Part shown: positions 1 through 64,000 of the stretch, one piece after another
How positions within the stretch are numbered: position 1 is the stretch's first letter
Layout: the number at the start of each line of letters is the position of its first letter
Assembly (NCBI RefSeq): GCF_900182605.1
Contig: NZ_FXTB01000001.1
Span: forward strand, 62,001 to 126,000
DNA length: 64,000 nucleotides
Reading direction: 5' to 3'
Source of the DNA: Saccharicrinis carchari
Lineage (GTDB): Bacteria; Bacteroidota; Bacteroidia; Bacteroidales; Marinilabiliaceae
The notes under the pieces: generated by a model
Told to the model about the DNA's origin: nothing
Databases searched by the model: none
Seen by the model: only the letters and a program-made list of their open reading frames with translations
Made by a program: the position numbers and the translations under genes

Positions 1-385
1 CGATTATCAGCCTATAGGTTTTAAACCCGCCAAATTAATTAAGCTCGATATACTGCTTAATGGCGAAAGTGTGGATGCCCTTTCAACACTAATTCATTTT
101 GATAATGCCCAACCCCTGGGACGACGAATGTGCGAAAAGTTAAAGGAACTGATACCCCGACAGCAATTCGACATTGCCATACAGGCCGCTATCGGCAGTA
201 AAATTATATCGCGCGAAACGGTAAAAGCGGTGCGTAAAGATGTTACCGCCAAATGTTATGGTGGCGACATTAGCCGTAAGCGTAAACTGTTGGAGAAACA
301 GAAGAAAGGTAAAAAACGGATGAAACAGGTAGGTAACGTGGAGGTGCCCCAAAAGGCATTTATGGCGGTGCTAAAACTGGATTAA
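1..385 (+). CDS. lepA: Elongation factor 4 (LepA), C-terminal part
   Basis: This is the 3' end of lepA, a ribosome-associated GTPase that back-translocates or remodels stalled elongation complexes in the cytoplasm. The reading frame is open from base 2, so the GTG near base 71 is internal, not a start. The visible part, about 127 residues, is the LepA-specific C-terminal domain: the stretch [19 protein letters not shown] followed by [15 protein letters not shown] and the ending AVLKLD is diagnostic of the family. The GTPase domain lies upstream of the window. A strong terminator hairpin follows about 115 bases downstream. Identification is from the conserved tail; nothing looks unusual. Confidence 0.97.
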
Positions 386-957
386 AGCCCCTCCCTGCCT
401 GCGGTAGACATGTGGCTTTAGCGGAAAGGGGATAGAATAGTAATCCCATTTCGGGTCTTCGCGTAATGAAAGGCGGAGAGAAAATAATAAAACTTAAAAA
501 ACGTCCGATACGCGAAAGTATCGGGCGTTTTTCGTTTTCAAAGTGGTGTTTATCACCCTCTAAAATCTATATACCTTGCCGAAACAAATACTAACTGCCA
601 TCTCATGTTGGGTTCTCCTGGCTTGTGTCGTATCTGCCCTTGAACTCTTTGAAAGTAAATCTGTAACAATTGCCAAAGCCCAGCTCGCTTCGCAACGCAA
701 TGGTATTGGTTATCTTCAGTTAGTTGTAAGCGGATAATGAATTGATGTACAGTTCACTACTGTATCTGCTTGCTTAAATACGGGCTTGTTACGCCAAGTT
801 ACTGGCAAGCAGAGTTCCCGGAAACAATAGGGTTGCTGGATTCAAGTTTGACTTTCATAACAAAATAGCTAAGCATTAAATTATCACCTACAACCATAAT
901 TTACAAAGTATTATAGCAGTTTGATATATCACTTTCCTACAAGCTGATGCGCTTCCT
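386..957. other. Intergenic region between lepA and the TonB receptor
   Basis: The region holds the lepA-side terminator hairpin at 501-535 and otherwise no convincing gene. A 53-codon frame opening with TTG at 576 and ending at 737 (plus strand) begins with a hydrophobic stretch resembling a signal sequence, but it has no ATG and no recognisable continuation. I regard it as chance or a relic. Confidence 0.5.
501..535 (+). terminator. Rho-independent terminator after lepA
   Basis: A 10-bp stem (arms 501-510 and 519-528, one G-U pair, 8-nt loop) is followed by a T run and preceded by an A run, so it could end transcription from either side. It lies between lepA and the end of the minus-strand TonB receptor gene. 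Confidence 0.85.
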
Positions 958-3291
958 TCAAAACGTCCAACTGTAACTTACCGAGGGGATAATGGGGAAG
1001 AGGGTTTGTTTGTACAGGCGGGGCTCTGTCAGTTCCCATCCGATGGCATTCAATTCGTTGTCCCAGAAATAATAATAGGCATTTTGGCGGTTGTAGAGGT
1101 TATATACGCTGAGGCGCCAGATACGCTCTCCCCGGCTTCTTTTTTTAATAAAGTTTATGCCTACGTCCAGGCGGTGGTAGGCTTGCATGCGGGTGCTGTT
1201 TTTACCGTCGTATATTTCCACGCTAACATAGGGCTTTTCGTATTCATCTTTTGGTTCGTGGGGCACCATGAAATGTTCCTTGGCCAGGGTAATGGCATTG
1301 CCCGTGTTATATACCCATGAGGCAAAAACATCGATGCTGGGTCTTATTTGGTGCTGCACCACAATACTGATGTCGTGCGGACGGTCATAACGGTACGGAT
1401 ATCGTTTGCCCTGGTTTACCTCCCCGAACTTGCGGGTGGTCTCCGAGAGGGTGTAGCCAATCCATCCCGTTGTTTTGCCCTTATTTTTCTTCAGGAAAAA
1501 TTCAATGCCCCTGGCGGTTCCTTTGCCCTTGCCTTCTACATGGTTTTCCCAATTGCCCAGGCCCGTAAAGTAGGACACCCCGTCCTTGAACGAAATCAGA
1601 TTATCCATCTCCTTATAATAGGCTTCAACGCTTATCTCAAATTTTTTATCGGCGGTGGTATGTGCCCACCCCACGGAGTACTGTACCGATAGTTGCGGGG
1701 CGAGCCGTTTTGTGGGCGGCAACCAATAATCCGACGGCATGCCGGTGCTGCTGCCCGTGAGCAGGTGTACGTTCTGCTGCATTTGGGCATATCCCAACTT
1801 TAACGAATGGTGCGGCATAAAGCGGTAGTTGAATGCCAGGCGGGGTTCAATGCTTGGGTATATTTTTCTGTCCACCTTATAATTGGCATATCTCAAACCC
1901 AAATTAAAACTGATGTTGGGGCTAAGCTGAATTTCGTTTTCGATGTAAACATTGGCCTCCATAGCCTCCTCGCGGTAGTTTACATGCGTAGAGTCGTTGG
2001 TAACACCGTCCACGCTTTGTTTGTTGTTCATGCGCGAGGGCAGGTAACGATGATAAATAATATTTGCCCCGGTGCGCAGGGTGTAGGTGTTGCCCACAAA
2101 CCAATCGAAATCTGTTTTTAAGGTCGCATCCGATACCTTCGACAAAAAACGGTAATCGAATTTGCTGCCGCTCCCTTTATAATTTTGTTCCATTGTATTG
2201 CGGTACTGCGTATAGGATGCCGTAAGGTTGTTGAACAACTTTGGGTTAAAAACATGGTTCCAGCGCAGTGCGGCCAAGGTGTTGCCCCAGCGCAGTTTTC
2301 CTTTGGAGGTAATGTCGCTGTCTTTGGGTTTAAAGGAAGTGATGCTGCGGTCGTCGCCCATATAAAAGCTCAGGTACAAACGGTCCCGGTGGCTTAGCTT
2401 GTGGTTGTACTTGGCATTCGCGTCGTAAAAATTGTAGCCCATGCCGGCACCGTTAAACAGCAGCGGGGTTAGCGGCCGCATCAAAATATCGTACATCATC
2501 CGGCGCACCGAAATAAGGTACGACGAGGTTTCTTTTTTTACGGGGCCTTCCAATGTTAGTTTCGACGATACCATGCCCACGGTGGCATGTCCCTTAAATT
2601 GTTTGGTGTTGCCGTTTTTCATGCGCACGTCCAGCACCGACGACAGGCGCGAGCCGTAACGGGCCGGAAAACCTCCTTTTATGAGGGTTACGTTTTGGAT
2701 GGCATCGGGGTTAAAGGTAGATACAAAGCCGCCCAGGTGGTTTACGTAATAGAGCGGTACGTCGTCCAATAAAATCAGGTTCTGGTCCGGACTGCCGCCC
2801 CGCACGTACATGCCGCTGCTGCCCTCGCTGCCTTGGCTAACGCCCGGAAGCAGCTGCAGTGCCTTTATCAGATCCACCTCGCCGCCCAGCGCGGGGATGC
2901 GCTTTACTTCTTTCATGGTAAGCTGCGCGGTGCTTATCTCCGCTCTTTCTTCAATGGGTTTTTGGGCCTTAACGCTTATTTCTTGAATATCCAGGCCCGG
3001 CTGTAAGGTAATGCCCATCAGCGTATCGTCCTTTATGTCAAACCGGGCTTTGTAGGGTGCATAGCCCACATACGAAAATTGGATGCTGTACTTTCCTTTG
3101 TCGGCAAACGTGAAGTTAAAATACCCAAAGGCATTGCTGGCCTGTCCTTGTTCGGTTTCGGTACAATATACACTTACGCCTATCAAGGGCTCGCCCGTGG
3201 TATCATCCGTTACATAACCCGATAGGTTTACCTGTGCAAGTAGTTTGCCCGCCATTATGGCGCAGAGGGCCAGTATTGTTATACGGCGCAT
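958..3291 (-). CDS. TonB-dependent receptor with N-terminal CarboxypepD_reg-like domain
   Basis: A 777-residue outer-membrane TonB-dependent receptor; substrate unknown. It begins with a signal peptide (about residues 1-19), then a carboxypeptidase-regulatory-like beta-sandwich (about 22-110, containing VNLSGYVTDDTTGEPLIGVS), a plug domain (about 120-225, with GMYVRGGSPDQNLILLDDVP) and a beta-barrel ending in an aromatic residue (SYSWTF). This order is typical of Bacteroidota receptors. Its ATG overlaps by one base the stop of the upstream DUF4249 lipoprotein gene, so the two are translationally coupled. Pairing with DUF4249 is a recurrent Bacteroidota arrangement, but the ligand cannot be read from sequence. 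There is no SusD partner, which argues against a glycan-uptake locus. Confidence 0.92.
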   Translation of the reverse strand: MRRITILALCAIMAGKLLAQVNLSGYVTDDTTGEPLIGVSVYCTETEQGQASNAFGYFNFTFADKGKYSIQFSYVGYAPYKARFDIKDDTLMGITLQPGLDIQEISVKAQKPIEERAEISTAQLTMKEVKRIPALGGEVDLIKALQLLPGVSQGSEGSSGMYVRGGSPDQNLILLDDVPLYYVNHLGGFVSTFNPDAIQNVTLIKGGFPARYGSRLSSVLDVRMKNGNTKQFKGHATVGMVSSKLTLEGPVKKETSSYLISVRRMMYDILMRPLTPLLFNGAGMGYNFYDANAKYNHKLSHRDRLYLSFYMGDDRSITSFKPKDSDITSKGKLRWGNTLAALRWNHVFNPKLFNNLTASYTQYRNTMEQNYKGSGSKFDYRFLSKVSDATLKTDFDWFVGNTYTLRTGANIIYHRYLPSRMNNKQSVDGVTNDSTHVNYREEAMEANVYIENEIQLSPNISFNLGLRYANYKVDRKIYPSIEPRLAFNYRFMPHHSLKLGYAQMQQNVHLLTGSSTGMPSDYWLPPTKRLAPQLSVQYSVGWAHTTADKKFEISVEAYYKEMDNLISFKDGVSYFTGLGNWENHVEGKGKGTARGIEFFLKKNKGKTTGWIGYTLSETTRKFGEVNQGKRYPYRYDRPHDISIVVQHQIRPSIDVFASWVYNTGNAITLAKEHFMVPHEPKDEYEKPYVSVEIYDGKNSTRMQAYHRLDVGINFIKKRSRGERIWRLSVYNLYNRQNAYYYFWDNELNAIGWELTEPRLYKQTLFPIIPSVSYSWTF

Positions 3292-4184
3292 TACAGATTT
3301 TTAGAGTGAGACACCTGGCTGTAACCGGCAAAAATGCCGTAGCCATTTACCACATTTGTATAGGCATCGATCGGGTTGCCCGTGCCGTCCCATAAATCGC
3401 CCACTTGGTTATCGAGATTGGGGTACAAACGTTTTTTAAACTTGTAGTACGCTGCCGAAACCGTCCTCAATTGTATTTCCACCTTGTCTATGCTATTGTG
3501 TTCGTCACCTATTAAATTGTAAAAATCAAAGCTTAGGCTATGGCTGCTGCCCTGCATTAGCTCGTTGGTAAACAACAAACCCACCTTGTTGGCACTGAGG
3601 TTTACCAAGCCTTCGTTCCTAATGGTAATATCTTGGCTGTGCAGTCCCTCGTAATAAACACTGGTCCAGTCTTTTTCATCCCAATTATAAATAACCGTGC
3701 TAAGCATGCGCAACTCAAAAAAGGTGGGCACATCGGGGATGTTTTTTATATCGATGGTAATAGAGGAGATGTTTTCGCCTTCGTTATCTACGTTGGCTGT
3801 GGCTACGTATTTTTTAATGCCGAAACCTACCGGACGGGGGATAGAATCGCTTGCATGCACCGTTTCGTAACCCGGGGCACTGGCCCTGATGGTGTATGTT
3901 CTGCCGTGCCGGACCTTAATAGTAGAGCGGTACAACGAGTCTTTTATATGTGTTAAAGGATATTCCTCGCCGTTTACGGCCACGCTAACTTGTGCCTTTG
4001 TTTTTAAGGTAAACACCGTATCGTTGGCAGGTACCGATTGGGTAATTACTGCGCCGATGGGTTCGTTGGCCGTGATATAACTGCCGATAACCAATTTGGG
4101 TTTGCGCTTGGGCAAATCAATATCCACTTCTTTGTAGCACGAGCTCAGGAACAGAAGGAGGAGGGGGAGGAGTATGGGTTTCAT
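3291..4184 (-). CDS. DUF4249 family lipoprotein, partner of the TonB receptor
   Basis: A 297-residue predicted lipoprotein: the N-terminus has a hydrophobic run followed by a lipobox (LLFLSSC, Cys about residue 16), so it should be anchored to a membrane and, as the partner of an outer-membrane receptor, probably exposed at the outer membrane. The body shows beta-rich Ig-like sequence (GRTYTIRASAPGYETV) and the family-typical ending NVVNGYGIFAGYSQVS, which is how I assign DUF4249. Function is unknown; genes of this family very often sit directly next to TonB-dependent receptors, as here, where the stop codon overlaps the receptor start. The ATG overlaps the terminal TGA of the broken upstream reading frame (4181-4455), suggesting an ancestral three-gene coupled operon. 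Confidence 0.85.
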   Translation of the reverse strand: MKPILLPLLLLFLSSCYKEVDIDLPKRKPKLVIGSYITANEPIGAVITQSVPANDTVFTLKTKAQVSVAVNGEEYPLTHIKDSLYRSTIKVRHGRTYTIRASAPGYETVHASDSIPRPVGFGIKKYVATANVDNEGENISSITIDIKNIPDVPTFFELRMLSTVIYNWDEKDWTSVYYEGLHSQDITIRNEGLVNLSANKVGLLFTNELMQGSSHSLSFDFYNLIGDEHNSIDKVEIQLRTVSAAYYKFKKRLYPNLDNQVGDLWDGTGNPIDAYTNVVNGYGIFAGYSQVSHSKNL

Positions 4185-4455
4185 AAACAGTAAGATATAC
4201 CTAAGTGCGTGATGCTATTTCTGCCATATCCTGCCTCAAGCATTATTTCAAAGATTTGCTTGCCCTAAACTGCACACCGGCATAAGCACCATAGTCAAAT
4301 TCATTTGCTTTGCGGTTGGCGTAATGAGGTAGCATACTGTATCTTTGGTGCGAGTATCCTATCAATGCATTCAAATAAGGGCGCAACAATGCCTGCGAAT
4401 AGCACGAGAAAATACTGTTGATTAACAACAGTGTGAGGTTTAGATGTTTTTGCAT
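4181..4455 (-). pseudogene. Frameshifted small outer-membrane barrel-like gene
   Basis: The intact frame from ATG 4455 encodes a signal-peptide-like start (MQKHLNLTLLLINSIF) and a short region resembling beta strands, and stops at 4243. Immediately beyond, a different frame continues with IFEIMLEAGYGRNSITHLG and ends in ISYCL at a TGA (4181-4183) that overlaps the ATG of the DUF4249 gene. That continuation looks like a final barrel strand. A one-base shift near 4250 would join them into about 90 residues. I infer a decayed or internally deleted outer-membrane protein gene that headed this operon; a base error in the assembly is the alternative. The family is not recognised. Confidence 0.5.
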
Positions 4456-4505
4456 TATTGTAACTTTACCAAAATCGGAAAACAATATAATATATTTTTG
4501 ATTTA

Positions 4506-4530
4506 AAAAGCCCCTAAGAAGGGGCTTTTA
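4506..4530. terminator. Bidirectional terminator hairpin
   Basis: A perfect 9-bp stem (AAAAGCCCC and GGGGCTTTT, 6-nt loop), A-rich on one side and T-rich on the other. It separates the metallopeptidase/lipoprotein cassettes (transcribed toward it) from the barrel-relic/DUF4249/TonB operon. Confidence 0.8.
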
Positions 4531-4619
4531 TGAGTTATTTATCTAAAAAAAGTTTTTAGCTTCGTTGTTATAGTAATCAGCAGATCGGTTGCTTTAACTG
4601 TTGAATCAGTCGGCGGCAC

Positions 4620-5075
4620 TCAATCACAACCCCCATCACAATCCTCCGCCATATCATAATCTTCTGGAGTTATACGGTACGTATAAATATCAATGCCGTT
4701 TTCATTTGACCTAACATATCCATATCCACCAGATATTGGGTCTGCATTAATGAATTTTTCATAGTTGTTTCCGGAAGGGTACCCAAAAACTTGTACCTTT
4801 TCATTGCCAAAGAAGATTCTGCCATTGGCAAGACTTGTAACCCATCCTAAATCACAATAGGTTTCTATACCGCTTGTGCAAATGCCCTCAATATCAAAGG
4901 AATCGCCGGCAATGATATTATAGATGAATTTTTGGTCATCACCAAAAACCTCTACTCTGACATTAACTTCTGTGCCGTTGACAATTCGTCGAATAGATGG
5001 GTGTTCCGTCAAATTCTCCTTACAAGAAATTGAGGCAAAAATTAGGCATAGAACTAAAATGTTTTTCATTATCAT
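4620..5075 (-). CDS. Small lipoprotein of metallopeptidase cassette 1
   Basis: A 151-residue predicted lipoprotein with an N-terminal hydrophobic run and lipobox (FASISC, Cys at about residue 19). No named family recognised. It is a diverged paralogue of the lipoprotein at 5910-6341: both have an early NGT(E/N)-x-(N/D)V motif, a GxS(F/Y) turn, a pair of cysteines before TYCDLG or AYCALD, and a C-terminal element reading YRITPEDYD or YVFTEQDYD. The start codon overlaps the stop of the metallopeptidase gene (ATGA), so the two are translationally coupled. The ending DCDGGCD is Cys/Asp-rich. By position it could be an inhibitor or immunity partner of the peptidase, which is inference from layout only. 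Confidence 0.75.
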   Translation of the reverse strand: MIMKNILVLCLIFASISCKENLTEHPSIRRIVNGTEVNVRVEVFGDDQKFIYNIIAGDSFDIEGICTSGIETYCDLGWVTSLANGRIFFGNEKVQVFGYPSGNNYEKFINADPISGGYGYVRSNENGIDIYTYRITPEDYDMAEDCDGGCD

Positions 5076-5764
5076 TGAATATCAATATAAAAATCAAATA
5101 AATCATCGAGTTTATCTTCCGTACTATTTTTATAGTTCTTTTTCAGATAATCTCTTACCTGCTCAAGCTTACGTGAATTCTTTACTGCACTCTGCAATTG
5201 ACTCGCGCTATAGCCCTTTACATTGTCATTGGGATAATTAGTACTTCCTGCGTGACTACGTGTAAAACGCTGGTTTTCACCATCAACAAGGTCAATAAAG
5301 ATTGCAGAATACCCATTACTCATTCTGTTTCTGTCATCATTCTGTTTGTGGCTTGAGAAACCAGGATAATACTGTTGGATAAATGTGTGCTCTATAAAAT
5401 CGGCCCAGCTTTCACGTACTATTTTTTTACTCCATGTAATATTCCACTTTGTAAGCTTCCAATGTGACTGATGACCGAGTTCATGAAAGGCTACGGCATA
5501 TAAGTCGTCAGTTTCTTTATTGCCCATTCCTCGTGTGAATTTGGAGTACACTCTAATTCTATTGGCTCTGATAGCAAACATGTCTCCGGTTCCTTCTTTG
5601 AACACCGCACGCACATTCAACTTGTTTACAGCCTCGCCGCCTGCCCAATAGCTAATAGGATAAGGGTTTTGTATGCCGGTTTTTCTGTATTGGACCTTAG
5701 AAAAGATGGGTCTTAATTTAAAATATATACATAAGCACTCCTTTCTTTCTGTTTTATTTTGCAA
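5072..5764 (-). CDS. HExxH zinc metallopeptidase-like protein, cassette 1 (start uncertain)
   Basis: A frame of up to 230 residues with a zinc-peptidase motif AFHELGHQSHW (His94, Glu95, His98 counting from the TTG at 5764) and a downstream ESWAD (Glu118) that could supply the third zinc ligand, as in gluzincins. The C-terminal half shares IFIDLVDG, VKGYSASQLQSA and a DDLFDF-type ending with the second copy at 6349-7223. There is no signal peptide and no good ATG before the motif; the first 43 residues fall in a DNA segment duplicated in front of the other cassette. It is therefore either a 3' fragment of a longer protein or an orphan cassette. The specific peptidase family is not recognised. 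Confidence 0.65.
   Translation of the reverse strand: MQNKTERKECLCIYFKLRPIFSKVQYRKTGIQNPYPISYWAGGEAVNKLNVRAVFKEGTGDMFAIRANRIRVYSKFTRGMGNKETDDLYAVAFHELGHQSHWKLTKWNITWSKKIVRESWADFIEHTFIQQYYPGFSSHKQNDDRNRMSNGYSAIFIDLVDGENQRFTRSHAGSTNYPNDNVKGYSASQLQSAVKNSRKLEQVRDYLKKNYKNSTEDKLDDLFDFYIDIQ
5639..5748 (-). repeat. Cassette-leading repeat, copy 1
   Basis: About 110 bp covering the codons for KVQYRKTGIQNPYPISYWAG and the bases before them. It is closely matched by 7164-7270 in the same orientation and at the same place relative to the second metallopeptidase. Similarity ends just after the WAG codons, where the two peptidases diverge, so the repeat marks a recombination or duplication boundary. Confidence 0.75.
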
Positions 5765-5909
5765 ACAACAAGAGATGACAGCTATTTTATTTGGGGATGT
5801 TTAAGGTCAAAATTCAACAAAAGAAAGTGCGAGAGCAAATACTCCCACACAATTACAAATCGGCAATTAATTTTTTAGAAAGCGTAGCAAAGGTGCTTGC
5901 GTCACTACT

Positions 5910-6341
5910 TTAAAACTCTATTGCATTATCATAATCTTGTTCAGTAAACACATACCTATAGTTTTCATTATCTTCTATTGTATAAGCTTCATCAGATAAT
6001 AAGTTTTTATCAATTCCTCCCAATGAGGTATTGTCACCATTCCATATTATTTTTGCTTTACGATTATCATCAAAAATAATTACCAGTGAGTCAGGTGTGT
6101 CTAGCGCACAATAAGCAGTTCGACCACAGCCCCCCTCTCCACTATATGCACTACCAGTATATGATTGCCCAACCGCTAAGCTAATATTGTTATACATGCT
6201 ATCGTATTTGTAAAATTTCATGCTCACATCATAGTTTGTACCATTTGCTAAATGGTAATAAGCATAATCCTTTGTTCCTCCTCCGCAGCTGAAGGTCAAT
6301 AATGTGAAAATCGCATAGGCAATTAATTGTAATTTCTTCAT
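5910..6341 (-). CDS. Small lipoprotein of metallopeptidase cassette 2
   Basis: A 143-residue predicted lipoprotein from the ATG at 6341, seven bases after the stop of the metallopeptidase frame. A longer in-frame ATG at 6377 is less likely because it would bury the signal sequence. Lipobox LLTFSC is followed by GGG, typical of Bacteroidota surface-export lipoproteins. It is paralogous to the lipoprotein at 4620-5075 (shared NGTNYDV, CGRTAYC and FTEQDYD elements). No known family recognised. Its consistent placement directly after a metallopeptidase in both cassettes suggests a partner, inhibitor or immunity role (inference). Confidence 0.72.
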   Translation of the reverse strand: MKKLQLIAYAIFTLLTFSCGGGTKDYAYYHLANGTNYDVSMKFYKYDSMYNNISLAVGQSYTGSAYSGEGGCGRTAYCALDTPDSLVIIFDDNRKAKIIWNGDNTSLGGIDKNLLSDEAYTIEDNENYRYVFTEQDYDNAIEF

Positions 6342-6348
6342 AATATAT

Positions 6349-7223
6349 TTATTTATGCCAATTAGCAAAAAGCTCATCTATTTCATCATCATCGTTATTA
6401 GATGAATTTATGTTTTTAATTCTATCCCTAAACTTATTCCACGACCTTGCACCTTTTAGAGCACTTTCTATTTGCTTAATTGTATAACCTTTTACTCTAT
6501 CCACAGGGTACCACCTTCCATATTTGACGCTTTGATTAAAATTATCCATCAAGTCTATGATTATTGAAGTGTAAGTTTTGTAGAAATCGTCAGATGAATA
6601 ATTTGGAAGAATTCGGTATTGATAATTATCCATGTAAACAAAGCTGTTTTGGTTCAAATATTTTTTGTATCTGTTAGTAGTAAAATACCACTCTACCCCT
6701 TCTGGCCAACTTTCTATGACAGCTACGTAAGATTTACTATTAGAGGCATTTGTCGGTATATCATACGCTTTCTTTACTAGTTCCCTAAAGGCACCTCTAT
6801 CCATATCCCAATGAGCCGCATGTGCTAGTTCATGTATGGTTGTACTATATACTCGATAAGAAGAAACATCCCATTCGCGAATATATATTGATGGCAAAAC
6901 GCCTAATGTACGCGCATACATAGCTGCATGACTAGTTTTATTATGTTGTCTCTGGGTTTGACTAGCAGAAATCTTAACCTGAGGTTTTAACAAACTGTTT
7001 TTTTGGAGGACTACTTAATCCAAAACTATTGTGATAATAATGATCATAGGCCGCTTGAAATATCAATGCATAGTATTGCTGTTTATCAGTAACCCTATTA
7101 CTGGAATTGGATTTGCCAAAGCTAACGTTCCAATCACCTCTTTTCTTGGGTCCGTCATATTTAGCCTGCCCAATAACTAGTAGGATAAGGGTTCTGTATT
7201 CCGGTTCTTCTGTATTGGACCTT
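6349..7223 (-). pseudogene. Frameshifted HExxH metallopeptidase-like gene, cassette 2
   Basis: The open 3' part (6349-6993) carries TTIHELAHAAHW and a downstream ESWPE, followed by SIIIDLMDN, VKGYTIKQIESALKGAR and DELFANW, matching the C-terminal pattern of cassette 1. The only start in that frame is TTG. Upstream, another frame continues the protein (YYALIFQAAYDHYYHN ... SSPPKK) and runs out of phase at a seven-base T run at 6998-7004; removing one base there joins the two. A second break near 7164-7175 separates this from the repeat-encoded KVQYRRTGIQNPYPTSYWAG. With two breaks I call it a pseudogene, though the homopolymer one could be phase variation or a sequencing error. Confidence 0.7.
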
Positions 7224-7270
7224 AGAAAAAGATGGGTTTTAGTTTATTTGCACGGGCACTCCTTTCTTTT
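7164..7270 (-). repeat. Cassette-leading repeat, copy 2
   Basis: Second copy of the 5639-5748 segment, here ending in a stop codon directly after the WAG codons. It shows more decay than copy 1: the reading frame upstream of KVQYRR is closed by stops. 7271-7446 contains nothing else I can support. Confidence 0.75.
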
Positions 7271-7446
7271 TAATTGAACAATGAAAAAAACATTACATTA
7301 AATTGAGGTTGCAATAATAAAAACTTAAACGATAAGGTACAAGATTTCAAACAATAAATATTAAAAATTATTGATAAGGAGACTTGGGGGCTAACAGGAG
7401 ATTGGTACTTAGTGCTTAAGCAGTAAAAAGAATATTCTATACCCGA

Positions 7447-8337
7447 TCAACTAAGTAATAAAATAACCAATCCAGCTAATATTCCTGCCAGAAATATTGC
7501 TTTGCGGGTCAGGTTACGTTCTTTAAAAAGCCATGCACCCAAAATAAAAGCAACAATTACACTGCCTCGCCTAATAGTGGAAACGATGGCAATGAGAGAG
7601 CTGGGGTCGTTTAAGGCGGCAAAGTAGAGGAAGTCGGCAAAAATTAATAAAATGGCAACGGCCGGAATAGTCCAGCGCCATTTCAGCGGTAAAGCATTGG
7701 GATTGTTTTTTCGGATGATAAGGACAACAGGGAAGAGAAGGACTACCTGGTAAATGGTAAAGAAAGCCTGTACTGCCACTTTATCGATGGAACGAATCAA
7801 ATGTTTATCGAAAAGGGCACTGGATGATGAAAACATAGCGGCCAGCAAGGCCAACCAAACCCATTTATTGCTTCTAAACGAAATTCCTTCGCGCCTACCC
7901 GCCAGCGAAAAAAGAAAGAAAAAACCCAAAGTAAGCACAAGCCCCAACCATTGCATGGGCGTTAGTCGTTCCTGATAAATTATCAAGGCACCGAGAATGG
8001 TCCATATGGGCGAAGTGGATCGTATAGGCGATGCAATGGTAATGGGTAGATGTTTTAGAGCAAAATAGGAGAGTACCCAGGAGGTGAGTACAATACCTGT
8101 TTTTAACAGAATAAGAAGATGCTCATATAGGGTGATGCGCGGAACGTAGAGTATAAAATCACTGCCGATTGCACCCAAAGCCGAAAGTACAATGAAAGGT
8201 AAAAACAGAATAGCACCGGTAAAAGAGCCGTACAGCAGTACCAGCCAAACCGCATTATTATGAACGGCATGTTTTTTAGCCACTTCGTACAAGCCTATAA
8301 AAAATGCCGAAGCGAGCGTAAGCAGTATCCAAATCAT
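7447..8337 (-). CDS. EamA-family (DMT superfamily) transporter
   Basis: An integral inner-membrane protein of 296 residues with about ten hydrophobic segments arranged as two EamA repeats, the usual size and shape of drug/metabolite superfamily exporters. The second repeat contains the family-typical stretch SLIAIVSTIRRGSVIVAF and the C-terminus ends in a short hydrophobic helix. The ATG at 8337 (MIWILLTLASAFFIGLYE) is preferred; a TTG eleven codons upstream is weak. Substrate cannot be told from sequence. It is a single gene, 60 bases from the next one on the same strand. Confidence 0.85.
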   Translation of the reverse strand: MIWILLTLASAFFIGLYEVAKKHAVHNNAVWLVLLYGSFTGAILFLPFIVLSALGAIGSDFILYVPRITLYEHLLILLKTGIVLTSWVLSYFALKHLPITIASPIRSTSPIWTILGALIIYQERLTPMQWLGLVLTLGFFFLFSLAGRREGISFRSNKWVWLALLAAMFSSSSALFDKHLIRSIDKVAVQAFFTIYQVVLLFPVVLIIRKNNPNALPLKWRWTIPAVAILLIFADFLYFAALNDPSSLIAIVSTIRRGSVIVAFILGAWLFKERNLTRKAIFLAGILAGLVILLLS

Positions 8338-8429
8338 AGCAGAAAATTTAACCGGCAAAGATATGCCCAATTCGTGGAATTAACAGAGGAATTAAGGATT
8401 GTTAAAGTTTTGTGGGATTACATTTCGCT

Positions 8430-9776
8430 TTAAACAACAAACTGCTGTTTAATTACCCCTTTTCCTTTCCATTTACCGCTGAGGTAATAAATTAAGGAAC
8501 CTATCATACCCGTTGCCCAACCTGCAGGTATAGCCCACCATATGCCGTTTACCCCAAAATGTTCCGAAAAAAATACGGCCAGGGGAATGCGGATAATCCA
8601 TAAGGATAGTAAAGTGATAAACATAGGTATAAGAGTAGCCCCCGCGCCGCGTAATACACCATGCAGCACAAACATAGTTGAAAAAACAAGATAAAAGGAG
8701 CTTACGATAATCAGGTAGTTGGAGCCGTGGTGTATTACATCCTTACTCTCTGAAAATAAGGCCATCAGGTGGCCGCTGAAAAAATAGGCCGCAAGCATTA
8801 CTACAAAGCTGATACTCCACGACATATAGAGTGTGGCCCACAGCCCTTTTCGTATACGCTCAATTTTATTGGCACCCAGATTTTGCCCTACAAAAGCCGA
8901 AAGAGCCGATGCCAGATTGAGCGCGGGCAGAGCAGCTAAGGAATCTATCTGCCCCGCGGCGGTATAAGCAGCCAAAACGGAGGAGTCGAAATTATTTACT
9001 ATACGGATGAGCGCCATCATACCTAAAGCCACAAATGTTTGTTGAAATCCGGTGGGCAGACCGATGCGCAGGCTTTGTTTAAAGAGTTGCCAATCAAAAA
9101 CCCACTGTTTAAGCTTGAAGGATATGATGTGTTGTTTTCGTTCGATATACCAAATGGCTCCGCCAAAGGCCGAAAACTGTGCAATAACTGTAGCCCAGGC
9201 TGCTCCCTCAATACCCCAGTTTAATACTACCACAAATAGGATATCGAGAACAATGTTGAGTGCTGTAGCAAACATCAGGAAGCGCAAGGGTGTTTTGGAA
9301 TCGCCCAAGCCACGCAATATGGATGAAGTACCGTTAAAACCAAAAAAAGCGATCATGCCCACCATATAAACACGAAAATAAGCAACCGAATGCGGTAATA
9401 CATCTTCGCCCACGTTGAGCAATTCAAATATTTCGCGGCTAAAATAAATCCCCATAAGCATAATGACCAGGCTGGCAAAAAACAGGAAAATATAGATGGT
9501 GGTTATAGCTCGTTTCACCTTTTCGTTTTCTCTGGCTCCAAAATATTGTGATATTACAATGGTGGCACCGCTGCCAATACCGATAACAAATGATATAAGC
9601 ATGTAAAAAATAGGGAACGATGCCCCGATGGCAGCCAGCGCCTGGTCGCTTATAAATCGCCCCACGATAATACGGTCAACTACGCTGTAAAGCTGTTGGA
9701 AAAGGTTGCCCAGTACCATGGGTAAGGCAAAGTTAAAAATGAGTTTGGCTTCGTTTCCTACTGTCAGGTCTTTCAT
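8430..9776 (-). CDS. MATE family efflux transporter
   Basis: A 448-residue polytopic inner-membrane protein with about twelve transmembrane segments, the standard length for multidrug and toxic compound extrusion transporters, which export organic cations or drugs using Na+ or H+ gradients. The N-terminal repeat carries the family pattern ALPMVLGNLFQQLYSVVDRI and GRFISDQALAAIGASFPI; the second repeat contains GQNLGANKIERIRKG. The closest subgroup by motif is the DinF/NorM-like prokaryotic set. The substrate is unknown. A bidirectional terminator lies upstream, so it is transcribed separately from the purine permease operon. Confidence 0.93.
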   Translation of the reverse strand: MKDLTVGNEAKLIFNFALPMVLGNLFQQLYSVVDRIIVGRFISDQALAAIGASFPIFYMLISFVIGIGSGATIVISQYFGARENEKVKRAITTIYIFLFFASLVIMLMGIYFSREIFELLNVGEDVLPHSVAYFRVYMVGMIAFFGFNGTSSILRGLGDSKTPLRFLMFATALNIVLDILFVVVLNWGIEGAAWATVIAQFSAFGGAIWYIERKQHIISFKLKQWVFDWQLFKQSLRIGLPTGFQQTFVALGMMALIRIVNNFDSSVLAAYTAAGQIDSLAALPALNLASALSAFVGQNLGANKIERIRKGLWATLYMSWSISFVVMLAAYFFSGHLMALFSESKDVIHHGSNYLIIVSSFYLVFSTMFVLHGVLRGAGATLIPMFITLLSLWIIRIPLAVFFSEHFGVNGIWWAIPAGWATGMIGSLIYYLSGKWKGKGVIKQQFVV

Positions 9777-9884
9777 TCAAAAGTAAAGTATCGGTTAAGG
9801 TGACCTTATAAAAAGAAAAAGGTAGATTAAAAGTTCACCCTGATTGGTGCAAGTTGCAAATGAACGTAAATAATTAACGTTAAT

Positions 9885-9921
9885 CAAAAAACGCCCCGGC
9901 AATATACCGGGGCGTTTTTAA
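9885..9921. terminator. Terminator after the purine permease operon
   Basis: A perfect stem of ACGCCCCGG and CCGGGGCGT (9891-9899 and 9908-9916) flanked by A and T runs. It lies just 3' of the NCS2 permease gene on the minus strand. Confidence 0.88.
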
Positions 9922-9946
9922 AAAAAATGGATTATTAAACTGTTGT

Positions 9947-11251
9947 TTAATCTATAAAAAACTTCAATAAAAACAGTATGGCCAGCAAATAGCTTATGAT
10001 GGAAATCTCCTTGTATTTACCGGTCAGTGCTTTCAGTATTACAAAAGCCAGCATACCAAATACGATACCTTCGGCAATGGAGAAGGTAAAAGGCATCATA
10101 ACAATGGTAAGAAATGCCGGAATGGATTCGGTAAAATCCTTCAGGTCTATTTTTGTTATTGTTGTAAACATCATCACCCCAACCAATATTAAAGTGGGAG
10201 CAGTTGCAGCTGATGGTATCATTAAAAATAAGGGCGAAACAAAAAGTGCCATTAAAAACAATACCCCTGTTGTGGCTGCGGTTAATCCGGTACGTCCGCC
10301 TTCGCCAACGCCTGAGGCGCTCTCCACATAGGTAGTAACGGTAGAGGTTCCCAATACGGCGCCTACAGTAGTACCTATCGAATCGGCAAAAAGTGCCTTT
10401 TTCACCCTGGGTATCTGGCCATTTTTATCAAACATATTGGCTTTTGAAGTTACACCAATGAGTGTTCCTACGGTATCGAACAAGTCTACAAATAAAAAGG
10501 TGAGTAACACCAATACCATGTCGAGCGTAAAAATATTACTCCACTCAAATTTGGCAAAGATAGGCGATAGGGAAGGAGGTGTAATATCAAAACTTGTGGG
10601 TAAACTGGTAAGACCAAAGGGGATGCCCAGCACGGTACCTACAAAAATACCGATGAGTAAGGCGCCCTTCACCTTACGTGCCAAAAGAGCTCCGGTAATT
10701 ACAAGGGTGATGAGTGCCACCAATGGAGCAGCATTGGCATTTATATCTATCACCTTGCCCAGGCCTACCAGGGTAGCCTGATTATCGATTACAACGCCTG
10801 CATTTTTAAATCCGATGAGGGCGATAAATAAGCCGATACCTACCGATATAGCATGTTTAATGTTCATGGGTATGGCTTTGATGATAAGCTCCCGGATATT
10901 AAACGCCGTTAGCAGGATAAAGATAATACCCTCAATGAATACTGCGGTAAGCGCAAATTGCCAGGTATGGCCCATACCCAAAACAACGGTGAAAGCAAAA
11001 AAGGCATTTAAGCCCATCCCCGGAGCCAATGCAAATGGTAGCTTCGCAATCAATGCCATTACCATAGTGGCAACGGCAGCCGACAATGCGGTGGCAGTAA
11101 AAATAGCCCCTTGATCCATTCCGGTTACCGATAAGATAGCCGGATTTACGGCCAGGATATAGGCCATGGTCATAAACGTGGTTATACCGGCAATAATCTC
11201 GGTACGTACGTTGGTGTTATTTTTTTTAAGTTGAAAAAATTTCTCTAACAT
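9947..11251 (-). CDS. NCS2 family purine (adenine/guanine/hypoxanthine) permease
   Basis: A 434-residue inner-membrane permease of the AzgA-like nucleobase-cation symporter-2 branch. Diagnostic stretches are TEIIAGITTFMTMAYILAVN near the N-terminus, the LAPGMGLNAFFAF motif in the first half and VGEGGRTGLTAATTGVLF in the second half. Family members import adenine, guanine or hypoxanthine with protons. It lies 10 bases downstream of a Tsx-like outer-membrane channel gene on the same strand, so the two probably form an operon carrying nucleosides or nucleobases across both membranes. I saw no purine riboswitch upstream of the operon. Confidence 0.93.
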   Translation of the reverse strand: MLEKFFQLKKNNTNVRTEIIAGITTFMTMAYILAVNPAILSVTGMDQGAIFTATALSAAVATMVMALIAKLPFALAPGMGLNAFFAFTVVLGMGHTWQFALTAVFIEGIIFILLTAFNIRELIIKAIPMNIKHAISVGIGLFIALIGFKNAGVVIDNQATLVGLGKVIDINANAAPLVALITLVITGALLARKVKGALLIGIFVGTVLGIPFGLTSLPTSFDITPPSLSPIFAKFEWSNIFTLDMVLVLLTFLFVDLFDTVGTLIGVTSKANMFDKNGQIPRVKKALFADSIGTTVGAVLGTSTVTTYVESASGVGEGGRTGLTAATTGVLFLMALFVSPLFLMIPSAATAPTLILVGVMMFTTITKIDLKDFTESIPAFLTIVMMPFTFSIAEGIVFGMLAFVILKALTGKYKEISIISYLLAILFLLKFFID

Positions 11252-11261
11252 AAGTTGCGAT

Positions 11262-11948
11262 TTAGAAAGTCCATTTAGCGGCCAGGGTTGGGTTGATCAT
11301 AAATCCGTCGTTCAGACCAAAGTTATTGCTTATTTCTATTTCGGTACCAAAAGAGAATTTCTCAGTGGTGTTCCACCATAGTTGAGGCTCCGCCAGGAAA
11401 ATGTATTCCGCATCGGCCTTTCCGTCGAAGGTGTAATCGACATCCTCTCTCCAAAAATCGGCGAACCCAGTGAACGATAAGCTTCTATTCATAAAATGCA
11501 TGCCCCAAACACCAGTCAGTTGGAATGACGCGTCTTGCTTATCCTGAATGTGCTTAAAGTTGGCCTGGAGGGTAAATACTTTAGAAAAATCTGCATTATT
11601 CCAGGTGTATTGTGCTCCCACTAAATAAGCGTTTTCAATAGGAAAGGCACCAACAGCTCCACTATTAAACTCCACGCGTGGCTCCAACTTTTGCATTTCG
11701 CTCCATTTAAAGCTGCGGGCAATCTCTAAGTAGGCCAATGATACGCCATTGTCAACACCCCGTTTATCGGTGCCATAATCTAAATCGATAAAAAAGAAAG
11801 TGCTACCCATTTTGTCGGGTTTGAACATTTCAACGGTGGTGGTAAACATTTTACGGTTCTCACCCAAGTCGTAGTGCAGCTGAATGTTCTGGGATTTTGC
11901 AAGGCTTGATACTAGCAATGCCACGGCAATAAGTAATAGTTTGTTCAT
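11262..11948 (-). CDS. DUF5020 / Tsx-like outer-membrane channel protein
   Basis: A 228-residue protein with signal peptide (cleavage after about residue 19, SLAKSQ) and an all-beta body ending in a C-terminal Phe (AAKWTF), typical of an outer-membrane barrel. It resembles DUF5020, related to Tsx nucleoside channels: the start NIQLHYDLGE and the FFFIDLDYG and YTWNNADF elements fit. Its position first in an operon with a purine permease supports nucleoside diffusion as its role, which is inference from context plus the Tsx likeness. Confidence 0.78.
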   Translation of the reverse strand: MNKLLLIAVALLVSSLAKSQNIQLHYDLGENRKMFTTTVEMFKPDKMGSTFFFIDLDYGTDKRGVDNGVSLAYLEIARSFKWSEMQKLEPRVEFNSGAVGAFPIENAYLVGAQYTWNNADFSKVFTLQANFKHIQDKQDASFQLTGVWGMHFMNRSLSFTGFADFWREDVDYTFDGKADAEYIFLAEPQLWWNTTEKFSFGTEIEISNNFGLNDGFMINPTLAAKWTF

Positions 11949-12127
11949 CGTTAAAAAATTAGTTTGTTTATTGCTGCATATAACTTCAACAATAGTTTAC
12001 AAAACCGGAATGCCTGTGCTCTGTTGCTTAAGTTAAATGCATTAAGTGTATTGAAAAGAGATTAAGGGCGCAAAAATAAATTAAAATCCCTACCATCAAA
12101 AAAATCTAATAAAATTAAATACTTTTT

Positions 12128-12135
12128 TAACTTTG
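12128..12135 (+). promoter_or_regulatory. Bacteroidota -7 promoter element before the porin gene
   Basis: TAACTTTG matches the TAnnTTTG -7 element. It ends only five bases before the porin ATG, so the transcript would be leaderless or nearly so. No clear -33 TTTG was found at the usual distance. Confidence 0.5.
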
Positions 12136-12140
12136 CGCCG

Positions 12141-14207
12141 ATGAGTAGAAGATGGACATATATAGTTTTTTTGCTTACCCTTACGGTTCAACTTACAGGT
12201 CAGCGGGGTTTAGGAAGTCAAGGTACCCGCGCCGAGGAGGAGATCAGAACCCTGGAGGTGGATCCAGCCGACAGGCTGCGCTCGTGGCGTTTGGTAGATG
12301 ATTTTACCCGGGCCGATTCGCTTGATATTGACACGGTTACAGCAGGTGTGCAGCAGTATAACCGGATTTATAAAAAAAGCTTTTCGAATATTTATTTGGG
12401 TAACATAGGCTCGGCTTATACATCCAATCTCTTGTCGTTTAAAAAGGATTTTAACGAATTTATCTTCTTAAATTCATTGTACGATTATTTCGTTCAGCCC
12501 TGCGATATCAGATTTTATAACAGTAAAGTACCCTATACCAACCTCACCTATATATATGGTGGACCAAAACGAAGATCGGAAGAAAATGTATCGGTGCTTT
12601 TTACGCAGAATGTAAACAGGAGCTTGAATCTGGGGTTTAATTATGATTTGCTGTCGTCGGTGGGTTCGTATAGTGCTCAGCAAACCGACAACCGTAATTT
12701 TAATTTTTGGATGAGCTATAATGGGGCAAAATATTCGGTTCACGGGCTGTTCGCCTATAATAAAGCCAATCATTACCTTAACGGCGGTATTGAAAACGAC
12801 GATCATGAGCTTATTTTAAACCCCGCTAGCGATGAGTTTAAAGAAGCCGAAAACGTGCGGATAAAATATGACAGTCAAACCAATTATGTTGACAATTTTC
12901 AATTTTTTATTACGCAGGAGTTGGGTATAGGTAAAATTAGTATAAACCAAAAAGAGGAGCCGCTCAAGGGAGATTCGATTGAGGCAAATGGGAATGAAAA
13001 AGAAGTTTTGGAACCAATGCAATTGCCTGTGGGTACTGCCTATCACACCTTACACATAAGCTCCTACAAGCGGGTTTTTAAAATCGATAATTTGTCAAAT
13101 TATCTTACAACAAACAGTAACGGCGATGCTTCCTTGCCTTTGTATGGTACGCAATTTTTCGATTCAGCCTTAACCCGCGATACAACAAAATATACCAACA
13201 TTAAAAATGTATTTCAGCTTAAGTTTAACGAAGAGGCCAACGCCCTGCTCAAATTTGGATTGCGGGCATTTGTAAGCAATGAAATAAAACATTATAAATA
13301 TCAGGTGGAGCCTGGTTTTACCACTGTGGATGAGGTAGAGATACCTATATACAGATCCAACGATACCACTTTTGTAAGTACCCATATTGGAGCGCAGTTA
13401 TTTAAAAATATAGGTCGGAATTTTTGGTGGAACATGGGAGGTAAGTTATATGTGCAGGGATACAAGGCCGGCGACATACAGTTGCAGGGAAATATAAATA
13501 CACTGTATAAAGTTTTTAAAGATACTGCAGGCGTATATGCCCGTGGACAGATAGATTTACGACAGGCCGAATTTTTACAGGAAAACTATCACTCCAATCA
13601 TTTTCAGTGGAACAGAAATTTTAAGCAGGAAAAAATAGTAAACATTGCAGCAGGCCTGAATATTCCAACCCGTAGTTTAAAAATAGCTTTTGAATCCAAT
13701 TCGCTTACCGATTACCTGTATTGGAATGAGGAGGCCGTGCCGGATCAAACAAGTGAGCTGATCAATGCTTTTGAGCTGTCCCTGTACAAAAAATTTAAAT
13801 TGGGCCCCTTGCACAGTCACAATAAACTGGCCTATCAATATTCATCTAACCAAAAGCTGTATCCTTTGCCGGATTTTGCAGGTCTCTCGAGTAATTATTT
13901 CGACTTTTATTTGGCCAAGCGAGTGTTGAACGTTCAAATTGGAGTGGATGTAAAATACCATACCGAATACTATACACCGGCTTATATGCCTGCCACAGGG
14001 CAATTTTACCTGCAAAATAAAATGAAGATAGGCAATTACCCCTTTTTAGATGCCTTTATGAATCTACAGTTAAAGCGAGCACGTATTTTTGTTAAGCTCG
14101 ATCACTTTAATCAAAGTTTCATGAACAGGAATTACTTTTTAACAGTGGGTTATCCGCATTCTCCTATGCGCTTTAAATGGGGTGTATCCTGGAACTTTTA
14201 CGACTAA
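12141..14207 (+). CDS. Putative porin (Porin_10-like outer-membrane beta-barrel)
   Basis: A 688-residue protein with a signal peptide (about 1-21) and a long aromatic-rich beta-strand region (for example YTNLTYIYGGPKRRSEE and NRSLNLGFNYDLLSSVG), ending in WNFYD. This matches the Bacteroidota putative-porin family that often lies next to a murein transglycosylase gene, as it does here, with 95 bases between them. It should form a channel in the outer membrane; the solute is unknown. The start is the ATG directly after a TAnnTTTG promoter element. Confidence 0.82.
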   Translation: MSRRWTYIVFLLTLTVQLTGQRGLGSQGTRAEEEIRTLEVDPADRLRSWRLVDDFTRADSLDIDTVTAGVQQYNRIYKKSFSNIYLGNIGSAYTSNLLSFKKDFNEFIFLNSLYDYFVQPCDIRFYNSKVPYTNLTYIYGGPKRRSEENVSVLFTQNVNRSLNLGFNYDLLSSVGSYSAQQTDNRNFNFWMSYNGAKYSVHGLFAYNKANHYLNGGIENDDHELILNPASDEFKEAENVRIKYDSQTNYVDNFQFFITQELGIGKISINQKEEPLKGDSIEANGNEKEVLEPMQLPVGTAYHTLHISSYKRVFKIDNLSNYLTTNSNGDASLPLYGTQFFDSALTRDTTKYTNIKNVFQLKFNEEANALLKFGLRAFVSNEIKHYKYQVEPGFTTVDEVEIPIYRSNDTTFVSTHIGAQLFKNIGRNFWWNMGGKLYVQGYKAGDIQLQGNINTLYKVFKDTAGVYARGQIDLRQAEFLQENYHSNHFQWNRNFKQEKIVNIAAGLNIPTRSLKIAFESNSLTDYLYWNEEAVPDQTSELINAFELSLYKKFKLGPLHSHNKLAYQYSSNQKLYPLPDFAGLSSNYFDFYLAKRVLNVQIGVDVKYHTEYYTPAYMPATGQFYLQNKMKIGNYPFLDAFMNLQLKRARIFVKLDHFNQSFMNRNYFLTVGYPHSPMRFKWGVSWNFYD

Positions 14208-14302
14208 TTCAATATACGCCTGGATTTTTACCAGATCAAATTCGACTTGAAATCTGTTATTTTTCAACTATATTTATCGCCTGATAGTATAAACAATTGT
14301 GT

Positions 14303-15727
14303 ATGATACGAATTGTAAGTGTAGTATTTATGCTGATGCTGGTATTGCTTGCGTGCGATACCAAAACCCAAAAAATAAAAGAAGTGGAGGAGAGCCCCGA
14401 AGTTGTATTTGACTTAGAGGATATACAAAAGAGGGGAAAGCTAAAAGTGGTTACCGATTATAATTCTACTAATTATTTTGTTTATAGAGGAACCCCCATG
14501 GGGTATCAACTGGAGTTGCTTCAGGAGTTTTGTAATAGCATAGGTCTTAAGCTGGAAGTGAGTGTGAGTAATAATGTAGAGGAAAATATTGATGACCTTA
14601 AAAAAGGCAAGATAGATCTGATAGCACAAAACCTGGCCGTTACCCGCGAAAAAGGAAGGGTAATCCAGTTTACCGAACCGCACACCTACTCACGGCAGGT
14701 GTTGGTACAGCGAAATAGTTCAAAGGCAGAAAGCGATGAAAAAGATATGCGTTTTAATGAGGTGATACGTAATCAGCTCGATTTGGCCGGTAAAACAATT
14801 TATGTTCAAAAAGGCTCATCCTACGTCACGCGTTTGCGCCATTTATCCGACGAAATTGGAGATAGTATAAATATTGTGGAGATACCTGACTACGAAGCGG
14901 AACAGTTAATTGGTTTGGTGGCCGAGGGCGAAATATCCTATACCATATGCGACGAAAATCTGGCGGCAGTTAATAAAAATTATTACGATAATATCGATAT
15001 AGAAACAGCCATCAGCTTTCCACAGAAAATAGCCTGGGGGGTGCGCAAATCTTCGCCCGATTTACTTCACGTGGTTAACAACTGGTTGGTGCGTTTCCGT
15101 AAAACAACAAAGTACAGGTTAATATTCCGTAAATACTTCAAAAACAGGCGTTCTACTCACATGGTGGATTCTGGCTATCACTCGTTAAAAGGTGGCTCGA
15201 TATCCATATTTGATGATATTATTAAAAGAGAGAGCCAAACCATTGATTGGGACTGGCGTTTAATTGCCGCATTGATATATCAGGAATCCAGATTTATACC
15301 TGACATTAAAAGTTGGGCAGGGGCTACCGGACTCATGCAGTTAATGCCCGAAACAGCCAAGCTCTTTGGGGTAAAGAATATAACCTCGCCCGAAGAAAAT
15401 ATACAGGGGGGTATTAAGTTTATAAAATGGCTCGACAGTCGCCTGAGTTTGCGGATTGACGATCCGGAAGAACGCTTAAAGTTTATTTTGGCCTCTTATA
15501 ACGTGGGGCTGGGTCACGTGCTGGATGCCATGCGATTGGCCGAAAAAAATGATAAGAATCCTAAAGTATGGACGGATAACGTAGACTATTACCTGCTCAA
15601 TAAAAGCAAACCTATTTATTTTAACGATCCGGTGGTGCAGTTTGGGTATTGCAGGGGCGAGGAACCTTATTTATACGTTACCGATATATTGGACCGTTTT
15701 GAGCATTACAAGAACCTGATGGAATAG
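14303..15727 (+). CDS. mltF: MltF-type membrane-bound lytic murein transglycosylase
   Basis: A 474-residue lipoprotein (lipobox LVLLAC, Cys about residue 18) with two modules: a periplasmic solute-binding-protein-like domain (about residues 45-275, containing GYQLELLQEFC and DLIAQNLAVTREKGR) and a C-terminal SLT lysozyme-like domain (about 310-440). The SLT domain has the catalytic glutamate in IYQESRF (Glu328), followed by GATGLMQLMPETA and ILASYNVGLGH. This is the MltF arrangement; such enzymes cleave the glycan strand forming 1,6-anhydromuramyl ends. The ATG at 14303 is chosen over a TTG six bases upstream. Its 3' end overlaps the convergent NUDIX gene by 50 bases. Confidence 0.9.
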   Translation: MIRIVSVVFMLMLVLLACDTKTQKIKEVEESPEVVFDLEDIQKRGKLKVVTDYNSTNYFVYRGTPMGYQLELLQEFCNSIGLKLEVSVSNNVEENIDDLKKGKIDLIAQNLAVTREKGRVIQFTEPHTYSRQVLVQRNSSKAESDEKDMRFNEVIRNQLDLAGKTIYVQKGSSYVTRLRHLSDEIGDSINIVEIPDYEAEQLIGLVAEGEISYTICDENLAAVNKNYYDNIDIETAISFPQKIAWGVRKSSPDLLHVVNNWLVRFRKTTKYRLIFRKYFKNRRSTHMVDSGYHSLKGGSISIFDDIIKRESQTIDWDWRLIAALIYQESRFIPDIKSWAGATGLMQLMPETAKLFGVKNITSPEENIQGGIKFIKWLDSRLSLRIDDPEERLKFILASYNVGLGHVLDAMRLAEKNDKNPKVWTDNVDYYLLNKSKPIYFNDPVVQFGYCRGEEPYLYVTDILDRFEHYKNLME

Positions 15728-16352
15728 CTTCCATTGTACGGATGATTTCTTTTAGCTCGCTTATTATCATGGCCGTGGCGCCCCATATCTTACAATTATT
15801 GATATTAAAAAATGGGGCTTTAATCGTGTGTCCGTTAATATTTTTTACAAACGTTTGTACGGTTTCGGGTGCCATTAATTCCAACAGCTTAGCCTCTATA
15901 ATATAATCTACCTCAAAAGCATCGGGCGTAAAGGTGGGGCATTCGGCCACGTAGGCTACGTAGGGCATAACATTAAAATTGCTGTTGGGGATATAAATGG
16001 GGCTGAGGTTGCCTACTATTTGCATTCTATCGGGTTTAACGCCTATTTCTTCCCATGTTTCGCGCAGCGCGGTATCTTTGAGGGTATTGTCGTAGGGTTC
16101 AAATTTGCCGCCCGGCAAGCTAACTTGTGCACTGTGTGCCCCCTTGTATTCGGGGCGTTGTATAAATGGAATGTAAAGCTCGTTGTTTTTTATGTAAAGC
16201 AGTATCAATACGCCGCTCTCACGGGTGGTGGAATAATTAGCTAAGGTGTTTGATGTTAAGCGAACATTTGGCGACATTTTATTTTGTGCCACCGCCCCGG
16301 GCAGGTCCCCCTCTAACTTTTGTTGCAATAAATATATAAAATGATCAAACAT
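15678..16352 (-). CDS. NUDIX hydrolase, CoA pyrophosphatase-like
   Basis: A 224-residue cytoplasmic NUDIX protein. The NUDIX box appears as PGGKFEPYD followed by TALRETWEEIGV, with the UPF0035-like companion region PFIQRPEYKGAHSAQVSLPG before it; that combination is typical of CoA diphosphatases (NudL/PCD1 type), which hydrolyse CoA and derivatives to phosphopantetheine and 3',5'-ADP. In the box the first acidic position is Asp rather than Glu, as is common in this subgroup. The ATG at 16352 (MFDHFIYLLQQKLEG) is chosen; the longer frame upstream starts with TTG and has no family-like sequence. Substrate assignment is by family resemblance. Confidence 0.85.
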   Translation of the reverse strand: MFDHFIYLLQQKLEGDLPGAVAQNKMSPNVRLTSNTLANYSTTRESGVLILLYIKNNELYIPFIQRPEYKGAHSAQVSLPGGKFEPYDNTLKDTALRETWEEIGVKPDRMQIVGNLSPIYIPNSNFNVMPYVAYVAECPTFTPDAFEVDYIIEAKLLELMAPETVQTFVKNINGHTIKAPFFNINNCKIWGATAMIISELKEIIRTMEAIPSGSCNAQNGPIYR

Positions 16353-16491
16353 ATAGTTTTTTTGTATTGTGTTTGCATGTGTACCAAGTAAGTACAAAGC
16401 ATAAGGATATTGGCAAAGGTATTGATGGAAATAAAATAATAAATAATTTTTAAACGCCAAATGTTTTCAAGCTTACTGCTTTGGTTTTTTA

Positions 16492-17736
16492 TCAGTCGAA
16501 CCTTATAGCCTCTACCGGGCTTATTTTTGTGGCAAGGTACGAGGGACCAATCATCATTAAATACGAAACAACAATAGTACCTATGTTAAGATAAATGAGG
16601 TGCAAGGGGTTTAAATGTATGGGTACAGTACTTAAATAGTAGTTTTCCGGATCCAGCGAAATAATGCCTGCATACTTTTGTATCAAACAGATGGAAATAC
16701 CTATCACGTTGCCAATAAGCACTCCTTTGGTAACAATAAAAGTGGCCAGATACATAAATACTTTGCGAATATCGTGGTTTTGTTTGCCCAGGGCTTTGAG
16801 TATTCCTATCATGGCCGTGCGCTCTAATATAATAATCAATAAGCCCGAAATCATGTTAAATCCTGCTACAAGAACAATAAGTACAAGGATGATGGCAACG
16901 TTCATATCCAACAAGTTTAGCCAGCCAAATATTTGGGGCTGTTGTTGTGTAATGGTTGTAGTACGCAACATGCCACCATCGGGCGAAATACGTGAGGCTG
17001 CCAAAATATCTACTTGCTGGGCGAGGGTAGGCGTTTGGTCAAATTCATCTAAACTTATTTCGTAACCCGTAATCTGATCGTTGTTCCAATTGTTTAATTT
17101 AATTATATGTCGGATGTCGGCAAAGATAAAAAGCTTGTCGAATTCGGGCAGGCTCGAATCGTATATGGCCGACACCGTAAAATTACGCGCCCTCATTCGC
17201 TCCTGGAAAAAAAACATGGGCACCTTATCGCCAACTTTAAGGCGGAGTAATTTAGCTAAGGTGCTGCTAATAATCACATCATTGGATGTTGCTTCTCCGC
17301 TCACATCCGGTTTGGTACCTTCTACCAGTATCTGGTTAAAATAAGTCCAATTGAAGTCTTTACCTATCCCTTTTATAATTACGCCCTGTATGTTGTCATT
17401 GGTTTTTAATAAGCCGGGTTTGGTGGCAAATTCCTGTATGTGTTTAACACCGGGTATGGATAAAACCATAGTTGTAAATGCAGAATCCCGTTCAATGGGA
17501 TTGGTTTCGAAGGAGGAGTTGTAATCATAATTAACCACCTGAACATGTGCCCCAAACCCAATAATTTTGTCGCGTATTTCCTTTTTGAATCCTGTACCGA
17601 TGGCCAGCGAAAGTATCATTACCGTTATGCCCAGAACAATACCAATAGTGGCTACCGTTATAATGGGTCCCGACAGTTTTTTTCCGGTTATTTCGCCTTT
17701 GCGTATTTTATTGGCTATGTATAAATTAAGGTTCAC
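16492..17736 (-). CDS. FtsX-like permease of the LolC/LolE family
   Basis: A 414-residue inner-membrane protein with one N-terminal transmembrane helix, a large periplasmic domain (about 50-270) and three C-terminal helices, the MacB/LolCE architecture. The N-terminus reads YIANKIRKGEITGKKLSGP and the last loop contains RTAMIGILKALGKQNHDIRK, a conserved FtsX-domain coupling element. In the Lol system such proteins extract lipoproteins from the inner membrane together with LolD. No ATPase gene is adjacent, which is common in Bacteroidota. The start is a GTG at 17736. Confidence 0.87.
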   Translation of the reverse strand: MNLNLYIANKIRKGEITGKKLSGPIITVATIGIVLGITVMILSLAIGTGFKKEIRDKIIGFGAHVQVVNYDYNSSFETNPIERDSAFTTMVLSIPGVKHIQEFATKPGLLKTNDNIQGVIIKGIGKDFNWTYFNQILVEGTKPDVSGEATSNDVIISSTLAKLLRLKVGDKVPMFFFQERMRARNFTVSAIYDSSLPEFDKLFIFADIRHIIKLNNWNNDQITGYEISLDEFDQTPTLAQQVDILAASRISPDGGMLRTTTITQQQPQIFGWLNLLDMNVAIILVLIVLVAGFNMISGLLIIILERTAMIGILKALGKQNHDIRKVFMYLATFIVTKGVLIGNVIGISICLIQKYAGIISLDPENYYLSTVPIHLNPLHLIYLNIGTIVVSYLMMIGPSYLATKISPVEAIRFD

Positions 17737-18158
17737 GCTAAGTACTGGTGTAAAATTAATAGGATAAGCCCCGCAAAGATAAGGAATCTCTTTAAATTAG
17801 CTATTGACTTTAAGCATTTGGATGATAGCTGTTGGGCAGTGTGTATTATTGACCACAAGAATTCTTTTTCGTCTTAGGTTGTGGTTTGCAATTATGACCA
17901 TTTATAAAAACTAATTGACGCCCCGGTAACTGATCTTTTCTATTGAGGCAAAGTTATTCTCCACCATATCTATAGCATTTAACGCGTGCTTTCCAAACTA
18001 CCCATCCTTCAGAAGGAGCTACGGAGAGCTTCTTTTTTTTCTCCTAATAACAAGCCCCTTTTAAAAAAATAATTATAATTTTGACACAATCTATACAAAG
18101 CATAGCTTTTTGATTATGTAATCCACGGTAGTAATTTTACCGAAATCAACTTTAATCC
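17737..18158. other. Divergent intergenic region between the LolCE-like gene and dprA
   Basis: The region must contain both promoters. The only structure I see is a pyrimidine-rich tract at about 18031-18044 preceded by overlapping short inverted repeats at 18005-18032 (TCCTTC/GAAGGA and AGCT/AGCT), which might act as a terminator for a plus-strand transcript although no gene lies before it. No ORF or RNA gene is recognisable. Confidence 0.4.
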
Positions 18159-19265
18159 TTGAACGACCAACTTAAGCATAAAATGGCCCTTAGCCTGATA
18201 AAAGGTTTAGGCCCTAAACTAATAAGAAGTGTAGTTGCCTATCTGGGCGATGTAGAGGCTGTTTTTACTGAAAAAGAAAGGGTGCTAAGCAAGATACCCG
18301 GTATCGGTACACGACAGGCTTCGCTGATAGCCAATGCCCATCCCTGGGAGCGGGTGGCGCAGGAAATAGCTTTTATTCAAAAACACAATATTCAAACAAC
18401 ATTTTTTCTGGACGACGATTTTCCTGCACGGCTCAACAATTGTGAGGACGGCCCTGTGATGTTGTACAGAAAAGGTGAGCATATCCTGGGCGGACAAAAA
18501 GTGTTGTCGGTAGTGGGTACACGAAAGGTTACCGAGGAGGGGAAAAAGAATTGCCGTGATTTGATCCGCGATCTGGCGGCAAACCATCCCGACCTTGCCA
18601 TTGTAAGCGGATTGGCCTATGGGGTGGATATATGCGCCCACCGTGCCGCCTTGGAGTTTGGCCTCCCCACCATAGCGGTATTGGCGCATGGCCTCGATCG
18701 CATTTACCCGGCACTGCACCGCAGCGAAGCCACCGAGTTGCTACACCGGGGTGCCTTGCTCACCGAGTTTATGAGCGAAACCAACCCCGACAAACAAAAT
18801 TTTGTGAAACGAAACCGCATCGTGGCCGGCCTGTCCGATGCCACGGTGGTGGTAGAATCGGCAGCGAAAGGCGGTGCCCTGATTACGGCTCATCTGGCGC
18901 AATCCTACAATCGCGATGTGCTCGCTTTTCCGGGACGCGCCGACGATGAGTTTAGCCGGGGCTGCAACAAATTGATTAAAACCAATGTGGCGGCACTCAT
19001 CGAAAATGCAGCTGATTTGGAATACGCGCTAGGCTGGGAGGTAGAAGATCAAAGAGGGGAGGCACAACAACTCAATTTTTTTAACGAGCCTACCGGCGAA
19101 CTCGGTGTAATATTCAACCTAATCCGTAAGGAAAAAGTGGCATCGGTCAATTATCTGAGCATCAGCACAGGCATTCCTGTGGCCAAAATATCAACGCTCC
19201 TGCTGCAACTCGAGTTTGATGGCCTTCTTAAAAGCCTTCCCGGCAACATGTATCGTTGTTTGTAA
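18159..19265 (+). CDS. dprA: DNA-processing protein DprA
   Basis: A 368-residue cytoplasmic DprA/Smf protein, which binds incoming single-stranded DNA and loads RecA during natural transformation. An N-terminal SAM/HhH-like part contains IKGLGPKLIRSVVAYLG and KIPGIGTRQ; the central Rossmann-like domain has SVVGTRKVTEEGKKNC, VSGLAYGVDICAHRAAL and TFMSET-like and RNRIVAGLSDATVVVE stretches; a small winged-helix DML1-like domain closes the protein (about 300-368). The TTG start at 18159 keeps residues that align with the family N-terminus; an ATG at 18183 is the alternative. The gene is monocistronic. Confidence 0.94.
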   Translation: MNDQLKHKMALSLIKGLGPKLIRSVVAYLGDVEAVFTEKERVLSKIPGIGTRQASLIANAHPWERVAQEIAFIQKHNIQTTFFLDDDFPARLNNCEDGPVMLYRKGEHILGGQKVLSVVGTRKVTEEGKKNCRDLIRDLAANHPDLAIVSGLAYGVDICAHRAALEFGLPTIAVLAHGLDRIYPALHRSEATELLHRGALLTEFMSETNPDKQNFVKRNRIVAGLSDATVVVESAAKGGALITAHLAQSYNRDVLAFPGRADDEFSRGCNKLIKTNVAALIENAADLEYALGWEVEDQRGEAQQLNFFNEPTGELGVIFNLIRKEKVASVNYLSISTGIPVAKISTLLLQLEFDGLLKSLPGNMYRCL

Positions 19266-19385
19266 TGCAAAAAGGCAGATTTATCAAAAAGAAATGAGCA
19301 TTTGGCAAACATTTATTAACAATTACCGTAGAAATGCCTAAGCATGCTTTTCATCGCAGCCTATTGGGACTAAAACTATATAAGG

Positions 19386-22300
19386 ATGAGCAACTATAAC
19401 TCACACACGCCTAATACAATTACGCTCAATCGTAGGGTCATACGGTTGGTTTTTTTTGTTGTTTTATTTTTGGGAATCGCAAACCTTGGTGTTTCACAAA
19501 CCATATATACATGTGGTAAAGGATCGCTTACCGGGTTAGAAGTATTGGCACAGGCACAGGATGTAGTGGGTAATTCAATGCCCGCTGGGCATGCCAACAG
19601 TGGATCGTGGAATGCACCAGGTATAACAATCAATGATAACGGCACCAACGATGCCACCGATGACGTAGTAAATACGCCTCCATCAGCTGGCAGTCCCTAC
19701 ACCCTTACCTGGACACATTCCGGAGGAGCAGTTTATACCGTTCAGCTAATAGTAACAAGTGCCGTTACAATAAATTCATTTGTGGCAGATACCCCTGCGC
19801 CTTGCGGTGCAAATTATAATGCCCAAGTTACCATAGATATAACCGGAGGTAGCAGTCCGTATAATTATGAGATTTCTCGTGTGCCGGATCCAAATTATTC
19901 CGGCACAAAAGGTGCGGGGCTAACTAGTATTAACTTTGGACTACAAACAACGGATAGAACTTACAGCCTGATAAACCTTACAGATGCTAACGGATGCGAG
20001 CCTTCTGGATTGCCAATGGATGCTGCTTTTACGCTAAGTTCTCCTCCCAACGCTCTTAACGTAGCAGGAGCGAATGATTGCACTCCTAATTCGTTAAATC
20101 TTTCCCTTGCATCGCCCGAGGCAGGTGTCACTTATTATTTACACGAAGCAACTACTGGTAGGATAGCCGGCAGTGAGTGTTCGGCTGCTCCCTACACATG
20201 GTCGCCTTCTGCAGCAGGTTCCTACACCATTTATGCCGAGAATACTTGTGGAGGGGCAGATGTATTAATGCTTGGAGGTCCTTTTGAGTTAACATCGCCA
20301 CCAAGCTCTTATGCTGTTAGCATTGTAGAGGCCGCACCACATTGTGCCGGTAATAGTTATACGGTACGATTGGAAGGGACAGAAACCGGTGTTACCTATA
20401 CGCTACGGAATCCTCTAAATAATCCCATAGCTACCTTAGTTGGTGATGGAAATCTCAGGAGTTTTGCAACCAGGGTATTGGCAACAAGCGGAAATTATAG
20501 TGTTACAGCAAGTAGAGGTGGATGTGTTTCAAATATGATTAACACCGTATCTATTGGAGCACTTCCTTCTATTCATAATCTTACAGGGGGTTCGGTTTGT
20601 CAGGGCAATAGCCTTACGGTGAGTTTGGCAAGTAGCACCGCAGGGGTAAATTATACCTTAACTTACGATGATGGTACCTCGGTGTCGGATATAGAAACAA
20701 TTACGCCACCCACCACCACCTTTAATCCGGTGACAGGGGTTGGCGATTACTATGTGGTGGCACAGGCAGCCAATGGCTGTAGGGCTGATATGAACGGAAT
20801 AGCGCGTGTTAACGAGCTTCCAACCGCTTTGCAGTTAAACGTACAGGGCAATGATTGCCCCGCGGGTGAAGTTTCCATTGGTACGGTAGCAAACCCTACC
20901 GAGGGGCCTGCCACAACTTACGTGTTGATGCGCGACGGGGCAGATCTTTTTTCGCTTTCCGGTAACAACGGAGTATTAAACTTTGGAGAGCAAACGACTG
21001 CCGGTAAATATACCGTTAGAGCCGAAAGAGGTTTGTGTTCACAGGTTATGACCGGTTCGCTTCAGATTTACGAGGAGCCCAATGTTTTGATATTTTCTGC
21101 CAATAAAACAAAATATTGCGCTTCGGAACCCTTAAGCGGTGTGGATTTGACGGTAACAAATGTGGATGGTCCGGGGATAGAGTATCAATTGCAGCGGCAG
21201 AATGGAGCAGCATGGGACAATGTAGGCGGGGTACGTATTGGCGGAGTGGGAACTAATATCGTCTGGTCGAACCAAACGGCTGGGGTGTACCGCGTAATGG
21301 CAAGCAATATAGGTGGGTGTAACCTTGAAATGAGCAATAGGCTCACCATAGATGTAACACCACTTCCTACAGCAAGCATAGCGGCTCAGCTTCCCGTCCG
21401 AAGGTGTGCAAATGTGGCAGGCACCTTCACCTTAAACGTTACCCTCACCGGCAATGCCCCGTTTAATTTCGATATTGTGGACGATAAGGGTAACAACATT
21501 GTAAATGTGGTAAATTCAAACCTCTCCACCTATACCTTAAATGTAAATCCGGCCGATGCACAAACTACCTATAGTGTAATTAACCTGACAGATGCGGCCA
21601 GTTGCTCCCCTGTTGCAGGAACTAATACAGCAACAGTGTATGTAGATCCTGTTCCCACCATTACTTTTTCACCGGCTAATCCCGAAGTTTGTATCGGGTC
21701 ACCCATAACTATTCAGGCTAATGGAGCAGGGGGGGGAACTTACTTTTGGAGCGATGGCTTAGGGAATAATCAGAATATCAATATATCTCCCAGTGCAACG
21801 GATACTTATACGGTTACAGCTACTACCCCACAGGGTTGTTTTGATAGTGCTCCTATTACGGTGGTGGTGAACCCATTGCCGGTATTAACTTTTGATACGC
21901 CCGGTAGTAAATATGAGTATTGCGAGAACGATGGACTGGTGTCCTTGACCGGTAATCAGGCCGGGGCTACATTTAGCGGACAAGGTGTGGCCGTTGGCGG
22001 AGGTATCTTCGACCCCGACCCGGCTTCTTTGGATGCCAATATTCCGTTTAAGGCGGTGATTGGTGTCAATCCTATAACTTATCAATATACGGATACCAAA
22101 GGTTGCTTTAATCGTATTACCAAAGATATCATCGTAAATTCTGTGCCTGTTGTTAGTATAAACGGACTTGCAACTACCTATTGTGCCGATGCGGGCGTTG
22201 TTAACTTTAACGGTTTCCCCGATGGATCGGCTCCCGGATCAAACGGAAGATTTGAAGTGCTCGGTTCACCCAGTGGTGAGGGCGTATGGTGGGACGAAGG

Positions 22301-25300
22301 AACACCTGCAGGTGCCGGATCTATTGACGTGGGGGCGGCACTCACCAATATAGGACCTAAAACCATAACCGTACGCTATACCTACTCCGACCCTAACACT
22401 TGTGCGGCCTTTGTAGACCAGCAGGTTACTTTGCTGCCCGACTTAAATACCAACCTTAGCATTAACGGCTTACCTGCAACACTTTGCGAAACAGCTGCCC
22501 CTGTAACTTTAACGCCTTACTTAAACGGGTCATCGCTATTGCCCTTACCGGCTGGCGCAAGTGTAACATTTACAGGACCTGGTGCCAGTATTACCAATAA
22601 TGCCGATGGTACAGCTACCTTTAGCCCTACCTTGGCAGGAGCCGGTAACCATACCATTACCATGGATTATACCGATGCGGCTGGTTGTTCGGGTGCTGCC
22701 ACGGCGACAATTCAAATTGGAACACCTCTGGATGTTCCGGGATTGGCAACGGAATATTGCTCCTCGGATAACGGACCGTATTTGCTTTTAGGAAGTATAA
22801 ATGGTGCACCTGCTGTGCCCAACGATGGAACAACATTTACAGTGCTTGCCCCCGATGGAACAACGGTGGTACCGGATGCACCTAATGGTACTTATAATTT
22901 TATCCCTTCTGTATTATTTGGTACCCCTGGCTATGGACCCGGAACCTATCGGGTAATCTATAGATATGAGGATACTTCAGGTGGTGGCTGTATAAATACC
23001 TTAACTACTGAGGTAGAAATTATAGAAGAATTAAATCCTGATTTTACAATTGGGGGAGATCCCTACGCCACTGCACAAAGTAATTATTGTATCGACGATG
23101 CCGCGGCAACATTGTTAGGTAGTATTGATTTGAGGACGCCCGCTAATGGCGGCAAGGCCGTAGGAAACGTTTTTACCAGTTTTACGGGGAATGGTGTAAG
23201 CGGAAATGGTATTTCCGGCGGGTTTTTTAATCCGGGTCATTCTTCTGTAGATCACAATAATCCCAATACAATTACGCACACCGTAATTCATACGGTTAAT
23301 GGTAAAAGCTGTCCAAGCCCCATAAAAACATTTAATGTTTCCGTGCCATTGGTAGATGTGGGTATCAGCAATTTAAGTGCTACCGGAACGTATTGTGCCA
23401 ATGAGGGTACTTCGGTACTTAATGTAAATGGAACGGATGCTAGCGATGGAAAGGCAGTATTTTATGCTACCAAAGGCGGTAGCCCCACACCATTTTTAGA
23501 GGATAATAAGGATAATACGGCCACTATCAATCCCGGTATTGGCGCAGGTGTGTACGAAATAACCATGGTGTTTACACAAACGCCTGCTAAAGGGGGCTGT
23601 GCCAAAACAGTGATAGAAACTGTTGAGGTATTGGCCGATAATCCGGTTACTTTTGCCGGAGTTACTGAGAATCAAAATATTTGTTTGTCTTCTTCCACTA
23701 TTACTTTACGAGGAGATATGCCAAGTGGAGGAATAGGTAATTTTACCATTACGCCCAATATTGCAGGAGCGATAAGCAATGTGGGTACAGATGATCTGGG
23801 TAATCCGGTTGTTGTGGATGATGGTGTTGCTATTTTAGATCCGGCCACATTGGCAATCGGCCCTTATAATATTCGTTACGAATACGTAAATGCAGCGGGG
23901 TGCAGCACATTTAAGGAAAAGACAATCCATATTGTGGGTGCACCTACCGATATATTTGACATAACCGTTAAAGATAAAAATGGAAATGACTTTGGTGCAT
24001 ATTGTATTGATGATGCTCCAGCCAGTAAAGGTGTTTATTTAGGATTAAAAGGTTCGAGTAGTGGGGTGACCTATGAACTTTTACGTGGTGGAGTCAGCAT
24101 TAGTCCAACTAAGGTAGAGTACGTTGGCGATGGTCTGCCATTTTTCTTTGAGGATGCTTCGGGTAATGAAATTTTATTTACCCAGGAAGGATTTTATACG
24201 GTAAGTGCTTCACAGGTTTCATGTGATGGCATGATGAACGGCAGTGTTCTTGTTGAACAGTATGAACTGGTTTTGCAGGAGGTATCCAAAAAGCATATTA
24301 CCTGCATTGGGGCAAACGATGGAGAAGTGAACCTAAAAACAAACGGAGGTAGTGGTTCGTATGAGTATTCCATCAACGCTGGCGCAAGCTGGCAAGCTTC
24401 GCCCAAGTTTACAGGTCTTGCTTCCGGTAACCATGTTTTCTCAGTAAGGGATTTATCGTCAGCGGCTTGTGAAAAAATAAATGTATTAACGGTTAAGATT
24501 GATGAGCCATCGGCCATTGTTATTACCGAAGATGTAGCATTACGCAAAAACGTGGGTTGCGTACCCTGCACAGCCGGAGTGGATTGCGAAGGAAGCGCAA
24601 GAATCGCCATTACCGGAGGTACAGCCGATTTTGCAACGTATCCAGGGGTGGGCTACGATATCTCTTGGTCAACAGGCGGAACAGATTTTACAGAAATAAT
24701 GATGCCAGCTGGTAATCATAGCGTTACGGTTACGGATGGTAATGGCTGTGTACAATCTATCAACGTAACGATAGATGCTAACCCGGCATTGACCTTAAGT
24801 GAAGATCTGACTTTACATTTGAACAATGTATGCAATGGAGGAAACACAGGTTCGTATGTGGTTACGGCTTCCGGTGGTTCGGGTGCTTATCAATTTGCAC
24901 TTACTGATCCGGCTACTCCGCCAACAACTTGGCAGGAAAGTAATTATGGTGCTGCTGGGGATCAATATCAAGTAAATAATCTTGTCGCAAACACCTACAC
25001 ACTTTGGGTGAGGGATCGTAATCCCAACTACCAAAGATGTTATACCCAGGTAGATGTACCCATTGTAATTACGGAACCCGCTGCCTTAACATTGGTAGAG
25101 GAAGCTCAAACCGGTATCACTTGTAACGGTGCTAGCGACGGAAGTTTTATAGTAAGGGCATCGGGCGGAAGTTCAGCTACTTACGAGTTTACACAAACCG
25201 ACCCTGCCTTGGGTGGAAGTGTTTGGTTGCCGGCAAACGATGGTACTGACGGGTTTATCGTTTCAGGAATAGGAGCAGGGACTTATACGGTTTGGATGCA

Positions 25301-28300
25301 AGATGCAACAAACCCCATCTGTGCCTATACCTCTGTAAGTGTTACGCTTAACGATGTAGCTGCCCTAAGTTATTTACTAGATGAACATACCCATGTGAAG
25401 TGTAAAGGCAATGCTACCGGGCGACTGGAGGTTACAGCGCAAGGAGGGAGCGGTAGTTATGTTTACCAGTGGGAGGATGCCTTGGGAACCGTAATTTCAA
25501 CCGATAAATTTGCCGAAAATTTGGTAGCTGGTGACTATTACCTGACTATCACCGATGTACTTCCTACCAGTTGTGCTCCGTTAACACATACTTTTATTAT
25601 CACCGAACCACTTGATGCACTGGGCGTCAATATGGTGGCAATCAAGGATAACGATTGCAATGCCACATCCAACGGAAGTATTACGGTTGATGTGATAGGT
25701 GGCACGGCACCTTATACGATTACCTGGAGCAATGGTGTTGTAAATACGGAAATACTTTCCGGATTAAAACCGGGGAATTATAGCCTGAACGTTACGGATG
25801 CGAATGGCTGTGCTTATACTAATGCAAGCACACCTTATGTGGTGGATGAGTTGAACGCCATAACACTGGTTACGGCTTCGGATATTTTAGTGCATAATTT
25901 ATGTTTTGGCGATAATAACGGTTCTATTGAATTGCAGGTGGCAGGTGGTTCGGGTGAATATGAGTTCCGTTTACAAGGAACCGAAATCAGAGACTGGGTA
26001 AACCCGGTTCCGGCCAATTCCGATACCTATAGATTTAGCAATTTAATTGCGGGTACTTACGAAGTGTTGGTAAGAGATGCCTCAAACACATCTTGCGAAT
26101 ATTCCCTGGGTTCTTATACGATTACCCAACCCGGGCAACTCACATTAGCCAGTGACCCTGTTACGGGCAAAGGTGACGTAACTTGCTATGGAGATAATGA
26201 TGGTTTTATAACTATTAGTGCATCAGGAGGTTCCGGCGATTATGATTATAGTGTAAACAATGGTTTAAGCTGGACAGATATTGCACAAATCAATACCCAT
26301 ACTTTCTCTAACCTATTCAAGGGTACTTATCAGATTAAGGTGAGAGATTTTAATAATCCAACTTGTGTTTCAGCAACCACCTTGCTTATTGATGTGAATC
26401 AACCGGATCAAGTTAAAGCAACGGTGGTAGGTAAAACCAATGCGAGCTGTTTTACGGGTAATGACGGAACGGTAACGCTTGCAGCGCAAGGAGGAAGCGG
26501 TAATTATGATTACTATTGTGTGGAGGAGAATATCTGGCAAAACAATAATGTGTTTACCTTACCAAAGGGTACATATACCTTCCAGGTGCAGGATAAAACC
26601 GTTCCGGGATGCATATCTTCACCAACCCCATCCGTTACGGTAGGTTCTCCACTCGATTTTATAACGGCCGTCCCTGTGGTAAAAAATATCACTTGTAACG
26701 GTGCTGCAGACGGAAGTATCACATTCAATACCACGTTTACTAATGGCTCTGCAGGTTTGTTCGAGTATTCTATCGACAATGGTCTTACCTACGCTGTGTC
26801 GCCCCTTATTGGTTTGGCTGCAGGTACTTACACGGTTATGGTACGCGATGGCAACAACCCAGCTTGCGAGAAAACCTTACCCGCAACGGTTACCATCACA
26901 GAACCAGCGGCTTTAAGCTATACCTTGGATAAGCTAACAGATGTGCAATGTAAAGGGGAGAGCAACGGTGAAATTGAAATCTCAATATCAGGTGGAACTG
27001 CGCCATACACTTATCAATGGTCGGGAATAAGCGATGCCAAGGGAGGCAAAACAGCTATGCCAACAGGTTTAAGCAAAGGAAATTACAGCGTATCTATCAC
27101 GGATAATAATGGATGTGCTATTCTGCCATTACCATCATTTACAGTGGATGAACCGGCAGAAATTGTGGCCGATTACACTGCAACGCATATTGCCATAGGT
27201 GGACAAAGTACGGGTTCTATTGTGATCAACAATATTACAGGTGGGCCAACAACACGTTACGATGTGGTTTGGGACGATGGTTCTACCAATTTATCCAGAA
27301 CGAATTTACCGGAAGGTAATTACTATTTTACGGTGAATGTGCGCGACGCAGCAAATAACATATTATGCTCTCGCAGATACGACGTTAGCCTAATAGATCA
27401 ATCGGCTCCGCTCGATTTTACGCTCAAAGGCACCGATGCCCTCTGCTATGGAAATAATGGAAAAATAGAGATTACCGTTACATCGGGTAATCCGGATTAC
27501 CAAATGAGTTGGCGTAAAGCGGGCGTATTGATTGGCTCGCATACTACAAGTAATATAAATCATGTGGTAAACTTACCCTATGGTGTGTACGAAGTAACTG
27601 TTATAGATAATGTGGGTGCTAATGTAACCAAAACAGTAACCATCGATCAGCCCGATGACTTTACTTTGAATGCGTATGCCATCGACGATAAGATTTGTTT
27701 TGGCGATTTGGCCAGGATAAGGGTGGATATTACCGGGGATGCGTGGGATAATGCCGCAGCGCCGCAAGGTGACGCCTTTACGGTGAGCTGGATCGATCCC
27801 GATGGATTGATGATAGCCAATGGTTTATATTCGGCCGAGGCCACGCAGGATAACTTATCTAAATCAGGCAACTATACGGTTAATGTATTCCATAACGCTA
27901 ATGCATCTTGCGTTAAATCGGCTGTTGTAACGGTTAGCAATCCGCAACCATTGGGCATCACATCTACAGTCAAGGATGTGACCTGCTTTGGCGGTAGCGA
28001 TGGGCAAATCAGTGTTGTGGCCACAGGTCGCCCTGCCGGACATGGGTTTAGTTACACCTGGGAAGTGGATTATGGAAGCGGATGGACAGTTTTAGGTGGC
28101 GAAACAGGCGCTACCATCAAAGATAAAACGGCTGCTTTGTATAGGGTTACGGTGCAATCAACCAGCACGGTTTGTAGCTATACTTCCGCGGCCATTCAAA
28201 TCCAGCAGCCTGACAAAGTACAGGCGAATGTTACACACGCCGACATCATAACCTGTAATGGGGATGATTCCGGAGTGATACAGTTAACCAATATTAATGG

Positions 28301-31300
28301 AGGAACTGCGCCGTATAGGTATGTGTTGAATGGGGGAGAGCTTGCCTTGCCAGCCGGCGTAAGCAATTATACCATCGATAAGCTGGTATCGCAAAATTAC
28401 ACCTTAAGGTTAAAGGATGTAAACGGATGTGAAAGCGATGTGTATTCGGTAAATATTGATGAGCCGGAAGAGCTAAAACTGAATATTAACACGGGCACCA
28501 TTGATTGCGAAACTGTTAACTCAGGCGAAATTACACTTACCGTACAGGGTGGAAGAATGGATGCAAGCGGAAATCAACGCTATTTGGTAACGGCCAGTCC
28601 CGACGGTAAAGCAGATATCGTTTTGCCCATTATAATTAACAATACGGGAGTGGCCATGTCGGTGAATAGCCCGTTGTTGCAAAATTTGCCGGCCAACCGT
28701 TATGTGATTAGTGTTAAGGATCTTAACTCCAATGCGATAAATAAATGTTATGTATCCGAAGTAGTTATTCTGGAGCATATCAAGGCCACAGCCGATATTA
28801 ACGAGGCCACTTGTTTTGGGGTGAACAACGGAAGTATCCAAAACGTACAGATCACAGGTGCTTCTTCAAATATCACCTATTCGTGGAGTTCACCTGATGG
28901 AGGTACAGGCATCGACAATGCCAATCTGGATCAAACAGGATTGTCCAACGGAACTTACAGGTTAAGCATAGTAGATGTAGATAGGGGGGGCTGCTCAGTG
29001 AGTTTCGATTTTGTGGTAGATTATAAAAATACCATAACAATCAACGGAACCGTTTCCGATGTGATATGTAACGGACAAAGTTCCGGAGCCATTATTATTA
29101 AACCTGAGGGAATTGGAGTAGGCACATCTTACAATTGGAGTGGGCCGGCCGGATATACTTTTACCGACAATACCACGGCCAATCAAAGTAATTTACCACA
29201 GGGTAGCTATACGCTTGCAATTGAAACTACTTTAGATGGTGAGCAATGCCTTGCCTCTCAAAGTTTTACAGTAAATGAACCTGCGGCAATCACGTACAAT
29301 GCTTATTTTGAATATACGGATTGCGATCCTTACCAGCGTACGCTAAAAGTAGAAAATGTAGTCGGGGGTACAGGTGAGTATAACTACACATGGAATGGCC
29401 CGGCATTTAATCCGGTTGTACCTGCAAACCCAACCGAAGTGTTGATTGAAAAAGGAGGAACCTACACCATCACTGTTAAGGATAAAAACCTTTGTGCGGT
29501 TAGTAAAGATGTTTTTGTACCCGGGGAGTTGAGCATTGTTTCTAATATCAGTCATATTAAATGTAACAATGGCAACAATGGAGCTATCGACATCACCGAT
29601 GTCTTAGGCGGTTCGGGAGCTTACAGTTTTGCCTGGACAGGCCCGGCTGGTTTTGTTTCCACGCTAAGAAATATTGATAATTTAAGGGCAGGAACCTACG
29701 ATTTACGTATCACCGATTTAAATGAAAATGTGGGCGGCGTGAATTGCTATAGAGACTATACCTTTGTTGTAACTGAACCGCAAGCTATTGCAATTTCACC
29801 AACAGTAGTTAATGTATCGTGTTATGGCCGCAACGATGGCCAAATCGAGATCGGTGTGTTGGGCGGTACAGCTCCTTACAAGTATAACTGGAGTCCGGTA
29901 GTGGGCACCAACGCAGCTAATGCCAAAAATCAGTATAATTTACCTGCAGACGACTATACGCTTACCGTTACCGATGCCAATAATTGTGTTACCAGCCTTA
30001 CCATTTCCGTGGTTCAGGATCCGGAAATACAACTGTCGGCTACTGTGGTGGATACCCAATGCGACGGTACCAACGGACAAATTGACCTGACAGTTACAGG
30101 CGGTTCCGGTGTAGTGGCTGATTATAAATACAACTGGAGCTCCCTGCTGGGAACAGGGCTAAGTAACACAGCCGAAGATCAAACCGGCTTAACAGGTGGT
30201 GTTTATACCGTGGTGTTTACAGATACACACAACGGCAGAAGCTGTAGCGAGGAACTTTCTGTGGTGCTTACGCATCCCATTAAAGTAATTAACACCGCTA
30301 TTACACCCGTTAATTGTTCAGGTAACGATAATGGAGCCATTACCTTTGATGTAACAGGTGGCGACGGTAATTACAGCTATCTGTGGAGTGTTGTGCCCGG
30401 TTCGGGTGGCAACCCCTTGCGTTTGGATATCAATGGCAAAAACCAAAGCGGACTAAGCGAGGGGAAATATCAGGTGGTGATTACCGATGGAAGAACTGAC
30501 CCTGCCGGAACGGATTGTGCCATCACAGAAATTTTTGAGGTGAAGGCCAGTACAGGATTGGTTGTAGCAGTAAGCGAGTTTGAATCCAATATGTGCTATG
30601 GTGAACCAACGGGTAGACTAGAGGCCAGCGTATCAGGCGGCTCAGGAAATTATGAGTATAAATGGGACGGCATTGTGGGTACATCAATCCATGATAACCT
30701 GACTCAGGGTGTTTATCAGTTAGAGGTGACCGATTTAAACCTGCATTGCAAATTTATACAATCCTACGAAATCAATGGCCCTGATGCACCTATCACCGCA
30801 ACCATCGATATTACGGATGTGCTATGCCATGGCGAGGCCACCGGCGAAATAAACGTATCGGTATTAGGCGGCACGGTTGCCATGGGCGGCGATTATACCT
30901 ATCAATGGAGCGGACCTTCAACTGCTGTTGGAAGTAATCCGGGTAATTTATTGGCCGGAATATACGATCTTAAAATAATCGATGACGAAGCTTGTGAGCT
31001 GGACGTATCCAACATTGAAATAAAGCAACCGGTAAGCCACGTAAATCTTACTAACCCCGTAATTACAAATGTAACTACCGTAGGTGGAAGCGATGGCAGT
31101 ATAAGCGTGGATGTGACCGGTGGCATAGCGCCGTATACCTATCAATGGTACAATGGCAGTAATAATCCAATCGGAGTAAATGACAGGGTTCAGCCTAATT
31201 TAAGTGCCGATACCTATCGGGTGGTGGTTACTGATAACAACGGATGTACTTTTGAGCTTACCGGCTTAACAGTGGTACAGCCCGGTGCTGCCCTTGGTTT

Positions 31301-34300
31301 TAACCGCAAGGTGTATCATGTTTCGCCATGTAACGGCGATGCCAACGGTGAGATTCATATTACCAGTGTATACGGTGGCTTCCCTATTTCAGGTTCCAAC
31401 TATCGGATACAGATCAACGGCCCCGGTGTTAACGTGGACCAAAACAATACATCCTGGGTAGAGAAAAATCTGGTTCCGGGTGATTACACCATCGTTATTA
31501 GCGACGATGCCGCGGTTCAGGTAACCGAAACCATTAGCATAACAGAGCCCGTACCATTGAATATTGTTACTGCCAAGGTGGCTGATGTAGCTTGCTTTGA
31601 AGCAAAAACCGGACAGATAGATGTTACGGTAAGCGGTGGTACGCCCGATGCTGCGGGTAATTACAGGGTGCTTTTAGAAAGTCCCGAAAAAGGTTTGGTG
31701 GCCACTAAGTTGGATGCCGAAGAAAATGTCATGTTCAGCTTTACCAATTTGCCGGCAGGTAATTACACCATCACGGCTTACGACCATGCCAACGACTTCG
31801 ATGATCGGATAAGTGTACCCTGCTCGGTAACCGATGTTAAACTCATTACCCAACCTGCAGCAGAGCTTTCCTTATCTTCGGTAAGTGGCGATACGGATAT
31901 CTGTAATGGCGAGAGCTATGCTTTGACAATTAACACCTCTAACTGGGATTTTACAAGTCAGGGCAATCTTAATGTTTCGGTATACGATGGATTTGCAACT
32001 ACAGAGTACAGTGTAGACAGAACGCCGTTTCCAATAACGGTAACACCATCATCAACCCGCACCTATCAAATTACCAGGGTTAACACAACGGGCGGTACCC
32101 TCTGTCTGCAAGGAAGAACAGATGGCAGCAAAGTAAGTGTAAACGTGAATACGCTACCAACAGCTAGCATTAGCGGGCCAGGCGAAGTTTGTCAGGATGG
32201 AACAGTTCAGCTTACGGCGGTATTAACAGGGGTTAAACCTTTTACCATTACCTGGCAGGATGCTTTAAATGGTACCTCAGATACGGAAATAATAGATGCC
32301 TATACCTATACGTTTACAGATGCTCCGGTTAATAATGCGCGTTATTCTATTTTATCTGTAAGGGATAATAACGGATGTAGCAATGTGGGTAATGGTCAGG
32401 TAGATGTAATGGTTAACGATAAACCGCAAGTAAGCTTAACAGGTAGCAGCGATATTTGTATTGGTTCCAGTACCACTTTACAGATAGGTTTATTAAAAGG
32501 AGTTCAGCCATTTACCATAACTTATAAAGCCTACAAAGGAACCGATGTGGTTGGTACGGAAGGAACTTTGGTAATAAATACCGCAGGTGCAGTTTACAAT
32601 TGGCTTGTTTCTCCCTTAGAAACTACCGTATACGAAATCATCAGCGTGCAGGATGCCAAGGCATGCGAAATTGCTTTGTCACCTACCTTAAAAGCTAAGG
32701 TTACAATTAACCCGTTGCCTAAAGATATAATTGGTATTACAAGTAATGCAGATGTAGATGGTGTTTGCCAGGGATTGACCAATATTGACTATTCGGTGGA
32801 TGCTGTGGATAATGCTACCAATTACACCTGGACTGTTGAGACCGGAATGCACATTGTTACCGGCAACGGAACCACAGATATAAGTGTAAACGTGGACAGT
32901 ACTTTTACCGGGGGTTATGTGCGGGTACAGGCCGAAAATGCCTGTGGTGCAAGTGCCATTGCCGAAAAATGGGTGAATGCGAAGCCATTGCCGGATAACA
33001 TTACGGTGGCACCTTCGGGTCCTACCGATATTTGTGAGGGCGAAAGTGGATTAATCTATTCTATCCCGCCAGCATTAAATGCTTCATCCTACGAGTGGGA
33101 TATTCCTGCCGGATTAATGGTGGTAGGCGATGCAACAGGAACTTCCATCCTGGTGGATATAGATCCTAATGTGCCATTTACCATTGGTAAAATCAGCGTA
33201 AGGCCTATTAATGGATGCGGCACCAACAAACACTGGTCGCCGGCACTTACTATCAAAATTACACCATTGCCGGTGGTTAATGCCGGCCCCGACGAAAGAA
33301 TTTGTCGCACTACCTATACATTAGCTGCTGGTGCACTGCAAGCGGGCGAGACGGGTAGATGGACGATTACCAATGGTGCTGCTCAATACGAAAATATAGG
33401 TGTAGATCAAATACAGCCTAATGCTCGGGTGAAAAACCTATCGCAAGGTGCCAATACCTTTGTATGGACGGTAACCAATACCACCACAGGTTGTTCATCT
33501 TCTGATGAAGTAACCATTTACAATGATCAGGTAACGGTAAATGCCGTGGCCGACCAATATGAGGTATGCGATGGTACAGTAGAACTCAATGCTACTCCAC
33601 TGTCCTCGGTAGATGCGCCTGGTGGTACGGGGCTTTGGTCAACGCCCGATGGTGCTGTTTTAACACCGGCCAATGCAGCCAGTACTACCGCAACCAATAT
33701 GGCACGTGGCGAGAATACTTTTATATGGACAATCCAAAAAGGTGCTTGCCAAAGCACAGCAACGGTTAAGGTAATCAACAATCAGCCTACCGAGGCCATC
33801 ATTTACGATGCTTCGGATGTAATTATAGCGCAACAGGATTTGCCTTGTGGCGATGATTTTACAAGGCTAAAAGGGAGCGTTCCTGTAGTGGGTGAAGAAA
33901 CAGGCTACTGGACGATTGAATCGGGAAGCGTGAGCATAGATAATATAAACAGTCCGGATATTCAGGTCACTAATATACCTGCGGGCGACCATATTTTAAG
34001 TTGGAATATTTTAAACGGTTCGTGCCTTAGCACTACCACAGTTAAAATACGCAACAACAGCTTTATCGTGGATGCCGGCAAGGATAATTTTACCTGCGAT
34101 GGATCTATCCTGCTAAATGCAACGGACACCCTGGGTGGTGCCCAAGGCAGATGGACGGTGATAGAAGGTAAGGGAGAATTTGATGATGCAGAAGCTGCTT
34201 CTACCTGGGTTCGTAACTTAGACCAGCAAAATAATGGGCGTAATGTCTTCCGATGGACCTTGCGTCGTAATGGCTGCGAATCCTCAGATGAGGTGCTTGT

Positions 34301-37300
34301 TATTAATAATCAGCCTGGCGAGGCGCAAATAGAAGGGGATAAAGATGAGGTAACAGTTTGTGATAGCGAATATACCTTAAATGCGGTTGATCCTGTGTAC
34401 GGCCATGGTATTTGGACCGTCGTTTCGGGCAAAGGAGAGTTTGACAATCCAACGCAACATAATACTACAGTAAGCGGAATAGTAAACGGTGAAAATATTT
34501 TCCGATGGACGGTGTATAATCAAACCTGTTCCTCGTCGGTAGAGTTTAGCGTTACCAACCTGCATGTGAATACCTATGCCGGACGCGATACGGCTGTCTG
34601 TGGTACTGTGGCCACTTTAAATGCCACACCAGCCCCCCCGGGTGCTTCAGGAACGTGGTCGGTAGTAGATGGAATGGGTAGCGGAAGCTTCCGTCCTACG
34701 GTTGATTATCCCGTAGGAAGTGAAAATCCAAATGCCAATGTGGAGTCCTTGAGTTCGGGCAACAATCAGTTGGTTTGGAAGGTAACCAACGAAGGCTGTA
34801 TCACCACCGATACGGTGGTGGTGAGTAACAACCAACCCACTCCTGTTAGTGCCCAACCCAAAGCGAGTACCAGTGGCGATTACATTGACTTGAGTGCGGA
34901 AGTTCCCAATACGGGTACTGGATTATGGACATTGCTGGAAGGCAGAGGAACTATCATCAGTCCTACTTCCCCTTCAACACGCATAGAAAATTTATTCCCA
35001 AATATTAATCGCTTCCGTTGGACGGTAACAAATTTAAACTGTAGCGAGTATGTAGATGTGGAAGTGCAAAGTGGAGCCCTGGCCGATGCTGAGGCCGGAT
35101 TGAACCAGTTGGATCTCTGTGAAGATTTTACTACCCTGAATGCCAATCTTCCGGAAAATACTTTCGGGGAATGGACAGTGGAGCAGGGTAGTGTAAAATT
35201 CGAGAACAGTGAGCACAATAATCCTAAGGTAAAAATTTACAATATCAAACCCGGACGTAACGTGTTAAAGTGGACCCTGAAATTTGTAGGTTCCGGAACG
35301 CAATCTAAAAGTGATACGGTGGTAATAATAAACAATAAGCCATCCGATGCAGATGCGGGTTATGATATTACGGAATGTGGCACCACGGCACAACTTAATG
35401 CCAAAGCACCGATTATTGGTAAGCCGCTTTGGACCGTATTGTCCGGAGGTGGTATTTTTAACGACGCTACAATTGCAAAACCAATTATTACGGAGTTGGC
35501 TCCGGGAGAAAATGTAATTAAATACGAGATTAATAACGAAATGTGTTACTCGTATGATACGATACGTGTTTATAACATGGAGCCTTCGGAAGCCATTGCG
35601 GGTGAAAATCAGATTGTATGTGCCGACTCTACCGAAATAAAACCCACCTTACCCAAATATGGGAACGGTACCTGGCGGGTGATTGAAGGAGCCGGAAAAG
35701 GCAAAGACAGTAATGGTAATTATACTGATAGGATAGAGGGCAACTATGTGTATTCGCTGGCTCCCGGCAAAAACGTGTTGGTTTGGGAGGTGCAGGTGCC
35801 GGGCGCAGCTGCCAACTGTATCAAAAGAGATACCATTACCATCATTAACAACCAACCCTCTCTGTCCTACGCAGGCCAGGATAGATCTATCTGTACAGAT
35901 ACAGTGTCCTTATCGGGTAGTGTGCCTATTTATGGCACGGGTACCTGGACGTTGATTTCGGGATCGGGCGAAATAGCCGACTCATCGCTAACCAATACCT
36001 TGGTAAGTAAGCTGGGTAAAGGTAAAAACAGATTCCGTTGGACAGTAGATAATAATGGCTGTCTCTCAATTTCGGAAGTGGAGATATCCAATAACTTTAT
36101 TGAGTCCATGGCCGGACACCTTCAAATCAACTGTGCCGATACGGCGGCTCTTCAGGCCAATAACCCGGCACCGGGAGTGGGAAGCTGGGGGATTAAAGGG
36201 GGTTCAGGGTCGGCCCAGTTCGATGATAACGCCGATCCTTATACCAATGTTCGTAATCTGGATAAAGGGGAGAATATACTTACCTGGACTATCGACCATA
36301 AAGGCTGTCCGTCTGTTAGCGAAGTGAAGATAATCAATAATGCACCCTCAAAAGCTGATGCCGGCGACAATAAAGCAACCTGCGAAAATACCTTTGTATT
36401 GGGTGCTTCCAGTCCCGAAGTGGGTACAGGTGTCTGGAGCATACGTTCGGGTGGAGGTAAGTTTGTAAACCATCTCAATGCCTCCACCAGGGTAGATAGC
36501 CTTAAGTTTGGCGATAATATTTTCCGATGGACGGTGGAGCATAAAGGATGTTTCGACAGCGATGATGTTCAGATTAGTTTTAATAAGATTGATGCCGAAA
36601 TTCGGGGCGATCAGGAGGTGTGCTCCGATAGGGCTTTCCTCGAAGCCAATAGTGCTTTGCCTGGTGTAGGAACATGGACCGTAGTGGGTGGAGGAAGTCA
36701 AGCCAAATTTGTGGATTCGCATGATCCGTTGACCGAGGTATACGATCTGGCCAGAGGTAAAAACCGTTTGAAATGGACTGTTAACAATAAGGGTTGTATC
36801 ACCTCTAAGGAAGTGGTTATGATAAACCATATGCCCAGCACCGCGTATGCCGGTAATACGCAGGAACATTGTAAGGAATCCACGGTATTGGATGCCACCC
36901 CTGTATCTATTGGAACGGGTAAATGGGAAATACTCACCGGGTCGGCTATTATCCCGGCATCGGAAATAAATAACCCCAAAGCACCAATCAGCGGCTTATC
37001 GAAGGGTGAAAATGTGTTGCGTTGGATAGTGACCAGCGATAACGGTTTGTGCGATTCAAAGGACGATGTACGGATAATTAATAATCTGCCCTCGGAACCT
37101 TATGCAGGTGCAAGTGATGAATATTGTTCGCCCACTGTGGTGCTAAAAGCTACAGCTCCGGATTTTGGAACAGGTAGATGGTCCATTGTAGAGGGGGGCG
37201 GTGATTTTAACGATCCGGCCCTGCCCAATGCTACCATAGCCAACTTGCAAGAAGGTAAAAACGTTTTGCGATGGACAGTTTCACAAGGGCAATGTTTCTT

Positions 37301-38852
37301 GTTCTCAGATATTGAAGTCATTAACAATACACCACCCACTGCCAATGCAGGGCCTGATATTGATGATTGTAAGGATTACGCCACCTTGGATGCTAATATA
37401 GCGCCCCCGGGTACAGGTTATTGGACTTTAACGTCGGGTAATGCTGATTTTAAGGATGAAAATGATGCCAAGACACTGGTCAGTAATTTGACCTTTGGTG
37501 CAAATATTTTAAGATGGAATATTGAAAAAGGAAAATGTATTTCTTCAGATGAGATAGTAGTAAACAATAACATTCCCGATCAGGCTAAAGCCGGAACCGA
37601 AAGAGAAACATGCGAGGATTATCTCACGCTAAATGCCAATGATCCTACAACAGGCACCGGCACCTGGTATGTGCTTAGCGGTAACGGTGATTTCGATGAT
37701 CCGCATAGCCCCATATCTATTGTGCGTAACCTGGGACTGGGCGAAAATAAATTCAAATGGGTAGTATCTTATGGAAGCTGTAGTACGGAAGACGAAGTGG
37801 AAATTATTTCTAACAAAGCAGCTCCTTATGCCGGCGAGGATGATGTGAGCTATGCCTCATCGTATGAGCTTAAGGCTTCTAATCCGGGCGATCTGGGTGC
37901 TACCTGGACTGTAGTGGCCGGAGAGGGAAGCTTCGAGGACGATACGTATTATAATACCCGTGTTAATGGTTTAAAGGAGGGGGTTAATACCTTCCGTTGG
38001 TTGATGGACATTAATGGATGCGTAACCTTCGACGACGTAAGTATCGAATACAAGTTGGTGCCTGATGCAGCGTTTAAGGTAGATACCTTCCAGGGTTGCT
38101 ATCCGCTAAAGGTGCAATTTACTAATCAGTCCATCGGTGGTTCAGTTTATAGCTGGAACTTTGGCGATGGACGTACGTCAAACGAGCGCAATCCGGTACA
38201 CACATTTAGAGAGCCCGGAGAATATACGGTTACCCTCACCGCACCGGGACCCGATAATGTGGATGGAACATACCAAATGCAGATACTGGTGCACGATCAT
38301 CCAACGGCCGATTTTACCTATGGCCCGGATGTGGTATATGTGCCCGGTGATGTGCTCAGGGTATACAGTAAATCGGTGGATGCCGACAAATACCTCTGGG
38401 ACTTTGGTGATGGCAACACCTCAACACAGGTGAATCCTGCGTATGAGTATAAGGAAACCGGATTTTATACCTTGAGCCTGCAAGTTACCAGCAGCAATAA
38501 TTGTGTGGATCAAATAGCTAAGGTAAATGCCGTTGAGGTAAAAGCCGAAGGTTTTGTTGTGTTCCCCAACTCATTTATGCCCCGACCAGATGGAGGAACA
38601 TCGTCAACCGTTGGTGGTGGCGAAAGCAATACGGTGTTCCGCCCGGTATATAAGGATGTGGATACCTATAAATTACAAATATTTAACCGCTGGGGTCAAT
38701 TGATTTACGAAGGAGAAGATATTGACGAGGGTTGGAATGGATTTTTTAACAGCCAGCTTTCGCCACAAGCGGTATACGTTTGGAAAGCAACCGGTACCTT
38801 TATTAGTGGCAAAACTTTTAACGAAGCAGGAAGCGTGTTGCTGGTGAGATAA
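19386..38852 (+). CDS. Giant SprB-like type IX-secreted cell-surface protein (6488 aa)
   Basis: One uninterrupted frame of 6488 residues. N-terminus: long signal peptide (hydrophobic core LVFFVVLFLGIANLGVSQ, about 20-38). Residues about 39-1630: diverse Ig/PKD-like beta domains. About 1632-4150: some 29 SprB-type repeats (C-x-G-x3-G-x-I ... GG-x-x-PYTYxW). About 4158-4628: further Ig-like domains. About 4631-6223: 19 repeats of another type, near 84 residues. Then two PKD domains (about 6225-6300 and 6304-6385; WNFGDG and WDFGDG motifs) and a gliding-motility-associated C-terminal domain (about 6388-6488; VFPNSFMPRPDGG, LQIFNRWGQLIYEG, VYVWKATGTF), the type B T9SS signal. Flavobacterium johnsoniae SprB, the mobile gliding adhesin, is known to have nearly the same length. 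A PorP/SprF-like gene follows, matching the SprB-SprF pair. Role as adhesin or gliding protein is inferred. Confidence 0.9.
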   Translation: MSNYNSHTPNTITLNRRVIRLVFFVVLFLGIANLGVSQTIYTCGKGSLTGLEVLAQAQDVVGNSMPAGHANSGSWNAPGITINDNGTNDATDDVVNTPPSAGSPYTLTWTHSGGAVYTVQLIVTSAVTINSFVADTPAPCGANYNAQVTIDITGGSSPYNYEISRVPDPNYSGTKGAGLTSINFGLQTTDRTYSLINLTDANGCEPSGLPMDAAFTLSSPPNALNVAGANDCTPNSLNLSLASPEAGVTYYLHEATTGRIAGSECSAAPYTWSPSAAGSYTIYAENTCGGADVLMLGGPFELTSPPSSYAVSIVEAAPHCAGNSYTVRLEGTETGVTYTLRNPLNNPIATLVGDGNLRSFATRVLATSGNYSVTASRGGCVSNMINTVSIGALPSIHNLTGGSVCQGNSLTVSLASSTAGVNYTLTYDDGTSVSDIETITPPTTTFNPVTGVGDYYVVAQAANGCRADMNGIARVNELPTALQLNVQGNDCPAGEVSIGTVANPTEGPATTYVLMRDGADLFSLSGNNGVLNFGEQTTAGKYTVRAERGLCSQVMTGSLQIYEEPNVLIFSANKTKYCASEPLSGVDLTVTNVDGPGIEYQLQRQNGAAWDNVGGVRIGGVGTNIVWSNQTAGVYRVMASNIGGCNLEMSNRLTIDVTPLPTASIAAQLPVRRCANVAGTFTLNVTLTGNAPFNFDIVDDKGNNIVNVVNSNLSTYTLNVNPADAQTTYSVINLTDAASCSPVAGTNTATVYVDPVPTITFSPANPEVCIGSPITIQANGAGGGTYFWSDGLGNNQNINISPSATDTYTVTATTPQGCFDSAPITVVVNPLPVLTFDTPGSKYEYCENDGLVSLTGNQAGATFSGQGVAVGGGIFDPDPASLDANIPFKAVIGVNPITYQYTDTKGCFNRITKDIIVNSVPVVSINGLATTYCADAGVVNFNGFPDGSAPGSNGRFEVLGSPSGEGVWWDEGTPAGAGSIDVGAALTNIGPKTITVRYTYSDPNTCAAFVDQQVTLLPDLNTNLSINGLPATLCETAAPVTLTPYLNGSSLLPLPAGASVTFTGPGASITNNADGTATFSPTLAGAGNHTITMDYTDAAGCSGAATATIQIGTPLDVPGLATEYCSSDNGPYLLLGSINGAPAVPNDGTTFTVLAPDGTTVVPDAPNGTYNFIPSVLFGTPGYGPGTYRVIYRYEDTSGGGCINTLTTEVEIIEELNPDFTIGGDPYATAQSNYCIDDAAATLLGSIDLRTPANGGKAVGNVFTSFTGNGVSGNGISGGFFNPGHSSVDHNNPNTITHTVIHTVNGKSCPSPIKTFNVSVPLVDVGISNLSATGTYCANEGTSVLNVNGTDASDGKAVFYATKGGSPTPFLEDNKDNTATINPGIGAGVYEITMVFTQTPAKGGCAKTVIETVEVLADNPVTFAGVTENQNICLSSSTITLRGDMPSGGIGNFTITPNIAGAISNVGTDDLGNPVVVDDGVAILDPATLAIGPYNIRYEYVNAAGCSTFKEKTIHIVGAPTDIFDITVKDKNGNDFGAYCIDDAPASKGVYLGLKGSSSGVTYELLRGGVSISPTKVEYVGDGLPFFFEDASGNEILFTQEGFYTVSASQVSCDGMMNGSVLVEQYELVLQEVSKKHITCIGANDGEVNLKTNGGSGSYEYSINAGASWQASPKFTGLASGNHVFSVRDLSSAACEKINVLTVKIDEPSAIVITEDVALRKNVGCVPCTAGVDCEGSARIAITGGTADFATYPGVGYDISWSTGGTDFTEIMMPAGNHSVTVTDGNGCVQSINVTIDANPALTLSEDLTLHLNNVCNGGNTGSYVVTASGGSGAYQFALTDPATPPTTWQESNYGAAGDQYQVNNLVANTYTLWVRDRNPNYQRCYTQVDVPIVITEPAALTLVEEAQTGITCNGASDGSFIVRASGGSSATYEFTQTDPALGGSVWLPANDGTDGFIVSGIGAGTYTVWMQDATNPICAYTSVSVTLNDVAALSYLLDEHTHVKCKGNATGRLEVTAQGGSGSYVYQWEDALGTVISTDKFAENLVAGDYYLTITDVLPTSCAPLTHTFIITEPLDALGVNMVAIKDNDCNATSNGSITVDVIGGTAPYTITWSNGVVNTEILSGLKPGNYSLNVTDANGCAYTNASTPYVVDELNAITLVTASDILVHNLCFGDNNGSIELQVAGGSGEYEFRLQGTEIRDWVNPVPANSDTYRFSNLIAGTYEVLVRDASNTSCEYSLGSYTITQPGQLTLASDPVTGKGDVTCYGDNDGFITISASGGSGDYDYSVNNGLSWTDIAQINTHTFSNLFKGTYQIKVRDFNNPTCVSATTLLIDVNQPDQVKATVVGKTNASCFTGNDGTVTLAAQGGSGNYDYYCVEENIWQNNNVFTLPKGTYTFQVQDKTVPGCISSPTPSVTVGSPLDFITAVPVVKNITCNGAADGSITFNTTFTNGSAGLFEYSIDNGLTYAVSPLIGLAAGTYTVMVRDGNNPACEKTLPATVTITEPAALSYTLDKLTDVQCKGESNGEIEISISGGTAPYTYQWSGISDAKGGKTAMPTGLSKGNYSVSITDNNGCAILPLPSFTVDEPAEIVADYTATHIAIGGQSTGSIVINNITGGPTTRYDVVWDDGSTNLSRTNLPEGNYYFTVNVRDAANNILCSRRYDVSLIDQSAPLDFTLKGTDALCYGNNGKIEITVTSGNPDYQMSWRKAGVLIGSHTTSNINHVVNLPYGVYEVTVIDNVGANVTKTVTIDQPDDFTLNAYAIDDKICFGDLARIRVDITGDAWDNAAAPQGDAFTVSWIDPDGLMIANGLYSAEATQDNLSKSGNYTVNVFHNANASCVKSAVVTVSNPQPLGITSTVKDVTCFGGSDGQISVVATGRPAGHGFSYTWEVDYGSGWTVLGGETGATIKDKTAALYRVTVQSTSTVCSYTSAAIQIQQPDKVQANVTHADIITCNGDDSGVIQLTNINGGTAPYRYVLNGGELALPAGVSNYTIDKLVSQNYTLRLKDVNGCESDVYSVNIDEPEELKLNINTGTIDCETVNSGEITLTVQGGRMDASGNQRYLVTASPDGKADIVLPIIINNTGVAMSVNSPLLQNLPANRYVISVKDLNSNAINKCYVSEVVILEHIKATADINEATCFGVNNGSIQNVQITGASSNITYSWSSPDGGTGIDNANLDQTGLSNGTYRLSIVDVDRGGCSVSFDFVVDYKNTITINGTVSDVICNGQSSGAIIIKPEGIGVGTSYNWSGPAGYTFTDNTTANQSNLPQGSYTLAIETTLDGEQCLASQSFTVNEPAAITYNAYFEYTDCDPYQRTLKVENVVGGTGEYNYTWNGPAFNPVVPANPTEVLIEKGGTYTITVKDKNLCAVSKDVFVPGELSIVSNISHIKCNNGNNGAIDITDVLGGSGAYSFAWTGPAGFVSTLRNIDNLRAGTYDLRITDLNENVGGVNCYRDYTFVVTEPQAIAISPTVVNVSCYGRNDGQIEIGVLGGTAPYKYNWSPVVGTNAANAKNQYNLPADDYTLTVTDANNCVTSLTISVVQDPEIQLSATVVDTQCDGTNGQIDLTVTGGSGVVADYKYNWSSLLGTGLSNTAEDQTGLTGGVYTVVFTDTHNGRSCSEELSVVLTHPIKVINTAITPVNCSGNDNGAITFDVTGGDGNYSYLWSVVPGSGGNPLRLDINGKNQSGLSEGKYQVVITDGRTDPAGTDCAITEIFEVKASTGLVVAVSEFESNMCYGEPTGRLEASVSGGSGNYEYKWDGIVGTSIHDNLTQGVYQLEVTDLNLHCKFIQSYEINGPDAPITATIDITDVLCHGEATGEINVSVLGGTVAMGGDYTYQWSGPSTAVGSNPGNLLAGIYDLKIIDDEACELDVSNIEIKQPVSHVNLTNPVITNVTTVGGSDGSISVDVTGGIAPYTYQWYNGSNNPIGVNDRVQPNLSADTYRVVVTDNNGCTFELTGLTVVQPGAALGFNRKVYHVSPCNGDANGEIHITSVYGGFPISGSNYRIQINGPGVNVDQNNTSWVEKNLVPGDYTIVISDDAAVQVTETISITEPVPLNIVTAKVADVACFEAKTGQIDVTVSGGTPDAAGNYRVLLESPEKGLVATKLDAEENVMFSFTNLPAGNYTITAYDHANDFDDRISVPCSVTDVKLITQPAAELSLSSVSGDTDICNGESYALTINTSNWDFTSQGNLNVSVYDGFATTEYSVDRTPFPITVTPSSTRTYQITRVNTTGGTLCLQGRTDGSKVSVNVNTLPTASISGPGEVCQDGTVQLTAVLTGVKPFTITWQDALNGTSDTEIIDAYTYTFTDAPVNNARYSILSVRDNNGCSNVGNGQVDVMVNDKPQVSLTGSSDICIGSSTTLQIGLLKGVQPFTITYKAYKGTDVVGTEGTLVINTAGAVYNWLVSPLETTVYEIISVQDAKACEIALSPTLKAKVTINPLPKDIIGITSNADVDGVCQGLTNIDYSVDAVDNATNYTWTVETGMHIVTGNGTTDISVNVDSTFTGGYVRVQAENACGASAIAEKWVNAKPLPDNITVAPSGPTDICEGESGLIYSIPPALNASSYEWDIPAGLMVVGDATGTSILVDIDPNVPFTIGKISVRPINGCGTNKHWSPALTIKITPLPVVNAGPDERICRTTYTLAAGALQAGETGRWTITNGAAQYENIGVDQIQPNARVKNLSQGANTFVWTVTNTTTGCSSSDEVTIYNDQVTVNAVADQYEVCDGTVELNATPLSSVDAPGGTGLWSTPDGAVLTPANAASTTATNMARGENTFIWTIQKGACQSTATVKVINNQPTEAIIYDASDVIIAQQDLPCGDDFTRLKGSVPVVGEETGYWTIESGSVSIDNINSPDIQVTNIPAGDHILSWNILNGSCLSTTTVKIRNNSFIVDAGKDNFTCDGSILLNATDTLGGAQGRWTVIEGKGEFDDAEAASTWVRNLDQQNNGRNVFRWTLRRNGCESSDEVLVINNQPGEAQIEGDKDEVTVCDSEYTLNAVDPVYGHGIWTVVSGKGEFDNPTQHNTTVSGIVNGENIFRWTVYNQTCSSSVEFSVTNLHVNTYAGRDTAVCGTVATLNATPAPPGASGTWSVVDGMGSGSFRPTVDYPVGSENPNANVESLSSGNNQLVWKVTNEGCITTDTVVVSNNQPTPVSAQPKASTSGDYIDLSAEVPNTGTGLWTLLEGRGTIISPTSPSTRIENLFPNINRFRWTVTNLNCSEYVDVEVQSGALADAEAGLNQLDLCEDFTTLNANLPENTFGEWTVEQGSVKFENSEHNNPKVKIYNIKPGRNVLKWTLKFVGSGTQSKSDTVVIINNKPSDADAGYDITECGTTAQLNAKAPIIGKPLWTVLSGGGIFNDATIAKPIITELAPGENVIKYEINNEMCYSYDTIRVYNMEPSEAIAGENQIVCADSTEIKPTLPKYGNGTWRVIEGAGKGKDSNGNYTDRIEGNYVYSLAPGKNVLVWEVQVPGAAANCIKRDTITIINNQPSLSYAGQDRSICTDTVSLSGSVPIYGTGTWTLISGSGEIADSSLTNTLVSKLGKGKNRFRWTVDNNGCLSISEVEISNNFIESMAGHLQINCADTAALQANNPAPGVGSWGIKGGSGSAQFDDNADPYTNVRNLDKGENILTWTIDHKGCPSVSEVKIINNAPSKADAGDNKATCENTFVLGASSPEVGTGVWSIRSGGGKFVNHLNASTRVDSLKFGDNIFRWTVEHKGCFDSDDVQISFNKIDAEIRGDQEVCSDRAFLEANSALPGVGTWTVVGGGSQAKFVDSHDPLTEVYDLARGKNRLKWTVNNKGCITSKEVVMINHMPSTAYAGNTQEHCKESTVLDATPVSIGTGKWEILTGSAIIPASEINNPKAPISGLSKGENVLRWIVTSDNGLCDSKDDVRIINNLPSEPYAGASDEYCSPTVVLKATAPDFGTGRWSIVEGGGDFNDPALPNATIANLQEGKNVLRWTVSQGQCFLFSDIEVINNTPPTANAGPDIDDCKDYATLDANIAPPGTGYWTLTSGNADFKDENDAKTLVSNLTFGANILRWNIEKGKCISSDEIVVNNNIPDQAKAGTERETCEDYLTLNANDPTTGTGTWYVLSGNGDFDDPHSPISIVRNLGLGENKFKWVVSYGSCSTEDEVEIISNKAAPYAGEDDVSYASSYELKASNPGDLGATWTVVAGEGSFEDDTYYNTRVNGLKEGVNTFRWLMDINGCVTFDDVSIEYKLVPDAAFKVDTFQGCYPLKVQFTNQSIGGSVYSWNFGDGRTSNERNPVHTFREPGEYTVTLTAPGPDNVDGTYQMQILVHDHPTADFTYGPDVVYVPGDVLRVYSKSVDADKYLWDFGDGNTSTQVNPAYEYKETGFYTLSLQVTSSNNCVDQIAKVNAVEVKAEGFVVFPNSFMPRPDGGTSSTVGGGESNTVFRPVYKDVDTYKLQIFNRWGQLIYEGEDIDEGWNGFFNSQLSPQAVYVWKATGTFISGKTFNEAGSVLLVR
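24280..31850 (+). repeat. SprB-type repeat region of the giant protein (about 29 units)
   Basis: About 87-residue units each opening with a pattern like DVxCxGxxDGxIxVxxxGG followed by PYxYxW, a NLxxGxYxxxVxDxxxC segment and a linker ending in xEPxxL. I counted about 29 by eye. The units are well diverged at DNA level, so this is protein repetition, not a recent tandem DNA array. Confidence 0.85.
33280..38055 (+). repeat. 19 tandem ~84-residue two-cysteine repeats in the giant protein
   Basis: Each unit reads roughly NNxPxxAxAGxDxxxC, then LxAxxPxxGTGxW(T/S)V, xGxGxFxD, TxVxxLxxGxN(x)FRWTV and GCxSxDEVxIxNN. Sixteen of the 19 have one Cys near each end; units 7 and 19 lack the first and unit 8 the second. 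The units differ from the SprB type and form a block just before the PKD domains. Confidence 0.82.
38550..38852 (+). other. Type B (gliding-motility-associated) T9SS C-terminal domain
   Basis: The last roughly 100 residues of the giant protein carry VFPNSFMPRPDGG, the FNRWGQLIYEG element and the alternating beta pattern to the end (VLLVR), typical of the CHU_C/TIGR04131-like domain. Known type B domains need a PorP/SprF-family partner for export, and such a gene is next. Confidence 0.88.
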
Positions 38853-39250
38853 TGGCTTAATGCGATGATGTGTTGATAACGGTCTGGGAACGGTAGTGTA
38901 TGTCAGTTACTTAAAACACAAGCGTTTCCTTCTATTGTTGCGGGTAGTCTGGTAATAGGGAACGGTTCTGATTGGCAGCTTGGTTATACAGAACCGTTCC
39001 AGGCAGGGGGCAGCTTAGGAACCTTGCTGTAATAACCCAGGCTATCATCTGTTCAGTAAATCACCAATCGCCACTAGGCTGGGGAATTTTAAACTAATAA
39101 TACCGGAGAAGCAAATATTCTTGATACTTTAGTCTTAGCTATCTTATTTCGAATATTCTGCATTTTTGGCAGAATATTAAAGAAAAGATATTAACAAAAG
39201 GTAACAAGTATGGCTCAAATGCGTATTGTTAATTAATAACCAAAATCTAA
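38853..39250. other. Intergenic region between the giant gene and its SprF-like partner
   Basis: 398 bases with a strong inverted repeat (38959-39000, listed separately) and an AT-rich stretch before the next ATG. No ORF is recognisable, and I could not find a convincing TAnnTTTG promoter. Confidence 0.5.
38959..39000. repeat. Perfect 12-bp inverted repeat downstream of the giant gene
   Basis: GGAACGGTTCTG (38959-38970) and its exact complement CAGAACCGTTCC (38989-39000) flank an 18-base loop. GGGAACGG also occurs just upstream at 38886-38893. No T run follows, so it may be a processing, attenuation or mRNA-stability hairpin between the giant gene and the SprF-like gene rather than a simple terminator. 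Confidence 0.7.
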
Positions 39251-40318
39251 ATGAAATCAATTAATAATATATATGTTCTGGTACTCACAGCGTTTGCTTT
39301 TTTATTGGTAGACGCTGCTTATGCCCAGGATGCATCTTTTTCGCAGCACTACGCATCGCCCTTATATCTAAGTCCATCATTCACAGGCTTGTCGGAGGGT
39401 AGTCGGATGTCCCTGCACTATCGTGATCAATGGCCGGGAATTCCCGGAACTTACAAAACCATGTCCTTCGCATTTGATCATTATTTGTCTGAATATAACA
39501 GTGGTATAGGATTACAGTTTTATCGCGATGATGCTGGGGGAGGTTTATTGGTAAATCAGAATATTGGTTTGTTATATGCTTACGAGATATTTGTTAGCGA
39601 GGATATAATGATACGTCCCGGTTTGCAATTTAAGTTGGCGCAGTCTTTTATCGATCCTGCTAAAGGCACAACCGGAAGTATGTTTGGATGGGATGGGAGC
39701 CGGGTGGATGGTACCGGTATTATCGTGGATCAGGATAAAATCAATAAGTTTGATGCTGCGGCCTCGGTGATGATATATAGTAATTTTTATTGGGGAGGAT
39801 TATCTGTAGATCATTTGGTGAAAAGTGATGTGGGTTTTACCGATATTGAAACCAACACAGCCATGAAGATGACAGCTTTTGGTGGTGTAAAATGGGTTTA
39901 CAAAGAAGGAAGACGTTCGCCCGACCAAAGTATTACCTTTGCTTTCAACTATCGTAAACAAGCCGACTTTACCCAGCTCGATTTGGGTACTTATTGGCAA
40001 TACAATCCCATTGAGCTGGGGCTTTGGTACAGAGGCATGCCCAGTGACAACACCGAAGGCCTGGGTAATCAGGATGCCATGATTGCCATTATAGGTGTTC
40101 ATTTGGGGCAGATGAGATTAGGTTATTCATTCGACCTCACCCTCTCCGAGCTTGCCGGAAATACCGGTGGATCGCACGAGTTTTCGATCATGTACACTAT
40201 ACCCTCGTCTAATAAACCGAAAATTAACCGTCGTGCTGTGCCCTGTTCTCAACCCGGATATACCGGCAACGCCCCTTCCGGGAATAAATACCGTAGCCGT
40301 TCGCGCCGGATGTTTTGA
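39251..40318 (+). CDS. PorP/SprF family type IX secretion-associated outer-membrane protein
   Basis: A 355-residue protein with signal peptide (cleavage near AYAQDASF) and the PorP/SprF family opening DASFSQHYASPLYLSPSFTG, followed by LHYRDQWPGIPGTYKT and a beta-barrel-like body with LGYSFDLTLSELAGNTGGSH near the end. Members sit in the outer membrane; SprF is required for secretion of SprB through the T9SS in F. johnsoniae, and PorP-like proteins act with type B C-terminal domains. Here it directly follows a giant protein with such a domain, so it is very likely its dedicated export partner. The basic tail (GNKYRSRSRRMF) is an extra beyond the barrel. Confidence 0.9.
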   Translation: MKSINNIYVLVLTAFAFLLVDAAYAQDASFSQHYASPLYLSPSFTGLSEGSRMSLHYRDQWPGIPGTYKTMSFAFDHYLSEYNSGIGLQFYRDDAGGGLLVNQNIGLLYAYEIFVSEDIMIRPGLQFKLAQSFIDPAKGTTGSMFGWDGSRVDGTGIIVDQDKINKFDAAASVMIYSNFYWGGLSVDHLVKSDVGFTDIETNTAMKMTAFGGVKWVYKEGRRSPDQSITFAFNYRKQADFTQLDLGTYWQYNPIELGLWYRGMPSDNTEGLGNQDAMIAIIGVHLGQMRLGYSFDLTLSELAGNTGGSHEFSIMYTIPSSNKPKINRRAVPCSQPGYTGNAPSGNKYRSRSRRMF

Positions 40319-40676
40319 GTTTAGCATAGGGGTACAAGTAACTTGATATAAGTTGAAAAGCCGGAAGTTGAATCTCCCGGCATCTCCTTGTTTTACGTCT
40401 TACGTTTTTCAATCCTCACCGTACGCGTTCCGTTTTACGCCATACGCTTTATGCTATACCCTATATCCTATACACTTTACGCTATTTGCACCACACGCTC
40501 CACTCCCCCTCTCTTACACTATTTCGCTAAAAAATGTCAAATAAATTTTTAAATATTTGTTATTAATATATATTTGTTGCCCAATAAAAACCTATGATGA
40601 GATAGGCTGATAAGAACTAAAGAAACAGCATGCTATTTTATGAATTAGGTGTAGCTTAAATACAAAAAATATTAAA
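40319..40676. other. Intergenic region with degenerate TACGC/TTTA-rich tract
   Basis: Bases about 40388-40500 are an unusual pyrimidine-rich tract in which variants of TTTACGCTAT, ATACGCTTTA and CTATACCCTA recur many times without fixed period. It is not convincingly coding. The rest is AT-rich leader with a -7 promoter element near 40569. Confidence 0.55.
40569..40576 (+). promoter_or_regulatory. Bacteroidota -7 promoter element before the OmpH-like gene
   Basis: TATATTTG fits TAnnTTTG and would start a transcript about 95 bases before the ATG. A TTTG lies upstream but at too short a spacing to be the usual -33 element. Confidence 0.4.
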
Positions 40677-41306
40677 ATGAAAAGAAACAGACAGGTTGTT
40701 AATTTTGCATTGTTATTAGGAATGGCATCTATGATTTTTGCCTCTTGTCAAACAGAAAAAAGGGAGGGCGAGCCGGCCCAACAAAATACTGTGGACAAAT
40801 TAAATGAAAATGGAACATTTCCTGTTGCCTATATTGATACGGACTCTCTTTTGCGTCAATACGGATTGGCGATTCATTTGCAGGAGGAGTTATTAAAAAA
40901 AGAAGAGAAATCGAGAACCGACTTCAACGAACAGGCCAAGAAACTGCAAGCACAAATGACCGAGTTCCAGCGTAAAGTGCAAAACAACGGTTTTTTATCG
41001 CGCGAAAGGGCAGAACAAGAGCAACGTAACCTAATGGCTCGCGACCAGGAGTTGCAAAACCTGAACACAAAACTATCGCAGGAATTGATGGGAGAGCAGG
41101 AGAGCCTGAATCGTCAGTTACGGGATACCCTTTCTAACTATCTCGAAGAGTTTAATGCCGACGGGAGATATAAGCTTATATTAAGCAATATAATGGGCGA
41201 CAATGTACTGTATAGTGCTCCCGGTATTAATATTACAAAGCAAGTAAGTGAAGCTTTAAACAAGCGTTACGAAAGCAGCAAAAACAAAAAAAGCAAAACA
41301 GAATAG
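40677..41306 (+). CDS. OmpH/Skp-like periplasmic chaperone, lipoprotein form
   Basis: A 209-residue predicted lipoprotein (lipobox MIFASC, Cys about residue 23) whose mature part begins with the OmpH/Skp hallmark FPVAYIDTDSLLRQYG, continues as a long charged coiled coil (about 70-155) and ends with the second strand motif (YKLILSNIMGDNVLYSAPGINIT). Skp-type proteins hold unfolded outer-membrane proteins in the periplasm. Position after the SprF-like gene suggests help in assembling the large surface apparatus, which is inference. A clear terminator follows, so it is the end of its transcript. Confidence 0.88.
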   Translation: MKRNRQVVNFALLLGMASMIFASCQTEKREGEPAQQNTVDKLNENGTFPVAYIDTDSLLRQYGLAIHLQEELLKKEEKSRTDFNEQAKKLQAQMTEFQRKVQNNGFLSRERAEQEQRNLMARDQELQNLNTKLSQELMGEQESLNRQLRDTLSNYLEEFNADGRYKLILSNIMGDNVLYSAPGINITKQVSEALNKRYESSKNKKSKTE

Positions 41307-41335
41307 CGTTTTGTTGGTGATAAGATAAATTAATA

Positions 41336-41367
41336 AGGCAGATTCTGTATGGAGTCTGCCTTTTTTA
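41336..41367 (+). terminator. Terminator after the OmpH-like gene
   Basis: An 11-bp stem (AAGGCAGATTC with GAGTCTGCCTT, one G-U pair, 6-nt loop) followed by a T run, 30 bases after the stop codon. Confidence 0.9.
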
Positions 41368-41527
41368 AAATATCTAACTTTTTTGCACAGCTTACTATAG
41401 TTTTTGAAATACACAATATTTAATCAATCCCTAAATCAATATGCTTCAATTTGGGGTATACGAAATCACTAAGCTAATATCCTGTTAATTTAATAAGCTA
41501 CTAAGCCAGGAAGCAAATAAACCAAGC

Positions 41528-42781
41528 ATGCAAGCGTTCCAAAAATATATCAGCAAGCATCCATCACTGACCGGTTTTGATGTAGGCACCATCAAAAAAG
41601 CAGGTTTAGTGGTGGTTATCCCAGCGTATCTGGAGGATGATCTGCAACCCACGCTCGATTCTATTTGCGCCTGTTATCAGCCCGATATTCAAGTTGCTGT
41701 TTTAATTGTAGTAAATGCCAGCATTAATGCTTCAGAACAGGTTGTAGCCCATCAGAAAGAAACCATCCGGCAAATCGAAAAATATTTGTGCCATAATGCA
41801 TCGGTAAATATATATGCGGTAGAGGCCTTTGGCTTACCCAAAAAACATTTTGGTGCCGGGTTGGCACGAAAAATAGGGATGGATTTAGCAGTAGATCATT
41901 TTATTCGTACAGAAAATAAGGACGGGATAATTGTATCGCTGGATGCCGACTCTACAGTAAAACCTAACTACCTTAGGTCTATTGTCGGGTTTTTTTCGCA
42001 CACACAAAATAATGCATGCTCCATTCGCTTCGCGCACCCTACGCAAGGCGATGATTTTGACGAAGATGTATATGCGGCTATAACACAATACGAATTGCAT
42101 CTTCGGTATTACGTTCAGGCATTGCGTTTTATCGGTTTTCCATATGCTTTTCATACCATTGGTTCGTGTTTTGCCTGCACAGCCGCTGCCTATGTTAGTG
42201 TGGGAGGTATGAACAGACGACAGGGGGGTGAGGAGTTTTATTTTATTCAAAAACTGGTGCAGCAGGGGGCATATGCCGAGTTAAATACCACCTGTGTTTA
42301 TCCTTCACCACGTATGTCGTCGCGTGTGCCTTTTGGCACAGGACCATCTGTAAAAAAAATGATAGACAATGCCGAACACGATTACATGACCTATAACCTG
42401 CAGGGTTTTATCGACTTAAAAGATTTGTTTGATAGGGTAGAGGAGTTCTATCAGATACCCATTGACAAATACAATGAATTAATACTGAACCTGCCGGGCA
42501 GGGTAAGGAGCTTTTTGGTGAATTCAAATTTTTACATGGACATGCAAGCTGTAGGCAACAATTGTTCTACATTGGAGGTGTTCAAAAAGCGCTTTTACGA
42601 GGTATTTACTGCCTTTAAGTTGGTTAAGTATATCAACTATACCCATGAGCATTTCCTGGACCGTATGCCTGTGTTTGATGCGGCTATTGAATTGTTGGAT
42701 AGGATGGGGTTAATGAGCGAAGATATTTTTGAAGATGCTGAATTATTGCAGAAATACCGCGAATTGCAAAATGGCAAATGA
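41528..42781 (+). CDS. Glycosyltransferase family 2 protein
   Basis: A 417-residue cytoplasmic GT-A fold protein. The N-terminal half begins with VVVIPAYLEDDLQPTLDSI, the usual GT2 nucleotide-binding strand, and has a DAD motif at Asp139-Asp141 (SLDADSTV) for metal/UDP-sugar binding; GSCFACTAAAYVSVGGM and GGEEFYFIQKLV fit the acceptor-side ED-like motif. No transmembrane segment is obvious. The sugar and acceptor are unknown. It lies between the SprB/SprF-like block and the duplicated SPOR/DUF6588 module, convergent with the latter; it might glycosylate surface material but nothing in the sequence proves that. Confidence 0.85.
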   Translation: MQAFQKYISKHPSLTGFDVGTIKKAGLVVVIPAYLEDDLQPTLDSICACYQPDIQVAVLIVVNASINASEQVVAHQKETIRQIEKYLCHNASVNIYAVEAFGLPKKHFGAGLARKIGMDLAVDHFIRTENKDGIIVSLDADSTVKPNYLRSIVGFFSHTQNNACSIRFAHPTQGDDFDEDVYAAITQYELHLRYYVQALRFIGFPYAFHTIGSCFACTAAAYVSVGGMNRRQGGEEFYFIQKLVQQGAYAELNTTCVYPSPRMSSRVPFGTGPSVKKMIDNAEHDYMTYNLQGFIDLKDLFDRVEEFYQIPIDKYNELILNLPGRVRSFLVNSNFYMDMQAVGNNCSTLEVFKKRFYEVFTAFKLVKYINYTHEHFLDRMPVFDAAIELLDRMGLMSEDIFEDAELLQKYRELQNGK

Positions 42782-42812
42782 TAAACAGGCACACCACTAC
42801 CAAACCTGTTTA
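42782..42812. terminator. Hairpin between convergent genes
   Basis: TAAACAGG and its exact complement CCTGTTTA (15-nt loop) fill most of the 35 bases between the convergent glycosyltransferase and DUF6588 genes. There is no long T run, so termination strength is uncertain. Confidence 0.5.
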
Positions 42813-42816
42813 CTGA

Positions 42817-43809
42817 TCACATCACATGAATCCCAACACCAAAACTGAAATTGGCATACGCGCCGGGAGAATAGGCTGCAAATACCTGTACCATGCCCAA
42901 TTTTGCCTTAAGCCCAAAATCAAGCGCTATCGTTCCTAAATCGTAATTGATTGTTAAAGGATCTTTTTCTTCTGTCTCATTCAGCACATCACCTACAAAA
43001 TAATTGCCTTTTAAGGCATATTCAACTGACGAAGAAGAATAACCCAAGCCCATAAAGGCTGAAAAAACAGGTACATCAAAGCCCAGCAGAAGTCGGCCTG
43101 TGTAGGCCTTCGCCGCCGTGTTAAGCTGCTGAACAGAGGTGGATGACGATGCGTAGTGTAACGAAGCATCGCTGCTGATAGAAGAGTAGGCACCAAAAAT
43201 AGCTAAGGATATAGCGGGGATTTTATTTATTCCGGGAAGATATTCTTTTACACTGTGCTTGATGCCCAGACCATATTGAAACAAATTACCCATTCCGTCC
43301 TTGTCAATTTTAGGCATGAGCTTTACTCTAAGTTCGGTATTATAAGGCAACCCAAGTCCACCCGAAATAATAGGCAACTTAACTTTATCCTGCCCCTCGC
43401 CCCGGGGAAGTTGTATTTCTCTGCCACTTAATCTGTTTATTATGGTTGGGTGACTTTCCGTTTTGCCGGCCACATTTGCAGCAATCGAAAAACTACCGTC
43501 TTTAACCTTATAGTTTTCATCAAACCCGGGCACTTGGTTGAGGTGATAACCCCGTTGGGTAGCAGCTGTTGCACTTGACGACATGCCAATTGAAACATCA
43601 AAGCCCAGAAAGCGGTGTGTTTTTGCGGAGTTATACCAACTTGCTTGTAAATTGCTGCCCAGCATTTGCGTCATTGGATTAAGATAAGTAGAAGCCGCAT
43701 CCTGAATTATTTCGGGGGTCTGCAAAAAATCAACCACCTCCTTTTGTGCGCTGACAAAAGACAAGTTGAAAATCAAGAGCAAAATCAAGGGCGAATTTTT
43801 CATAATCAT
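42817..43809 (-). CDS. DUF6588-like outer-membrane protein, module copy B
   Basis: A 330-residue protein with a signal peptide (cleaved after about SFVSAQ) and a beta-rich body ending VGIHVM. It shares with its paralogue at 44942-45910 the stretch YLxPxxxMLGxxLxxxWYxSAKxHxxLGFD, a PxISxGxGLPY segment, GLGxxxxxKxYxPG and the closing xGxGI pattern, which I recognise as DUF6588. The family's function is unknown. It is the last gene of a four-gene minus-strand cluster, 19 bases after a SPOR-like gene, and is probably cotranscribed with it. Confidence 0.78.
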   Translation of the reverse strand: MIMKNSPLILLLIFNLSFVSAQKEVVDFLQTPEIIQDAASTYLNPMTQMLGSNLQASWYNSAKTHRFLGFDVSIGMSSSATAATQRGYHLNQVPGFDENYKVKDGSFSIAANVAGKTESHPTIINRLSGREIQLPRGEGQDKVKLPIISGGLGLPYNTELRVKLMPKIDKDGMGNLFQYGLGIKHSVKEYLPGINKIPAISLAIFGAYSSISSDASLHYASSSTSVQQLNTAAKAYTGRLLLGFDVPVFSAFMGLGYSSSSVEYALKGNYFVGDVLNETEEKDPLTINYDLGTIALDFGLKAKLGMVQVFAAYSPGAYANFSFGVGIHVM

Positions 43810-43828
43810 AGTGTTATGCTGTTAATAG

Positions 43829-44893
43829 CTATTTGCCTGATTCATCCATCAATAGCTTTGCCTCCCTAAGCGAAATGCGTGTTTTGTTTTTATACGCAAC
43901 AACATAAGCTTTTGTTTTAGAATCTGCCAAAGCTATTTTTGCATCTACCAAACTATTGAACTTTCCGAAACTATATCTGTACCAGCCATCGCCTCTGTTA
44001 ACAACAATTGGGAATGGACCGCTATAAACTTTTTTTAGGGATATATTGCTCACTGGTTTTTTATCTGCCAAAAATTGTACGGTGTAATAAACCTCTGCTT
44101 TTGCCGCTTCCGTAGTACTTTTATTTGCAGGAGCCTGTCCTTGCATCAGGGGTTCATTAAGCAAGGTAACCGGCTTTGGGGCTTCCGGCTTCAGTTCTTC
44201 CTTAATTTCTGGCACAGGATTTTTATTCACTAATGCTAAATCAGTCTTTGGCTCTTCCTGAACCACCTTGGGCTGCTCAATTATCGCCGTATCCTGTTTA
44301 TCCAACTCATCCTGAACCACAATACCACTGTGAATAGTCTTGTCACTTTCAATAATTTGAATAGCTTTCTCGCTCAGGTGAATTGCTTTTTGGTATTCAA
44401 TATTGGATTGATGGATCTGCTTGCCTGCCTTTTTAAGGTTGGCGGTAAGCTTACTTTTTTCCCTGTTGGCCTTTGCCGATTCCAGATGACTTTTAATAGA
44501 GTCGTTAAGGATTAAAACAGTTTTATACGCAACTTGCGCCTCGTTTTTAAGGTAATTGTTTATATGGGAGTTTAGCACCTCCATGGCACCTTCGAAACCT
44601 ACTTTATAATAGGATTTGGTTTGAAAAAGCAACCTGCTCACTCTCTTTCCCACCAACATATTTTCGGATAATTGGATGTAATTGGGCTTACGCTGGAAAA
44701 GCTTTTCCTTGGAGTACGAATTGTTTACAAATAAAATTTCGTTGCCCTGATTAATATATGAATCTGCTTTTTCAATTTTGGCTCTGTCGTTTTCCGAAAG
44801 CATGGCAGCAATTTCTTTATCTACTACCTGGGCTCCCAAAGCCCAGGTAGTAGATATAAAACAGCACATACAAAATATCCGAAGCAAATTCAT
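43829..44893 (-). CDS. Helical protein with C-terminal SPOR-like domain, module copy B
   Basis: A 354-residue exported protein (signal peptide about 1-20) with a long helical region (about 30-195; EKADSYINQGNEILF, many Lys/Glu/Ala), a Pro/Glu-rich linker (about 205-270) and a C-terminal domain of about 80 residues resembling SPOR: YYTVQFLADKKPVSN, SGPFPIVVN, DGWYRYSFGKFNSLVDAK, AYVVAYKNKTRISLREA. SPOR domains usually bind denuded peptidoglycan glycans. It is paralogous to 46107-47225. The pairing with a DUF6588 gene in both copies suggests the two proteins work together between cell wall and outer membrane (inference). Confidence 0.72.
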   Translation of the reverse strand: MNLLRIFCMCCFISTTWALGAQVVDKEIAAMLSENDRAKIEKADSYINQGNEILFVNNSYSKEKLFQRKPNYIQLSENMLVGKRVSRLLFQTKSYYKVGFEGAMEVLNSHINNYLKNEAQVAYKTVLILNDSIKSHLESAKANREKSKLTANLKKAGKQIHQSNIEYQKAIHLSEKAIQIIESDKTIHSGIVVQDELDKQDTAIIEQPKVVQEEPKTDLALVNKNPVPEIKEELKPEAPKPVTLLNEPLMQGQAPANKSTTEAAKAEVYYTVQFLADKKPVSNISLKKVYSGPFPIVVNRGDGWYRYSFGKFNSLVDAKIALADSKTKAYVVAYKNKTRISLREAKLLMDESGK

Positions 44894-44941
44894 GTTTCTA
44901 CTTTTTAAGTTTAATCTGCATGTGATTAAACCTTATCCCAA

Positions 44942-45910
44942 CTACCTAAAACTAATACCCAACCCTGCCGTGATGGAACTATAGTCTCCCAGGGTATAGT
45001 CGGCATGCAGGGCGATTACGCCAAGGCGTATTCTCATACCCACGTTCATGTCGAATCCGGTGGTTGAATAGGCCAAACTAATGGGATCCGAAGTAGCTGT
45101 GGGCCTATAAACTCCCAATAAATCAAAATCACTCGATGATTTACCATAACCCAGTCCGGTATAAAATGCCACTACGGGTAAATTAGCACCTATGAGCAAA
45201 CGCGTGGTTAAACCATTGGCTGAGATGTCTAAATGGCCGTCGAAGTTGGGATCGTCCACTTGCAATTCGCTGGCAAATTTAGTGTAGGCAGCCAATACCG
45301 AAACATTTAACACGGGCACGTGCTTAACACCCGGGATGTAATCTTTAATGTCCTTTTGTAAACCGAGTCCCCAAAGGTTTAGCTTTCCGGCATCGCCAAT
45401 TTCAACCTTGGGTATAAATCTACCCTTTATCTCGAATCCGTAAGGCAGTCCCACCCCGGCAGATATCATGGGGATGGGCAAAAAGTCCATGCCCGTTCCG
45501 TTGGGCATATCAAATTCAGATAAGCCTGTAATATCATCTTTTAATCGTAGTTTCGGAAGGTCGTCAATATCTCCAGCCACGGTTGGCGCTATGGCTGAGG
45601 AAGTAGGCACATGCTCAAATTCACTAAGCTCAAGTTGGCTTACATCAAAACTTAAAGCACTGGATGGGGCTTTAATATAGCTTGCTGTAAACGTGAGGTC
45701 GAAACCCAATAATTTATGCGGTTTTGCCGATGTGTACCATCCGTTGTTCAAGCCTTTTCCTAACATTTCGCCAAAAGGCTTCAGGTAGGGTTGTGCCAAA
45801 GTATTGGCATCTTTTTGTCCGGCCTTCAGCAATTCTGTAATATCGGTTTGTGCAAACGAATTTGCACTAAATAACATTACTACGCCTATCAATAAAAATA
45901 ACTTTTTCAT
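44942..45910 (-). CDS. DUF6588-like outer-membrane protein, module copy A
   Basis: A 322-residue exported protein (signal peptide ending SANSFAQ) with predicted barrel-like strands, ending in LGISFR. It matches the 330-residue protein of module copy B in the N-terminal WYTSAKPHKLLGFDL segment, PMISAGVGLPYGFE, LGLQKDIKDYIPGVKHVP and the ending. DUF6588-type; function not known. It lies 49 bases from the next SPOR-like gene and 196 bases from the preceding one. Confidence 0.78.
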   Translation of the reverse strand: MKKLFLLIGVVMLFSANSFAQTDITELLKAGQKDANTLAQPYLKPFGEMLGKGLNNGWYTSAKPHKLLGFDLTFTASYIKAPSSALSFDVSQLELSEFEHVPTSSAIAPTVAGDIDDLPKLRLKDDITGLSEFDMPNGTGMDFLPIPMISAGVGLPYGFEIKGRFIPKVEIGDAGKLNLWGLGLQKDIKDYIPGVKHVPVLNVSVLAAYTKFASELQVDDPNFDGHLDISANGLTTRLLIGANLPVVAFYTGLGYGKSSSDFDLLGVYRPTATSDPISLAYSTTGFDMNVGMRIRLGVIALHADYTLGDYSSITAGLGISFR

Positions 45911-46106
45911 CTTTTATTAGTGTTTAGTGATTTTTTATAGTTGAGTTTTTATTATGCATTTGCTAAATAATACTACTTATACTTTTAATGAGTCCAATAT
46001 ATCGGTAATACCAGTAATTGTCCATTTTTTTGCTAAAAAGTTTTGGGCTTAACTATTTATAAAATGTTGAAATATAAATAAAATGGGTAATGGAGGTAAC
46101 AGTAAT

Positions 46107-47225
46107 TCAAAAATTAGTTGGGTTTAAAACCTCCTGGTTTTTCATTATTTCGTTAGCTTCCTTTATGGAAATTCGTATGTTATTCAAATAAGCCACAACA
46201 AAACCATGCACGCCCGAACGGATTTTCATAACTTTGGCTTCATTCACGGATGAAAACTCACCAAAGCTGTACCTGTACCATCCATCGGCTACATGCTCAA
46301 GCACTTCAAAGGGACCATCATAAAGCTGTGTTAAGCGCTCCCTTGCCATTGCTTTTCTGTCGGCCACAAATTGCACCGTAAAATATACCTGAGCTATTTC
46401 TTTTGTTTCAGCTGCCGGTTCAGTAGCATCTGACAACAATGGTTCGGTAACTTTATTGGGGAGGATGCTATCCGTGGGTGTTAAAACAGAATCAGGTTTT
46501 GCAACCAACACCATGGTGCTATCCATATTCGGCAGTGCATCCAATTTAGCTATTGAGTCCATTTCTGCTACCCCGGCCATAGACAGGGTAGGCGGCACCT
46601 CTTTCAGAATGACAGGCTCCGGAGCCATGGCCAATGTATCTGCAGAACCCACTTCTGATTCCTGGATAAGTGCTGTCGTGGATTCACTCGCTATTTCTAT
46701 TGGTTTATAGTTAACGGCGGCTTTTATTAAAGTTTCAACGGCTCTAGCCTCCACCTCGTTAGCTTCCAGCAACATAGCGGCTGCCCTGTTTGCATCTGAC
46801 AGGTTATTTAATTTACGGCGGAGTTTTCTGCCTCTTTTGTAATCCTTCCCGGCTTTATGCATCAAATCCAAGGTGTGCTGCTGTAAAGCGTTCTTACTTA
46901 CCCCTTTGTTAACTGCTTTTTTATAGGTTTTATATTTTTTACCGTAGCCTTCTTTGTAAAACGAAGCAGAAGAGACTATTATTTTATTGCTTTTACTTTG
47001 TAAACGGCGCACCTTACCCGAACGGGATTTACCCTCGGCATCAATGGCCTCAATTTGCCGGGTGTACTTTTCTTTTTTATCGACAATTGCATCTCCTTTA
47101 GCAATTTTTTTGTCGGCCACAGCTATTTTTCTTTCATCACCTGAGTTTATTATCGATTTTTGCTGCGCTTGCATTTGAACCGCAAAACTTAAAAACACTA
47201 CTAAAATCCAATTTAAAAGCCTCAT
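46107..47225 (-). CDS. Helical protein with C-terminal SPOR-like domain, module copy A
   Basis: A 372-residue exported protein (signal peptide cleaved near VQMQAQQ) with a very basic helical N-terminal region (about 30-175, many Lys/Arg), an acidic Pro/Glu/Asp-rich linker (about 185-285) and the SPOR-like C-terminal domain: VYFTVQFVADRKAMA, YDGPFEVLEHV, DGWYRYSFGEFSSVNEAK, GFVVAYLNNIRISIKEA. First gene of the minus-strand four-gene cluster. The basic helical half differs more between the two copies than the SPOR-like part, pointing to peptidoglycan binding as the shared function (inference). Confidence 0.72.
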   Translation of the reverse strand: MRLLNWILVVFLSFAVQMQAQQKSIINSGDERKIAVADKKIAKGDAIVDKKEKYTRQIEAIDAEGKSRSGKVRRLQSKSNKIIVSSASFYKEGYGKKYKTYKKAVNKGVSKNALQQHTLDLMHKAGKDYKRGRKLRRKLNNLSDANRAAAMLLEANEVEARAVETLIKAAVNYKPIEIASESTTALIQESEVGSADTLAMAPEPVILKEVPPTLSMAGVAEMDSIAKLDALPNMDSTMVLVAKPDSVLTPTDSILPNKVTEPLLSDATEPAAETKEIAQVYFTVQFVADRKAMARERLTQLYDGPFEVLEHVADGWYRYSFGEFSSVNEAKVMKIRSGVHGFVVAYLNNIRISIKEANEIMKNQEVLNPTNF

Positions 47226-47694
47226 TTACAATTATTAAATTTCAAATTACTTTGCACGTAAGTCTCATCATCAAAAGGAGCCTCATGGCTTTTACTTTAA
47301 AACGGGTTGAGATGTTTCAAAATAGGACAGTGAAGATTCATTTTTTATTGTAAAAACATCATATTAAACCTTTCAAATCATAACATCAAAAAATATAAGG
47401 ATTTGCAAACTTTAAGGATTGTGATTTGTATAAAAAGACGATAAAATCTACTTTTGTGCCGTTTACAATTCACTAATTTAATGTACACAAGAAACGGGCT
47501 ATTCGCATGTTTCTCGCTGGTGAGGAATTGTTTTTGGCGAGTTTCCTGCTAATAACAGACAGTCATCGTAAGCTAATCAAGAATAAATATTCAAAATAAG
47601 ATGAAACCGGCATCGCCGGAGCAAAAAATTAGGCCACACAGGAGGGTGATTATAAATTGCACCGGCTATCAGGGTTTTGCTAATTTTTAAACCT
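47226..47694. other. Divergent intergenic region, long leader of the M3 peptidase gene
   Basis: Holds a good plus-strand promoter (47425-47456) and therefore a leader of roughly 230 bases before the peptidase ATG. The leader contains a CCGGC-ATC-GCCGG hairpin (47607-47619), a 29-codon upstream frame (47601-47690) and an AGGAGG at 47640-47645, rare in this genome segment. No known riboswitch is recognised. Confidence 0.5.
47425..47456 (+). promoter_or_regulatory. Bacteroidota-type promoter upstream of the M3 peptidase gene
   Basis: TTTG at 47425-47428 and TACTTTTG at 47449-47456 match the -33 TTTG and -7 TAnnTTTG elements with a 20-base spacer. The start point would be near 47462. Confidence 0.6.
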
Positions 47695-49806
47695 ATGAAA
47701 CAATTGATATCGTTTAGTTGCTTACTCTGCACTGTCATTATTTTTGGCAGCTGCAATCAAAAAAATACTATGAATACCAATCCATTATTACAGAAATTTA
47801 CCACGGTGCACCAAACGCCACCGTTTGATAAAATTAAAACTGAGCACTACCTTCCGGCCTTTAAGGAGTCCCTTGTCAAAGCTCGACAGGATATAGCAAA
47901 AATTGTGGATTCAAAAGAAAAACCAAGTTTTGAAAACACAGTATTGGCATTGGAATATGCCGGTAAACAGCTGGATGATGTGGCGTCGATATTTTTTAAC
48001 ATTAACTCGGCCGAAACCAACGACGAAATTCAGGCAATAGCCCGCGAGGTATCCCCCATGCTGACCGAATATTCTAACGATATTGTATTAAATGAGACTT
48101 TGTTTGACCGTATAAAAACGGTTTACGATTCGCGCGAGGGACTCAATCTGAATGCAGAGCAACTAAAATTGCTGGAAGATTCGTATAAAGGCTTTGAAAG
48201 AAAAGGGGCATTGCTGACCGGTGAGGATAGAGAACGCTACCGTGCCATCACCACCGAGCTAAGTAAATTGACCTTACATTTTGGCGAAAACGTATTGGCC
48301 GAAACCAATGCTTTTAAACTGCACATTACCGATCCTGCCGATCTGAGCGGTTTGCCTGATGCCATTAAAACGGCAGCCGCTGAGTTGGCACGCCGCGAAG
48401 AAAAAGAAGGCTGGATCTTTACCTTGCAGTTCCCCAGCTACGTTCCGTTTATGAAATATGCCGACAACAGAGCGTTGCGCAAACAAATGTACATGGCCTA
48501 TGCAAGCCGGGCCAGCAAGGGTGACGAGCACGACAACAAAGCTATAATTGCTAAAATTGTGAACTTGCGCCTCGAAAAAGCCAAATTGCTGGGGTACCAA
48601 AACCACGCCGAATTTGTGCTTGAGGAACGTATGGCTAAAACGCCCACCAAAGTAAACGATTTCCTTAATGACCTATTGAACCGTTCCATCGAATTTGCCC
48701 GGCAGGATGTAGCCGATGTGGCTGAATTTGCCAAAAAAGATGGCTTAAAAGATACATTGCAACGTTGGGATTTTAGTTACTACTCAGAAAAACTTAAAAC
48801 TGAAAAGTTTGATTTTACCGAAGAGGAAACTAAACCGTACTTTCCTTTAGATAAAGTAATTGACGGGGTGTTAGGGCTGGCCAATAGATTGTACGGCATC
48901 AGCTTTATCGAAAATAAAGATATTCCGGTGTACCACAATGAGGTAAAAGCGTATGAGGTGCTGGACGAAAACGGTAGCCACCTGTCTGTTCTTTATCTCG
49001 ATTTCTTTCCACGAAAAGGAAAACAGGGTGGCGCATGGATGACCACTTATGGAGACCAGTACATTAAAGACGGAAAAAATATCCGTCCTCTTGTTTCGTT
49101 GGTTTGTAATTTTAGTCGCCCCACACAGGAAACGCCCTCGCTATTAACACATAATGAAGTAACTACCTTTTTGCATGAGTTTGGCCATGGCTTGCATGGT
49201 ATGTTGGCTAACACTACCTATAAAAGCCATAGCGGCACCAGTGTTTACAGAGACTTTGTTGAGCTGCCTTCACAAATTCTGGAGAATTGGGGCAACGAAA
49301 AGGAATGGCTACAGATGGTAGGCCAACACTATAAAACAGGAGAGGTGATTCCCGACGAATTGGTGGACAAGATATTGGCTTCGGCCAATTTTCAAAGCGG
49401 GTACCTGACTGTGCGCCAGCTTTCGTTCGGTTTAAATGATATGGCCTGGCATACTATCATGGCGCCTTTTGAGGGTTCTGTAAGTAGTTTTGAGAATGCT
49501 GCCATGGCAAAAACCGAACTTTTTCCCGAAGTGGAGGGTACCAGCTTTAGCCCGGCTTTCTCGCATATTTTTGCGGGAGGATATGCCGCGGGCTATTACG
49601 GCTACAAATGGGCCGAGGTACTGGATGCCGATGCCTTTAGCCTCTTTAAGCAAAACGGGATATTCGATAAGGCTACGGCCGCTTCGTTTCGTAAAAACAT
49701 ATTGAGTAAAGGCGGAACCGAACACCCCATGGAACTTTATGTGGCTTTCCGTGGGCAGGAGCCAACGCTGGATGCTTTGATGGAGCGTAGCGGATTGGTA
49801 AAATAG
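47695..49806 (+). CDS. M3 family oligopeptidase (Dcp-like), lipoprotein form
   Basis: A 703-residue zinc metallopeptidase of family M3 (peptidyl-dipeptidase Dcp / oligopeptidase A group). Catalytic motif HEFGHGLH lies at about His494-Glu495-His498, with the downstream GTSVYRDFVELPSQILENW that supplies the third zinc ligand (Glu of FVELPSQ). The N-terminus has a lipobox (VIIFGSC, Cys about 19), so the enzyme is probably a periplasmic lipoprotein degrading short peptides, as in other Bacteroidota Dcp proteins. The ATG at 47695 is chosen over a TTG six codons earlier because it directly opens the signal peptide. It stands alone, ended by a strong hairpin. Confidence 0.92.
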   Translation: MKQLISFSCLLCTVIIFGSCNQKNTMNTNPLLQKFTTVHQTPPFDKIKTEHYLPAFKESLVKARQDIAKIVDSKEKPSFENTVLALEYAGKQLDDVASIFFNINSAETNDEIQAIAREVSPMLTEYSNDIVLNETLFDRIKTVYDSREGLNLNAEQLKLLEDSYKGFERKGALLTGEDRERYRAITTELSKLTLHFGENVLAETNAFKLHITDPADLSGLPDAIKTAAAELARREEKEGWIFTLQFPSYVPFMKYADNRALRKQMYMAYASRASKGDEHDNKAIIAKIVNLRLEKAKLLGYQNHAEFVLEERMAKTPTKVNDFLNDLLNRSIEFARQDVADVAEFAKKDGLKDTLQRWDFSYYSEKLKTEKFDFTEEETKPYFPLDKVIDGVLGLANRLYGISFIENKDIPVYHNEVKAYEVLDENGSHLSVLYLDFFPRKGKQGGAWMTTYGDQYIKDGKNIRPLVSLVCNFSRPTQETPSLLTHNEVTTFLHEFGHGLHGMLANTTYKSHSGTSVYRDFVELPSQILENWGNEKEWLQMVGQHYKTGEVIPDELVDKILASANFQSGYLTVRQLSFGLNDMAWHTIMAPFEGSVSSFENAAMAKTELFPEVEGTSFSPAFSHIFAGGYAAGYYGYKWAEVLDADAFSLFKQNGIFDKATAASFRKNILSKGGTEHPMELYVAFRGQEPTLDALMERSGLVK

Positions 49807-49823
49807 TAGAAGAATTTATTCCT

Positions 49824-49869
49824 ACTCACGGGGAGACTTTAGCAAGGCGCTTATAGTCACCCCGTGAGT
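49824..49869 (+). terminator. Long hairpin after the M3 peptidase gene
   Basis: Fifteen-base arms (49824-49838 and 49855-49869) with a single mismatch and a 16-base loop, 17 bases after the stop codon. The T-rich tract that follows is interrupted, but the stem is strong enough to act as terminator or 3' stabiliser. Confidence 0.7.
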
Positions 49870-50047
49870 GAATTACCGTATTTGATTTTTATCAATAACC
49901 CCTGTCCTTTTTAATACGGGGCTGACAGTCTTCATAACTTAAAACAATACCGCTACCGGGTAATTTGATGAAATTAATTTAATATAATTTATTGTCGGTA
50001 ATCTTTAGCGATTTACACCATAAACTCTTTTTTTTTATTTTATGTGA

Positions 50048-50055
50048 TAATTTTG
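50048..50055 (+). promoter_or_regulatory. -7 promoter element before nikR
   Basis: TAATTTTG fits TAnnTTTG and ends 13 bases before the nikR ATG, giving an almost leaderless transcript. About 45 bases upstream (49996-50012) the sequence CGGTAATCTTTAGCG resembles one half of the motif found before nikA and the TonB receptor, a possible autoregulatory site. Confidence 0.45.
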
Positions 50056-50068
50056 CGATATTTAAAAC

Positions 50069-50494
50069 ATGGAAACAATATCAAATACAGCAAGATTTGC
50101 TGTTTCGTTAGATCGCGAATTGTTGGACAATTTTGACCATGTAATTGAAGCGCAGGGTTACAACACCCGGTCGGAGGCCATTCGGGATTTGATTCGCGAC
50201 AAGCTCGTGAACCTGAATTGGGATGAAAAAGAGGAAGCCATTGGCACCATAACCCTGGTCTTCAATCATCATCTTTACTCCTTATCCGATGAACTTACCA
50301 ATAAACAGCACGATCATCATGCTATGATTGTCTCGTCCATGCATGTACACCTCGATCACGACAACTGTCTGGAGATAATTGCAGTAAAGGGCAAAGGTGA
50401 AAAAATCCGCAAGCTGGCTGATTCTTTGATCAGTTTAAAAGGTGTCAAACATGGCAAATTAACCCTCACTACAGCCGGAAAGGAAAATTTGTAA
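50069..50494 (+). CDS. nikR: Nickel-responsive regulator NikR
   Basis: A 141-residue ribbon-helix-helix repressor. Residues 8-48 form the DNA-binding ribbon-helix-helix (TARFAVSLDRELLDNFD, YNTRSEAIRDLIRD), and the C-terminal ACT-like domain (about 58-135) contains the high-affinity nickel site: His92, His94 and Cys100 in MHVHLDHDNCLEII, with His81 expected from the partner subunit (H76, H87, H89 and C95 in E. coli NikR). When nickel is bound NikR represses nickel uptake genes; some homologues also activate urease. Its position beside a TonB receptor and nikABCDE, with urease nearby, makes these the expected targets. It is convergent with the receptor gene. Confidence 0.95.
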   Translation: METISNTARFAVSLDRELLDNFDHVIEAQGYNTRSEAIRDLIRDKLVNLNWDEKEEAIGTITLVFNHHLYSLSDELTNKQHDHHAMIVSSMHVHLDHDNCLEIIAVKGKGEKIRKLADSLISLKGVKHGKLTLTTAGKENL

Positions 50495-50670
50495 GTCGGA
50501 TTTGAGTTCGCGCCGAAAAACAAGCTTATTGAGCTTTAGTTTTCTCACCCTTCGGTTGCCGCAGGCGAAGCCCTATCCTCTGAAGGGGGACTTACTGAAA
50601 CCCAATGCACTCCTCCAAACCCTTTTTAGGGTACCTGGGGGTATTTTACTATTCAGGGTGGGTTTAATTT

Positions 50671-52929
50671 TTAGAGATTATAAGCCACGCCGATGGTGAA
50701 ATTGCGTAAAGGCGCAGGCCCATACGACTGTCCCTGGCCCAAATCAAACACATAGGTGGCATAGTTAAGATCGAACATATTGTTCAGTTCAACAAAAAAT
50801 TGTCCACTGTGGGATGAATTACTGCCAAGGTTATAAAAGAGGGCGGCATCGGCAACCGTATATCCTTCATAAAAAAAGGAGTTGGTCTGTCCGGTTGCGT
50901 ACTTCCCTATATCCCGCATGTTAATTCGTGCACCAAAGCCGTATTTCAGGGTGTAATCAAGCGAGAGTGAAGTCACCGTCCGTGGAATATTCGTTAATTC
51001 CTTTCCCTCTAGATCTTTGTTCACATTGTCCATTACCTCCGTACTGGTATAGGCAAACGAAGCTGTAATATGGAAGCGGTCAAAGGGTTGTGCTTTTAGC
51101 CCCATCTCGAGCCCTCGTCGTTGGGTTGTTCCGGAATTAAAAAACTCTCCGGAGCCCGGGGCAGTTTCGCTTATCTCTTTGGATGTGTTCAATATAAAAC
51201 CGGTTAAATTGACATTGAAAAAACTGCTGCGGCCATAAACTATACCGGCTTCGTATTGCCAAATCTCTGCGGGATCTACGTCCATGTCGCTATTGTAACG
51301 GATTGCACTAGGGGGTATGATAAAACCATTGGAAACATTGGCTTTAAAATCGAAACCCGGAAACAGGGTGGAACGGAAACCTATTTTTGGACTAACATGC
51401 GATAAGTCATTGAGCGACTTATTTTCCTCAGCAACTCCGGGGTCGCGTAATTCCAAGGTTCCATTGTACACATCGTAACGCAGCCCCACGGTTGGTCTAA
51501 AATAAGTGCTTATTTCAAATTCCCCCTGAGCAAAAGCCGAAAAGGATTGTAAGTTGTAATTCCGTTTTTGCCTTAAGGCTCTCCGTACTCTATTTTCAGT
51601 GCCCCATCTTTTCGAATTGGTCATTTCGTTATAGAACTCAAGACCACCTACCCAATTCACATCCATGAATCCAAAGGCATGTTTCCCGTTCAAATTGGCT
51701 CCTACGGCATACACATTCCGTTTATTATTATTTTCAGATTGCCCTCCGGGTTGATAACTAAATTTTGCATAACGTTGGTAATCTTGTTGAACGGCATATC
51801 CAAAAACAAGCAAACGTAAGTTTTCGTTAAAGCTATGGTTGACATCCAGCCGTTCAGAGGCAAAGTTTTTAGCTCCACCATCGTTCTCTGCGTTGAGGGC
51901 CTGTTTGTTACGTCGGTCCAGCTCGTTGAACTGTTCTCCGGGAATATAACCGGGAGCATCCCATGTGCCGCTGTAGCCCTTTAGGTTCAGGGCAATATCG
52001 GTATGGTCGCCCACGTCATAGGCCACCCGTCCGTTTAAATTCCCTTTTAAAAATTCAGCATTTTCCGTAAAGCCCTTTGTACGGTACAGTTGTGCGGCAA
52101 AATTGGTTCTTAAGGTATTATCGCCAAGCTCAAAGGGCTTTCCCAGGGCAATTTGTCCGTCAAATGTTTCAAAAGAACCACCTTTAAGGCTGAGGTCTTG
52201 ATATTCTCCGTCTTTTCTGGTTTCAAAAGACAGGGTTCCGGCCATGGCATAGCGCCCAAACAGCACCGAAGAGGGCCCTTTGTAAACATCAACTTTAGAA
52301 ATATTCAGGGGGATTATTAAATTCATATCGGCGTAGCCGTCGTGCGAGCCCTCGCCCTCGTTCAAGGAAATACCATCTACTTCAATGGCTGCCTGGCCCT
52401 CGTGCCCTCCGCCACTAAAACCTCGCATAGTAAATACATCGGCCGTACCACCTTGGTTATAGGCTCCAATTTCTACCCCCGGAACTTGATACAGGATTTG
52501 CTGGGGATTGCTAAGATGAAGTTTTTTAATGCTGTTGAGATGCACTGTGCTGATGCTAGCCGGACTATTACGATTTTGCAGGGCGCCTCCCTTTACCGTA
52601 ATACCTGATAGTTGAAAGCGCAATTTTTTCAAGCTTATATTTACCGTAGTAGTTTCCAGGGCTTCCAGTTTTATCCTCTTTTGGGCTGTAGCATAACCGA
52701 TGGCCGAAGCCTCTAAAGTATAATCTCCCGGAGCAATATCGTTAATGGAAAAATATCCTTTTTCATCTGAATAGGTTCCTTTGCCGGTTTCTACAACCGA
52801 TAGATTCACATGGTCCAGGGCGGAACCTTCCTCGGAAATAATCCATCCCTTAATTTCGCCTGTAGACTGGCCATTGAGTGCTGAGACAGATAGTATCAAA
52901 ATAAAAAACACTAAGGATGTAAGCTTCAT
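50671..52929 (-). CDS. TonB-dependent receptor, probably for nickel (chelate) uptake
   Basis: A 752-residue outer-membrane receptor from the ATG at 52929 (a TTG three codons upstream is rejected). Signal peptide to about residue 20; CarboxypepD_reg-like domain (about 22-105, GEIKGWIISEEGSALDHVNL); plug (about 115-225, with YNQGGTADVFTMRGFSGG and VDVYKGPSSVLFGRYAMAG); then a 22-strand-type barrel ending FTIGVAYNL. General TonB machinery would energise it. The nickel assignment is inference: it lies between nikR and nikABCDE and shares a distinctive 21-bp-spaced upstream motif with nikA. Other metal chelates are possible. TonB-linked nickel receptors (FrpB4, FecA3) are known from Helicobacter. 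Confidence 0.85.
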   Translation of the reverse strand: MKLTSLVFFILILSVSALNGQSTGEIKGWIISEEGSALDHVNLSVVETGKGTYSDEKGYFSINDIAPGDYTLEASAIGYATAQKRIKLEALETTTVNISLKKLRFQLSGITVKGGALQNRNSPASISTVHLNSIKKLHLSNPQQILYQVPGVEIGAYNQGGTADVFTMRGFSGGGHEGQAAIEVDGISLNEGEGSHDGYADMNLIIPLNISKVDVYKGPSSVLFGRYAMAGTLSFETRKDGEYQDLSLKGGSFETFDGQIALGKPFELGDNTLRTNFAAQLYRTKGFTENAEFLKGNLNGRVAYDVGDHTDIALNLKGYSGTWDAPGYIPGEQFNELDRRNKQALNAENDGGAKNFASERLDVNHSFNENLRLLVFGYAVQQDYQRYAKFSYQPGGQSENNNKRNVYAVGANLNGKHAFGFMDVNWVGGLEFYNEMTNSKRWGTENRVRRALRQKRNYNLQSFSAFAQGEFEISTYFRPTVGLRYDVYNGTLELRDPGVAEENKSLNDLSHVSPKIGFRSTLFPGFDFKANVSNGFIIPPSAIRYNSDMDVDPAEIWQYEAGIVYGRSSFFNVNLTGFILNTSKEISETAPGSGEFFNSGTTQRRGLEMGLKAQPFDRFHITASFAYTSTEVMDNVNKDLEGKELTNIPRTVTSLSLDYTLKYGFGARINMRDIGKYATGQTNSFFYEGYTVADAALFYNLGSNSSHSGQFFVELNNMFDLNYATYVFDLGQGQSYGPAPLRNFTIGVAYNL

Positions 52930-52953
52930 TCTATTCAATGTTAAATTCCTACT

Positions 52954-52985
52954 CGTAATACTTTTAGCGCACTTCGTAATACTGA
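52954..52985 (-). promoter_or_regulatory. Candidate nickel operator upstream of the TonB receptor
   Basis: Plus strand: CGTAATAC at 52954-52961 repeated at 52975-52982, exactly 21 bp apart, with TTTTAGCGCACTT between, followed by TGA. The same arrangement occurs before nikA. It starts 25 bases upstream of the receptor ATG, a place where a bound repressor would block transcription. Binding by NikR is inferred from gene content. Confidence 0.65.
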
Positions 52986-53071
52986 GTAAACTTAAACATT
53001 TTCTTCGAATATTTTATTACCGTTTAGGTTCTTTCGGGAATTGAAATATATGCCCTTTATTGCCTATATGA

Positions 53072-53170
53072 TTTAACCACAATGTACACAAAGGCTACAC
53101 AGTGTGTTCACAACGTTTCCTTGTGTCCTTTATGCATTCCTTGTGCTCTTTGTGGTCTTTTTTTAACCAC
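53072..53170. repeat. CACAAAG/CTTTGTG intergenic inverted-repeat element
   Basis: The left arm (TTAACCACAATGTACACAAAGG) and right arm (CCTTGTGCTCTTTGTGGT, then a T run and AACCAC) form a long imperfect inverted repeat built from phased ACAAAG/CTTTGT units; internal units CCTTGTGTCCTTTATG fit the same pattern. Elements of this style occur between genes in many Bacteroidota and related genomes. It lies between nikE and the TonB receptor promoter and may also act as a terminator for the nik operon. Confidence 0.6.
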
Positions 53171-53272
53171 CATGTTTATAATGAATTAGGCTACATATCC
53201 TTTTGATTATTGACGGATCGTGCTGGCTGAGTAAATACGAAAAACTTTACATTTGCCGGGTTATTTCTAATT

Positions 53273-53884
53273 TCAACTATTACCCACAAGCTCCTCAAAA
53301 CTCAAAATACGATGGCAGGTTTGCTTTAACAAGGGCAACTCATGGCTAATAACCAACATGCCCAACTGGCGCTGCTGCACCAGTTGCAAAACCGCTTGCC
53401 AAATCTGCGCCTGGGCGATGGCATCGAGCATGGTGGTTATTTCGTCTGCTATCAGGTATTTGGTTTCGAGTGCAATTGCACGTGCAAGGCAGAACCGTTG
53501 CAATTCGCCTGCCGATAGCTGTGAGGGAAAACGGTGCATCCACTCTTTACTAATACCCAGTTTCCGTAAGAATTTATTACTATATTCTCCGGATTCTGAT
53601 AAAACTTGCTTCATTCGCCAATGTGGATTAATCGTTTTTTCCGGATGTTGTCCGATTAACTGAACCGGATTACGTCCTTTTGGGGGATAAGCTTTTCCAT
53701 CTACAGCAATCCAACCTTTATCGGGCTTTAGGTAACCGGCCATAATTTTGGCAAAAGTAGTTTTACCTACACCGCTCTGCCCGAATAGTCCAACTACTTC
53801 TCCCGGCTTTAGGCTGAACTCAATTTTATTAAATATCCACTGCCCCGGCTGGTAACAAAAACCAAGGTTCTTAACTGTTAGCAT
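53273..53884 (-). CDS. nikE: Nickel/peptide-type ABC transporter ATP-binding protein NikE
   Basis: A 203-residue ABC ATPase, shorter than the usual 250-330 residues because it lacks a C-terminal extension. Walker A GQSGVGKT (35-42), signature LSAGELQR (Gly of LSGG replaced by Ala), Walker B YLIADE and switch histidine in VISHELP. It energises import together with NikD. The gene overlaps nikD by 14 bases and ends the nik operon. The substrate assignment follows from NikR and the shared operator; by sequence alone it is a NikE/DppF/OppF-type subunit. Confidence 0.88.
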   Translation of the reverse strand: MLTVKNLGFCYQPGQWIFNKIEFSLKPGEVVGLFGQSGVGKTTFAKIMAGYLKPDKGWIAVDGKAYPPKGRNPVQLIGQHPEKTINPHWRMKQVLSESGEYSNKFLRKLGISKEWMHRFPSQLSAGELQRFCLARAIALETKYLIADEITTMLDAIAQAQIWQAVLQLVQQRQLGMLVISHELPLLKQTCHRILSFEELVGNS

Positions 53885-54836
53885 AAAAACATCTTGTTAA
53901 ACCATTATTTACTCTTGTGGATCCCGGTCTGTTGTTACGGCAAAAATCGCTAATCATTAAACATCGTGGCCCAAATACACAACCGGCGAATACCTCCATC
54001 GCTTCAGGCTGATTACCATCTAAGGATTCAAAACTATTTTCGGGTAAAGCACGCCACAAAGCTTTTGTATAAGGATGCCTCAAGCGGTCGCCATTTCCTG
54101 TAAAGTCCTTTTTATTGGCAATCTCCACTGTTTCTCCGGCATAAAAAACTGCAATTTTATCGGCAATTTTTAAAGCAGCATGAATATCGTGGGTAATAAA
54201 CAGGACGGCCTTGTTGGCTTTGCAAAGCTGTTTAATATGGCTGAGTGTTTCGTTCCAGGACTCCTCGTCTAAACCGGGGGTGGGTTCGTCGGCAATGATT
54301 AGTTTTGCCTCGCTTACCATTGCTGTGGCTATTAATACCCTGCGAGCCATTCCGCCGGAAAGTTCAAAGGGGTATTTTTTATCTGTATCGTGCGGTAAAC
54401 CCAGTTTATCAAAAGCTTCTCGTTGTATTCTAATTTTTGCCTTTTTATCCGGGATAATACTTTGTACCTGCTTAGCGGTTTTCATTAAAGGATCCAAAGC
54501 CTTTATCGACTGCGGAATAAGCGAAATGGCCTTGCCACGGAGCTTATTCTGTAGTTTTGGCGTTAAAGCCTGACCTTCAAAAAATATTGCTCCATTGGTT
54601 TGGGCATTGTTGGGTAAGATGCCCAAAATAGAGTCGGCCAGCAGGCTTTTTCCCGAGCCGCTGGAGCCCACAACGGCCACTATTTCTCCAGGACAGATAG
54701 TCAGCTCAAAATCCCGAATGACCTGGATCTGGGATTCTTCAAATCCATTTTTATACTGAGGAAATGAGAGAGAAAGGTTTTTGACCTCTAAAAGTGGTTT
54801 CTTATCATTTGTATTATAATGTCCTTTGATTTTCAT
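53871..54836 (-). CDS. nikD: Nickel/peptide-type ABC transporter ATP-binding protein NikD
   Basis: A 321-residue ABC ATPase: Walker A GSSGSGKS (57-64), signature ELSGGMARR, Walker B LIIADEPTPGLD, and the C-terminal oligopeptide/dipeptide-transporter extension (about 245-321) with four cysteines (CVFGPRC, then DFC and TRC), a pattern that in DppD-type proteins can hold an iron-sulfur cluster. Works with NikE on the cytoplasmic face of NikBC. Eight bases separate it from nikC and it overlaps nikE. Confidence 0.9.
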   Translation of the reverse strand: MKIKGHYNTNDKKPLLEVKNLSLSFPQYKNGFEESQIQVIRDFELTICPGEIVAVVGSSGSGKSLLADSILGILPNNAQTNGAIFFEGQALTPKLQNKLRGKAISLIPQSIKALDPLMKTAKQVQSIIPDKKAKIRIQREAFDKLGLPHDTDKKYPFELSGGMARRVLIATAMVSEAKLIIADEPTPGLDEESWNETLSHIKQLCKANKAVLFITHDIHAALKIADKIAVFYAGETVEIANKKDFTGNGDRLRHPYTKALWRALPENSFESLDGNQPEAMEVFAGCVFGPRCLMISDFCRNNRPGSTRVNNGLTRCFYANS

Positions 54837-54844
54837 GGTAAATT

Positions 54845-55708
54845 TTATTCTTTTTGTCCTTTAAATGGGTCGAAAATAGTACGTAAATTACGTCCCAGAC
54901 TATCAAAAACCGCCACCATCATTAACAACATCAAACCGGGGAAAAGAGCCAGCCACCACATGCCGGACGACAAATATCCCATAGCTTCGGACAGAATAAC
55001 CCCAATTGCGGGTTGCTCCGAGGATAATCCAAAGCCCAAAAAGGTAATACTGGCTTCGTGCAAAATGGCATGTGGAAACATTAATATAAACCCGATAAAT
55101 AACTGGGGTATTAAATGAGGTAAAATATGATGCCGGGAAATCCAAAACCACGACTTTCCCATATTACGGGAAACCGTGATGTACTCGGTATTTTTTACCT
55201 GTTTAATTTCTGCTCGTAACAAACGTGCCAATCGGGGCCAATGGGTTAGGGCCACGGCAATGATTACGCCTTTTAGTCCGCCACCCAACATAAATGAAAT
55301 TAAAATTAAGGTTACGATATGAGGCAGCCCGAGAAACAAATCAATAAGTCCCGTAACGATGGAATCCATCGTTTTATTCAACACCAATAACAGGCTAAGC
55401 ATCAGAGCGATGGTGGCACTTATGAAGGCGGCCAGTAAGCCCACCCAAAAACTAAGAGCCAAGCCCTTAACGGTTCGCACAAACATATCGCGTCCCAGCC
55501 AATCGGTACCAAAGGGATGGCTTAATGACGGACTGCTGTTTGCCGCCTCAAAATTAACCGCTAATCCTTTTATACCCATAAAAAAACCGCTCCCTACCAA
55601 TATTAATAGTAGAGCAACGGAAATTATTGAGGTGGTTAATGCCTCTTTGCGCCTATTCCAATTTATGGCGCGCTTTAATGGCAGATATTTATAAATCAGT
55701 TCATTCAT
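54845..55708 (-). CDS. nikC: Nickel/peptide-type ABC transporter permease NikC
   Basis: A 287-residue inner-membrane permease with six predicted helices, of the DppC/OppC/NikC type. The extracellular loop contains SHPFGTDWLGRDMFVRTVKG, a strong family signature, and the EAA-like loop region is HEASITFLGFGLSSEQPAIG. It pairs with NikB to form the channel. It overlaps nikB by eight bases, indicating translational coupling. Confidence 0.92.
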   Translation of the reverse strand: MNELIYKYLPLKRAINWNRRKEALTTSIISVALLLILVGSGFFMGIKGLAVNFEAANSSPSLSHPFGTDWLGRDMFVRTVKGLALSFWVGLLAAFISATIALMLSLLLVLNKTMDSIVTGLIDLFLGLPHIVTLILISFMLGGGLKGVIIAVALTHWPRLARLLRAEIKQVKNTEYITVSRNMGKSWFWISRHHILPHLIPQLFIGFILMFPHAILHEASITFLGFGLSSEQPAIGVILSEAMGYLSSGMWWLALFPGLMLLMMVAVFDSLGRNLRTIFDPFKGQKE

Positions 55709-56681
55709 GCGCCTGTTTAATTTTCATTCGCGGATCGACGAGCACATAAAGCAAGTCTGCCATAAAATTTCCCACAAAAATAAATACAACGCTGAACAAG
55801 GTAATCCCCAACAGAAGGGGTACGTCGCCTCCCAGCCCGGCTTTGACCACTGCTTGTCCCAAACCGGGGTACGAAAATACCTGTTCGGTTAAAACGGCAC
55901 CACCAAAAAGTTCGCCAAAGGATGCAAAATGCAAGGAGATGGCCGGTAATGAAATATTGCGCAGGCCATGGCGCCACAATAATCCCGTTCCGCTTTCTCC
56001 TTTGGCTTTGGCAAAGCGGATAAATTCGCTATTGAGCACCTCAATTAATTTTTCGCGGGTATGCAAAGCAATACTGGCTACTCCACCAATACTCAAAGTT
56101 AATACGGGTAAAACCAAGTGATTTAAGGTATCTGCCAGGCTTACCTCACCCGCCAAGCTGCCTGCAGGGGCTGCCAGCCCCACCGGAAACCAATTGAGAC
56201 AGGCGGCAAAAACCATCAGTACCAATATACCAAACCAAAATGCCGGGGTTGAGGCCAAAATAAAGGAATAACTTTTAATAATGCGATCGAGCAGCGACCC
56301 TTCATTCATTCCGGCTGCGATGCCCAGTATAAATCCGAAAATACCCGATAGCACCCACGCCAATCCCATGAGCAGAATGGAGGCAGAAAACCGTTGCACA
56401 ATAATCTCAGAAACTGGCTTCCGGTATATCAACGATTCCCCCAAATTACCTTGCCCCACCGCTTTGGCCCATAAAAAAAACTGTTCCGGCTTGGATTGGT
56501 GCAAACCCCAATATGCTTCGATATCCTCCCGTTGCTCCGGGCTTATCCTTGATATTTCGGCTCCGATATACGATTGAACCGGATCTACAGGAGAATAACT
56601 TATCAGCACAAAGGATAGCAGACTGATGGCAACGAGCAATGCAGCTAACTTTCCTGTTTTTCTGAAGATAAATTTAATCAT
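55701..56681 (-). CDS. nikB: Nickel/peptide-type ABC transporter permease NikB
   Basis: A 326-residue inner-membrane permease of the DppB/OppB/NikB type with six helices. The N-terminal ALLVAISLLSFVLISYSPVDPV and the glycine-rich GQGNLGESLIYRKPVSEII segment are characteristic, as is the EAA loop FIRFAKAKGESGTGLLWRHG and GGAVLTEQVFSYPGLGQAVV near the C-terminus. Partner of NikC; 27 bases downstream of the nikA frame. Confidence 0.92.
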   Translation of the reverse strand: MIKFIFRKTGKLAALLVAISLLSFVLISYSPVDPVQSYIGAEISRISPEQREDIEAYWGLHQSKPEQFFLWAKAVGQGNLGESLIYRKPVSEIIVQRFSASILLMGLAWVLSGIFGFILGIAAGMNEGSLLDRIIKSYSFILASTPAFWFGILVLMVFAACLNWFPVGLAAPAGSLAGEVSLADTLNHLVLPVLTLSIGGVASIALHTREKLIEVLNSEFIRFAKAKGESGTGLLWRHGLRNISLPAISLHFASFGELFGGAVLTEQVFSYPGLGQAVVKAGLGGDVPLLLGITLFSVVFIFVGNFMADLLYVLVDPRMKIKQAHE

Positions 56682-56708
56682 CTGTGGTTTTTTTAGGTCT
56701 TTCCTCTT

Positions 56709-58310
56709 TTATTCTTTCCAATGCCAGTTTTCAATAAAATCGGTTACGGGCCAATTGTGATCGTGGGGCTGTATTTTTTGTGGACCGATGACCAGATTTT
56801 CCCGCATAAAAAACAAATGATCCAGATTGACCAACCAAACCCAGGGTGCGTCCCCTTTGTTGGAAAAACCTGTTACACCGTCCCATTGTGCTTTTTTCCA
56901 ATAGGCATTGGCTTCATCTTGCGATGTGGCGGCAAGGGCTTTCACAAAATAGGCATCCACCGTATCGTTGGCATAATAATTCGGATTATTCAGTCCGCGT
57001 CCACTGACTTCGCTACTAAAGGCATTGTATAATTCAAGCGGATCGTGACTTCCTAAACCAAATAAGGTGGCATTGGCATGAACCTGTTTTTCTATCCCCC
57101 GCCAGTTATCGCCCTTTATCTCAACCTGTATGCCCAAGGGTTTCATCATTTGGGCAAAGGCAATGGATAAGGATTGCCGTATTTGATCGTTGGAGGGATA
57201 ATACAAGGTAAAGGCTGCTTTTATTCCATTTTTATAGCGAATACCGTCTTTTTCTTCTCTCCAACCGGCTTCCTCCAAAATTTCTTTTGCTTTTTTGATG
57301 TTCCCATCATTTTCAATTTTGGTTTGGGGATTCCACCAGGGTAAACCATCGGCTATGGAATAGGCTGGTGTTCCGTAACCCCTTAAAACCCCTTTGACTA
57401 ATGCCTCGCGATCTACCCCGATATTCATGGCCTTGCGGATGGCTTCATCCGAAGTAACCCTGTTTCCAATGGGGTGCCCGTTATCAGTTCTTCCTTCCTC
57501 GGACACAAAAGGGAGGGCCACGCCACGGTTGTCCACACTTTTTAGGGCAAGCAGTTTCATGCCCTTAATTTTTTTATCGGCCAGTGCCGGCGTAACCGAT
57601 GCCACATCTACCTGACCTGCCTTGGCTGCGGCAAAAGCCGCATCCTGGGATAAAAATAAAAATACCAGCTCCTCAAAAAAAGGAGCCTTCCCATAGTAAT
57701 AAGGGTTGACCGTAAGGATCAACTGTTGTCCTTTATCCCACTGCACCAATTGATAAGGCCCCGAACCCACTGGATTTTCATTGTACAAAGCGTCGTAGGC
57801 ATGTTCAGGTACGATACCCAAGCTTGTGAGATGATGGATGAACGTGGAGTTCCGCTTTTTTAGGGTAAACCGGACTGTAAAGTCATCTAACTGTTCTACT
57901 TCCCTTAAGTTGGTAAGGTCAACTACCGAAGCACTTTGCTTAGCGGTAGTAAAGGTAAAGACCACATCCTTAGCTGTTAGGGGCTTTCCATCGGAAAACT
58001 GGATATTGTCGCGCAGTTTTACCGTCCATTTAAGTCCGTCGTCGCTAATCTCATACTCGATGGCGGCATCATTTTCAATATTAAAATCCTTATCGTATTT
58101 TAATAAAGTACTCTGAAAAAGCGGCGACGCATATTGTCCCCATCCGGTGGTGGGATCAAAACCATTATCGGGCTCTCCGCCAATGGCTAAAATCAAAGTT
58201 TTTTTGCGCTCCTCCGCACCGTCCTGTTTGGTTTTATCTTGATTTACACAGGAACCAATCAGCACACTGAGCAAGAGCCAAAAGACCAAGCTTATATTTC
58301 TTTCCATCAT
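56709..58310 (-). CDS. nikA: Nickel/peptide-type ABC transporter substrate-binding lipoprotein NikA
   Basis: A 533-residue family 5 extracellular solute-binding protein with a lipobox (LLLSVLIGSC, Cys about 21), so it is anchored in the periplasm. It shows the family landmarks DNIQFSDGKPLTAKDVVFTF, the NPVGSGPYQLVQWDKG stretch and VDVASVTPALADKKIK. In the NikA branch the ligand is a nickel chelate; similar proteins bind dipeptides, so nickel is inferred from NikR and the shared operator 35 bases upstream of the ATG. The TTG at 58322 is rejected in favour of ATG 58310 (58307 is also possible). First gene of nikABCDE. Confidence 0.88.
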   Translation of the reverse strand: MMERNISLVFWLLLSVLIGSCVNQDKTKQDGAEERKKTLILAIGGEPDNGFDPTTGWGQYASPLFQSTLLKYDKDFNIENDAAIEYEISDDGLKWTVKLRDNIQFSDGKPLTAKDVVFTFTTAKQSASVVDLTNLREVEQLDDFTVRFTLKKRNSTFIHHLTSLGIVPEHAYDALYNENPVGSGPYQLVQWDKGQQLILTVNPYYYGKAPFFEELVFLFLSQDAAFAAAKAGQVDVASVTPALADKKIKGMKLLALKSVDNRGVALPFVSEEGRTDNGHPIGNRVTSDEAIRKAMNIGVDREALVKGVLRGYGTPAYSIADGLPWWNPQTKIENDGNIKKAKEILEEAGWREEKDGIRYKNGIKAAFTLYYPSNDQIRQSLSIAFAQMMKPLGIQVEIKGDNWRGIEKQVHANATLFGLGSHDPLELYNAFSSEVSGRGLNNPNYYANDTVDAYFVKALAATSQDEANAYWKKAQWDGVTGFSNKGDAPWVWLVNLDHLFFMRENLVIGPQKIQPHDHNWPVTDFIENWHWKE

Positions 58311-58345
58311 TATAATTCGCAAAAAATAAAAATCATTCGGAAAGA

Positions 58346-58375
58346 TAATACTTTTTGGCGCATTCGTAATACTGA
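58346..58375 (-). promoter_or_regulatory. Candidate nickel operator upstream of nikA
   Basis: Plus strand: TAATAC at 58346-58351 and 58367-58372, 21 bp apart, with TTTTTGGCGCATTCG between and TGA following: the same motif as before the TonB receptor. On the gene strand the inner half overlaps TATCTTTC, a near match to the TAnnTTTG -7 element, so occupancy should block transcription. Confidence 0.65.
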
Positions 58376-58391
58376 TTGGGCGTAAAAATAT

Positions 58392-59021
58392 TTAAATATC
58401 AAATGCCAATTGTATTCCATTTAAAACCATTCCGGTGCCAATAACTGTAATAATTAATCCCATAATCCGGCCAATCACCTTAATTACATTTTTACCAAGT
58501 TTTCTAATTATAAGGCCACTCATGCGGAATATTAAAAAGTGAAGCAAACAAATAATACCAAACATCAAAATAACAATTCCCATCTCAATCCATCCTCTTC
58601 CCGACACAAAAGTCATTGCAGTAACAATACTACCCGGACCGGCCATGAGCGGTGTAGCAAGAGGCGAAATGGCAACATTCGGATTGAATTTATTTCCTTT
58701 TTCACTGTCAGCGTCCTCATGGGGTGTTTTTGAACGCATCATATCAACACCGGCCAAAAAAATTAAAATACCGCCCGCAATTTTAAAAGCAGGTATGGTT
58801 AAACCAAAAAGGCTAAAAATTATTTTCCCCAGAATAATGAAGGAAAGAACGATTAGGAAAGCAATCGTTACCGCCTTCCTTTTTACTTCTTTTTTTTGCG
58901 CTTTGTTTGCCCCCGCTACAATAGTCATGTACACCGGCAAATTAGCGATGGGATTTATTATTGCGAAAAATCCCATGAAAACGGTAATTGCAAATCCAAT
59001 GTAAATTGTCAGACTATCCAT
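58392..59021 (-). CDS. MarC family integral membrane protein
   Basis: A 209-residue protein with about six transmembrane helices, the standard MarC size. Diagnostic stretches are FAIINPIANLPVYMTIV near the N-terminus, GGILIFLAGVDMMRSK in the middle and SPLATPLMAGPGSIVTAMTF. The function of MarC proteins is unknown (the original link to multiple antibiotic resistance was not upheld). It lies upstream of nikA on the same strand with the nickel operator in between, so it is probably a separate unit. Confidence 0.9.
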   Translation of the reverse strand: MDSLTIYIGFAITVFMGFFAIINPIANLPVYMTIVAGANKAQKKEVKRKAVTIAFLIVLSFIILGKIIFSLFGLTIPAFKIAGGILIFLAGVDMMRSKTPHEDADSEKGNKFNPNVAISPLATPLMAGPGSIVTAMTFVSGRGWIEMGIVILMFGIICLLHFLIFRMSGLIIRKLGKNVIKVIGRIMGLIITVIGTGMVLNGIQLAFDI

Positions 59022-59114
59022 GATATCTTATTTTAGGAAAGAGGAAAAAAGGAGCAGGACTTCATGCATTTATCGTTTGGTAGCAGAAAGTAAAAAATGC
59101 TTGCGTTTTTCAGG

Positions 59115-59672
59115 TTAATTCAACATCAAGTCTTTCTTTCCCAATCTAAGTTTTGGTTTATTCAATTGAGAGATAGACTTTTTTACTCTTTCCCGAGTTT
59201 CATTCTGCAAGTAAGTCGGAATGAGTTTTGTTAAATCAATCCGTAAAACACGATGAATTATTACCAAATCTTTCATTGAAAATTGCGTAACTCCATTAAT
59301 CAATTCCGACATGTACGACTTTTTATGACCAAGTAAAATTGCCAAGTCGGTTTGGTTCATGTCATAGATTTTTAGTTTTTTTCTGATGGCCTCTTTTCTT
59401 TGAGCTATGAATCTTTGTTCAATTTCAACGAGCTGTTCCGCAGTTTCAGCATCGTCAAACTGCTTATCTGTGATATTATCACTATCGGACCAGCTTCTTT
59501 CTTCGTAATCCTGAATCAGTTGAAATAACTTGTCATGGAGTGGTTTTAAATCAACGTTTTCCTTGGCAAGTATTCGTAACTTTCGGTCAAGCAACAAGGC
59601 TTTTTGTAAATCATATTCGTTATCCAATTGTTGGATATTCTCTATTTCTCTAAAGTCAATTAAGTCTTTCAT
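59115..59672 (-). CDS. HigA-type antitoxin with C-terminal HTH domain
   Basis: A 185-residue protein from ATG 59672 (a TTG seven codons upstream overlaps the toxin frame). The C-terminal third holds an XRE-type helix-turn-helix (about 110-165: YDMNQTDLAILLGHKKSYMSELINGV) preceded by a helical region with acidic clusters. Directly behind a HigB-like gene this is the HigA-type antitoxin, which would bind and neutralise the toxin and repress the operon. The N-terminal half is longer than in small HigA proteins. The antitoxin frame is intact although the toxin is interrupted. Confidence 0.8.
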   Translation of the reverse strand: MKDLIDFREIENIQQLDNEYDLQKALLLDRKLRILAKENVDLKPLHDKLFQLIQDYEERSWSDSDNITDKQFDDAETAEQLVEIEQRFIAQRKEAIRKKLKIYDMNQTDLAILLGHKKSYMSELINGVTQFSMKDLVIIHRVLRIDLTKLIPTYLQNETRERVKKSISQLNKPKLRLGKKDLMLN

Positions 59673-59683
59673 TTCCACCAATT

Positions 59684-60025
59684 TTAAATCCAACCATTAT
59701 CTTTGAGCCACTTCTTAATCGTGTTTCTGTTGTTTTTAAATATCTTTTCGTAATCTTGGTGCGAACCTGTCCAAATAACGCGCGCTCTTTTGTTTTGGTC
59801 AAATTCTATCAAAATCATTGTACGATGAACATTTAGGTCGAAGAAATAGAATCCTTCGCTATGAACACAATCTGCATCGGGGCGAGTTTCTTTTAATTCT
59901 AACTGTGAATCTCAGCTACTTGTCTGAATGTCATTTATTAACTTCTCGATTGCTTTAATCAACGTAGTATTGTCACGGTTTTTCCGTTTGAATCGTTCAA
60001 GTAAACTCTTGTTAATTAAATTCAC
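59684..60025 (-). pseudogene. HigB-type mRNA interferase toxin with in-frame TGA
   Basis: Reading from a GTG at 60025, the frame gives a 113-residue HigB/RelE-like toxin: MNLINKSLLERFKRKNRD, then ELKETRPDADCVHSEGFYFF, DLNVHRTMILIEFD and the ending NRNTIKKWLKDNGWI. Codon 38 (59912-59914) is TGA, at a place where I would expect Trp (QTSS-stop-DSQLELKETRP). Everything downstream stays in frame and intact, so a single base change separates it from a functional gene. HigB toxins cleave mRNA on the ribosome. I call it an inactivated toxin; readthrough or an assembly error are alternatives. Confidence 0.8.
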
Positions 60026-60133
60026 AATGAATCGTTTTTCACAAAGTTACAAAAGTTCCAATTAATCTTGAACTTTCTAATGCTTTTTCTCGAATTGTTA
60101 TGTGGCACCGAATTGCTCTAATTGCCCACAACT

Positions 60134-60970
60134 TTAATATTTCCTCAATGAGCTTGGTGTTTCACCGAACCACTCTTGGCTAATTACTTTGTGGCAAGCC
60201 GCAATAACCCTTTGCACATCCTGTGTCATGTTGGCCAACACACGGATTGTAAATCCGGGAATGGTGAGCCGCGAAATTCCTGCGTCGAAATCGCAGGTCT
60301 GTTCATGGATGACGGCGTGCAGGCGTTTGATTAAATCATCATCGGTTTTTTGGCCAATAACAATAAGGGTACCCAAATGGGTGTAGTCGCCCATAAAGCC
60401 CAATATGTCAATTTGTTGAGCGGCCGGTTCGAGCTTTATATTATCAAATACCACCAACTCATCATCCATATAAATATTGGTTTTGAGTTGGAGCATATCA
60501 TAGCTGAATGAATTACCCTGGGCCGACCACCCGGGCGTTAGTATATCCGAATAGAGTAAAACAGCTCCCTTTTCCATGTAAATGCTGTCGAACTGTTTGT
60601 ATCGTGCATTTTCATACCCGATAACAGGATCGGGCATGTATACCAAATAGCTGTTTTTTTCGAGGTGTATCTCCGTTTCCTGATAAGCCGGTTTGTCCGG
60701 TGTTTTATAAATCAAAGTGGCCCCGAGGGTGGTAAGTGTTAGTTTAGCATTCTCTCGCACCCGAATTTCGAGGCGGTAGGTGTCGCCATCTAAATAACCA
60801 CCCCCCACGTTAAGGATATAATAACACAACATTCCCGTTTTTCCGTGGTAAATGGGTCTTTGCACCTTTAGTGCATTATGAAAATAAATATTTTTAGGTA
60901 CGGATTTACCTCTTCGGTTTTCAATATCCATGTTCAGATAACCGGTCCAGTTAGGTTTAGTCATGAGCAT
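60134..60970 (-). CDS. ureD: Urease accessory protein UreD (UreH)
   Basis: A 278-residue UreD/UreH-family scaffold that, with UreF and UreG, delivers nickel to the urease active site. Family-typical segments are [26 protein letters not shown], the [17 protein letters not shown] stretch and [14 protein letters not shown]. It is the last gene of the urease operon here, overlapping ureG by 14 bases. Start at ATG 60970, with ATG 60964 also possible. The order C-E-F-G-D is normal for Bacteroidota ureases. Confidence 0.92.
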
Positions 60971-61577
60971 TTAATCCTGTTAACAGCACATTTTTATCAA
61001 TCCAATTTATAACATCTGATAAGCCTTCGTCTGTTTTTAGGTTGGTAAAGAAAAAAGGCTTGTCGCCCCGGAATGTTTTTGTGTCAGCGGCCATAATATC
61101 CAGATTGGCATCCACGTAGGGTGCTAAATCTGTTTTGTTGATGATAAACAAATCGGACCTTATCATGCCTTGTCCTCCTTTTCGGGGAATTTTTTCGCCC
61201 TGGGCCACATCAATGATATAGATGGAGAAGTCTACCAGTTCGGGACTAAATGTTGCTGAAAGGTTATCGCCGCCGCTCTCAATAAAAATAAGCTCCACAT
61301 TGGGATGCCGTTCCTTCAAAATATCAATGGTTTCGGCATTCATCGATATATCTTCGCGAATAGCGGCATGGGGGCAGCCCCCTGTTTCCACTCCAATGAT
61401 GCGATCTGCCGGTAATACCCCGGTCTTAATTAATATTTTAGCGTCTTCTTTGGTATATATGTCATTGGTAATAACACAAGTTTCTATCCTGCCCTCTAAA
61501 GCGCGGGTTATTTTTTCGATAAGCTGGGTTTTTCCCGCTCCAACGGGTCCTCCTATACCAATTTTTATTGGCTCCAT
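60957..61577 (-). CDS. ureG: Urease accessory GTPase UreG
   Basis: A 206-residue SIMIBI-class GTPase. P-loop GGPVGAGKT at residues 9-17; [13 protein letters not shown]; the metal-binding Cys-Pro-His motif in [17 protein letters not shown]; the base-recognition motif NKTDLAPYV. UreG binds nickel at the CPH motif and uses GTP to drive its transfer to apo-urease in complex with UreD and UreF. It lies 38 bases after ureF. Confidence 0.97.
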
Positions 61578-61615
61578 ATATGTTTTGTTTTTTTAATTCT
61601 TGAAATATTAAGGTG

Positions 61616-62302
61616 TCACGACATAAATATCCTGACATTTACATACTCGTGCTGCATCTGAGCCAGTTCTATACCGGGAGCAATAGTTCCAAAATCAGTT
61701 TCTTCTAATTGATTTATGGCTGTTACTGCTTCGTTTAATTTAGGTCGAAAATCAGCAATTATTTTTTGTCCCGAGGTTTGTCCTAATGGTATGGCGCGCA
61801 CAGCATTTTGCACAAGATTAACTATTGTGGAATACAAATAATACAGCATTGTGCCGTCTCTGGAAATTTTTAAATAATGTCCGGCCAAAGCAAATAGGAT
61901 GGCCGGATGGGCGAAAGATTTTTTTTGCTGAATACGCTTGCTATACATGGCAATTGTGTCTGAATCGTAAATTTCAGTGGCAATTTTTACCAGTGATCTG
62001 CCCATAAATCGTGTTCCTTCGCGGGTTTCGCGCGCCATGTTTTGTATGGTCAGCAGGCGGTCCATTCGCCACACCTCATCCAGTTTACCTTCCTCTAAGG
62101 CCTTGTAAACGAGTTTTATGGCCAGACCATCGGAACTGACCATCTGCTCGTTTAAAAACAAGGTCAACCATTGGGAAAAGGTATCCGGATTGTGGACTGT
62201 ATTAGTTTGTATAAAAGTTTCCAGACCAAAAGAGTGGCTAAATCCCCCACTAGGGAAATTGGAGTCGCACAGTTGAAATAAGGCCAATAAGCTGTTATCC
62301 AT
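61616..62302 (-). CDS. ureF: Urease accessory protein UreF
   Basis: A 228-residue all-helical UreF, which bridges UreD and UreG in the activation complex. The N-terminal motif LCDSNFPSGGFSHSFGLETFIQT is diagnostic, and TIVNLVQNAVRAIPLGQTSGQKI is conserved near the C-terminus. The ATG at 62302 is chosen; the longer upstream frame lies inside ureE. It overlaps ureE by eight bases. Confidence 0.94.
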   Translation of the reverse strand: MDNSLLALFQLCDSNFPSGGFSHSFGLETFIQTNTVHNPDTFSQWLTLFLNEQMVSSDGLAIKLVYKALEEGKLDEVWRMDRLLTIQNMARETREGTRFMGRSLVKIATEIYDSDTIAMYSKRIQQKKSFAHPAILFALAGHYLKISRDGTMLYYLYSTIVNLVQNAVRAIPLGQTSGQKIIADFRPKLNEAVTAINQLEETDFGTIAPGIELAQMQHEYVNVRIFMS

Positions 62303-62756
62303 GGCTATGTGGTCCTGTTGTGTGCCGAAAAGCTTCTGCAACTTTTCTATCCTCCCGTTTAAATGCAATGCCCTTTTCCCTTAGCAAATCTTCTACCAGA
62401 TAGTCATATTGAACGAGCATTTCATCACCCTCAAACTTTGCGGGCATGTGCCGGTTACCCAACTCATGGGCAATAACGCCCATTTCGCGGATATCTTTGG
62501 GTTGTATGGCCAGTATATCGTCCGTTTTTACCTCGATAATAATTAAGTTGACATCGTCCATAAACAAGATATCGCCATCTACCATGTCCTGTGCAACTTT
62601 GAGGCGGATACCCATATCCCTGTTATGGTCGGTTTTAACGCGTTGTACCCTTTTAACCAAATCGGCACTGTTTAAGCTGACTTTTTCAATATGGCGTCCC
62701 CCAATTTCGGAGGAAGCCATATCGTGAATATTGCCAACGATCTTCTCTATTATCAT
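62295..62756 (-). CDS. ureE: Urease accessory protein UreE (nickel metallochaperone)
   Basis: A 153-residue UreE. The N-terminal peptide-binding-like domain is followed by the metal-binding domain with HELGNRHMPAKFEGDEM, whose first histidine matches the dimer-interface nickel ligand of other UreEs. The tail ends HTTGPHSHG, a short histidine-bearing end rather than the long His-rich tail of Klebsiella UreE, so storage capacity is probably lower. It delivers nickel to the UreDFG complex. Confidence 0.94.
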   Translation of the reverse strand: MIIEKIVGNIHDMASSEIGGRHIEKVSLNSADLVKRVQRVKTDHNRDMGIRLKVAQDMVDGDILFMDDVNLIIIEVKTDDILAIQPKDIREMGVIAHELGNRHMPAKFEGDEMLVQYDYLVEDLLREKGIAFKREDRKVAEAFRHTTGPHSHG

Positions 62757-62774
62757 AATGTTTTTAACTCTTTT

Positions 62775-64000
62775 TTAAAATAAGAAATAGCGCTGGGTCA
62801 AAGGTAATTCTGTAGCCGGTTCGCTGGTCAGGATTTCACCATCTATACTTACTTTATAAGTCTGTGGATCCACCTCTATATTAGGCGTTTCGCAATTGAG
62901 CTTTAAATCTTGCTTGGTTAGTTTTCTGATACCATGCACAGGTAACACCATTTTTTGTAAGCCAAGTTCGCCCTTGATATCATTGTCGAAGGCTATTTTG
63001 GAAACAAAGGTAGCAGAGCTTTGAGCGCGCGCCTTACCCAGACTGCCAAACATATTACGGAGTAATACCGGTTGCGGGGTAGAGATGGACGCATTGGCAT
63101 CGCCCATTACGGCTCTTACTATTGAACCGTTTTTTAAAATCATATCCGGTTTAGCACCAAAAAATTTCGGATCCCATAGCACTAAATCGGCCATTTTCCC
63201 TACTTCTATGGATCCCACATAATCGCCTATTCCATGTGCAATGGCAGGGTTGATAGTGTATTTGGCGATATATCTTTTTACACGGTTGTTGTCGCTGTAT
63301 TTGCTGTCGCCCTTCATCGAACCGCGTTGTTTTTTCATTTGATGGGCTACCTGCCAGGTTCGGAGAGCAACTTCTGCAATGCGACCCATGGCCTGAGCAT
63401 CGGAACTAACGATGCTGAACACGCCCATATCTTGTAATACATCTTCTGCGGCAATTGACTCTGCGCGAATTCTGGAATCGGCAAAGGCCAAGTCTTCGGG
63501 AATAGATGGGTTTAGGTTGTGAGCCACCATTACCATGTCTAAATGCTCATCAACGGTATTTACTGTATAGGGCAAGGTTGGGTTGGTGGAGGAGGGTAGG
63601 ATATTATTAAAACCAGCCGCCTTAATAATATCGGGTGCATGGCCACCACCGGCACCCTCAGAATGATACATGTGTATTACACGGTCGCCAATGGCCTTCA
63701 TCGTATCTTCAAAAAAACCACTTTCGTTTAAAGTGTCGGCATGTAAGGCCACTTGTACATCAAACTTATCGGCACAGCGTAAAGCGTAATCAATGGCAGA
63801 GGGTGTCGACCCCCAATCTTCGTGCACTTTAAGACCAATGGCCCCGGCACGAATTTGTTCTTCCAAGGGAGCCATTGTAGTTGCCTGGCCTTTTCCGGTT
63901 ATGCCAATATTAACGGGTATTTCCTCAAAAGCTTTTAGCATCGTTTTGATGTGCCATTTGCCCGGTGTGGCGGTTGTAGCTTTGGAGCCATCACTTGGCC
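62775..64000 (-). CDS. ureC: Urease subunit alpha UreC, C-terminal part
   Basis: About 408 residues of the roughly 570-residue catalytic subunit; the start lies beyond the window (the ATG at 63941 is internal). Active-site elements are present: the carbamylated lysine in GLKVHEDWG, nickel-ligand histidines in [10 protein letters not shown] and [14 protein letters not shown], and the aspartate in SSDAQAMGR. In the mobile flap, the cysteine of the usual VCHHL is alanine (VAHNL, codon 63522-63524), while the following catalytic histidine is kept and the next His is Asn. Ends with the typical QRYFLF. The enzyme hydrolyses urea to ammonia and carbamate. Confidence 0.96.

Follow-up and report, generated by a model that had tools for sequence, protein, structure and literature searches.

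A NikR nickel sensor that probably reads its half-site in either direction: predicted operators before a TonB receptor and a nikABCDE-type importer

NikR is the textbook nickel sensor, and its best-known operator is an inverted repeat. In the 64-kb stretch of Saccharicrinis carchari DNA analysed here (the window), two elements that look like direct repeats lie close to a nikR gene, one before the gene of a TonB-dependent receptor and one before a nikA-like gene. This raises the question of whether these elements are NikR operators and, if so, whether the orientation of a half-site matters to the regulator. The features concerned are the following:

50069..50494, + strand: nikR, nickel-responsive ribbon-helix-helix regulator, 141 aa (NF003381 201.3 bits, cut-off 105; PF08753 114.7 bits)
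50671..52929, - strand: TonB-dependent receptor with a CarboxypepD_reg-like domain, 752 aa (PF00593, PF07715, PF13715)
52955..52982, gene strand (-): predicted NikR-type operator T before the TonB receptor gene; gene-strand sequence GTATTAC-N14-GTATTAC
53273..53884, - strand: nikE-like ATPase (family models, G559 relative)
53871..54836, - strand: nikD-like ATPase (family models, G559 relative)
54845..55708, - strand: nikC-like permease (family models, G559 relative)
55701..56681, - strand: nikB-like permease (family models, G559 relative)
56709..58310, - strand: nikA-like substrate-binding protein, SBP_bac_5 (top NCBIfam model nickel_nikA, 123.6 bits, below its cut-off of 393)
58345..58372, gene strand (-): predicted NikR-type operator A before the nikA-like gene; gene-strand sequence GTATTAC-N14-GTATTAT

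The window NikR has a ribbon-helix-helix N-terminus (PF01402, 31.5 bits, cut-off 20.5) followed by the NikR_C nickel domain (PF08753, cut-off 22), its DNA-reading strand is RFAVS and its relatives in the PDB are 2bj1, 2wvd and 1q5v. The His/Cys metal-site region is conserved (HVHLDHDNCLEI aligns with E. coli HVHINHDDCLEI). A His3Cys metal site of NikR is stated in the available text of PMC7949043. None of the five importer subunits reaches the cut-off of its nickel-specific nik model, and it is the nearby nikR and urease genes, not the family models, that suggest nickel as the importer substrate. Gene context likewise points to nickel or a nickel chelate as the substrate of the receptor.

Both operators consist of two 7-bp half-sites that are separated by 14 bp and follow each other at a distance of 21 bp, each operator spanning 28 bp. 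On the plus strand, operator T reads GTAATAC-TTTTAGCGCACTTC-GTAATAC and lies 26 bp from the receptor ATG, and operator A reads ATAATAC-TTTTTGGCGCATTC-GTAATAC and lies 35 bp from the nikA-like ATG. An earlier note, made from the sequence alone, had described such a 21-bp-spaced direct repeat before the two genes, and both repeats are present. They share the geometry of the published NikR operators, for which the part of PMC545781 available to us gives GTGTTAC or GTATGAT halves of 7 bp, spacers of 13 or 14 bp and spans of 27-28 bp. Within the window, GTAWTAC-N14-GTAWTAC has 21 matches with up to three mismatches versus 13.1 expected, a number reached in 3 of 100 shuffles; operators T and A are the only matches with zero or one mismatch, the remaining 19 having two or three. 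In the complete 4.64-Mb genome, RTAWTAC-N14-GTAWTAY occurs at three places, namely the two operators and a place (L003) within a GTG-initiated ORF of 533 aa. Relaxed to RTAWTAY-N14-RTAWTAY, the motif has 14 places versus 6 for the reversed control: 8 in ORFs, including L003, the two operators and four other intergenic places. The sequence between the half-sites, described earlier as the same in both operators, is indeed similar, but its GCGC lies one base out of register between T and A and is absent from the cassette sites of the relative G559, so that the proposed weak dyad around GCGC is not supported. The partial relative of the motif that was thought to precede nikR did not hold up either, as the best places in the 262 bp upstream have 4 of the 14 half-site positions wrong; the same degree of mismatch led us to reject a site before nikR of G559.

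The nikR / receptor / nikABCDE cassette recurs in G559, a genome of the same class but of another order, with identities to the window of 78% for NikR, 81% for NikB, 72% for NikA and 63% for the receptor, which adjoins nikR there. One site precedes the G559 receptor and one precedes nikA, and the 29.9 kb retrieved contain no further one. This recurrence in an independent genome supports the proposal of a NikR-type operator common to the promoters of a receptor in the outer membrane and an importer in the inner membrane. Two further G559 sites precede an operon encoding PF01497, FecCD, ATPase, methyltransferase and TonB receptor proteins, and three half-sites in 21-bp steps precede a TonB receptor-PF01497 operon. 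Across the promoter sites of the window and G559, all eight adjacent half-site pairs are direct, and 12 invariant columns are common to the six sites with two half-sites (one of the six turned to match). Genome-wide, the loose motif is hardly in excess in G559 (13 places versus 10 for the reversed control), and 6 of the 13 places lie in the four promoters of the receptor, nikA and the two further uptake operons. Cassettes with GTATTAC were found in these two genomes only, by receptor searches that scored at most 15 or at most 2 candidates per genome, in which absence is no proof; NikR protein searches at E 1e-25 miss remoter NikRs, and G105, NikR-positive otherwise, was negative there. The cassette of the window and G559 looks as if it belongs to a transferred lineage.

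Because GTAATAC differs from its reverse complement by one base pair, operators T and A alone do not distinguish direct from inverted repeats: read as inverted GTATTAC repeats they have 1 and 2 mismatches, read as direct repeats 0 and 1. The one-base relative GTGTTAC is clearly asymmetric, differing from its reverse complement at three positions, and we scanned for it in the surroundings of some 160 nikR loci, about 2.2 Mb in all. Of 73 NikR matches in the order other than that of the window, 67 loci were fetched, the six omitted being low-scoring fragments (G129, G192 twice, G073 and the second matches of G108 and G246). Adding 13 loci gave 80, and dropping L091, where tblastn with the window NikR gave no match, left 79 order loci; a remoter set comprised 80 loci.

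With at most one mismatch and spacings of 13 or 14 bp, 51 of the 79 order loci carry a total of 59 sites, of which 36 are direct, 13 inverted and 10 everted; the remaining 28 loci have no site. All three orientations are specific to these spacings: direct repeats number 36 here versus 10 over the other 39 spacings of 4-44, and GTGTTAC pairs at other spacings amount to 0.1-0.3 per spacing. The 36 direct repeats come from 31 loci in 19 families. Among 100 scrambled half-sites, direct repeats at spacings 13/14 averaged 1.4 with a maximum of 11, reached by CGTGTTA, a one-base shift of the true word, and by TTTCAGG, which is unexplained; for inverted and everted sites together, TTTCAGG gave 8, compared with a scramble mean of 0.8 and 23 for the true word. 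An ORF starts within 350 bp of 55 of the 59 sites, which often lie directly 5' of nikR, and 21 of 29 non-nikR targets, hand-picked out of 101 candidate ORFs beside sites, match the TonB receptor barrel model. The remoter set holds 16 inverted, 8 direct and 3 everted sites, with no site at one mismatch in 54 of 80 loci. The proportion of direct repeats does not differ from random orientation (50%) in the order set (36/59, p = 0.12) and is borderline below it in the remoter set (8/27, p = 0.05). When exact inverted repeats of any 7-bp word were sought at spacings 10-18, the 67 order loci gave GTAACAC (5 loci) and GTGTTAC (3 loci) with a 14-bp spacer as the leading word; in the 80 remoter loci, GTGTTAC with a 13-bp spacer led (7 loci). 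GTGTTAC appears to be the half-site of many NikRs in the order. Since this asymmetric half-site occurs as direct repeats at spacings 13/14, direct repeats are real and widespread among NikR-type sites. The contrast with E. coli drawn in the earlier note is not supported by the near-palindromic half-sites of the window alone.

Other motif readings failed. On the refuting condition set by the earlier note, absence of the motif upstream of orthologous nickel genes, exact GTAWTAC pairs show no association with NikR (6 of 69 order genomes with nikR, 17 of 226 without) and were rejected as an order-wide motif, but the one-base relative GTGTTAC is common directly beside nikR. Genome-wide, exact GTGTTAC direct repeats give no support: they occur in 8 of 40 NikR-bearing genomes (from the 69, in list order, without G073, G074 and G129) and in 4 of 40 NikR-lacking ones (from the 226), the reversed control giving 6 and 7. 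GTAWKAY-N14-RTMWTAC, with A as third base, shows no clear excess in the 67 order loci (22 versus 18 for the reversed control) or in the 80 remoter loci (12 versus 18). We do not claim a code in which residue 3 of the reading strand sets the half-site (GTATTAC for RFA, GTGTTAC for RFG), since its support is confined to the window and G559; of seven other non-Gly loci, L069 and L198 have GTGTTAC-type sites, L113 has a mixed site, and L122, L215 and the RFA loci L173 and L199 have no site at two mismatches.

We infer from sequence that operators T and A are sites of the neighbouring NikR and that nickel-bound NikR represses both promoters, each dimer reading its half-site either way (probability roughly 0.85). 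When nickel is plentiful, the nickel-loaded tetramer would bind both operators, with one ribbon-helix-helix dimer on each 7-bp half-site, here GTATTAC. At a distance of 20-21 bp (two turns of the helix), the two half-sites would lie on one face of the DNA, and bound NikR would cover the putative start of each promoter and so repress the receptor and the nikABCDE importer. As each dimer is two-fold symmetric, a half-site should be readable in either direction, and direct, inverted and everted repeats would all be usable. We also hold it fairly probable that NikR is orientation-blind: direct repeats of an asymmetric half-site would be the commonest operator in the order, beside inverted and everted ones, arrays of three half-sites in 21-bp steps could be occupied, and the window would stem from a transferred RFAVS/RFAIS lineage whose half-site became near-palindromic (GTGTTAC to GTATTAC).

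If orientation did matter to NikR, the sites could be imperfect inverted repeats of the usual E. coli kind, their direct appearance a by-product of a half-site one base pair away from its own reverse complement. The mostly inverted sites of the remoter taxa fit this explanation, which is nevertheless improbable, as asymmetric GTGTTAC direct repeats form the commonest class in the order and the promoter pairs of the window and G559 are uniformly direct. Slightly less credit still goes to a different regulator, Fur-like or an unknown metal repressor, with nikR a mere neighbour. The further G559 targets do resemble general metal-chelate uptake operons and the genome-wide control lacks an association with NikR; against this, geometry and half-site agree with the predicted NikR sites published in PMC545781 (available part), and a related motif, often directly 5' of nikR, leads the inverted-repeat search centred on that gene. 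It is very improbable that the similarity is a remnant of recent cassette descent, not kept by selection. Only two carriers were found and the cassette looks transferred, yet identity between the receptors is only 63% and the upstream DNA outside the half-sites has, by eye, no alignable stretch, while both half-sites persist; the same element also recurs in two other G559 promoters.

The three orientations at spacings 13/14 make the role of half-site orientation for a symmetric ribbon-helix-helix tetramer directly testable, and they also provide a search motif for nickel regulons of Bacteroidota, above all TonB receptors; no published NikR operator for this phylum was found among the literature matches listed.

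Of the known systems, the Deltaproteobacterial operators GTGTTAC-N13/14-GTAACAC are alike in their 27-28 bp span, 7-bp halves and spacer, their half-site is one base from GTATTAC, and the D. desulfuricans hydAB site has one GTATTAC half (PMC545781). In the accessible part of that source, an everted form is among the listed sites, whereas Table 4 contains no direct repeat, unlike the window, and the targets given are nikMQO-type transporters and hydrogenase, with TonB receptors not among them. The E. coli operator GTATGA-N16-TCATAC shares the 28-bp span, the GTA...TAC ends and the control of nikABCDE, but is an inverted repeat of the half-site GTATGA (PMC7055735, as far as available).

The reading strand is RVTIT in E. 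coli NikR, in contrast to RFAVS in the window, to which RFSVS of H. pylori is close. NikR of Geobacter uraniireducens has an Arg-Gly-Ser reading strand, like most members of the order (RFGVS). A paper by Benanti and Chivers (2010) on this NikR may already have anticipated the freedom of orientation. The products of H. pylori fecA3 and frpB4 are TonB-type outer-membrane receptors. According to the accessible text of PMC5385501 and PMC7055735, H. pylori NikR controls these nickel-uptake genes, which is alike, and its sites combine the conserved pentamers TRTTA and TAWTA, which like the window half-sites stand two turns of the helix from each other (15 nt between the pentamers); they differ in their 25-bp span, and urease and storage genes are controlled as well. 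For Caldithrix abyssi, whose nikR loci contain nikMNQO where the window has nikABCDE, a similar link between nikR and a TonB receptor is reported in the available part of PMC5317091.

Two 28-bp predicted NikR operators, one before the TonB receptor gene (site T) and one before the nikA-like gene (site A), bear out the earlier note's claim of an element shared by these promoters; the relative that it had placed before nikR was not found there. The features of the window concerned are:

50069-50494, plus strand: nikR (NF003381 family model: 201 bits, cut-off 105)
50671-52929, minus strand: TonB-dependent receptor gene
52955-52982: site T, GTAATAC-N14-GTAATAC, its end 26 bp upstream of the receptor gene's ATG
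leftwards from 58310: nikABCDE-like ABC importer
58345-58372: site A, ATAATAC-N14-GTAATAC, its end 35 bp upstream of the ATG of nikA
beyond 60134: ureG (TIGR00101, over cut-off)
beyond 60134: ureE-like gene (213.6 bits, cut-off 223)
beyond 60134: urease alpha subunit gene, crossing the window end

The family model makes the identity of NikR certain. All importer subunits score under the nickel-specific cut-offs in the family-model scan, and we therefore infer the metal of the importer from its context. Two ORFs at 60134-60970 and 61616-62368 (minus strand) are placed like ureD and ureF by eye, and a 192-aa ORF between marC and the urease genes (59115-59693, minus strand) has a C-terminal stretch that by eye looks helix-turn-helix-like; none of the three has an NCBIfam match at 1e-10.

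The tight motif RTAWTAC-N14-GTAWTAY occurs at three places in the organism's own 4.64-Mb genome, the third within a 533-aa ORF, and the loose motif RTAWTAY-N14-RTAWTAY at 14 (6 for the reversed control), a density that predicts about 0.001 matches for 300 bp of promoter sequence; the observed number is two. The arrangement had also been described as a direct repeat unlike the E. coli site. The pair is indeed direct, but because GTAATAC reads GTATTAC from the other strand, only one base apart, it is also inverted within one or two mismatches.

The half-site analysis covered 67 of the 73 NikR matches in the order, each with up to 19.9 kb of DNA (the six left out are fragments), 13 NikR loci of the family and 80 remoter ones. 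In the 67 order and 80 remoter loci, the leading words among all exact inverted repeats of 7 bp at spacings 10-18 were GTAACAC (five loci) and GTGTTAC (three loci) at spacing 14, and GTGTTAC (seven loci) at spacing 13. GTGTTAC differs from its own reverse complement at three bases, so that its orientation is unambiguous at one mismatch. At this tolerance and at spacings of 13 or 14, order and family yielded 59 sites, of which 36 are direct, 13 inverted and 10 everted, in 51 of 79 loci. The remoter set yielded 27, with 16 inverted, 8 direct and 3 everted, in 26 of 80 loci. In the order, the other 39 spacings (4 to 44) together contain 10 direct repeats, 5 inverted ones and 5 everted ones. The 36 direct repeats are spread over 31 loci of 19 families. 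An ORF start, often that of nikR itself, lies within 350 bp of 55 of the 59 sites, and four were flagged within an ORF of at least 150 aa. Among 29 other target genes of our own selection, the TonB receptor barrel model matches 21 and PF01497 matches three. Mixed GTATTAC/GTGTTAC sites exist (for example at loci L113, L203 and L204), so that the window's word, GTATTAC, looks like the far end of a single family of sites.

Two other repeats were seen. Two perfect 12-bp arms ATATTATTCCAT on either side of a 4-base loop form an inverted repeat (L263 1525-1552, G000:C14), a putative regulator site or hairpin that stands 47 bp before a 201-aa ORF. Genome G039, which had no match in the NikR search of the order's genomes, has 18 pattern matches per strand genome-wide, and its contigs C231 and C271 carry a 21-bp tandem repeat with GTATTAC close to the contig ends.

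The cassette recurs in G559, a genome of the same class and another order, with matching gene order and orientation and with identities of 78% (NikR), 81% (NikB), 72% (NikA) and 63% (receptor); a urease alpha gene is also present. Its receptor and nikA promoters hold one 28-bp site each, with no further site in the 29.9 kb fetched around the cassette. The sequence TATATTTG, which we take to be −7-like from the Bacteroidota −7 consensus, ends 2 bp before the site of the receptor promoter and 5 bp before that of the nikA promoter; in the window only one-mismatch versions are present, at distances of 4 and 10 bp. Genome-wide, the loose motif has 13 places in G559 (10 for the reversed control), of which six fall in four uptake promoters, namely those of the receptor, of nikA and of two further operons, and the remaining seven are either within ORFs or not directly followed by a gene. 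The two operon promoters are:

L239 9831-9923 (G559:C1:1931830-1931922): two sites, 65 bp apart, upstream of a PF01497-FecCD-ATPase-methyltransferase-TonB receptor operon
L228, upstream of 9534 (G559:C1:693572-693620): three consecutive half-sites, before the TonB receptor of a TonB receptor-PF01497 operon

The L239 operon, preceded by two loose-motif places, is likely a metal-chelate uptake system under NikR. The L228 array, two overlapping places whose half-sites follow in 21-bp steps, could seat overlapping NikR tetramers. An alignment of six sites has 12 invariant columns, the G559 nikA site having been turned by hand since it is oppositely oriented relative to its gene, and all eight adjacent half-site pairs in the window and G559 promoters are direct.

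An association of motif and NikR did not extend across the order, where the exact window motif (a GTAWTAC pair) occurs in 6 of 69 genomes with NikR versus 17 of 226 without. Exact GTGTTAC direct repeats are found in 8 of 40 NikR-bearing and 4 of 40 NikR-lacking genomes; as the reversed control is found in 6 and 7 of 40, respectively, this genome-wide test shows no excess. Many nikR loci show no site, and the nikR gene of the window is not preceded by one. The case rests on the spacing spike around nikR and on the recurrence in G559.

The cassette looks foreign to the window organism. Counting the window's own genome, NikR is present in one of nine genomes of the genus and 15 of 71 of the family; of these 71, one has the receptor at E <1e-60, with up to 15 candidates scored in each genome. 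In a FastTree phylogeny of 164 NikRs, those of the window and G559 are joined (support 0.998) within a clade of 83 that holds no NikR of the order's own (support 0.999), a result favoured by the choice of the remoter set for likeness to the window protein. At E <1e-25 to the window's NikR, a cut-off that misses remoter NikRs, matches were obtained in 2 of 349 genomes of G559's family (G559 included) and 3 of 395 of the class (the window's included).

NikR is a tetramer made up of two ribbon-helix-helix dimers, each of which inserts antiparallel strands into the major groove of a half-site (PMC4486848; PMC7949043). A two-fold dimer on the roughly palindromic GTNNNAC frame would have no inherent direction and would thus leave half-site orientation free; the direct-repeat share in the order is statistically indistinguishable from random (p 0.12). 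By analogy with known NikRs, we infer that these sites would mediate repression with nickel as co-repressor. The title of Benanti and Chivers (2010) announces a distinct binding mode for Geobacter uraniireducens NikR, and that study may describe variable half-site orientation.

The matches listed in the open-licence literature include no work on NikR operators of Bacteroidota or on NikR sites in direct repeat, and the passages concerned of a NikR survey contain no operator sequences (PMC2667541). In Caldithrix, a NikR-like motif is reported before nikR and TonB receptor loci (PMC5317091). The 28-bp span of the window sites is that of published NikR operators, namely GTATGA-N16-TCATAC for E. 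coli (PMC7055735) and, as predicted deltaproteobacterial operators, GTGTTAC-N13/14-GTAACAC (PMC545781).
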